Below, in pieces: positions 1 through 32,871 of a DNA stretch of 32,871 nucleotides (within the stretch, counting starts at the first letter, position 1; the number at the start of each line of letters is the position of its first letter). Origin of the DNA: Armatimonadota bacterium (GTDB lineage Bacteria > Armatimonadota > Zipacnadia > Zipacnadales > VGFC01). A model generated the notes under the pieces. The model had not been told where the DNA came from. It saw nothing but the letters and a program-made list of their open reading frames with translations, and did no database searches. A program made the translations under genes and the position numbers. The stretch lies in the NCBI GenBank assembly GCA_016869045.1, contig VGFC01000033.1, forward strand, positions 1 through 32,871, written 5' to 3'.

Positions 1-1191
1 CCGGAACCGCGACGCGGTGTCGTCCGTCCCGATGAAGGTCCCCTGCCCCACGCCCTCCCGGATCAGACCCAGCGGGTCGGCGTCGGCGGAGAGGTCGAGA
101 CCGTCCATGATCCGCTGCACGTAGGCGAGTATCTCGCGGTCGATGACGGCCTGTTGCGGGCTGAAGACCTCGTCCACCGAGAGCTGGCCGACCGCGCCGA
201 AGTGCCGAACGCCGAGCAGCGCCTGCCACAGGACGGAGGCGGTGCGCTCGCAGGCGGCGTGCTCGTCCGGTATCTTCGCGGTCGTGCGGAACACGCCGCT
301 GCGGACCAGTTGGCCGGCCAGGTGCGCGGTCACCTGCAGGACCGCCGCGCGGTACAGGCACCACTCCGAGGAGCCGAAGACGATCCCCGAGTAGCGGAAG
401 TCGAACGGTTCGACCCGCAGGCTGATTCCGCCGCCGAAGCCGAGCGCGACGCTGATGAGGTCGAAGGCGAGCGCCTCGGCCGTGGACTGCACGAGGGCAG
501 CGAGCGGATCGAGGGGGCATGTCGCGCCCGCAATGGGGATGGCGCCGGTGAGGCTCACCGAGAGGTCTGGGTCACCCCGGAAGGCGAGCGCCGTCCGCAC
601 GCCCTTGCAGTTCAGCCGCAGCGGGCTGATGGCGACCTGCTCCACCAGGCGGTACCGCCGCCCGGCTGCGAGGTTCATGTCCACCAGGAAGCGGACTTCC
701 TCGGGGTCGGTCACCGGGAGCGAGCCGCCGAGCCACCGAGAGTGCAGCAGGCCAATGCGCTCGGCGGCCAGCGTCACCAGCGCCGGCGGCACATCGCCCG
801 GCTGCAGCGGAACCACGCTCGACGTGCCGCGCGCATCCCAGAGGCGCGCCATCTGCGCCGCCTCATCGCTCGTCGCCGGGCGGACGATGAGCGTCTCCGG
901 GTCGCAGTAGTTCAGCCCCGCCCAACAGGCGTCCATGGTGAGACGCCGATCATCTTCGCCGGGCGGAGCGGACGAACGGCGCGCCGCAAGATGCGAGCGA
1001 ACCGCGTCCTCCGCGAAGCGCAGACGGCCATTGACAGGCGTGCAGCCCGGCCAGGCGGCGATCTGGGCCGCGACCTCTGCGTCGGAGCACTCAACGCCGA
1101 TCTCGGCGAGGACCGTGAGGGCATGATCGACAATGCGCCCAAGGTCAGGTTCGGCAAGCGGCGGATCGAGACGAGGGCGCCAGACGGACAT
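1..1191 (-). CDS. MttB-superfamily (trimethylamine methyltransferase-like) protein, non-pyrrolysine, 3' end outside window
   Basis: The reading frame is open from ATG at 1191 to the window edge (397 residues); about the last 75 residues are missing. It was recognised by alignment with the second MttB-like protein at 9114-10538. The two share an N-terminal helix pattern (VLAEIGVE here, LETVGVRV there), a VFGSSEWCLYRAA / VFGSPESCLFEMA block, an AHLAG / AYLAG block, and a C-terminal block around HFGAVGQLSVDEVFSPQQ. MttB-family proteins are TIM-barrel methyltransferases that move a methyl group from a methylated amine to a corrinoid protein. True MttB has an in-frame amber codon for pyrrolysine; none occurs here, so this is a non-Pyl homologue like the glycine betaine enzymes, substrate unknown. 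The start is supported by a Shine-Dalgarno (TGAGG) overlapping the stop of the upstream gene, which ends 12 nt away. It is therefore the distal gene of a marR-cytochrome-methyltransferase unit. No signal peptide is seen, so it is likely cytoplasmic. Confidence 0.85.
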   Translation of the reverse strand, partial: MSVWRPRLDPPLAEPDLGRIVDHALTVLAEIGVECSDAEVAAQIAAWPGCTPVNGRLRFAEDAVRSHLAARRSSAPPGEDDRRLTMDACWAGLNYCDPETLIVRPATSDEAAQMARLWDARGTSSVVPLQPGDVPPALVTLAAERIGLLHSRWLGGSLPVTDPEEVRFLVDMNLAAGRRYRLVEQVAISPLRLNCKGVRTALAFRGDPDLSVSLTGAIPIAGATCPLDPLAALVQSTAEALAFDLISVALGFGGGISLRVEPFDFRYSGIVFGSSEWCLYRAAVLQVTAHLAGQLVRSGVFRTTAKIPDEHAACERTASVLWQALLGVRHFGAVGQLSVDEVFSPQQAVIDREILAYVQRIMDGLDLSADADPLGLIREGVGQGTFIGTDDTASRFR

Positions 1192-1203
1192 CAGATGCGA
1201 ACC

Positions 1204-4200
1204 TCACTGCAACTTCGGGCCCGCGATGACCTCGCCGCGAAGCTGGCGGGCCTGGTCGTCGGGATCGAAGGTGCCGTAGAACAGCGCGTTGGCATCCATC
1301 CAGGTCACGAGGCGCGCGAACTCCTCCTCGCTCAGCGTCACGCCGTGGTGGTCGGCGAGCAGCAGCTTCGTGAGGGCGCTGCCGCGGGCGCCGAACCGGT
1401 TCGGCGTGCTGAGCGGGTCGATGAGGCCCTGGTCCGAGTACGGCACACGCGGCGCAAGGGCGTTGTAGGAGGCCGAGTAGGGGCCATCAGGCGCGCCGGT
1501 GAGCTTCACGCCGCCGCCGGGATCGGTGTTGCCGTGACAGCTCACACACCGCGCATCCAGGATCGGCTGCACGAGGCGCGGGTAGCTGAAGGGGAGTGAA
1601 CCCTCGGGCGCGGGCTCGATGACCGAGGGCGCACGGCTGAGCGCGGCAATCGCCCGCCGAGGTGGCGCCTCGGTTCGCGGCTCGTGGCAACCGACGCAGG
1701 TGATTGTCTCCCCCGGCTGCAGGTAGGTCTCGCTGCGCATCACCTGGACCGCCATGCCTCGCTCGTCGAGCACCTGGAAGCTCAGGGGCACACCGGCCGG
1801 CGCGTGGAAGTAGGCGGAACCGTCCGGCTCGACGGGCACCGTACCCAGGACCTGCTTGCCCGGGGCGCCGCGCGGCAGGCCGACGGGCGGGCGGTCGATT
1901 CCCGGAGTGGACTTCGGTAGGACCTGGAGGATGCGCAGCCGCTTGATCGTCTCACCTGCGAGGGAGGGTGCGCTGTCGTAGAGGTTCTGCAACACCACCA
2001 AGCCCTCGCTCTCGAGGCGGCCGGGGTCGAGCAGCGACGGCGGCTGAGGGGGCACGGGACGCGGGCGCAGCGGCACAGGCCACGCGCTGGAGAGGTTCAG
2101 GTCGCGGTAGAGCAGCTCCTTGTTCCCGAACGCATCGACCAGATAGAGGCCGAACATGTTCGGCCGGTTGCCCTGCGGCTCGCCCACCAGGCGCTCGAAG
2201 CTGTACGCGGCGAGGAAGTACCTCTCTGAGAGGGGGTAGGCGCTGCGGTAGCAGTGGCCTGGCCAGCGCTGCTGCTCGATGGGTTCGTAGGGCTCAATCC
2301 CGGGCGCGCGCAGCCGCCAGTAGGGCGCGAGGTCGTTCTCGCTCTCGGGGAAGGGCGCGTCGGGCGTGAGGCGCGTGAGGGGCGGCAGGCCATCGACGCC
2401 CGCGGCCACATCGACCAGGACGATGGAGCCCGCCGTCATCGCGTGATGCGCGGCGGCCGTCGCCATGACGCGGGTCGAGCCCGGCACAGGGCGCGCCTCC
2501 CAGATGCCCACCGGGTTGAACGTGTTGTTGCCGTAGAAGATCGCGGGCTGTGAGCCGTCGGGGAACGTAGTCCAGAGCTGCTGGTAGAGCACCGCGTAGC
2601 GATCGACGTAGTCCCAGCGCGTGTAGATGATCCGCCCGTCGTTCAGGATCGCCGGGTCCCATTCCTGGGTCTCGTGGAAGGAGAGCGGGCGCGGGTTCGA
2701 GCCGTCCGCTTCCGCGACGGCGAGCGTGTAGTTCTCGCAGCCCGGGCTCCCGCAGCGGTGCCAGCCGCCGCGCCTTGTTGAGATGAACAGGATCCGCCCA
2801 TCGGCTATGTACTTGGGCGCGAAGTCGTTGTACGGCCCGTCGGTGAGCCGGCGCAACCCGGAGCCGTCGGCGTCCATCTCGTAGAGGTGGTAGTGCCGCC
2901 CGTGGTGGCCCTGGATCGTGTCCTCGGGCGTGCTGTCGGCCTCGCAGAAGGCGAAGAGCACGCGCTGGCCGTCGCACGAGACCTCCGGCTGCATGAAGCT
3001 GCCTTGCGGAAGCAGCCCAGCCGTCAGGTCGCGCGCCGCCATCGAGGCGCCCGGGTGTTCGAGGACGCAGATGCCCCCTCCCGGCCGCGCATACCGCCCA
3101 TAGTACTGCGTGAGCTGGTGGCTGAAGCACGGCGGGACCTGCTTCGCGAAGACCAGCGGGCCGGCATCTGCAAGGGGGTTGGCCAAGGCGATCTCACGCT
3201 TGTGCCAGTGCACGCGACGCCAGAGGTACTCGAGGGACGGCGTCGGGGCTGAAGCCGCTCCTACCGCATGGAACTCGGCCTTGAGGGCGGACCAGGCGGC
3301 GGATTGGAGGCCGAGGTCGCGCAGCAGAGCGTCGCCGCGGTCGAGGGTGCGTTGGATTGCCTCAGCGTAAGTGCTGGGCGCGCGCGGTGTGTCGATGCCG
3401 TCCTGCAGCCGCCAGTCCCACTCGATGAGAGCGAGCTCCATCAGGGGACGCAAGGGAGGCGAGAGCGGCGGCGCACCGCGGCCGATGTCCGGTGTGGTGA
3501 TGCGCAGGGGGACGGTGAGGTCGCGGTCGGCGGTGCGCAGATGGAGGTCTGCGACGTGGATGAGGACGTTGCGGCCGGCGCGGGCAATGAGACGCAGGGA
3601 CAGGTCGGCCGTGGAGTCGCCGCTAATCCGCAGCTCGGCCGGGCTGTTGTCCAGAGCGACGGGCGGGGCCTCGGTGTCGCTAAGCGCCAGGGAGGCGGTC
3701 ACCGGTTCTCCGGCACCACCGCTCACGTGAGCGGTGGCTGAGGCCTCGCAGGCCCCGAGCAGGCCCTGCACAGGTACCGCGATCTCGGCGCTCTCGCCCC
3801 GCGCGAGGACGATCCAGACGCCCGGAGGTTGCTCAGTGAAGGCGACCTGCGGGCCCTCGGCAGCGGCGAGGACGCGGAAGCCACACACATCGGAGGAGGG
3901 AGGCGGCGCAGGCTGCCCGTTGAGGGTCACTTGCGCTTCACCGAAGCCCGGTCGCCCTCCGGCGAGTATCTCCACCTCGGCGAGGCCGCAGGTCTGGAAG
4001 GAGTTGTACGAAGTCAGTACGAGGATCCGCAGCTTGCGGGCCTTGACCGGCTCCAGCTTCAGTTCAAGGCGGGCGAGGCTCTCATCCGGCAACTGCCCCT
4101 CCGCGACGCGACGCCACTCCGCCCCGTCCGCCGAGACCTCCACCGCGAAGTCCCGCGTGTGGTACATGTTCCCGGTCCAGGAGGCCTGGACGACGTTGAC

Positions 4201-4458
4201 CTGACGCACCTCCTCGATGGAGGCAAACTCGAAGGTGAGCGCGCAGGGCAGCTGGGTCTGATCGCGGGAGTACCAGCACCCCTCTCCCTGCTGGAGACTA
4301 CCGTCCGCCGCCTTCGTGCCGGCGTACTGCTCCGAGTACTGCGTGTCCGCGACGACGGAGGTTCCGTAGGGAGGGCCGGCGATGTTGGTGAGCGACTGAG
4401 CGGCGCCGACATGGGCGAGCAGGACGGACAGAAGGGCGATCACGGCGCTTCGCGGCAT
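1204..4458 (-). CDS. Secreted F5/8C + beta-propeller + di-heme protein, hydrazine synthase alpha-subunit-like
   Basis: This 1084-residue protein begins with a signal peptide (MPRSAVIALLSVLLAHVGAAQ). Residues about 25-165 look like an F5/8 type C (discoidin, CBM32-like) domain. A mixed region follows, then from about residue 435 a TolB/PD40-like propeller with repeats such as LYEMDADGSGLRRLTDGP and WDPAILNDGRIIYTRWD. The C-terminal part has two CxxCH heme c motifs, CVGCH at 921-925 and CVSCH at 971-975, the second after the LVQPILDARC context typical of planctomycete cytochromes. This propeller plus two C-terminal hemes matches the HZS_alpha family layout, whose founding member is the anammox hydrazine synthase alpha subunit. 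Nothing else here suggests anammox, so a role in hydrazine chemistry is not implied; the substrate is unknown. It would act outside the cytoplasmic membrane. The start has GGGAG 9 nt upstream, inside a hairpin. The methyltransferase gene follows by 12 nt. A REP-like palindrome lies within the frame at 3242-3265. Confidence 0.8.
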   Translation of the reverse strand: MPRSAVIALLSVLLAHVGAAQSLTNIAGPPYGTSVVADTQYSEQYAGTKAADGSLQQGEGCWYSRDQTQLPCALTFEFASIEEVRQVNVVQASWTGNMYHTRDFAVEVSADGAEWRRVAEGQLPDESLARLELKLEPVKARKLRILVLTSYNSFQTCGLAEVEILAGGRPGFGEAQVTLNGQPAPPPSSDVCGFRVLAAAEGPQVAFTEQPPGVWIVLARGESAEIAVPVQGLLGACEASATAHVSGGAGEPVTASLALSDTEAPPVALDNSPAELRISGDSTADLSLRLIARAGRNVLIHVADLHLRTADRDLTVPLRITTPDIGRGAPPLSPPLRPLMELALIEWDWRLQDGIDTPRAPSTYAEAIQRTLDRGDALLRDLGLQSAAWSALKAEFHAVGAASAPTPSLEYLWRRVHWHKREIALANPLADAGPLVFAKQVPPCFSHQLTQYYGRYARPGGGICVLEHPGASMAARDLTAGLLPQGSFMQPEVSCDGQRVLFAFCEADSTPEDTIQGHHGRHYHLYEMDADGSGLRRLTDGPYNDFAPKYIADGRILFISTRRGGWHRCGSPGCENYTLAVAEADGSNPRPLSFHETQEWDPAILNDGRIIYTRWDYVDRYAVLYQQLWTTFPDGSQPAIFYGNNTFNPVGIWEARPVPGSTRVMATAAAHHAMTAGSIVLVDVAAGVDGLPPLTRLTPDAPFPESENDLAPYWRLRAPGIEPYEPIEQQRWPGHCYRSAYPLSERYFLAAYSFERLVGEPQGNRPNMFGLYLVDAFGNKELLYRDLNLSSAWPVPLRPRPVPPQPPSLLDPGRLESEGLVVLQNLYDSAPSLAGETIKRLRILQVLPKSTPGIDRPPVGLPRGAPGKQVLGTVPVEPDGSAYFHAPAGVPLSFQVLDERGMAVQVMRSETYLQPGETITCVGCHEPRTEAPPRRAIAALSRAPSVIEPAPEGSLPFSYPRLVQPILDARCVSCHGNTDPGGGVKLTGAPDGPYSASYNALAPRVPYSDQGLIDPLSTPNRFGARGSALTKLLLADHHGVTLSEEEFARLVTWMDANALFYGTFDPDDQARQLRGEVIAGPKLQ
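3242..3265 (-). repeat. REP-like palindromic unit inside the di-heme protein gene
   Basis: On the coding strand the unit reads GGTAGGAGCGGCTTCAGCCC and then CGAC. It forms a short hairpin around GGCT-TC-AGCC, with one mismatch before the outer pairs. It closely resembles the GTAGGAGCGGCTTCAGCC type of interspersed repeat known from many GC-rich bacterial genomes. Here it is read in frame as V-G-A-A-S-A-P-T, in a stretch that looks like a linker before the propeller. The resemblance is from memory; copy number elsewhere in the genome was not checked. Confidence 0.45.
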
Positions 4459-4463
4459 GGGGA

Positions 4464-4510
4464 GGGTCTCCCGGAATTGTCAGGAGACCCTTCGCCGCGG
4501 AGACGAAGGG
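4464..4510. promoter_or_regulatory. Two overlapping hairpins between marR and the di-heme protein gene
   Basis: GGGTCTCC (4464-4471) pairs perfectly with GGAGACCC (4483-4490) across an 11-nt loop. CCCTTCG (4488-4494) pairs with CGAAGGG (4504-4510) across 9 nt. The two stems share CCC at 4488-4490, so only one can form at a time. On the transcribed (minus) strand the 3' arm of the first hairpin contains the GGGAG that serves as the ribosome site of the di-heme gene. It could be an attenuator, a weak terminator after marR, or a protein operator. The pairings are seen; the role is inferred. Confidence 0.5.
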
Positions 4511-4525
4511 ACCTTTGCGCGCCCG

Positions 4526-5023
4526 CTACTCCTCGTCCGACGGCTCGGCGATCAGTTGGGCGAGTTCGTCGATGGCCTCCATGAAGGCCTTCTGCTCGGC
4601 CTTCGTGCGCCCCTTGAGCAGCGCCCCGACCGCCTGGTACAGGGGGTGTGGGGCCTGCGCCACGGCCTCGCGGCCGGCGTCCGTGGCCGTCACGAACACG
4701 ACGCGACGGTCCTGGCGGTCGCGACGGCGCTTCATCAGGCCCTTGCTCTCGAGGCGGTCGAAGATGCCCACGACGGTACTCGGGGAGAGGTAGACCTTCT
4801 CGCTGATGTCGGTGGCGGTGGTCGGACCGTAGGCCACAACCGCCCGCAGGCAGACGAGCTGCGGGCCGGTAACGCCATGCATCTTTGCCAGGCGGCGCGA
4901 GTCCACTTCTACGCCCTGCGCGATCCTGCGGAGCGCGTAGAACAGGCGCTGACTGAGGTCGGGATCGACCTGGGTGCGCGAACTCCGCAAGGTGACCTCT
5001 TCCCGTCGGCGTGATGGGCCCAT
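4526..5023 (-). CDS. MarR-family winged-helix transcriptional regulator
   Basis: This 165-residue protein has the MarR layout: an N-terminal dimer helix (DLSQRLFYALRRIAQGVEVDS cut short here as DLSQRLFYALRRIAQ), the helix-turn-helix TATDISEKVYLSPSTVVGIF, and the wing with the family signature DRQDRR followed by VVFVTATDAGRE. C-terminal helices complete the dimer interface. MarR proteins bind palindromic operators as dimers and usually release DNA on binding a small ligand. I chose ATG 5023 because AGGGAG lies upstream and the added residues of a longer frame (to 5092) are arginine-rich and unlike the family. It is the first gene of the leftward unit, 67 nt before the di-heme gene, and diverges from the metallopeptidase-lacZ-mttB unit. 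It is the natural candidate regulator of both arms and of itself. Confidence 0.9.
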   Translation of the reverse strand: MGPSRRREEVTLRSSRTQVDPDLSQRLFYALRRIAQGVEVDSRRLAKMHGVTGPQLVCLRAVVAYGPTTATDISEKVYLSPSTVVGIFDRLESKGLMKRRRDRQDRRVVFVTATDAGREAVAQAPHPLYQAVGALLKGRTKAEQKAFMEAIDELAQLIAEPSDEE

Positions 5024-5134
5024 GCGAGTAGTAGCTCCCTTACGCTGCGGCGACAACACCAATGGTCGGCGGCACCCAAAACGTCCGGGCACCCGGGGGA
5101 CCCGGCCGCAGATCGTCCGCGCCGCAACGAGTCT

Positions 5135-5161
5135 GCGCGCCGCGGATCAGCGCGCCCCTAC
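5135..5161. repeat. Palindromic repeat related to the GTAGGGGCGC family
   Basis: GCGCGC at 5135-5140 can pair with GCGCGC at 5150-5155 over a 9-nt loop and is followed by CCCCTAC. The block CGCGCCCCTAC (5151-5161) is identical to the end of the first tandem repeat at 32641 read on the opposite strand. It lies in the 290-nt gene-free stretch 5024-5313, which otherwise holds only the promoter at 5251-5279 and GC-rich inverted repeats around 5090-5107. Confidence 0.5.
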
Positions 5162-5250
5162 AGACACCATAGACGCGAGACGACCGATTAGTGTTCAGTC
5201 CTGCTCTACGCGAATGGGTCCTGCGCCGACAAGGTGGCGGGGCGGCGCGA

Positions 5251-5279
5251 TTGACAACCGCCTGGGCGGCGTCTACAGT
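5251..5279 (+). promoter_or_regulatory. Sigma70-type promoter with a palindrome in the spacer
   Basis: TTGACA (5251-5256) and TACAGT (5274-5279) are separated by exactly 17 nt. They lie about 35 nt before the ATG of the metallopeptidase gene at 5314. The spacer contains CCGCC-TG-GGCGG (5258-5269), a perfect 5-bp inverted repeat between the two hexamers, where a repressor dimer such as the divergent MarR protein could sit. The hexamers are seen; promoter activity and operator role are inferred. Confidence 0.65.
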
Positions 5280-5313
5280 ACGAGCACCGCCTCTTCCCGG
5301 AGTCGAGCACGCC

Positions 5314-6018
5314 ATGGGACTCGCCTGCCTCCTGCTGTCAACCTGCACGCTGGGGCGCACGCAGCCGGCCTACGACGCGACCAGCGACTACTCCGTGCGT
5401 GAGGTGGAGGGTTTCACGGTTCGCGTGAATCAGCGACTGCTTGACGAGCGTCCGGAGGCTGCGGGCGAGGCCCTGCAACTGCTCGCCGCCAAGCTGCTGG
5501 AGGTGCGCCGGGTGGTTCCGGCGGGGGCCTTGGCCGCGCTCAGAACCGTGCCGATCTGGGTCGAGGCCGAGGACCCGCACGGGCGCCATCTGTGCATGTG
5601 CTACCACCCGTCAAGGGAGTGGCTGGGCGAGAACGGCTACAACCCGGACAAGGCCCGTTGCGTGGAGGTCGCGAACATCGGCAACTTCCTGAGCTGGTCG
5701 CGCGAGCAACCGGCGATGGTGTTCCACGAGTTGGCGCACGCCTACCATCACCAAGTGCTCGGGTACGACGACCCCACGATCAAGCAGGCGTACGAGCGGG
5801 CGAAGGAGAGCGGAGCTTACGAGTCCGTGTTGTACTACGACGGGAAGCTGCAGCGTGCCTACGCGATGAACAACGACCAGGAGTACTTCGCGGAGTTGAC
5901 GGAGGCGTACTTCGGAACAAACGACTTCTACCCCTTCGTGCGGCCCGAGGTGGAGCAGTTCGACCTTGTGGGTTTTGCGATGCTGAAGAGCGCCTGGGAG
6001 CGCCCCGCTGCGAAGTGA
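5314..6018 (+). CDS. Secreted zincin-like metallopeptidase family protein
   Basis: This 234-residue protein has a short hydrophobic N-terminus (MGLACLLLSTCTLG), probably a minimal signal or lipoprotein-like leader. The zinc motif HELAH is at 138-142. A downstream acidic block, QEYFAELTEAYFG (from about 189), supplies likely third-ligand glutamates E190 or E194, as in gluzincins related to the anthrax lethal factor-type fold. Related secreted proteins occur in Planctomycetota and Verrucomicrobiota; the substrate is unknown. The frame is open further upstream to 5191, but that would place the promoter hexamers inside the gene, so ATG 5314 (CGGAG 11 nt before) is preferred. It is the first gene of the rightward unit; lacZ starts 18 nt after its stop. 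Confidence 0.75.
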   Translation: MGLACLLLSTCTLGRTQPAYDATSDYSVREVEGFTVRVNQRLLDERPEAAGEALQLLAAKLLEVRRVVPAGALAALRTVPIWVEAEDPHGRHLCMCYHPSREWLGENGYNPDKARCVEVANIGNFLSWSREQPAMVFHELAHAYHHQVLGYDDPTIKQAYERAKESGAYESVLYYDGKLQRAYAMNNDQEYFAELTEAYFGTNDFYPFVRPEVEQFDLVGFAMLKSAWERPAAK

Positions 6019-6021
6019 TGA

Positions 6022-9105
<3,084 letters not shown>

Positions 9106-9113
9106 GGATCGGC

Positions 9114-10538
9114 ATGACGCGCGCGCCGTTCATGCTGCAGCGACCGCCCCTGCTGCGCCCCGAGGACCTGGCGCGAATCGAGGACGGGATGGTGCGCACG
9201 CTCGAAACCGTGGGCGTGCGCGTGCTGGAGGAGACGCTGCGCGAGAGGTTGTCGGCGCTCGGCTTCCGCTCGCGAGGGGAGCGGTTCTTCGTCGAGGTCG
9301 CGACGACGCGGGCCTTCCTCGCCGAGGAGCGCGCGCGGCACGGGGATCGCTTCGGGCTTGCGCTCCCGGACGACCCGCCGGACGAGATCACCCTCTACGT
9401 CAGCCCCTACCCGCAGCACGTGCATGACCTCGGGACCGACCGCCTGGTGCCGTTCACCGTCGAGCGACTGGTCGAGGCCACGAAGCTCCTCGATGTCCTG
9501 GCCGAGCGCGGCGTCACCTCCAGTCCGCCGGGCTGCCCTACGGATGTGCCGCCTCCCCTGCAACCGGTGATTCAGTACTGGGTCGCGGCGGTGCACTCGC
9601 GCCAGGGAAGGCACGCCCCCGACCCCAAGGCGGAGCTCACGTTCCCCCATGTCGCGGAGATGGCGGAGGCCCTCGGGCACCCCATCCGCCACCTCCCCGT
9701 GTACGTCTTCAGCCCGCTGACGCTCGGCGGCGAATCGCTCCGCTGCGTTCTGCGCTTCCGAGAGCGGCTGGAGGCGATCGGCGTGGGCTCGATGGCCGCG
9801 CCCGGCTCGACGGCGCCCATCGACCCAGGCGATGCCTTCGCGCAGGCGGCGGCGGAAGTCATCGGCCCGGTCATCCTGCTGCGCGAGGCGCTGGACCTGC
9901 CCGTGCATTGGCACGTGTCCATCCATCCGGTCGATCTGCGCACGATGGCGATGGTGTTTGGGTCGCCGGAGAGCTGCCTCTTCGAGATGGCGAGCCGCGA
10001 GCTGAATGCCTACCTCGCCGGGACGCCCTACGCGCCTTGGCCGGACAACATGCACACCAACGCCAAGCTCCCCGGCGCACAGGCTTGTGCCGAGAAGTCG
10101 AGCCTGATGACGATGGGAGCGCTGATGGGCGGCCGCCACTTCGGCGCGGCAGGCACGCTGAGCCTCGACGAGGTCTTCAGCGCCGAGCAGCTCCTCTACG
10201 ACCTGGAGACCCGCGACCACGTCGCGCGACTGGTGCGCGGGCTGGACTTCGGGCAGTGGGCCGCTGACGCGGCGGAGGCGATCAAGGAGGGCGTGGAGGC
10301 CGGGAGCTTTGCGGGGCTGCAGCGCACGCTGGAATGCTATCGCGAAGTCTACTGGCACCCGCAGCTCTTCGACCGCGACTTCGTCAACGCGTGGCAGGCG
10401 CGCGGTTCCGCAACCATCCGTGAACGCACGCACGCTCGCATTGCGGAGTTGATCGCGGCGCACGAGTACCGCCTCGAGGAGCCTCTGGAGAGGGAGCTGG
10501 GGCGGATTGTGGCCAGGGCGCAGACGGAGCTGGCGTGA
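9114..10538 (+). CDS. MttB-superfamily (trimethylamine methyltransferase-like) protein, non-pyrrolysine
   Basis: This complete 474-residue protein is about the length of MttB. The N-terminal helices (ARIEDGMVRTLETVGVRVLE) are followed by a barrel with LPVYVFSPLTLGG, GVGSMAAPGSTAPIDP, LPVHWHVSIHPVD and RHFGAAGTLSLDEVFSAEQL. It is a clear paralogue of the truncated protein at 1-1191. The frame has no internal amber codon, so it lacks pyrrolysine and belongs to the non-Pyl MttB branch, where characterised members demethylate quaternary amines and pass the methyl group to a corrinoid protein. No corrinoid partner or RamA-type activase is in the window, so the acceptor is unknown. ATG 9114 is chosen because GTGAGG lies just upstream and it begins 8 nt after the lacZ stop; the frame is open further into lacZ without support. 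It is co-transcribed with lacZ by position. Confidence 0.88.
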   Translation: MTRAPFMLQRPPLLRPEDLARIEDGMVRTLETVGVRVLEETLRERLSALGFRSRGERFFVEVATTRAFLAEERARHGDRFGLALPDDPPDEITLYVSPYPQHVHDLGTDRLVPFTVERLVEATKLLDVLAERGVTSSPPGCPTDVPPPLQPVIQYWVAAVHSRQGRHAPDPKAELTFPHVAEMAEALGHPIRHLPVYVFSPLTLGGESLRCVLRFRERLEAIGVGSMAAPGSTAPIDPGDAFAQAAAEVIGPVILLREALDLPVHWHVSIHPVDLRTMAMVFGSPESCLFEMASRELNAYLAGTPYAPWPDNMHTNAKLPGAQACAEKSSLMTMGALMGGRHFGAAGTLSLDEVFSAEQLLYDLETRDHVARLVRGLDFGQWAADAAEAIKEGVEAGSFAGLQRTLECYREVYWHPQLFDRDFVNAWQARGSATIRERTHARIAELIAAHEYRLEEPLERELGRIVARAQTELA

Positions 10539-10578
10539 GTGTCAGGCGGCAGGAATGGTAGGCGTTGACATCGAATCC

Positions 10579-10598
10579 CACGGGCGAGGCCGCCCGTG
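10579..10598. repeat. Palindromic repeat, 8-bp stem with AGGC loop
   Basis: CACGGGCG (10579-10586) pairs perfectly with CGCCCGTG (10591-10598) around AGGC. It fills part of the 83-nt gap between the MttB-like gene and the propeller/PHP gene. No U-tract follows, so it is not a classic terminator; it looks like an interspersed palindrome. No other copy was seen in this window. Confidence 0.5.
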
Positions 10599-10621
10599 CC
10601 ACCAGAGACCAGGAGGGCCCC

Positions 10622-13600
10622 ATGATGCGAGCCATCACCCTTTCGCTGTCGCTGGTCGTCGCGCTCTCAGGAATCTCTCTCGCGCAGACCCCGCTCGATG
10701 TCCCGATGGACCGCAGCCTCGTTACCGTCCTGGTCGTGTTCGGACTCCAGGACAAGGAGCCGATCATCTGGGAGGGCACGTACCGGCTGACCGCCGGGGA
10801 GATCGTGGCCACGGATGGCTGGCGATTCGTCGGCGACGATTACGCCACGACGTCGGCGTTCAAGTTCGAGAACCACCGGCGCTACCCGCTCATGTGGCAG
10901 CGTCAGAACCGCGACCCGAACACGTTCCCCGCGGAGCCGAACGGCGTCTTCCTGACGCTGGCGAATGTCGGGCCGGATTCCGCGCTGGAGCTGAGCACGA
11001 CCCAGGGCGACTTCAGCCTGCCGGTGGGGTCACTGCAGTACGGGACGCTGCAGCGCACGAGCGATGGCCGGATCGGCTACGAGCGCGTGCCGACGTATCG
11101 GCAAGTTGTGAAGGCGCCGACCGAGGACGGATATCCGGCCGCGGCAGCCGGGCCGGATGGGTCCCTGTATGTGGCCTATGTGGCGTTCACCCACGGCGAG
11201 GGCTTCCAGACGCGCCCGCCGGTCACGCAAGCTCCGACCGACTTCGGCGATCTCGCCAGGCCGACCGGCGGTGAACAGCTCATGTTCGCCGAGATGAGCG
11301 GCGGGCAGTGGACGGAACCCGTGGCGCTCACCGAGCCTGGCGGCGATCTCTTCAGGCCGGCGGTCGCAGTGGATGGGCAGGGGCGTGTGCGGGTCTTCTG
11401 GTCCGCGAACATCGAGGGGAACTGGGACCTGTACGCGCGCGTACGAAGCGACGGGAAGTGGTCCGATGCGCAGCGGGTCACGTCGGCGCCCGGTTCGGAC
11501 TTCGATGCGGTTACGGCGACGGACTCCCAAGGCCGCGTATGGCTGGCGTGGCAGAGCCTGAGCGCGCGAAGCTCGGACATCTACGCCGCGCGGCATGAGG
11601 GCGACGCCATCGGGAAGCCCATCGCGATCGCCGACGGCGACGCCAATGAGTGGAGCCCCGCGATTGCGGCGTCGGCGGACGGGCGAGTCGCGGTCGCCTG
11701 GGACACCTATGTACGCGGCGGCTACGACGTGCTGACCAAGGAGTGGCGCGAGGGGAAGTGGGGCAAGGAGCGGCTGATCGCCGGCACGCTGCAGAATGAG
11801 TGCCGGGCGAGCGCGGCGTACGACGGCGGCAACCGCCTGTGGCTGGCGTACGAGGTCTCGCCGGAGGGCTGGGGCAAGGACTTCGGGCCGTACGACCAGA
11901 GCCCGCAGAAGACGGCCCTCTACCAGTCCCGGCAGCTCGGCGTGAAGGTGCTGGGCGACGGGTCGCTCCACACGCCCGAGGCCGACGTGAACCTGGCACT
12001 GCCGATGCCGGACGGCGCGAGGCGCGGGCCGCGCGCGCAACCGCGGTTTCTGGCGGCAACGCCTCGGCTGATCGCGGCGGCGGACGGCCGCGTGTGGGTG
12101 TCGGCGCGGATGCGGATGAGCCGCTTCGACAACCCGGTCGGCGGGTGCTGGATGAACTTCCTGAGCACGCTGGAGCCTGAGGGCTGGCGGGCCGCTGTCA
12201 TCGTGCCGGGCACGGACGGCTTCCTGCACGAACCGAACACGCTCCTCCCGGCGCCGGGCAGCGGGCTGTATCTCGTCTCGACGTCAGACGGCGGCTTCCG
12301 CGCCGCTCCGGCGATGGGTCCGCAACAGGCCAAGCGTCGTCAACGTACAGCGGGCTTGCCTCCCGCGACGACCCGCACCTACGCCCAGTACCCCGACTGG
12401 TGCTTCAACCAGGAGATCAGCGTGGCCGACACCGGGCCGGTGCCGACGCCGAGCGGCGACCTGAAGCTCGTTGCGTCGCAGCCGGAGCAGCCGGCTGGGC
12501 CCTCGGACGGCGCGCGCGAGGAGGCCCAGCAGATCGCCGCCATCCACGCCTACCGCGCACAGGTCCAGGGCAAGCAGAACCGCATCTGGCGCGGGGAGTT
12601 CCACCGGCACACGGAGTTCTCGCCCGATGGCCAGGGGGATGGCGCGCTGCTGGACATGTGGCGCTACGGGCTCGACATGGCGAAGCTGGACTGGATCGGC
12701 AACGGGGACCATGACAACGGTAACGGGCGCGAGTTCACCTGGTGGATGACACAGAAGACCACGTCGCTGTTCACCATGCCCGACGCCTTCACGCCCCTCT
12801 ACACGTACGAGCGCAGCGTGAACTACCCGGATGGGCACCGCAATGTCGTGTTCGCGCAGCGCGGGATACGTCCGCTGAATCGGCTGCAGGGCGGCATGGG
12901 CAAGGACATGGACGCCGAGGGCCCGGATGCAGAACGCCCCCACACGCCCGATACGCAGATGCTGTACGCGTACCTGACCCAGTTCGGCGGGGTCTGTGCG
13001 AGCCATACGAGCGGCACGGACATGGGCACCGACTGGCGGGACAACGACCCGAACGTCGAGCCCGTGGTCGAGATCTACCAGGGCTGCCGCAACAGCTACG
13101 AACGCCCCGGCGCGCCCCGCGCCATGAGCGAGAACTACGCCATCGGCGGCTACCGGCCCTTCGGGTTCGTGTCGCGGGCGCTGCTGAAGGGCTACCGGCT
13201 GGGGTTCCAGTCCTCCAGCGATCACGTCTCGACCCACATGAGCTACTGCAACGTGTGGGTCGAGGACCCGTCATGCGAAGCGGTCGTGGCGGCCATGAAG
13301 AAGCGACACGTCTACGGGGCCACGGACAACATCATCGCCGACGTGCGCTCTGGCGACCACTTCATGGGCGATGAGTTCACCGTCACCCAGCCGCCCACCA
13401 TCCATGTGAAGCTGATCGGCACCGCGCCCTTCGCCGAAGTGGTCATCTGCAAGGACGACGTATACGTCTACTCCACCCAGCCGAACAGCGAGACGGTCGA
13501 GTTCGAGTGGGCCGACAACGACCTGCAGCCCGGCAAGACGAGCTACTACTACATTCGCGGAACACAGGTCGGAGAGACCCAGACGAAGACCGTGAAGTCG

Positions 13601-13687
13601 CCCACCGGGCAGGATGTGCAGGTGGACATCAACAACGGCGAGATGGTCTGGGTCTCGCCGATGTGGATCAAGTACCAGCCGGGGTAG
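10622..13687 (+). CDS. Secreted beta-propeller protein with C-terminal PHP-like (DUF3604-type) metal domain
   Basis: This 1021-residue protein has a signal peptide (MMRAITLSLSLVVALSGISLAQ). Residues about 150-420 carry propeller-like repeats, each with an AxxxDGxxxVAW core (AVDGQGRVRVFWSANIEGNW, ATDSQGRVWLAWQS, AASADGRVAVAWDTY). The C-terminal third begins IWRGEFHRHTEFSPDG, with H661 and H663, followed by NGDHDNGNG (D696, H697, D698) and VCASHTSGTDMGTDW. These are PHP-type metal-binding motifs like those of DUF3604 proteins. A final small beta domain ends the protein. PHP domains hydrolyse phosphoesters; this one would act outside the cytoplasm, substrate unknown. AGGAGG lies 5 nt before ATG 10622; ATG 10625 is equally possible. 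It is the last gene of the rightward unit and its 3' end overlaps the convergent binding-protein gene by 20 nt. Confidence 0.78.
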   Translation: MMRAITLSLSLVVALSGISLAQTPLDVPMDRSLVTVLVVFGLQDKEPIIWEGTYRLTAGEIVATDGWRFVGDDYATTSAFKFENHRRYPLMWQRQNRDPNTFPAEPNGVFLTLANVGPDSALELSTTQGDFSLPVGSLQYGTLQRTSDGRIGYERVPTYRQVVKAPTEDGYPAAAAGPDGSLYVAYVAFTHGEGFQTRPPVTQAPTDFGDLARPTGGEQLMFAEMSGGQWTEPVALTEPGGDLFRPAVAVDGQGRVRVFWSANIEGNWDLYARVRSDGKWSDAQRVTSAPGSDFDAVTATDSQGRVWLAWQSLSARSSDIYAARHEGDAIGKPIAIADGDANEWSPAIAASADGRVAVAWDTYVRGGYDVLTKEWREGKWGKERLIAGTLQNECRASAAYDGGNRLWLAYEVSPEGWGKDFGPYDQSPQKTALYQSRQLGVKVLGDGSLHTPEADVNLALPMPDGARRGPRAQPRFLAATPRLIAAADGRVWVSARMRMSRFDNPVGGCWMNFLSTLEPEGWRAAVIVPGTDGFLHEPNTLLPAPGSGLYLVSTSDGGFRAAPAMGPQQAKRRQRTAGLPPATTRTYAQYPDWCFNQEISVADTGPVPTPSGDLKLVASQPEQPAGPSDGAREEAQQIAAIHAYRAQVQGKQNRIWRGEFHRHTEFSPDGQGDGALLDMWRYGLDMAKLDWIGNGDHDNGNGREFTWWMTQKTTSLFTMPDAFTPLYTYERSVNYPDGHRNVVFAQRGIRPLNRLQGGMGKDMDAEGPDAERPHTPDTQMLYAYLTQFGGVCASHTSGTDMGTDWRDNDPNVEPVVEIYQGCRNSYERPGAPRAMSENYAIGGYRPFGFVSRALLKGYRLGFQSSSDHVSTHMSYCNVWVEDPSCEAVVAAMKKRHVYGATDNIIADVRSGDHFMGDEFTVTQPPTIHVKLIGTAPFAEVVICKDDVYVYSTQPNSETVEFEWADNDLQPGKTSYYYIRGTQVGETQTKTVKSPTGQDVQVDINNGEMVWVSPMWIKYQPG

Positions 13688-14984
13688 CGGCGCCCTTGTT
13701 GGCCCGAGCCGCTGCGGCCTTGAGGGCGGCCTCAGGTGACTCGCCGACGAGGAAGACCTTTTCCAGCGCCTCCCTCAGCGCAGCAAGCGAGTCCTCGTAC
13801 GCAAGCGTCGCGGACACGGGGTACGGCTGCGCGAGAGGCGTGGCGGCGCGGACGATGCGAGCTGGCTCGGCGCCCATACCCCGTTCGAGCGCCGCCGAGT
13901 TCAGCGCGGGCAGATAGGCGGGCACCGCCAGGCCGGACTCGGCGTATGCGCGGGCGCCCTCCGTGACCCAAGAGCGCGCGAAGGTGTACGCGAGCCTCGG
14001 CTCGCGGCACCGCGCAGAGATGGCGACTCCACTCGGGATGCACCCACACCCGCGCCGCTTCCCGGTCAGCGGCGGCGCGACGCCCCACATCACGTCCGTG
14101 CACTCCCTCAGCTTCCCGAAGGCATGCGGCGTCACGAGCGCCATCGCGGTGCGCCCCTGGACGAAGGCATCAACGGACTCATCCTGCGTGGGGTCCGGCG
14201 GAAGGATGACGCCCGCGGCGCTGAGGGAAGCTATGAACTCCACCGCCCCCACGCAGGCCGGCGCGTCGAAGGTGCACAGCGTACCGTCCGGCGAGACGAC
14301 CTCTCCCCCATTCTGGCGGAACCAGCCGAGCAGCGAGTAGGGGTAGAGGTTCACGCTGCCGCCGTAGCGCGTCACCTCTCCGTTGGGTGAGCGGACCGTG
14401 AGCTTGCGGCACGCCCCCGCGAAGTCGTCCCACGTCCAGCCCTGGCCCGGAAGCCCGATCCCCGCCGCCTCGAAGGCGCTCTTGTCATACACGAGCAAAC
14501 CGGTCGGCCCCCAGTCACGCGGCAGGGCATACAGCCCCGGCCGCCCAATGGTGTCGCCCACGGAGCGAAACGCTTCGAAGGCGGTCGGCACGAAGTCACG
14601 CGCCCCAAGGGTCGCGTCCGCGCTCAGCATCGGCGACAAGTCGGCCAGCAGTCCGCGCCGCGCGAAGTCGCCGAGTCGGCCGTAGTTGAGGATGAACACG
14701 TCGGGCGGCTGATCGGCGGCGAACTGCGCCATCAGTTTCTCGTAGTACCTCGCGGGGACGTCCTGAGTGCGGATGCGGATGTCGGGGTGCTGTGTCTCGA
14801 AGCGCGCGACCAGTTCCTCAACAACCGCGACCTCGCGCGCCTCGACCGACCAGTACGCGAAGGTCAGCGTCGCCGGGCGGGCAGGAGGCCGGCGGGGCGC
14901 TTGCTTCCCGACCATCCGCAAACACCCGGTCGTCAGCGCCATGCCGGCGAGCACCCCCGCGAGCCCGAGTCGGCGGAGCCCCAT
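13668..14984 (-). CDS. ABC transporter extracellular solute-binding lipoprotein (sugar type, family 1)
   Basis: This 438-residue protein has a lipoprotein signal ending in LTTGC, so C21 would be lipidated. The mature protein shows the family pattern: FAYWSVEAREVAVVEELVARF, FETQHPDIRIRTQ, YYEKLMAQFAADQPPDVFILN, then GLLADLSPML and a DWGPTGLLVYDKSAFEAAGI hinge. Such proteins capture sugars or oligosaccharides and deliver them to a two-permease ABC transporter. No permease or ATPase gene is in the window, so it is an orphan here. Its ATG directly abuts the stop of the radical SAM gene (TGA-ATG), which points to translational coupling. The 3' end overlaps the convergent propeller/PHP gene by 20 nt. 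The cargo is unknown; the nearby secreted glycosidases make a glycan fragment plausible. Confidence 0.88.
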   Translation of the reverse strand: MGLRRLGLAGVLAGMALTTGCLRMVGKQAPRRPPARPATLTFAYWSVEAREVAVVEELVARFETQHPDIRIRTQDVPARYYEKLMAQFAADQPPDVFILNYGRLGDFARRGLLADLSPMLSADATLGARDFVPTAFEAFRSVGDTIGRPGLYALPRDWGPTGLLVYDKSAFEAAGIGLPGQGWTWDDFAGACRKLTVRSPNGEVTRYGGSVNLYPYSLLGWFRQNGGEVVSPDGTLCTFDAPACVGAVEFIASLSAAGVILPPDPTQDESVDAFVQGRTAMALVTPHAFGKLRECTDVMWGVAPPLTGKRRGCGCIPSGVAISARCREPRLAYTFARSWVTEGARAYAESGLAVPAYLPALNSAALERGMGAEPARIVRAATPLAQPYPVSATLAYEDSLAALREALEKVFLVGESPEAALKAAAARANKGAATPAGT

Positions 14985-15695
14985 TCAGAGCACCTGCACA
15001 ACCTTGAAGCGGTCGTCGCGCGCGGTGAGGTCCAGGGCCTGCTCGGGCGTGAGGTGTGAGAAGCCCACCGTCTCCAGCCTCTCCCGCGCGAGGGCCACGA
15101 TCGCAGCCATCTCGTCCTCCATCGGCCGCCGCCACATCGCGCCCGGGACCGGGATGTAGCCCATGATGTGGAACGGGATCGCCGGATCGACGGACGCCAC
15201 GAAGTCCGCCATGCCCGCGATCTCATCCTCGGCGATGTACTCCGGGATGTACACGCAGCTCGCCTTCATCTCGAGGCCCGCTCCGAACGCGGCCCGGAAG
15301 TTGTCGTACACCGGTTCGCGCGGATGACCCGTGTACTCCAGGTGCTTCTCGGGGCTGAAGGCCTTCAGCGAGACGTTCGTCCCGTGGAGGTTCTCGGTGA
15401 TAAGCCGGGACCCGTTCGTGTGGCCCAGGTATGTGCGCACCCGTAGGCCGTCCTTGCAGAAGCGCAGCACCTCCGGCAGCTGTGGGTTCGTGGTCGGCTC
15501 GCCGCCCATGAGATGCACCCGGTCGATCTCCAGCGCGCTCAGGCCGGCCCGAATCTCGTTCAGCGAGAGCATCCGGCCCGGCGTCGGGCGGCCCGTGAGC
15601 TTGTACGCGCAGCCGAGGCAGCGGAAGTTGCAGCCCGTGTTGTGCACGGTCGCGCGGCGGTACTCGGCGGAGTAGGTGACCTTGTAGAACCCCAA
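14985..15695 (-). CDS. Radical SAM protein (PflA-like iron-sulfur domain)
   Basis: This 236-residue protein has the radical SAM cluster motif at C22, C26, C29 (TGCNFRCLGCAYK), followed by the GGEPT motif (HLMGGEPTTNPQLPEVLRF) that contacts SAM. Overall it resembles small PflA-like radical SAM enzymes and has no auxiliary cysteine-rich C-terminal (SPASM) domain. The reaction is unknown. The start is an unusual TTG at 15695, preferred because GGGAGG lies 6 nt upstream and overlaps the TGA of the prepilin gene. Its stop is followed immediately by the ATG of the ABC binding lipoprotein. It is therefore the middle gene of a three-gene unit whose members have no obvious functional link. Confidence 0.85.
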   Translation of the reverse strand: MGFYKVTYSAEYRRATVHNTGCNFRCLGCAYKLTGRPTPGRMLSLNEIRAGLSALEIDRVHLMGGEPTTNPQLPEVLRFCKDGLRVRTYLGHTNGSRLITENLHGTNVSLKAFSPEKHLEYTGHPREPVYDNFRAAFGAGLEMKASCVYIPEYIAEDEIAGMADFVASVDPAIPFHIMGYIPVPGAMWRRPMEDEMAAIVALARERLETVGFSHLTPEQALDLTARDDRFKVVQVL

Positions 15696-15707
15696 GGTTG
15701 GCCTCCC

Positions 15708-16340
15708 TCAGTCGTCGGGGTTGGTGGACCAGTCAGCCTTCTTGGTGCCCTTCAGCGCCTTCCCATGGCCGTCGTAGAAGAGTGCGTTGAACATGCCGTT
15801 GTGCCGATACGCGACGCGCGTCACGGGCTCGGCGAACGTCCCGCCCCCGCCCACGTAGTAGCTCCCCTGCGTCGGGTCCGTCGGGTGCATCGAGTCCGCC
15901 ACGTGAATCGTCCCGCTCGGATCCTGCACTTCGGCATCGCCGGGGCCGTACCAGAACGAGGGGTAGACCCCCGGGCTGAAGTTGAAGCTGTTCATGCCAT
16001 AGCTCATGTACAGCCCCGAATAGGGATCCACGCGGCTCTTGTCACTCAGGCAGCGGTATAGCTCTGTGTTCCTCATGTACGGCTGCACCGCTTGCTGCCA
16101 GCGGTAGGCGCTCGCGCCCGAGCCGAAGTACATCCGCACGTTCGTGTCGTCGTAGTCGCCCAGGTACATCCTCAGGGCCAAGCCGATCTGCTTCAGGTTC
16201 GAGAGGCACGACGTCTGCCGGGCCTTCTCACGAGCGCGGCCGAAGACGGGAAACAGGATGGCAGCCAGAATGGCGATGATGGCGATCACGACCAGGAGCT
16301 CGATGAGAGTGAACCCAGCAGCCCGACGTCCGAAAGGCAT
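15708..16340 (-). CDS. Type II secretion/type IV pilin-like protein, DUF1559 (H-x9-DG) family
   Basis: This 210-residue protein starts with the prepilin motif [19 protein letters not shown], with cleavage expected after G9 and E14 at position +5 of the mature protein. The hydrophobic helix is followed by [20 protein letters not shown]. The C-terminal H-x9-DG motif is H180 to D190-G191 ([12 protein letters not shown]). DUF1559 proteins are very numerous in Planctomycetota and Armatimonadota genomes and are thought to form pseudopili or secreted filaments; individual roles are unknown. The [16 protein letters not shown] sequence is especially like Armatimonadota members. GAGGAG lies 7 nt before ATG 16340. 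It is the first gene after the promoter at 16374-16403 and is followed by the radical SAM gene, whose ribosome site overlaps its stop. Confidence 0.93.
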
Positions 16341-16363
16341 GGCATGGCTCCTCGCGCCCGGTC

Positions 16364-16403
16364 TGGTGTTACTATTCTAACGAACGGTAACACCAAACGT
16401 CAA
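16364..16403 (-). promoter_or_regulatory. Promoter overlapped by a long inverted-repeat operator
   Basis: Read on the minus strand, TTGACG (16403-16398) and TAGAAT (16379-16374) are separated by 18 nt and lie about 34 nt before the prepilin ATG. A perfect 9-bp inverted repeat, TGGTGTTAC (16364-16372) and GTAACACCA (16387-16395), has a 14-nt centre and brackets the -10 box. This is the classic position for a repressor that blocks RNA polymerase. The regulator is not encoded next to it. The rest of the 100-nt gap 16341-16440 holds nothing else I can support. Confidence 0.7.
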
Positions 16404-16440
16404 GAGCCGAAGGCGCGCTACGCGGTACGGATCCGCAGGG

Positions 16441-19296
16441 CTATGGGGTCGGCTTGAGCCAGATGACGCGGCCCTGGTGTCGTGCGAGGGGCACGGTGAT
16501 CGCGCCCCCTGCGGTCCTCAGCGCCTCGTCGTGCAAGACGTCTGTCGCCGAGGCGATCTGCTGAAGGCCCAGGCGCTTGAGGTCCGCACTCACGCGGGCG
16601 TCGATTGCGTCACCCGTGTTCATTACCGCCAGGATGGCCCCATCCTTCCCCGCATACGCCGAGACAAGCACCTGCGGCTCCGACTGCGCCGCCGGCTGGC
16701 GCCAGTAGGGCTCGAATCTCGCCTCGGTGATGCCGAACGCGTCGAGCGCCTCGTAGAGCTTCGTCCACGTCGCGCCATCGGACCAGATGGGCCAGGGGTT
16801 CACGTCATGCAGCAGCAGGTACGGCGCGAGGTTGAGCGTGCCGGGCTGCTCGTTAGGCGGGCGGAACTCCGGGAGGAAGAACTCGACCGGGCCGAAGTTG
16901 CGGCCGAGGAACTCCGCGCGGAAGGCGTCCGGCGGCAGCACGTCGAGGTAGTCAGCCACGAGCTTGCCCGGACCGAACTGCTCGCCATCGAGGATCGTGT
17001 CGGTGAACGAGAGCATCGGGATGTCCACCTCGGACGACATGTGGACCATGAGCAAAGGGTCGGGCCGCGCGTGCCGGAATAGCGAATAGACGCGCCGGAT
17101 GATCTCCCGATATGCGCGGATCGGGCGCGTGTGCTGTACCTTGCCCTCGGCGTCCGCCCACGCGCACGGCCCGGCCTTGCAGTCGTACGGGCACCAGCAG
17201 TCGATGTAGATGCCGTCGATCTCGTACTTGCGGATCGCCTCGTCGATGCGGTAGAGAATGAAGTCCTGCCAGTCGCGGTTCGCGGGGCAGGTGCCCATCG
17301 CGGGGAAGCCCATCGCCGCCACGTCGCTCGGCAGGACGCCGCGCGGCGGATCGCCCGCCCAGCGCGAGCCATAGTACTGCCACTCCGGCGCGCCGCCCGA
17401 GCAGTAGTTCAGGTTCACGTACGGGACGACCAGGCAGCCCTTCTCGTGCGAGGCCTTCACGCGTTCGGCGAACTTCGCCGCGTCGATCGGCTCCGGGTAG
17501 CCGTACCACCTCATGTTGTCATTCGGCCAGATGATCTCGAAGGTCGGTCGCGGCGCTGGGACCATCCGCCAGCGCCGGGCGTCTTCGGGGCACGGACGAG
17601 CGGGGGTCGCCATGAACCCGAAGCCATACTCGACCTTCCCCTTCGGCGCGGTCGGCTGGGCGATCAGCCGCAAGGTCACGTTCACCTGGTCGCCCTCGCG
17701 CGTGACCTCGATGGCCGGCTTGTCTTTCGAGGTCACCCAGTTCCGCGGCGTCTCCGCATACCACGCAAGCCCACGGTCCTCGTTGCCCAGCCAGAAGAAG
17801 TGCGTCCAGTCCGACGACCAACCCTCGGGCTTGAGCGCCCCAGCCGGATTGCCGCTCCACTTCATCTGGTCGGCGTGCATCAGCGTGGCCTGTGACGCGG
17901 GCATGGACCAGAACAGGCGGAGCTCATCGACCTTCATTCCCTCCCCGGCATCCAGTGTCAGGTCGGTCCATGTGAAGCCGTCGAAGTCGACCTGGTGCCG
18001 CGTCGTGAGGCCCATGCCCCCTGCCTCGCTCGTCCCGCTCAGCAGCGCCCGCGTGTCCCTTGCCTCCTCGACCCGCGCCCCCCGGTCGGGGAACGCGACC
18101 GTCTGGCCGTTCACCACGGCCTCCAGCGTCACGGGCCGAATCAGCTCTACGTCCAGTGAGGAGGCGCTTCGCAGGAACGTGCCGAACCCGTACTGACGGC
18201 CCCAGCACTCGACAGTCGCCTTGCCCCGGTCGGTCTTCAGCGGCGTCCACGGCGCCAGGACCTCGTCCTCCATCCCCAGCCTGTTGCCGCTCCACACCGG
18301 AAGGCCGGGCTTGTGGAAGGGGGCGGACTGCTTGGCGATCACCGCTCCGGCAGCATCCAGCAGGCTCGTCCGGACCTCGTAGTCACCCTCGGGCAGGTCG
18401 GCGATTGGGAGCTTCGCCCGGCCCATGTCCTTCGGGAAGGCGGCGATCTCGGCTTGCGCGACAGCGGCGCCGCCGGCCTTCGGAAGTAACTCGATTCGCC
18501 CCGTGCGCCCAGCCCCAAGCTCGCCCACCAGCCCCGCCGCGTCGCACGCCACGTTCAGCTCCCCCACCTCGGGATCGGCCTTCACGTCGAGCACGATCTG
18601 CGGGTGGTACTCGAAGGCCTCGCCCCGCGCAGACCTGGCGATGCTCTCGGAGTCCAGGGGCACCGAGTACAGCTTCACCTCGTCGATGAGCGTGTGCTTC
18701 GGTCCCTCCCGCGCCACGTGCCACGGATGATCGCCGAGGCGGAACGGGTCGGCGAGAGTGTCGGGCATCGGCGGGTCATCGACCACCCCCGCCCGCTCGC
18801 CATCCACGTAGACCTCCAACCGCTTCGCGCGCCAGGTGCCTGCGAGGTGATGCCAGTCGCCCGGCGTCCACTTGATCCGCGGCCCGGCGGCAGCGCGGTA
18901 GGTCTGCGTGTCGGAGCCCATCAGCGTGAGGATTCCGCCCTGGTAGTAGCGGTAGAAGACGAGCCAGCCGGGGCTCAACGCCTCCAGGAAGACGTGGAAC
19001 TCGTCCTCGTCGCCCGTCCAGTCAAGCGGGCAGACCCACATCTCGACGGTCCCCGAGTTGGCGCGCAGCACGCCCGCGGTCGCATACCAGAGCAGCGCGC
19101 CGCCGTCGCCACACACCAGCGCCTGCCCCACCTTCCCTGGGCGGAACTCGACCGTGCCCTCGGTCTTCACGGGCTTCCCGTCGCCGCGGGAGACGGCGTC
19201 CAGTGTGCCATCGAAGGAGGCATGGAAGGTGAGCGGTGGATCGGGCGGGGCGGCGACTACCGGAGCGCAGACGAGGGATGCGAGCAGAGCGAGCAT
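16441..19296 (-). CDS. Secreted LamG-like + GH123/DUF6067-like glycoside hydrolase-type protein
   Basis: This 951-residue protein has a signal peptide (MLALLASLVCAPVVAA). Residues about 20-230 form a LamG-like jelly roll (LTFHASFDGTLDA, GTVEMWVCPLDWTGDEDEFH, WHHLAGTWRAKRLEVYVDGE), a fold common in secreted carbohydrate-binding proteins. The middle resembles the DUF6067 / GH123 N-terminal region (WTHFFWLGNEDRGLAWYAET). The C-terminal half looks like a TIM barrel, with YEIDGIYIDCWCPYDCK (D699) at a strand end. A glycan-degrading role outside the cytoplasm is inferred; the substrate is unknown and catalytic residues are not certain. GGAGG lies 9 nt before ATG 19296. A longer frame to 19566 would only add residues antisense-like and rich in Arg and Ser. 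It follows the clan-A glycosidase gene by 43 nt on the same strand, so the two are probably co-transcribed. Confidence 0.75.
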   Translation of the reverse strand: MLALLASLVCAPVVAAPPDPPLTFHASFDGTLDAVSRGDGKPVKTEGTVEFRPGKVGQALVCGDGGALLWYATAGVLRANSGTVEMWVCPLDWTGDEDEFHVFLEALSPGWLVFYRYYQGGILTLMGSDTQTYRAAAGPRIKWTPGDWHHLAGTWRAKRLEVYVDGERAGVVDDPPMPDTLADPFRLGDHPWHVAREGPKHTLIDEVKLYSVPLDSESIARSARGEAFEYHPQIVLDVKADPEVGELNVACDAAGLVGELGAGRTGRIELLPKAGGAAVAQAEIAAFPKDMGRAKLPIADLPEGDYEVRTSLLDAAGAVIAKQSAPFHKPGLPVWSGNRLGMEDEVLAPWTPLKTDRGKATVECWGRQYGFGTFLRSASSLDVELIRPVTLEAVVNGQTVAFPDRGARVEEARDTRALLSGTSEAGGMGLTTRHQVDFDGFTWTDLTLDAGEGMKVDELRLFWSMPASQATLMHADQMKWSGNPAGALKPEGWSSDWTHFFWLGNEDRGLAWYAETPRNWVTSKDKPAIEVTREGDQVNVTLRLIAQPTAPKGKVEYGFGFMATPARPCPEDARRWRMVPAPRPTFEIIWPNDNMRWYGYPEPIDAAKFAERVKASHEKGCLVVPYVNLNYCSGGAPEWQYYGSRWAGDPPRGVLPSDVAAMGFPAMGTCPANRDWQDFILYRIDEAIRKYEIDGIYIDCWCPYDCKAGPCAWADAEGKVQHTRPIRAYREIIRRVYSLFRHARPDPLLMVHMSSEVDIPMLSFTDTILDGEQFGPGKLVADYLDVLPPDAFRAEFLGRNFGPVEFFLPEFRPPNEQPGTLNLAPYLLLHDVNPWPIWSDGATWTKLYEALDAFGITEARFEPYWRQPAAQSEPQVLVSAYAGKDGAILAVMNTGDAIDARVSADLKRLGLQQIASATDVLHDEALRTAGGAITVPLARHQGRVIWLKPTP

Positions 19297-19339
19297 TGGA
19301 GGTCCCCTCCGGCGACGAAGTGTCAAGACACGGATGACG

Positions 19340-21889
19340 TCAACGGTTGACCAGGACGTACGTTGGGTTCGGTGTGATCGACAGCTTGCCCTTGGCCGAA
19401 CGCTCGCGACCCATGATGTCCCACGCGCGAGTGGCGCCGGGGATCGCGAGGTCGGCGGTCGTGCCGGTGCGCGACCAGGCGACGACCAGCTCCCCGCGCG
19501 GCGTGCTGAAGTGATGGAGCCACAGGTCCTTCGTAGGGCGTTCCAGGCGCTCGAAGGTCGCGCCATCCAGGAGCCAGGTCATCGTGGCGTAGGCTGCTAC
19601 CGCGGGGCGCGGCTGTCCGTCGCCCTCCACGAGGCTATCCCACGCCTTGGCGACAGGCGATCCATCGATGAACGCATTGTACAGGAAGAAGCGCTCGACG
19701 CCCGCGGCGATCTGGGTCACATACATGCGGACGATCAGCCGCGCGACCGCATCGGCCGGCATGGGTGCATAGTTGTCCGGCGCTCTGGGTCGGTAGGTCA
19801 GGCACGAGGCCGGGTTGTAGACGCCGCCCTCCGTATCGAGGATCGGGAGGTCACGGCCCGCCGCGCGCATCTCCTCCCGGAAGCGGGGCGTCGAATCGAG
19901 CGTGGACTCGGCCTGCTCATCCATCGGTAGCGCGAGGTTGTAGGAGTGGTAGTAGTGGAAGCTCAACGCGTCCATGAGCTGCAGGCCGCCGCCCGCGATC
20001 AGCTCCTGCGCGAACATCAGACCATCCGTCCCTCGCGCGAAGTCGCCGGCCGTGCAGGCGCCCACGACCGTCGCCTCCGCGTTGGCGCGCTTGATGACCG
20101 CGTAGCTGTGCCGCAAGGCCTCCAGATGCGCGTCGGCTCGCGTTGGGCCGTCGGGCTTCGCGCGCCACCAGCGCAGGCTCGGCTCGTTCTCGACCTCCCA
20201 CACGCGGATGTCGTCCTTGTAGTGCTCCACCACGGCGGCGACGTAGGCTTCCCACTGGTCCCAGTAGCCCGGCGCGTTCGGGTCGGCCCAGGACGGCGGG
20301 CCCTCGAGCATCCCGAACAGCCGGAAGCCGTCGGCGACGTACGCCTGGATGAGATCGTCATTCCAGACCCACTTGCCCTGCTCGGGCTCGACCGTGGACC
20401 AGAGCGTGGGATTGGGCGGCCAGAGGCGGAGCCAGCGGACGCCGATTGCTCGCCCGAGCGCGCGGTGGGCCGGCGAGACCTGGAAGTGCGCCCCGAAGGG
20501 CGAAGTGTCCGGGTTCCCAGTGCGTTGAGCTGGCGGCAGGCGGCAGAACGTGCACTCGTTCCGGCGCGTCTCGCCCTCGTGCGTCCAGGCGACCTCGCCG
20601 CGATACCACCCGCGCGGCAGGTCGCTGCAGTCCAGCCGCTTCTCATCCCGGCCGGAGCGCGGGCGCCACTCGCCGGCGCGCACCGCCTCGCCCGCGAAGT
20701 CCGTCACCCGCCAGGCGATCAGCGCCGGAGGAACCCCTTGGGGCGTCGTGCTGAGGAGGCGCAGAACCGTCGGCTCGCCGTCGTGATACAACGCCAGCGG
20801 ATGCCGGTCCGCAATGACGGCGGCGCGAGGAAGCGGGACAGGTTCGGTGCTCCCGTCCTGGCGCAGGTCCACGTCATCGAGCCAGACGGGGCCGGGGCCG
20901 TCCACCGTGAAGATGACGTAGGCGTGGTCGATCCCCGGCACGAAGCTCGCGATGCCCGAGCCCTCCAGCGTCGTCCACTCCGGGCCGACGTCCGCGTCGG
21001 TCCACGTGTACGGCCACTCCGCATGTGCAGCGTGCATGAGCACGGTGCGCAGGCGAACGTGCGTCTCCTGCGCGGCCCTCATCCGGCAGGAGACGTGCAA
21101 CGGCCGCCCGGGCACGATGGTCACCACGTCGCTGACGATTCCGATGCTCCCGGCATCGCCGCCTGTCACTTTCAGGCACGGGTTGCCGTTGTCCGTCTCG
21201 ATGGCGAACTGCGCGGCCTTCAGGTTCTGCCAGCCCGTGTCGCCGTGCCAGTTAGCGCGGTCGAGATCGAAGCTGCCGTTGCGCAGGAGGTTGCCGCGCT
21301 TCGCCGGAGGCGTGAGGGCCGCCATGTCGGCCTCCGAGAGAGCCTCGAGCGAGACGTCATCGACCCAGACCGAGCCAAGCTCGGAGAGGCGGATCATGAA
21401 GAGGGTCTGCGGATCATCCACCGAGGACACGCCGACGTACTCGACGGACTGCCACGTGCTGCCGACGATCCACGTCTGGCCGATGTAGGGGCTCCAGGGC
21501 CTGACAGACTGGCGGAGCTGGATGGTGACGGACATGAGGCCGGTGGCCCTCAACGACGCGCGGACGCGGTACACCGTGCCCTTCCTCAGCGCGACGGGCT
21601 GCGCGGTGATGAGCTGCAGCGCGCCCATGTCAGCCCAGCCCGTGCGCTCGGGCGTGATGTAGCCCATCCGGTTGATCGTCAGCCTCTGGCAAGCGGCGCC
21701 GCTGCGCGGATTGTCCGCCTCCCGCGCGAAGGCGAGGTCTTTCGTGCCCCAGTTCGTGTACGAGTTGTCCTGCCAGCCCTCGGCGATGCCATTGACAGCG
21801 AACGCGCCCTCGAAGTCCGTTCGGACGAGCGTCTCGGCGGCGAAGCAGGAGGGGGCGAGAGTCATCAATGCGAGGAAGATGCTGAGCAT
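19340..21889 (-). CDS. Secreted carbohydrate-binding + clan-A (GH39-like) glycoside hydrolase-type protein
   Basis: This 849-residue protein has a signal peptide (MLSIFLALMTLAPSCFAA). Two carbohydrate-binding jelly rolls of CBM4/9 type follow (about residues 20-190, ending GSVWVDDVSLEAL, and 195-345, ending GPVWLDDVDLRQ). A TIM barrel occupies about 450-840. It carries the clan-A signs: acid/base E569 in VWEVENEPSLRWW and nucleophile candidate E687 in LPILDTEGGVYN, 118 residues apart. GH39 and related families cleave beta-xylosides and other glycosides; the substrate here is not predictable. GGAGAAGG precedes ATG 21889; the frame is open upstream but overlaps the divergent gene. It is the first gene of a leftward glycosidase pair and diverges from the propeller gene at 21989 across 99 nt, in which I found no convincing promoter hexamers. 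Confidence 0.8.
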   Translation of the reverse strand: MLSIFLALMTLAPSCFAAETLVRTDFEGAFAVNGIAEGWQDNSYTNWGTKDLAFAREADNPRSGAACQRLTINRMGYITPERTGWADMGALQLITAQPVALRKGTVYRVRASLRATGLMSVTIQLRQSVRPWSPYIGQTWIVGSTWQSVEYVGVSSVDDPQTLFMIRLSELGSVWVDDVSLEALSEADMAALTPPAKRGNLLRNGSFDLDRANWHGDTGWQNLKAAQFAIETDNGNPCLKVTGGDAGSIGIVSDVVTIVPGRPLHVSCRMRAAQETHVRLRTVLMHAAHAEWPYTWTDADVGPEWTTLEGSGIASFVPGIDHAYVIFTVDGPGPVWLDDVDLRQDGSTEPVPLPRAAVIADRHPLALYHDGEPTVLRLLSTTPQGVPPALIAWRVTDFAGEAVRAGEWRPRSGRDEKRLDCSDLPRGWYRGEVAWTHEGETRRNECTFCRLPPAQRTGNPDTSPFGAHFQVSPAHRALGRAIGVRWLRLWPPNPTLWSTVEPEQGKWVWNDDLIQAYVADGFRLFGMLEGPPSWADPNAPGYWDQWEAYVAAVVEHYKDDIRVWEVENEPSLRWWRAKPDGPTRADAHLEALRHSYAVIKRANAEATVVGACTAGDFARGTDGLMFAQELIAGGGLQLMDALSFHYYHSYNLALPMDEQAESTLDSTPRFREEMRAAGRDLPILDTEGGVYNPASCLTYRPRAPDNYAPMPADAVARLIVRMYVTQIAAGVERFFLYNAFIDGSPVAKAWDSLVEGDGQPRPAVAAYATMTWLLDGATFERLERPTKDLWLHHFSTPRGELVVAWSRTGTTADLAIPGATRAWDIMGRERSAKGKLSITPNPTYVLVNR

Positions 21890-21988
21890 GGGCCTTCTCC
21901 GGGAATGGCTGCCACGCGCGGCAGGAAGTTCGGCGGGCTGGGCGGAAGCGCCTGCGGATGCAAAGCGAGAGAGACGAGGACATCGCCG

Positions 21989-23119
21989 ATGCCCCTGAAG
22001 CCCCTCGACCCGCGGAAGTGGGAGGCCGTCGTCTTCAGCGAGCACCCACTGCACGATACGATCTGGAGCATCACCCTCGGGCACGACGGGCATGTGTACG
22101 TCGGCCTCTGCCTGGAGGGGCGCGGAGGCGGCGTCGCGCAGCTCTACGTCTACGATACGCGGGAGCGCTGTCTGCGCCATCTGGCGGACATGGGAGAGGT
22201 CACGGGCGAGCCGCCGGATAGCGGCCATGCGACCCAGGGGAAGATCCACTTCGCGCTCTGCCATGCCCGCGACGGCAAGCTCTACGGCGCCACCCACTGC
22301 ACCACGCCCCCGCTCGGGCACCGCATCTGGAGCCCCCTGGCCATGTGGGGCGATCCCGTGACGAGCTTCCCGGGTGCGCACTTGTTCCGCTACGACACGC
22401 TCACCGGCGAGGTCGTGGACTTCGGCGTGATCACCCCGAACGACGGCATCCCTTACCTCATGCTCGACGAGACGCGCGGACGGCTCTACGGGGTCACCTA
22501 CCCGAAGGCGCGCTTCTTCAGCATGAGCCTGCAAGGCCGCGACTTCCGGGACTACGGCCGCATCTCGTCGTGGTATCCCATCTCGATGGTCTTCGACCAG
22601 GCTGGGAACCTGTACACCTCCGACGCGAACTCACAGCTCATCAAGTACGATGTCACCGAGGACCGGCTCGTGTTCCTCAACACGAAGCCCTACTCGCAGC
22701 CCTGGAACACCGACAGCCGGTACTCGTGGATCACCGACGTGTGCCTCGCGCCGGACGGGTGGGTGTACGGGCTCACGTACTCCAACGACCACCTCCTCCG
22801 CTTCGACCCGCGCGAGGCAAGCCCCAAGATCGAGGACCTCGGGCCGGGCCTGCCCAACACGCCGTCCGGCACGCTGCGTTGTCTGGTGCCCGATCGGAAG
22901 GGGAGCCTGTACTACCTCGCACAGCCTGCGTCCGGGCAGCGCGTCGGGACAGTCCTGGTACGCTACGACGTCGCGACTCGACGAAGGACAGCGGTTGCGC
23001 TGATGGAGCTGGATGGCGAGGCCTACTTCACCTGGCGCGGCGTCTGCGCCCCGGACAACACGCTCTATCTCGCGACCATTGGGCGCGTGCCGGCGTGTCT
23101 GCTCATCGGCCGCCCGTAA
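21989..23119 (+). CDS. Beta-propeller protein of unknown function
   Basis: This 376-residue protein has no signal peptide. It contains repeated blades with the pattern D-x-x-G-x-[LV]-Y-G/V, for example LGHDGHVYVGLC, HARDGKLYGATH, DETRGRLYGVTY, DQAGNLYTSD, LAPDGWVYGLTY and PDRKGSLYYLA. This fits a six- or seven-bladed propeller of the SMP-30/NHL/kelch-like kind. No catalytic residues are evident. GAGGA lies 8 nt before ATG 21989. A second propeller gene follows 20 nt after its stop on the same strand, so the two form a pair, divergent from the glycosidase genes. A role in sensing or processing glycan-derived ligands is possible from context but unproven. Confidence 0.7.
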   Translation: MPLKPLDPRKWEAVVFSEHPLHDTIWSITLGHDGHVYVGLCLEGRGGGVAQLYVYDTRERCLRHLADMGEVTGEPPDSGHATQGKIHFALCHARDGKLYGATHCTTPPLGHRIWSPLAMWGDPVTSFPGAHLFRYDTLTGEVVDFGVITPNDGIPYLMLDETRGRLYGVTYPKARFFSMSLQGRDFRDYGRISSWYPISMVFDQAGNLYTSDANSQLIKYDVTEDRLVFLNTKPYSQPWNTDSRYSWITDVCLAPDGWVYGLTYSNDHLLRFDPREASPKIEDLGPGLPNTPSGTLRCLVPDRKGSLYYLAQPASGQRVGTVLVRYDVATRRRTAVALMELDGEAYFTWRGVCAPDNTLYLATIGRVPACLLIGRP

Positions 23120-23139
23120 GTAGCCGACAGGAGAGAACC

Positions 23140-24318
23140 ATGCCGCCGAAGGGAGCTTCGCGCCGCAAGCCGCCCGTACCGGTGCTGACCGCCCCGGAAG
23201 CCGTCGAGCACGCGAGCCTCTACCGCACGAAGGCCTTCCCCTTCGTGAGCGAGGGGACGGTGTACTGCTTCGGGCTGCGGGAGTACCTCGTGGAACCCTC
23301 GATCCCGCGCGGCGAGTCGGCGATCGGGGCTCTGCTAGCGCTCGCTTCAGGCACGGTCTTTGGGCTAACCACCGGCGAGAGGTCGCACCTCTTCTACTTC
23401 CACCCCGGGTTCGGCGTGGCGCACGTCGGCCCGGTGAGCGATGGCCCGGCGGGGGGCGCGGCTCTTCTCCACCTCGGCGGGAACCAGATCCTCGGTGGCT
23501 GGTGGGGACCAAAGGGCGGCGGGCTGTTCCGCCACAATGCGACGGTCGAGATCGGGCAGGGCATGGAGCAGTTTCGTGGCGCGAAGGGCGCGATCGAGCC
23601 CCTCAAGCTGCCCGAGGTCGGTTACGGCCTCGCCGCATTCGCCGGTCCGACGGACGACGCAGCCGCCTATGGGCTCACGCTGCCGGACGGCGCCCTCATC
23701 CGCATCGACGCCGGCTCACATCGGACGAAGGTGGTCGCGCGCGTGGCGAACCCCACGCCCGTGCTGGTGCTCTTGCCGTCAGGAGTGCTGCTGGGCGCCT
23801 TCGCAGAGGGTCGCCTATGGCAGTATGCGCCCGACGAAGGGCGGTTGACCGCTCTGGACGCCCACGCCCCCTGCCAAAAGGGCAAGCGCTACGTGGCGGG
23901 GGTGCAGGGCCTCATCCTCGCCGACGACGGCCTCGTCTACGGCGGGACCTCAACGGACGGGTTCCTGTTCAGCTTCGACCCCGCCACTCATGCCGTGGTG
24001 AACCTGGGCAAGCCGAACCGGCAGTCGAACATCCGGGCGCTGGCGCAGGGCCACGACGGGCGCCTCTACGGACTCGTGGAGGAGCCGCAGGGCCTGGCGC
24101 ACCTGTTCCGCTTCGAGCCCACGACACGGGGCTTCTGCGACCTGGGGGTGCTCGGGGCGGCCTTCCCCGAGTGCTGGACCGCTCACTCGCTCGGCGCGAT
24201 CACCGTCGGGCCGAACGGCGAGCTCTTCATCGGCGAGACCGACAGCCTCTCTCACCTCTTCGTCTACTACCCACCCATTCCGCGCCGGAAAGAGCCTACA
24301 CCACTCCCTCGCGAATGA
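23140..24318 (+). CDS. Second beta-propeller protein of unknown function
   Basis: This 392-residue protein has a basic N-terminus (MPPKGASRRKPPVP) and no clear signal peptide. Blades are recognisable as LASGTVFGLTTG, TLPDGALIRIDAG, LADDGLVYGGTSTDG, GHDGRLYGLVEEPQ and VGPNGELFIGETD. It shares the D-G-x-[LV]-[YF]-G blade core with the preceding gene and is probably a distant paralogue. AGGAG lies 6 nt before ATG 23140, 20 nt after the stop of the first propeller gene. Its 3' end overlaps the end of kdsD on the opposite strand by 23 nt (24296-24318), leaving no room for a conventional terminator between them. Function is unknown. Confidence 0.7.
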   Translation: MPPKGASRRKPPVPVLTAPEAVEHASLYRTKAFPFVSEGTVYCFGLREYLVEPSIPRGESAIGALLALASGTVFGLTTGERSHLFYFHPGFGVAHVGPVSDGPAGGAALLHLGGNQILGGWWGPKGGGLFRHNATVEIGQGMEQFRGAKGAIEPLKLPEVGYGLAAFAGPTDDAAAYGLTLPDGALIRIDAGSHRTKVVARVANPTPVLVLLPSGVLLGAFAEGRLWQYAPDEGRLTALDAHAPCQKGKRYVAGVQGLILADDGLVYGGTSTDGFLFSFDPATHAVVNLGKPNRQSNIRALAQGHDGRLYGLVEEPQGLAHLFRFEPTTRGFCDLGVLGAAFPECWTAHSLGAITVGPNGELFIGETDSLSHLFVYYPPIPRRKEPTPLPRE

Positions 24319-25288
24319 TGTCCTGGATGTCCACGACTCCGACGGCGACGCCGTCCGCGTCCACGACGGGCAGGTTGTCGAACTCGCGGTCCTGCATGAT
24401 GCGAACGGCTTCGGCGGCGGAGCAGTCGGGCGCGACGGTCGTCGGCCGCAACGTCATCACGCGGCTGATCGGCATCGCCATGACGGCATTCCGATCCGGC
24501 TCACGCTGCATCAGGATGCGGAAGTCGCCGTCCGTGAACAGGCCCTTCAGCTTGCGGGAGGTGTCCACGATACTGACGACGCCGCGCACCGGTGCGCGAG
24601 TCATGGTGAGCACGGCGTCCAGCACCGTGGCGTCCAGGGAGACCACTGGGTTCGAGTCGCCGGAGTGCATGATGTCACAGACGCGCAGCATCACCCGGCG
24701 CCCGAGCGAACCGGCCGGATGGTGTTCGGCGTAGTCGTCGCTGGAGTAGCCGCGCGCTTCCATGGCGGCCATCGCGAGCGCGTCACCCATGGCCAACTGC
24801 GCCGCCGTGCTCGCGGTCGGCGCCAGGCCCAGCGGACAGGCCTCCTCGCGGACCGCGGCGTCGAGGGCGACGTCGGCCTGCTGGCCGATGGTCGAGGTCG
24901 TGTTGCCCACAATCGCGATGATCGGTGTGCGGCGGCGCTTCAGAGCCGGTATCAGCCGCATGACCTCCTCGGTCTCGCCGCTGTTGGATAGCAGCAGCGC
25001 GACGTCGTCCCCCGTGATGATCCCGAGGTCGCCGTGGACGGCCTCCACGGCGTGCATGAAGACCGCCGGCGTGCCCGTGCTCGCGAGCGTGCCGCCGATC
25101 TTCCGCCCGACCGCGCCGGACTTGCCCACACCGGTGACGACCACGTGCCCCTTCAGCTCCACGAGCAGCCGCACGGCGGCGACGAAGTCGTTCCCCAGGC
25201 GATCAGCGAGGCCGGAGATTGCGCAGCTCTCGATGTCGAACGTGCGGCGGGCGCTCTCCAACACGGCGGCTTCGCTCAGGTCCGGCAC
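24296..25288 (-). CDS. kdsD: Arabinose-5-phosphate isomerase (KpsF/GutQ/KdsD family)
   Basis: This 330-residue protein has the usual length and order: an SIS sugar isomerase domain (GHVVVTGVGKSGAVGRKI, STGTPAVFMHAVEAVHGDLG, LLLSNSGETEEV) and two C-terminal CBS domains (around VCDIMHSGDSNPVV and PISRVMTLRPTTVAPD). It converts ribulose 5-phosphate to arabinose 5-phosphate, the first step towards Kdo. The start is GTG 25288 with GGTGAG before it. It overlaps the 3' end of kdsA by 13 nt, so translation is likely coupled. It is the last gene of the minus-strand mre-kds operon. kdsC, the Kdo-8-phosphate phosphatase often found next to it, is absent from the window. Confidence 0.93.
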   Translation of the reverse strand: MPDLSEAAVLESARRTFDIESCAISGLADRLGNDFVAAVRLLVELKGHVVVTGVGKSGAVGRKIGGTLASTGTPAVFMHAVEAVHGDLGIITGDDVALLLSNSGETEEVMRLIPALKRRRTPIIAIVGNTTSTIGQQADVALDAAVREEACPLGLAPTASTAAQLAMGDALAMAAMEARGYSSDDYAEHHPAGSLGRRVMLRVCDIMHSGDSNPVVSLDATVLDAVLTMTRAPVRGVVSIVDTSRKLKGLFTDGDFRILMQREPDRNAVMAMPISRVMTLRPTTVAPDCSAAEAVRIMQDREFDNLPVVDADGVAVGVVDIQDIIREGVV

Positions 25289-26103
25289 GCGGATCTCACC
25301 TCCAGCAGTGTGCGCAGGAGTGGTGCGACCTCATCGAGGGGCAGCATGTTCGGACCATCGCAGAGGGCGGCGTCCGGGTTCGGGTGGACTTCCGCGAAGA
25401 CGGCGTCCACGCCCGCCGCGACGGCTGCTCGCGCCAGCGGAGCGACGAACTGCCTCTCCCCTGCGGACTTCCCTCCCCCGCCGCCCGGCAGTTGCACGCT
25501 GTGGGTCGCATCGAAGACGACCGGGTACCCGAAGCCGCGCATGATGACCAGGCCGCGCATGTCCACCACCAGGTTGTGGTACCCGAACGTGCTGCCGCGC
25601 TCGCAGAGCGTGATCGACTCGTTCCCGGTTGAGCGCACCTTCTCGATGCAGTGCCGCATGTCATCGGGCGCGAGGAACTGCCCCTTCTTGATGTTGACAG
25701 GCAAGCCCGTGTCCCCTACCGCGACGAGCAGGTCGGTCTGCCGCGAGAGGAAGGCGGGGACCTGCAGCATGTCGAGCACTTCGGCGGCGGGCCTCACCTG
25801 CCCCACCTCGTGGATGTCGGAGAGCACGGGCACACCGACGGAGGCCTTGATCGCGGCGAGGGTCTCCAGGCCCTGCTCCAACCCCGGCCCTCGGTAGGAG
25901 GTCACCGACGTCCGGTTCGCCTTGTCAAACGAGGCCTTGAAGACGAACGGGACGCCCAGCACCCCGCAGATCTCGCGAAGTCGGGCGGCCACTTCGCGCG
26001 CGATGGAGGGGGCCTCAAGCACGCACGGCCCGGCGATGAGCGCGAGCCTCTCGCCGCCGATGGGTTGGCCGCCGACCTGAACGACCTTCACTTGCTCGCT
26101 CAC
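25276..26103 (-). CDS. kdsA: 3-deoxy-8-phosphooctulonate (Kdo-8-P) synthase, metal-dependent class
   Basis: This 275-residue protein condenses arabinose 5-phosphate with phosphoenolpyruvate. Family blocks are FVFKASFDKANRTSVTSYRG, PVLSDIHEVGQV, LPVNIKKGQFLAP and VVFDATHSVQLPGG. IAGPCVLEA carries C27 at the position that is a metal-binding cysteine in class II enzymes (Aquifex type) and an asparagine in the E. coli metal-free class. The other expected ligands are present in DATHS (His), EVHPNPDAA (Glu) and LCDGPN (Asp). It is therefore predicted to need a divalent metal. The start GTG at 26103 overlaps the TGA of kdsB as GTGA, a sign of translational coupling. The 3' end overlaps the kdsD start by 13 nt. 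Confidence 0.95.
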   Translation of the reverse strand: MSEQVKVVQVGGQPIGGERLALIAGPCVLEAPSIAREVAARLREICGVLGVPFVFKASFDKANRTSVTSYRGPGLEQGLETLAAIKASVGVPVLSDIHEVGQVRPAAEVLDMLQVPAFLSRQTDLLVAVGDTGLPVNIKKGQFLAPDDMRHCIEKVRSTGNESITLCERGSTFGYHNLVVDMRGLVIMRGFGYPVVFDATHSVQLPGGGGGKSAGERQFVAPLARAAVAAGVDAVFAEVHPNPDAALCDGPNMLPLDEVAPLLRTLLEVRSACRT

Positions 26104-26873
26104 AACTGCGCCTCCACCAGGCGTCTAACGGTCTCAAGGTCCTCCGGCGTATCGACGCCGACCGGCGAGTAGTCTACCTCCACGACGCGGATCGGGCAGC
26201 CGTTCTCCAGCACGCGAAGCTGCTCGAGGCTCTCCGTCGCCTCCAGCACCCCGCGCGGGAGGTCCGCGTACCACAACAGCGTCTCGCGGCGGTAGACGTA
26301 CAGCCCGATGTGTTTGAGCGGCCGACAGCCGGAGACCGGGTGCACGAGGTCGCCCGCGAGCGCCGCCTCCTGCGCGGGATCGTCCAGGCGGAAGTACGGA
26401 ATCTGCCGGCGCGAGAAGTAGAGCGCGTCCCCCCGTGCGTCGCACACCACCTTCACCACGCTCGCCGCGGCCCATTCGTGCGCCGTGGCCCGCGTCGCCA
26501 ACGTGGCCATGCAAACGCTCGCGTCGTCTAGCAGCGGCTGCACGGCCCGGTCGATGATCCGGGGATCGATCAGCGGCTCATCGCCCTGGATGTTGACGGC
26601 GACATCGCAGTCGAGCCTCTGCGCCACCTCGGCCAGGCGGTCGGTGCCGGACTTATGCTCGGGCGAGGTCATCTCGACGCGCGCCCCGAAGCCGGCCGCT
26701 GCTTCAGCAATCCGCTCATCGTCGGTGGCGATGATGACCTCACTGAGGGTCGCCGCCCGCGCCGCGCGTTCGTAGACGTGCCGTAGCATCGGCTTGCCGC
26801 AGATGTCCGCCAGCACCTTCCCGGGCAGGCGGGTCGCTGCGTAGCGAGCAGGGATCATGCCGACAACCATCAT
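26100..26873 (-). CDS. kdsB: 3-deoxy-manno-octulosonate cytidylyltransferase (CMP-Kdo synthetase)
   Basis: This 257-residue protein activates Kdo with CTP before transfer to lipid A. It shows the N-terminal nucleotide loop IPARYAATRLPGKVLADI, EVIIATDDERIAEAA, the NIQGDEPLIDP motif, and YFSRRQIPYFR. ATG 26873 (or 26870) follows AGGAGG by 10 nt, and that site overlaps the TAG stop of mreD. A longer frame to 26999 has no support. Its stop overlaps the kdsA start. The order is kdsB-kdsA-kdsD directly after mreBCD. Confidence 0.95.
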   Translation of the reverse strand: MMVVGMIPARYAATRLPGKVLADICGKPMLRHVYERAARAATLSEVIIATDDERIAEAAAGFGARVEMTSPEHKSGTDRLAEVAQRLDCDVAVNIQGDEPLIDPRIIDRAVQPLLDDASVCMATLATRATAHEWAAASVVKVVCDARGDALYFSRRQIPYFRLDDPAQEAALAGDLVHPVSGCRPLKHIGLYVYRRETLLWYADLPRGVLEATESLEQLRVLENGCPIRVVEVDYSPVGVDTPEDLETVRRLVEAQL

Positions 26874-26887
26874 GCCACAGGGCCCTC

Positions 26888-27373
26888 CTAGGCCTCCGCC
26901 CGCTGCGGCCAGCGGCGAGCCAACGCGCGCGCATAGACATAAGCGACGGGCGAGACGACCGCATTGTACAGCATCAGCCGGGCAACCTCCCCCAGCCACG
27001 GTAGGAAGTGAGAGGGCGGGCTCACAACCAGGTGGATGAGGGAGGCCAGCAGCGTCGCCAGGATCGCCACCACCGGCGCCACAAGGATGTGGTCGGCGAA
27101 GACGCGTCCCCGGACTTGCCCCGCCAGGAAACCGACCGCCATCAGCCCGATCAGCGCCGCCGCGAAGCTGCCCTCACCCGCCGCGCCCAGTAAGAACCCA
27201 CCGAGCAGGCCCGCCGCGTAGCCGGCCAGGCGGCCGCGCGTGATCCCGATACACGCCACGATCACGAGCACCACATCCGGCCCCACGTTCCCGATGCGCA
27301 GCGCCTGGGGCCAGGCCCTCTCGAGGGCGGCTCCCAGGACCAGGGCCGCGATGTGGGCGATCACGAACAGCAA
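26888..27373 (-). CDS. mreD: Rod shape-determining membrane protein MreD
   Basis: This small 161-residue protein is almost entirely hydrophobic, with about five membrane segments (for example VGPDVVLVIVACIGI, LLGGFLLGAAGEGSFAAALI, VAPVVAILATLLASLIHLVV). Sequence alone is weak, but length, topology and its place right after mreC make MreD the clear call. It links the cytoplasmic MreB filament to cell-wall synthesis proteins. The start is ambiguous: TTG 27373 gives the full first helix, with only a GGGGG-type ribosome site. GTG 27364 is the next option. Its stop TAG is embedded in the AGGAGG of kdsB, 14 nt before that gene. Confidence 0.88.
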   Translation of the reverse strand: MLFVIAHIAALVLGAALERAWPQALRIGNVGPDVVLVIVACIGITRGRLAGYAAGLLGGFLLGAAGEGSFAAALIGLMAVGFLAGQVRGRVFADHILVAPVVAILATLLASLIHLVVSPPSHFLPWLGEVARLMLYNAVVSPVAYVYARALARRWPQRAEA

Positions 27374-27403
27374 GCGAGTTGCCCCCGGAGGCTGGTGCCC
27401 ACG

Positions 27404-28255
27404 TCACGGCGACGCGGGCCGCATGATGGTCACGTAGTTGAGGTCACCGAAGTCCACGTGCGGCCTCACGAGCGCAGTCTTGGGCTCGGCCGGGCCCGCG
27501 CCGCCAATGACCTCCTGGACCTCGCCGATCAGGATGCCCGGCGGGTAGATCTCACCGATGGGCGAAGTATAGACCTTCTCCCCGACCGCGATAGGGGCAT
27601 CGCGTTCCAGGTGGACGAGCCTGAGCAGGTCGGGGTCGCGACTTGCCGGGTCCGGCCCCATGACGGCCCCCTTGGCATTGGAGGGCTTCACGACCGCCGC
27701 CGCCCCGCTGTCGGGGTCCAGGAGCAGCGTCGCCTTGGCCCGGCTGCCCTGCGCGCTCTCAACGCGCCCCACGAGGCACCCCGCCCACAGGACGATGTCT
27801 CGCTTCCTCGCTTCCCGGCCATCGATGGTCACCAGGTCGATCGTCTGCCGGATGAAGCGCCCCGGTGACCGGCCGACCACCCGGGCGCGGAGCTCGGTGG
27901 GCGACGTCTTCGGCTCCAGCCCGAACGCCTTGACGATCTCAAGCTGCTCCAAGTAGAGGAGCTGGCGCTGGATCAGCTTGGCCTCCAGTTCCGCATTCGC
28001 CTCCCGGAGTTGCTCGTTCTCCCTAGCCAGCCTCCCGGCGCGCGTAACGCCGCCGACCGTGTAGGCGACCTGCCGCCAGATGGCGGTGAGGCTCTCCTGA
28101 AGCGGCACCAGAACGGCGCGCGCAGCGCGTTCCGGCCGGCTGCCCTCCTTGCTCGGAGCCGCGCGCTGGTGCGAGACCAGCAGCGCCAGCGCCACGACCG
28201 TCAGCGCGGCAAAGGTCTGCCACTCGCCGTGATGGTAGATGGGTCTCCGCCGCAT
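27404..28255 (-). CDS. mreC: Rod shape-determining protein MreC
   Basis: This 283-residue protein has one N-terminal membrane anchor (FAALTVVALALLVS), a coiled coil (about 80-110: LARENEQLREANAELEAKL) and the periplasmic beta domains (VVGRSPGRFIRQTIDLVTID, LVGRVESAQGSRAKATLLLD, YTSPIGEIYPPGILIGEV). MreC is the periplasmic scaffold of the elongasome and binds PBP2. GGAGGA lies about 9 nt before ATG 28255. It is 39 nt after mreB and 30 nt before mreD. Confidence 0.95.
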   Translation of the reverse strand: MRRRPIYHHGEWQTFAALTVVALALLVSHQRAAPSKEGSRPERAARAVLVPLQESLTAIWRQVAYTVGGVTRAGRLARENEQLREANAELEAKLIQRQLLYLEQLEIVKAFGLEPKTSPTELRARVVGRSPGRFIRQTIDLVTIDGREARKRDIVLWAGCLVGRVESAQGSRAKATLLLDPDSGAAAVVKPSNAKGAVMGPDPASRDPDLLRLVHLERDAPIAVGEKVYTSPIGEIYPPGILIGEVQEVIGGAGPAEPKTALVRPHVDFGDLNYVTIMRPASP

Positions 28256-28294
28256 CGGTGCGTGTCCTCCGCTACAGAGCCGCAGCCACAGGTG

Positions 28295-29347
28295 TCAGGC
28301 TTCGTGGTGGGCGCCCATCTCCTCGATGTACTTCGCGGCCCCCATCACGACACAGGTCATCGGGTCCTCCGCGACGTAGACCGGGATGCCGGTCTCCGAG
28401 GCGATAAGCTGGTCGAGACCGCGCAGCAGCGCGCCGCCACCGGCCAGGACGATCCCCCGGTTCATCACGTCCGCCGCCAACTCGGGCGGCGTCGCATCCA
28501 GCGTCTCCTTCACGAGTTCCACGATCGCGGTCACGGGCTCGCGGATGTACTCCCGGACCGCGCCCCCGGTCAACGTGATCGCCTTGGGCAGGCCCGCGAC
28601 GCGGTCCTTGCCCCGTATGTTGATCGCCATCTCGTCATGCGTCGGGTAGGCGGAGCCGATCTCGGTCTTGATCCGCTCGGCGGTTGTCTCGCCGATGAAC
28701 AGGTTGTGCTCGTGACGAACGGCGAGCTGGATCGCTTCGTCGATCTCGTCACCGGCGATCCGCATCGAGCGCTGCGTGCAAATGCCACCCAGCGAGATCA
28801 CCGCGACCTCCGTCGTGCCGCCGCCGATGTCCACGATCATGCTGCCGACGGCCTCCGCCACGGGCAACCCGGCCCCGATCGCCGCGGCCATCGGCTCATC
28901 GATGATGAGCGTATCCCACGCACCGGCCATGCGCGACGCGTCCTCGACCGCCCGCCGCTCCACCTCGGTGATTCCCGACGGCACCCCGATGACGACGTAC
29001 GGGTGCTCCCACGGTCGGCGTTGGTGGGCCTTCTGGATGAAGTGGTGGAGCATCGCCTCCGTGACCTCGAAGTCGGCGATGACGCCGTCCTTCAGAGGCC
29101 GCACGGCCGAGATGGTGCCCGGCGTCCGCCCGACCATGCGCTTCGCATCCGCGCCCACCGCCAGGACCTCGCCCGTCTCGCGGTCGATCGCCACGACCGA
29201 CGGCTCCCAGAGCAGCACGCCGCGGCCGTCCACGTGCACCAGGGTGTTCGCGGTGCCGAGATCGATCCCCAGATTGCGACCCAACCGGGCGAACAGCCGC
29301 GACCACAGCGGACGCGCCCGGCGGCCAAGCCTACGCTTCCCTAGCAC
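28295..29347 (-). CDS. mreB: Rod shape-determining actin homologue MreB
   Basis: This 350-residue protein shows the actin-fold blocks: phosphate 1 NLGIDLGTANTLV, VVAIDRETGEVLAVG, the phosphate 2 region MIVDIGGGTTEVAVISLGG, and the adenosine motif IVLAGGGALLRGLDQLI. It polymerises on ATP under the membrane and guides lateral wall synthesis. About 25 basic residues (KRRLGRRARPLWSRLFARLG) precede the fold, possibly an amphipathic membrane-binding segment. The start is GTG 29347 with GGAG 7 nt before; it overlaps the end of maf by 7 nt, so it is probably translationally coupled. Confidence 0.96.
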   Translation of the reverse strand: MLGKRRLGRRARPLWSRLFARLGRNLGIDLGTANTLVHVDGRGVLLWEPSVVAIDRETGEVLAVGADAKRMVGRTPGTISAVRPLKDGVIADFEVTEAMLHHFIQKAHQRRPWEHPYVVIGVPSGITEVERRAVEDASRMAGAWDTLIIDEPMAAAIGAGLPVAEAVGSMIVDIGGGTTEVAVISLGGICTQRSMRIAGDEIDEAIQLAVRHEHNLFIGETTAERIKTEIGSAYPTHDEMAINIRGKDRVAGLPKAITLTGGAVREYIREPVTAIVELVKETLDATPPELAADVMNRGIVLAGGGALLRGLDQLIASETGIPVYVAEDPMTCVVMGAAKYIEEMGAHHEA

Positions 29348-29949
29348 TGGAAGGCTCCGTTCCCTGCGGTGATGAGCTCACTCGCCGCCGCCAGCAGCTG
29401 GTGTGTGCGGCTCAACGGCAGCCCAACCACGGCGAAGTAGCACCCGCAGATCCGCTCGACGAGCAGCGCGCCTCGCCCCTGGATCCCGTAGGCCCCCGCC
29501 TTGTCGAATGGCTCTCCCGTCTCGACGTAGGCCGCTACCTCCTCGGACGACAGCGAGCGGAACCAGACCTCAGTCGAGACGACCTCCGAGCGCAGCACCC
29601 GTCCGGCGAAGGCGGCGGCGATTCCGCTATGCACCCAGTGGCTGCGGCCGCTCAGTCGCCCCACCATCCGACAGGCGTCGGCGGCGTCCGTCGGCTTCCC
29701 CAAGACCTCATCCCCGATCGCGACGACCGTGTCCGCCCCCAGAACCAGAGCTTCGGGCGCCGCGTCGGACACGCTTTCCGCCTTCAGCTCCGCACTGCGC
29801 CGGGCGTAGTCCGCCGGGCACTCGCCCGCCGCCGGCGGCTGCTCCGCGCCCTCGGCGGGCCGGACCTCAAACGCATAGCCCGCCTGCTCGAGCAGAGCCT
29901 TCCGCCGCGGCGAGGCGGAGGCCAGGATCAACCGCGGTTGGCCTCCCAT
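29341..29949 (-). CDS. maf: Maf-family nucleotide pyrophosphatase
   Basis: This 202-residue protein carries Maf signatures: the N-terminal LILASASPRRKALLEQAGY with the SxRR motif, ADTVVAIGDEVLGKP, and EPFDKAGAYGIQGRGALLVERICG. Maf proteins hydrolyse non-canonical or specific nucleoside triphosphates to monophosphates and have been tied to septum formation. ATG 29949 has GGAG 5 nt before, within the TAG stop region of the upstream kinase gene. Its neighbours upstream of mreB match the common maf-mre gene order. The stop lies inside the start of mreB. Confidence 0.94.
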   Translation of the reverse strand: MGGQPRLILASASPRRKALLEQAGYAFEVRPAEGAEQPPAAGECPADYARRSAELKAESVSDAAPEALVLGADTVVAIGDEVLGKPTDAADACRMVGRLSGRSHWVHSGIAAAFAGRVLRSEVVSTEVWFRSLSSEEVAAYVETGEPFDKAGAYGIQGRGALLVERICGCYFAVVGLPLSRTHQLLAAASELITAGNGAFQC

Positions 29950-29957
29950 CGTCGCTC

Positions 29958-31658
29958 CTACAGCCTCCCCGAGCGGATGATCGAGGCCAGCAGCCACATC
30001 CCCAGCGTGAAACCGACGACAAGCAGGATGTACGCCGGATGCCAGATCGGTTGCTGGGCGCCAACATTGACCTGCAGCCAGAGCGCGGGCGCCAAGATCA
30101 TCGCCGCCACGAGGATGCTTGCCGCCAGGCGGTTGAACATCGTGTCGAGCCGATGCATGGGCCGGTCGAGGTCCTCGTACTCCAGCTTCACCTTGAGCCC
30201 CCCCGCATCGGTCTTGCGCATCAGCGCCAGGAGTTGGCGCGGAAGCTGCAGCGCATGGTGATGCATGCTGCGGCCGAGGCGGAACAACTCCATGGCCGCA
30301 CGGCGAGGCCGGGCGAACTGTGCCATCGTGTCGCGCACGACGGTTCGCGCGACCTCCCGGAAGTCGAACCGTGGATCGAGGGTCCGGCACTCCGCCTCCG
30401 TCAACACGAGAGCCCGCACGATCTGCGCGAAGATCGGCGGCATCACCACATGGTGATGGAAGAGCAGGCGCAGCAACTCCTCCAGCACCTCACCGATCCG
30501 CAGGTCGGCCGTGCTGACCGCGTGAAAGCCGACCGTGTGGCGGTTGATGTCCGCGCGCAACGCGATATGGTCTGTCCTGTCGGTCGAGACCCCCATCGCC
30601 AGGATCTGGTCCGCCACATCCTCCGCGTTGCCGTCGATCAGGGCAAACAGCAGGTAGACGAGATCGTCGCGCAGGTGCGGCGGCACGAACACGATGTTCC
30701 CACAGTCCAGGAAATACAGGCGCCCGTCGCGACCGACGAGGACGTTCCCGCCGTGCGGATCGGCGTGGAAGCATCCATCGCGCAAGATCTGCTTGAGCAC
30801 GATGCCCGCCAGATTCCGGGCGAGCGTCTTCCGGTCCAGCCCCGCGCTCTCGAGGGCCTCGGTCTCGGACGGCTTCCAGCCCTCGATGAACTCCAGCGTC
30901 AGGACGCGGCCCGTCGAGAGCGCATCGTACACGCGCGGCACGCTCGCACGCGGGTCGTCGGCCAGGAGCGACCCGACCAGCTTCGTGTTCTGCGCCTCGC
31001 GATCGAACTCCAGCTCGCCGCGCAGGTTCCGCGCGAACTCCCCCACGAGTTCGGTGATCCGGTAGATCGCGAGCCGCTGCACGTTGCTCTCGATCGCCCG
31101 GGCGACCCGCATCAACAGCGGCAAGTCCGCCCCAATCTGCCGGCGGATGCCCGGCCGCTGCACCTTCACCGCCACTCGCTCTCCGCTCGGCAGCGTCGCG
31201 GCGTGCACTTGGGCGATAGAGGCGGAGGCAATCGGCTCTTCGTCGAAGGAGGCGAAGCACTCGCCCATCGGTTGCCCCAGGTCCGCCTCGATTACTTCGC
31301 GCGCCTTCTCGAAAGGGACCGGCGTGACGTGGTCCTTCAGGACGCGAAGCTGCTCGATCCAGTCGCCCGGCAGCACGTCCGACCGCGTCGAGGCCGCCTG
31401 CCCCAGCTTCACCGCCGTCGGGCCCAGGTCCTCAAGCATCCGCCTCAACGCGACCGGACCCGGTAGGCCCATCTCCTTGCCGCGTCGCAGCCGACCCGGG
31501 ACCCAGTCGCCCAGGCCGCTGCCATGCAGCGTTGAGGCGAAGCCGTAGCGCGCCGCCACGACGCCGATCTCGATGGCGCGGGAGACTCCTCGTGGAGTCG
31601 CTCGCGACTCCTCCGCGCCCGGCTTCGTGTCAGGTGACAAGGTCCACCTCACTCCCAC
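29958..31658 (-). CDS. ABC1/AarF/UbiB-family atypical kinase
   Basis: Up to 566 residues. It shows the KxGQ motif (LGPTAVKLGQAASTRSDVLP), the ATP lysine region VAVKVQRPGI, the catalytic loop CFHADPHGGNVLV, and two C-terminal membrane helices (ASILVAAMILAPALWLQV and AYILLVVGFTLGMWLLASI). UbiB-type proteins support quinone or lipid metabolism at the membrane, with weak ATPase or kinase activity. The metal-binding DFG is replaced by DCG (D318 in this numbering), a departure from the family consensus. The start is unclear. GTG 31658 lies 29 nt inside amrS, while TTG 31640 has GAGGTG before it. Both place the palindrome at 31584-31611 inside the coding region, because no ATG lies near the first family residues. 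Confidence 0.9.
   Translation of the reverse strand: MGVRWTLSPDTKPGAEESRATPRGVSRAIEIGVVAARYGFASTLHGSGLGDWVPGRLRRGKEMGLPGPVALRRMLEDLGPTAVKLGQAASTRSDVLPGDWIEQLRVLKDHVTPVPFEKAREVIEADLGQPMGECFASFDEEPIASASIAQVHAATLPSGERVAVKVQRPGIRRQIGADLPLLMRVARAIESNVQRLAIYRITELVGEFARNLRGELEFDREAQNTKLVGSLLADDPRASVPRVYDALSTGRVLTLEFIEGWKPSETEALESAGLDRKTLARNLAGIVLKQILRDGCFHADPHGGNVLVGRDGRLYFLDCGNIVFVPPHLRDDLVYLLFALIDGNAEDVADQILAMGVSTDRTDHIALRADINRHTVGFHAVSTADLRIGEVLEELLRLLFHHHVVMPPIFAQIVRALVLTEAECRTLDPRFDFREVARTVVRDTMAQFARPRRAAMELFRLGRSMHHHALQLPRQLLALMRKTDAGGLKVKLEYEDLDRPMHRLDTMFNRLAASILVAAMILAPALWLQVNVGAQQPIWHPAYILLVVGFTLGMWLLASIIRSGRL
31584..31611. repeat. Triple palindrome cluster at the start of the UbiB-family gene
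   Basis: GACTCC (31584-31589) pairs with GGAGTC (31594-31599) around TCGT. GGAGTCGC (31594-31601) also pairs with GCGACTCC (31604-31611) around TC. The two hairpins compete for the same middle arm. The block lies just past the amrS stop and, with any plausible start, inside the UbiB-family reading frame, where it is translated as an Arg/Ser/Pro-rich lead segment. Confidence 0.55.
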
Positions 31659-32628
31659 ACTCGCCGCAGCGGCCGTCGCTCAGCCGCGGCGGCGAGGCCG
31701 AGAAGCCGTCGCGCTCCACCACGACCGCGCCGCACGACGGGCAGCGCGTATCGCTCGCGTTCGGCAACCGCGCGTTGCCTACATAGACGTACTTGAGCTT
31801 CTCGCTCGCGATCCGGTAGGCCTGTTCGAGCGACGCGAGCGGCGTGGGCGGCTTCGTCATCTTGTGCGCCGGATGGTAGCGCGAGAAGTGCACCGGAATG
31901 CGATCGCTGAGGCCCGCCACCCAGTCAACCAGCGCACCGACCTGCTCCGCCGAGTCGTTCTCACCGGGGATCAGCAGGTTGGTCACCTCGACGTGGCAGC
32001 GCCCCAAAGCGCGCTCGACCGTGCGTCGCGGCACGCTGCCAGGCCCATGGCACAGGCGGCGGTAGAAGTCGTCCGCCATCGCTTTGATGTCAACGTTCAT
32101 GGCGTCGATGTACGGCAGCAGCTCCTCCAGCGGCCCCTCCTCGATCTCCCCGTTCGTGACCAGCACGTTCTTCAGGCCCCGTTCCCGCACGAGCCTCGAC
32201 GTGTCGAGCACGTACTCGAACCAGATCAGTGGCTCGTTGTACGTGTAGGAGATGCCGATGTTCCCCCGGCGCTCCTCGCGCACGGCAAGGTCCGCCGCCT
32301 CCTGGGGGGAGAGATGCGAGCCGGGGACCTCCCCCGTCGAGATGTGCCAGTTCTGGCAGAAGTCGCAGCTCAGGTTGCAGCCCCACGACCCCAGCGAGAG
32401 AATCGCCGAGCCGGGGTGGAAGTGATAGAGCGGCTTCTTCTCGATGGGATCCAGGTTGGCGGCCGTCACTACACCATAGGTCAGCGCCCGCAGGCGCCCG
32501 CCCCGGTTGCCACGCACGCCACAGAGCCCCTGCTTGCCCTCGGCAATCAGGCAGTGGTGCGGGCAGAGCGCGCACCGCACGCGCTCCCCCTCCACTGACC
32601 AGTAGGCTGCCTCCCGCAACTCACCCAT
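31630..32628 (-). CDS. amrS: AmmeMemoRadiSam-system radical SAM enzyme
   Basis: This 332-residue protein starts at MGELREAAYW, matching the family's usual N-terminus. N-terminal cysteines C19, C22, C26 and C36 (VRCALCPHHC, GLCGVRGN) precede the radical SAM motif C84, C88, C91 (SWGCNLSCDFCQNW). IEKKPLYHFHPGS, ISYTYNEPLIWFEYV and FSRYHPAHKM are family blocks. The C-terminus ends in a zinc-ribbon-like pair, CPSCG and CGECG. Family members are named for association with AMMECR1 and Memo proteins; neither is in the window, and the reaction is not established. ATG 32628 has only a weak ribosome site. ATG 32685, with GAGGGG before it, is an alternative that would translate the upstream repeats into about 19 extra residues. 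It is followed by the UbiB-family gene. Confidence 0.92.
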   Translation of the reverse strand: MGELREAAYWSVEGERVRCALCPHHCLIAEGKQGLCGVRGNRGGRLRALTYGVVTAANLDPIEKKPLYHFHPGSAILSLGSWGCNLSCDFCQNWHISTGEVPGSHLSPQEAADLAVREERRGNIGISYTYNEPLIWFEYVLDTSRLVRERGLKNVLVTNGEIEEGPLEELLPYIDAMNVDIKAMADDFYRRLCHGPGSVPRRTVERALGRCHVEVTNLLIPGENDSAEQVGALVDWVAGLSDRIPVHFSRYHPAHKMTKPPTPLASLEQAYRIASEKLKYVYVGNARLPNASDTRCPSCGAVVVERDGFSASPPRLSDGRCGECGSEVDLVT

Positions 32629-32640
32629 CGGCCCCGTCGT

Positions 32641-32697
32641 GTAGGGGCGCGATTCATCGCGCCCGAGTGTAGGGGCGCCATTCATGGCGCCCGCCCC
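32641..32697. repeat. Two tandem 28-nt palindromic repeats with compensatory base change
   Basis: The first unit (32641-32668) and second unit (32669-32697) both begin GTAGGGGCGC. Unit one holds GGGCGCGAT-TC-ATCGCGCCC and unit two GGGCGCCAT-TC-ATGGCGCCC; each is a perfect 9-bp stem with a two-base loop. The single differing base pair (G-C against C-G) is exchanged on both arms, so pairing is kept. They lie directly upstream of amrS. A related block is at 5135-5161. Confidence 0.75.
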
Positions 32698-32711
32698 TCT
32701 GCCGCGCGCCC

Positions 32712-32871
32712 TCACGTCACGCACGCGCAGAATGCGGGCTCTCCTTGGACTTGCTCCACCAGAGCCGTCGCCCGCGATACCGCTTCCTCGCTCCCCTTCA
32801 CCATCAGCCACACGGCGCCCTCGGCCCCACCGACGCCGCCCGCGCCGATCTGCACCGCCTCGGCGTCCGTC
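32712..32871 (-). CDS. C-terminal end of an unidentified protein (5' part outside window)
   Basis: An open frame enters from the right edge and ends with TGA at 32714-32712, giving 52 residues. It reads TDAEAVQIGAGGVGGAEG and continues through VWLMVKGSEEAVSRATALV to EPAFCACVT. It looks like a small alpha/beta domain: a glycine-rich loop, a strand (AVWLMVKG), a helix (EEAVSRATALVEQV) and a cysteine pair at the end. Codon use has the GC-rich third positions of its neighbours. I do not recognise the family. It lies upstream of amrS on the same strand, separated by the tandem repeats, and may be the preceding gene of the operon. Confidence 0.6.
   Translation of the reverse strand, partial: TDAEAVQIGAGGVGGAEGAVWLMVKGSEEAVSRATALVEQVQGEPAFCACVT

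Follow-up and report, generated by a model that had tools for sequence, protein, structure and literature searches.

A predicted secreted di-heme protein of an Armatimonadota bacterium is homologous to hydrazine synthase alpha and belongs to a separate, multi-copy family

The window, meaning the whole 32,871-nucleotide stretch of contig VGFC01000033.1 (Armatimonadota bacterium assembly GCA_016869045.1) that was analyzed, carries near its left end an open reading frame (1204-4458) that we confirmed, with a product of 1084 residues. A sequence-only reading of this DNA had described the ORF, its domain architecture and its CxxCH motifs, all of which stood, although its strand needs correcting to minus (4458→1204). 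The features of the gene and its two immediate neighbors are as follows:

1..1191, minus strand: homolog of MTTB-superfamily methyltransferases, cut by the contig end, a possible operon partner (Pfam/profile search)
1204..4458, minus strand: gene for the di-heme protein of hydrazine synthase (HZS) alpha fold, 1084 residues (ORF, Pfam, structural match)
1264..1596, minus strand: C-terminal cytochrome c domain, residues 955-1065 (aligned with the HZS heme alphaII domain)
1345..1350, minus strand: His1037-His1038, candidate distal ligand of heme II (HZS His772 aligns with H1038)
1534..1548, minus strand: heme II motif CVSCH, residues 971-975 (alignment)
1681..1947, minus strand: HZS_alpha middle domain, residues 838-926 (PF18582, E 1.6e-22)
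1684..1698, minus strand: heme I motif CVGCH, residues 921-925, followed by EPRT, without the axial Tyr (alignment)
2059..3168, minus strand: six-bladed beta-propeller of TolB/HZS-alpha type, residues 431-800 (PD40; structural matches to 5c2v_A and TolB)
2443..2448, minus strand: His671-His672, family-specific signature loop of blade 5 (conservation)
2602..2619, minus strand: RWDYVD, residues 614-619, family-specific signature loop of blade 4 (conservation)
3514..3951, minus strand: beta-sandwich region, residues 170-315 (predicted strands)
3988..4350, minus strand: F5/8 type C (discoidin/CBM32-like) domain, residues 37-157 (Pfam PF00754, E 6e-9)
4399..4458, minus strand: signal-peptide-like N terminus, residues 1-20 (sequence; helix 6-16 and low model confidence)
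4526..5092, minus strand: MarR-family regulator, upstream of the di-heme gene (Pfam)

The MTTB-type homolog lies downstream of the di-heme gene on the same strand, 12 bp away, and the MarR-like gene (5092-4526) lies 67 bp upstream, also on the same strand, so that co-transcription of the di-heme gene with its neighbors, proposed earlier for the methyltransferase, is plausible; the pairing, however, is not conserved, as we found no homolog of either neighbor at any related locus examined, and we rejected a methyltransferase link (corrinoid, TMA) as conserved context. The nearest ortholog (59% identical) has an acetyl xylan esterase directly downstream, and esterases and gluconolactonase-like propellers recur beside orthologs of the sister subclade. 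Other neighbor clusters at related loci include sulfatase, GFO/IDH/MocA, URO-D and ceramidase-like genes, which may simply be abundant in such genomes. Since the neighbors of close orthologs vary from locus to locus, and genomes of this kind are generally rich in sulfatases, esterases and sugar enzymes, we gave gene context little weight. The regulator beside the window copy, together with the modular N termini and propeller fold of the family, would suit a sensor or binding protein whose heme propeller senses NO, H2S or a similar small molecule while its N-terminal domain binds glycan, but a secreted protein with two hemes and no signaling domain fits this poorly and the regulator is not conserved, and we regard a sensor as improbable.

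Elsewhere in the window there were a Family 2 beta-galactosidase of LacZ type (GH2; 6037-9105), a large protein with a LamG domain and a GH123-like region (16441-19566), and two long ORFs (19946-23119 and 23502-24734; 1057 and 410 residues) with no Pfam match at E 0.001. Adjoining DAHP-synthetase-family and cytidylyltransferase genes (25276-26999) resemble Kdo synthesis, and the host therefore probably has an outer membrane. At loci of two related Armatimonadota (L045:5332-13234 and L046:102-6765), a gene with the HZS_alpha domain (hereafter alpha-like) directly follows an apparent phosphate-transport operon, which suggests phosphate-linked control of the gene in these organisms; for L045 the permease, ATPase and PhoU were confirmed.

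The signal peptide, discoidin-type domain and propeller that the sequence-only reading had placed in one chain were all seen, from the N terminus, Pfam and the structural model. The N terminus, MPRSAVIALLSVLLAHVGAAQ, looks by eye like a Sec-type signal. The F5_F8_type_C match scored 36.5 bits against a Pfam gathering score of 28.2, and CBM32 and neuropilin b-domain chains turned up in the sequence and structure searches; the beta-sandwich region (residues 170-315) had no family match in the Pfam search, and the PD40 match (535-566) was weak. A search against HZS_alpha, proposed earlier as a check, was significant (80.3 bits, cut-off 26.6). Both CxxCH motifs are present at 921 and 971 as first read, and C921, C924, H925, C971, C974 and H975 are invariant in a 64-sequence alignment, which argues that the motifs are not there by chance. 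Conserved CxxCH motifs, an export signal and maturation genes in the genome, where CcsA- and ResB-type genes both occur, predict a c-type cytochrome at the gene level. In another genome (G011, contig C5; L135:2320-8309), an alpha-like gene follows ResB and CcsA in a tight same-strand block, 10 bp apart; the surrounding cluster has several alpha-like genes as well as a beta-gamma-like fusion. A search for COX1 in six genomes carrying the alpha-like family gave no match in four of them (these drafts may be incomplete), and dependence of the family on a heme-copper oxidase was thus not supported.

The protein's resemblance to HZS alpha, noticed earlier from its propeller and two C-terminal hemes, proved to be homology by both sequence and fold. 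Its top PDB sequence match was HZS alpha (5c2v), as was that of a six-member profile. An AlphaFold2 model built from the 64-sequence alignment (mean pLDDT 91.5, pTM 0.89) again ranked 5c2v first by Foldseek (E 2e-25), and VIA-align superposed model residues 431-1074 on 5c2v_A with Z 33.6 (3.0 Å over 553 residues), with TolB propellers well below (Z ~25). TolB shares the propeller fold but has neither hemes nor an HZS_alpha domain. Because the sequence and fold matches span all three HZS-alpha domains, the resemblance is true homology across the propeller, middle domain and cytochrome domain. Kuenenia HzsA (PDB 5C2V) likewise has a signal peptide, a six-bladed propeller, an HZS_alpha domain with a CxxCH heme and a C-terminal cytochrome c domain, and positions held in common include YGN, VExDGS, Q895, D898, Q905 and P915. 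Unlike HzsA, the window protein has extra N-terminal modules, the RWDYVD, HH, MR and CHE residues, and no adjoining beta-gamma partner.

Homology of this extent raised the reading that the protein is a true, if divergent, HZS alpha subunit working in nitrogen chemistry. In HZS the iron of heme alphaI is bound by Tyr591, and the His of its CxxCH motif (His587) binds zinc (PMC12607021; PMC12758564) together with Cys303 (PMC12758564). In our alignment the position of Tyr591, four after the heme alphaI CxxCH His, is Thr929 in the window protein; the Tyr occurred in none of 126 relatives and in all 10 HZS sequences. The HZS-type heme pocket is therefore not kept, which answers in the negative the earlier question of whether the unusual axial ligand persists. 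At the zinc site, His925 is present as the equivalent of His587 and Asn645 stands at Cys303, although Cys303 is missing in several HZS too. The CxxCH motifs, 50 residues apart in the window protein and 50-53 in nearly all relatives, are 102 apart in HzsA and HZS generally, so that an HZS segment of ~50 residues between the hemes is missing. For heme alphaII, H1038 aligns with His772, yet the family-conserved His is H1037, one residue off.

Against the NCBIfam equivalog for HZS alpha (NF052339) the window protein scored 59.3 bits, far short of the cut-off of 800; our reference set of true HZS alpha came from 27 Planctomycetota genomes, each scoring >1000 bits. The phylogeny suggested earlier was run, and in a tree with four HZS sequences HZS was monophyletic and the window protein fell far outside it with full support (100/100). 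The absence of nearby beta and gamma subunit genes, remarked on in the sequence-only reading, was borne out: none is among the identified flanking genes, the contig ending ~1200 bp downstream, and the sole beta-gamma-like fusion found in the source genome is a remote homolog on another contig (C50) with no alpha-like gene beside it. Three genomes with 5-18 alpha-like copies (85-88% complete) had no beta-gamma homolog at E 1e-15. At eight loci elsewhere an alpha-like gene does lie within ~45 bp of a fused beta-gamma homolog on the same strand, an arrangement already published for other lineages. One Planctomycetota locus (L086:4469-12247) holds a beta-gamma fusion, the alpha-like gene nearest HZS on the tree and a second, ordinary alpha-like gene, in an order that matches that of anammox genes, without the axial Tyr. 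While the shared fold, these adjacent pairs and the single beta-gamma-like gene in the source genome speak for an HZS identity, the score, the missing Tyr591 and inter-heme segment, the position on the tree, and a genome with 25 alpha-like genes to one non-adjacent beta-gamma-like gene speak against it. We rejected true HZS identity on score, axial Tyr and tree position; even a divergent HZS role in nitrogen chemistry is hardly credible, and real HZS activity is very unlikely.

What the family has instead is a residue set of its own. Twelve positions (F558, S560, R614, W615, Y617, D619, H671, H672, D683, M907, R908 and E926) are 90-98% conserved in the family and replaced in HZS, giving a signature RW[DE]YxD, HH, MR and CxxCHE that was not found in HZS. 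Conservation in the RWDYVD loop was 96% for R614, 95% for W615, 96% for Y617 and 90% for D619, and in the second loop 93% for H671 and 91% for H672, the HH pair being present in 110 of 126 relatives and in 0 of 10 HZS sequences. The strand list of the model places R614-D619 between strands 2 and 3 of blade 4 and H671-H672 between the corresponding strands of blade 5, and a strand 4-1 loop carries Asn645, which aligns with HZS Cys303. Strand 2-3 and strand 4-1 loops of a propeller lie on one face, and by topology RWDYVD and HH would thus share the face that bears the zinc ligand in HZS. Since Cys303 and the heme alphaI His of HZS share a zinc ion, that face should meet heme I, and we infer that the signature residues line the heme I pocket.

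The main rival to an enzyme is a pure electron-transfer or storage cytochrome, in which two low-spin six-coordinate hemes sit on a propeller scaffold tethered to a surface by the F5/8C domain and serve extracellular electron transfer. The two CxxCH motifs, 50 residues apart, and a candidate heme II distal His motif in 112 of 126 relatives would suit it, as would the absence of Tyr591, which leaves the canonical CxxCH His free to bind heme I; heme II could make the protein a carrier only. Cultured strains of Pontiella, which have genes for multiple c-type cytochromes and can reduce AQDS and metals (PMC7356697), also speak for a carrier; one cultured anaerobe of this genus, Pontiella sulfatireligans, has three family members of different subfamilies in one cluster (L113:9728-20287). 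Pure electron carriers, however, rarely require such a conserved residue set, and R614, W615, Y617, D619, H671, H672, R908 and E926 are conserved beyond the heme ligands. On balance we consider a pure electron carrier rather unlikely. The enzyme reading is favored in part because the signature residues are this conserved across several phyla and replaced in HZS.

In the source genome (7.9 Mb, 95% complete) we counted 25 ORFs with the HZS_alpha domain, and in another genome of the same genus 18; genomes from Pirellulales, Phycisphaerales and Thermogutta records have 24, 10 and 10 copies, respectively. Among Armatimonadota, 31 of 251 genomes were positive for the alpha-like family, typically with many copies each. 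Named relatives belong to Armatimonadota, Planctomycetota, Verrucomicrobiota, Kiritimatiellota, Lentisphaerota, Hydrogenedentota and Sumerlaeota, the nearest being Armatimonadota. Because the 25 paralogs scatter over the tree in several old lineages, many beside relatives from other phyla, we rejected a recent local amplification. A Verrucomicrobiota MAG (L078:8801-22274) has a run of four alpha-like genes of different subfamilies. The planctomycete PSD1/PSCyt proteins also form large multi-copy families with cytochrome-like domains in the same phyla, but they are different families, and the Armatimonadota genomes rich in PSD1 mostly differ from those rich in alpha-like genes; co-expansion of PSD1 with the alpha-like family was not seen among Armatimonadota genomes.

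The N-terminal modules of the 25 paralogs include F5/8C (7), LamG (4), NPCBM (1) and a sulfatase-modifying-factor domain (1). Adhesion proteins often contain F5/8C, LamG and propeller domains, whose presence on family members could point to an adhesive or structural function with heme in a minor role, but the heme I motif is invariant and the heme II motif is found in 122 of 126 relatives, making this highly improbable. The polysaccharide or cell-surface anchoring proposed in the sequence-only reading is suggested by the F5/8C, LamG and NPCBM modules of the paralogs and by the acetyl xylan esterase beside the nearest ortholog.

With the key HZS heme ligand missing and membership in a large multi-copy family, the window protein most likely does a redox job other than hydrazine synthesis. 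More specifically, we give about even credence to a secreted c-type di-heme oxidoreductase of HZS-alpha fold, in a family separate from HZS, that is held on carbohydrate and uses heme I as its active site. Heme I (C921/C924/H925) would sit over the propeller face bearing RWDYVD and HH, and its active site would pair an ordinary His ligand with a distal or metal site drawn from the RWDYVD/HH loops or Met907. Heme II (His975 with His1037 or His1038) would pass electrons to a periplasmic acceptor, the F5/8C domain may tether the enzyme to the cell surface or to a carbohydrate that it acts on, and paralogs with other N-terminal modules may serve other targets. As a first guess, the substrate would be a carbohydrate or some molecule that is released from it.

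Distant HZS homologs have already been published. Hagglund et al. 2025 (PMC12758564) described clades I-IV of non-anammox HZS-alpha homologs, with loss of Tyr591 and >600 structural hits, and a broader family was proposed from hzs-like genes in MAGs of Phycisphaerae and KSB1 (PMC10732223). The window protein shares the homology and the Tyr591 loss of these published homologs. Clades I-IV, however, were selected by adjacency to beta-gamma homologs; heme II is missing from clades II and III, and clade I has no His772 (PMC12758564). The window gene, by contrast, is standalone, and its product bears the RWDYVD/HH signature, an F5/8C module and heme II, with a His either at position 772 or one residue away. 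Our beta-gamma-linked alpha-like members (L079, L081, L086, L114, L123 and L134) resemble the published clade I-IV or hzs-like group. In the papers searched, many subscription titles being outside that coverage, neither the standalone modular branch nor its copy numbers and signature were described.

HZS has been regarded as almost without parallel, and how it arose is still an open question (PMC12758564). We tentatively suggest, as a possibility that leans to the doubtful side, that these proteins make up a class of secreted di-heme enzymes not described before, in which heme I and the RW[DE]YxD and HH propeller-face loops form a separate active site. The many paralogs would work on different carbohydrate-linked substrates, frequently where no heme-copper oxidase was detected, and HZS would have come from the same stock through exchange of propeller-face residues and acquisition of the axial Tyr and the inter-heme insert. 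A standalone branch with the same fold and different conserved residues offers a comparison for asking which changes created hydrazine chemistry. HzsA-like matches are an unsafe basis for calling anammox, and the family points to an uncharacterized redox activity present in up to two dozen copies in some Armatimonadota, Planctomycetota and related genomes.

Follow-up and report, generated by a model that had tools for sequence, protein, structure and literature searches.

The far end of the window (the whole stretch of 32,871 nucleotides analyzed here, from an Armatimonadota genome) carries the gene amrS and, upstream of it, the 3' end of a second, co-directional gene. The two are separated by an intergenic gap of 83 nt (32629-32711), within which a pair of tandem repeats fills positions 32641-32692:

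31630..32628, reverse strand: amrS, encoding an AmmeMemoRadiSam radical SAM enzyme (TIGR04337, 304 bits against a cut-off of 220); likeliest start ATG 32628
32641..32664, forward strand: REP unit 1, type CG (GTAG tag 32641-32644; stem 32645-32652 / 32657-32664; loop TTCA 32653-32656)
32665..32668, forward strand: dyad linker GAGT, 4 nt, separating unit 1 from unit 2
32669..32692, forward strand: REP unit 2, type CC (GTAG tag 32669-32672; stem 32673-32680 / 32685-32692; loop TTCA 32681-32684)
32712..32871, reverse strand: 3' end of the upstream co-directional gene, with its stop TGA at 32712-32714 (located by eye)

Both 24-nt units match GTAGGGGCGNNATTCATNNCGCCC exactly on the forward strand and are spaced 28 nt apart. 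A preliminary description had reported two tandem hairpins with one base pair exchanged on both arms, and the exact units bear this out: positions 32651/32658 form a G-C pair in unit 1, and their counterparts 32679/32686 form a C-G pair in unit 2. The perfect 9-bp stem given in that description holds as palindromic arms of nine letters with two between them, but the hairpin that can actually form in each unit has 8 bp and a TTCA tetraloop. Each unit opens with an unpaired GTAG, a diagnostic feature that had gone unmentioned. Shuffling the window 100 times produced no REP unit, even with as many as three mismatches allowed, and the folded strand of the dyad is more stable than its own shuffles (z -3.8 and -4.4). 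An Rfam search returned no match at the dyad coordinates at E values up to 1; its one match in the window lies outside the repeats (E 0.21) and falls under its gathering score.

Does the dyad belong to amrS? An ATG at 32685 (reverse strand) is in the amrS reading frame, and it had been suggested that the repeats would be translated into the protein if this start were used. The start is, however, most likely ATG 32628, 12 nt from the dyad: a same-genus amrS orthologue begins MFIEREAEFW, compared with MGELREAAYW at ATG 32628, and a simple codon-based gene caller places the start at 32628 once the repeats are masked (32685 when they are not). Because this is the likely start, the dyad should lie outside translated amrS. 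One alternative is that the hairpins form a cis-acting RNA leader controlling the translation or stability of amrS, with pairing kept for that function. The dyad does take up most of the 83-nt gap, stopping 12 nt before ATG 32628, and its folded strand outperforms shuffles. But among the 30 loci fetched with an amrS profile, which matched 41 genomes, 29 have no REP at up to three mismatches, our own window being the only exception; the same units, moreover, occupy hundreds of other sites in both orientations, and Rfam has no match here. A leader function is therefore very improbable, and any influence on amrS expression would be incidental to REP insertion. Upstream frames were inspected in four relatives (L294, L297, L305, and L309), and in each a protein resembling, by eye, the end of the upstream gene is encoded just ahead of amrS; one of the four, searched against NCBIfam, gave no match.

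How abundant is the repeat in its own genome, and is the pairing maintained there? In this assembly (G000; 7.87 Mb, 95.4% complete), we found 788 sites when up to three mismatches were allowed, with listed sites on many contigs, vs. a single site for a reversed-pattern control; 655 sites remain at up to one mismatch. Stem pairing was assessed with a seed of GTAGGG plus TTCA only, leaving the 3' arm free, in a 1.20-Mb sample of the genome, 800 kb of which was picked by contig number and not by matches. A total of 161 copies were recovered, of which 143 had all eight pairs, 12 had one pair broken, and 6 had at least five broken; five of these last six run from the loop into GATTGYGT sequence. 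Within the match-independent 800 kb, 40 of 50 stems were intact. Redealing the 3' arms at random left a mean of 41 intact stems (maximum 59 in 2000 shuffles), compared with the 143 observed. The stem types GCG (54 copies), GCC (37), GTG (33), and ACG (18) are all fully paired, and a fifth paired type occurs once; the five paired types average 28.6 copies, whereas the 13 broken types average 1.4. The GTAG start is common to both window units and the four common types, and a 3'-seeded scan that does not require GTAG gives the same types.

Because the paired types are numerous and the broken types rare, the stem appears to be maintained by the copying process itself, i.e., upheld by whatever copies this GTAG-tagged REP family. 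The stem exchanges probably go back to a small number of events amplified by copying and did not arise separately in each of the 161 copies; this pattern suggests that foldable types were multiplied and that single copies later decayed. The preliminary description had held that a majority of broken stems among genomic copies would argue against selection for the folded form, and the copies collected from the sampled genome show the opposite. Its view of the exchange as a local compensation before amrS, by contrast, is not supported, as the two units are two of the four types common genome-wide, which adjoin most often in that order. The window's hairpin pair is an ordinary REP dyad.

The 166 units in the 1.2 Mb sampled group into 62 clusters. 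Direct dyads that combine types CG and CC are the most frequent arrangement (17 clusters), followed by a block in which CC CG and, after a gap, ACG TG stand in opposite orientations (8 clusters). Type CC comes after CG 7 times with a spacing of 28 nt and 24 times with one of 30 nt. According to our own rough, codon-based gene caller (910 genes called; coding fraction 0.885), the clusters are mostly extragenic: 5 lie inside called genes, 38 in co-directional gaps, 7 in convergent gaps, 2 in divergent gaps, and 10 at sequence edges. The share of clusters in co-directional gaps does not exceed expectation, because such gaps dominate among all called gaps of at least 30 nt (444 co-directional, vs. 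76 convergent and 80 divergent). Within co-directional gaps, the median distance from the upstream stop to the cluster is 25.5 nt; sense arrays number 16, antisense arrays 11, and mixed arrays 11. The earlier suggestion that the hairpin is kept either as RNA or as an enzyme target is thereby narrowed: single-orientation arrays of both senses (16 and 11) weaken the RNA option, and the enzyme target stands.

Could these REPs, having spread by transposition, now be functional sites kept by the host behind genes (e.g., for mRNA 3' protection or supercoiling), with the host maintaining the stems? Their placement close behind stops, with few in genes, matches that of known REPs as treated in the main text of PMC3733652. 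However, the purging of insertions into genes would yield the same pattern, broken types are present as rare variants rather than missing, and no unit occurs at the remaining amrS loci fetched. We regard host maintenance as unlikely, though less so than an RNA leader, and favor maintenance by copying. A separate observation concerns the REP loop: at six places, a second element starting like GATTGYGTTGA, with a hairpin like GTAGGTCGGGATNCCAATCCCGAC, or the complement of one, nearby, directly follows the loop TTCA (forward strand at L045 and L259; reverse strand at L047, twice, and at L049 and L057), as if it inserted into the REP loop.

The repeat is not confined to this genome. At up to one mismatch, it occurs in 13 of the 61 genomes searched, counting our own, and at least 104 stretches from named genome contigs contain the exact 24-mer; among the matches listed, carriers include Gallionella, Polyangiaceae, Poribacteria, Chloroflexi, Longimicrobium, Coriobacteriales, Acidobacteria, and Armatimonadetes, as well as the complete genome of gamma proteobacterium HdN1. 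With the same seed, other genomes yielded 227 copies, 152 of which are the 24-mer itself (a share biased by the fact that those loci were largely chosen for it); all pairs are intact in 43 of the remaining 75, and the most frequent broken types have 3 to 5 copies each. Our assembly consists of 723 contigs, which might invite the explanation that the repeats are an artefact of fragmentation, or chance palindromes. Such an origin is scarcely credible given that shuffles of the window yield no unit, that 788 sites stand against one in the control, and that the exact 24-mer recurs in other genome records, a complete genome among them.

What enzyme might copy the repeat? A check for a RAYT-type protein, as the preliminary description had proposed, led to a putative RAYT-like HUH transposase of 211 residues in the same genome (G000:C303:7257-7889; hereafter C303), with the motifs MPNHVHG, WQRGYYE, and RWYIEENP. 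Its gene is both flanked and interrupted by the same REPs, with two upstream, three downstream (five flanking), and two internal; the internal ones are read in frame as GVMNDAPT and GAMNRAPT. The gene surfaced through split matches to the NF047646 profile, which were seen in several genomes and correspond to genes with an insert. Since the protein scores 53.8 bits on NF047646, under the cut-off of 80, we call it RAYT-like and not a member of that equivalog; on Y1_Tnp it scores 20.2 bits (cut-off 23). The locus carries types CG, TC, and TG; the common CC and ACG types are missing from it. Judged by this arrangement, C303 is the likely cognate enzyme of the window's REP, and selection for the folded form, probably as the target of a RAYT-type enzyme, is supported by both the intact stems and the gene. 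Ordinary Y1 transposases were considered for the same role and rejected: the ten own-genome Y1_Tnp matches have no such REP in their fetched flanks.

Several other loci in this genome bear on the transposase and its relatives. Two partial copies of the C303 transposase occur at L204:1-428 (C303) and L206:59-406 (C539); in L204, the sequence ahead of the remaining internal REP (with GTTAACATGAAACGGTCCGCC, reverse strand) recurs between two REPs in L047. Two sister family genes, C43 and C64, have their own REP families of 72 and 69 sites; C43 holds its REP inside the gene, and the units of C64 were found outside the matched gene. A single genome thus contains three genes of this family, every one with a separate REP family, and two of the three hold the REP internally. 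Two more RAYT-like genes, at L207 (G000:C141) and L208 (G000:C405), adjoin other hairpin families, namely an array of units of the GTGGGGCGGCCATTC type, and GTAGGACAGGCTTCAGCCTGTCC. A Y1 transposase locus, L031 (G000:C344), stands beside several copies of GTAGCCGTGGGCGCAAGCCCACGG, within repetitive sequence that is open in multiple frames.

We also asked how often family members carry a hairpin inside the gene. A family-alignment search of 291 genomes of the phylum gave matches in 45, from which we took the best 30 loci, so that weaker members are under-sampled; four loci without a recognized frame were excluded, leaving 26. A perfect GTAG hairpin (at least 7 bp) lies between the HUH and WQR motifs in 15 of the 26 frames, and in 17 when stems of at least eight pairs with one mismatch are allowed. 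Dropping the seven genes that also belonged to the query alignment, six of which have the hairpin, leaves 9 of 19. The same scan found none in 29 stretches of 1 kb centered on amrS loci, and none of 20 canonical RAYTs above the NF047646 cut-off has an internal hairpin in the profile-matched part of the gene. Higher proportions came from an earlier family set (20 of 23 genes, i.e., 24 minus L188) and from all family genes gathered (28 of 39), both including many from genomes chosen for the 24-mer.

Hairpin class follows the transposase tree. We assigned hairpin classes A-E by eye after the hairpins had been seen, from the hairpin sequence only; internal and flanking hairpins agree in class in 15 of 16 classable genes (shuffled mean 5.1; none of 20000 shuffles as high). 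On a tree of 38 proteins with the linker removed, the five classes need four changes, which is the minimum (shuffled mean 16.1; none of 200 as low). The backbone of this tree is weak, with 7 of 35 inner branches starred and an unsettled bootstrap, and neither the window's REP class (two changes) nor class B is set apart by a single branch. We excluded L188, a different Y1 protein, from the family counts and L344 also from the tree, and a motif filter omitted the family genes L195, L266/L332, and the C64 gene from the class-agreement count and the tree. All 20 alignment rows have both the HUH motif and a downstream tyrosine, with H72, H74, Y176, and N180 invariant; the choice of catalytic tyrosine in the family is our assumption. 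The best solved-structure match of the 20-member family profile is TnpAREP 4er8 (E 7.5e-6), and four members tested on NF047646 score 53.1-58.5 bits, under the cut-off of 80. Three distant relatives of the transposase are on plasmids. A structure predicted without an alignment for the HdN1 homologue had a mean pLDDT of 33.8 and was discarded.

Overall, we think it very probable, on the strength of these analyses, that the dyad before amrS is a GTAG-tagged REP pair, a short, non-autonomous piece of mobile DNA that, by analogy with known TnpAREP enzymes, a cognate RAYT-like HUH/tyrosine transposase would bind and cut. A single-stranded REP would fold into GTAG plus a hairpin; a RAYT-like enzyme, or a lost relative of it, would bind and cut the repeat and spread it; and the stem would be retained because only folding hairpins get copied. 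Most likely, an enzyme of the C303 type works like that of Stenotrophomonas maltophilia and dyads are copied into gaps behind genes, in which case the window's dyad would be one such copy, set between the upstream gene and amrS. In the portions of PMC8266576 consulted, TnpAREP acts on single-stranded REP and uses GTAG in recognition or cleavage to a varying degree; the REP of S. maltophilia is an 8-bp perfect palindrome in which mid-stem mismatches affect or almost abolish cleavage, and the E. coli enzyme requires a bulge. Against this proposal, of the seven Armatimonadota genomes with at least 14 sites when one mismatch is allowed, only three (G000, G036, and G055) possess a RAYT-like gene with the window's class. 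In the other four (G004, G014, G028, and G053), no NF047646-matched locus carries this REP class, and the family profile found no other; a different enzyme could be behind it there. Loss of REPtrons is described in the main text of PMC3733652. The lack of the common CC and ACG types at the C303 locus, the sub-cut-off NF047646 score of its protein, and the weak backbone of the tree also weigh against the proposal.

The less ordinary part of the result is a RAYT-like group that often has a REP in the gene. In the literature searched (main texts or parts thereof, among them PMC3733652, PMC8266576, PMC6006769, and PMC12306157), we met no account of a REP lying within a RAYT gene and clear of the gene's ends, although flanking REPs overlapping the ends of RAYT genes, and REPs within other genes, are reported (PMC3733652). 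When REP strings were searched in the literature, the matches listed were only to the shortest, GTAGGGGCG, and none was under a REP-related title. The embedded hairpin possibly has a role in the transposase gene; a tolerated insertion in a flexible linker is the simpler explanation. We advance only tentatively, and think rather doubtful, the idea that the enzyme's own hairpin, held as both DNA and peptide in the HUH-tyrosine linker, is a working part through which the enzyme acts on its own gene (by self-limiting expression, or by REP-mediated homing or repair), the fit between hairpin and clade being kept across spread between phyla. These natural enzyme-substrate pairs, and the class changes along the tree, provide a means to ask how such enzymes read the hairpin and how REPs spread, a process that a 2021 paper calls poorly understood in the part consulted (PMC8266576).

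How does this system compare with those already known? As presented in the main text of Di Nocera et al. 2013 (PMC3733652), the GTAG REP super-family shares the terminal GTAG, a palindrome of 20-40 bp, high copy number, a mostly intergenic location close behind stops, and a tie to RAYT genes; the dyads here differ in standing mainly head to tail, and a search of that main text for GGGGCG at the start of a word, for the window's sequence family, gave 0 matches. Rickettsia palindromic elements and intragenic REPs, covered in the same text (PMC3733652), are likewise palindromic repeats in frame within coding sequence, but here the host gene is the presumed mobilizing enzyme and the insert sits in one protein region. 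With RAYT/TnpAREP (NF047646; E. coli TnpAREP 4er8; REPtrons), the family has in common the HUH, WQ.xYxE, and YI..NP motifs and a cognate REP flanking the gene, while its members have a long variable linker, often holding a REP, and the four tested score under the NF047646 cut-off. REPINs and BIMEs also consist of paired REPs and have composite blocks with both orientations. A REPIN is two inverted REPs acting as a mobile unit; the window's dyad is direct, direct neighbors exceed inverted ones within its class, and direct dyads spaced at 28 or 30 nt are the usual arrangement. By eye, the REP families of the sister genes C43 and C64 seem to consist largely of inverted pairs.
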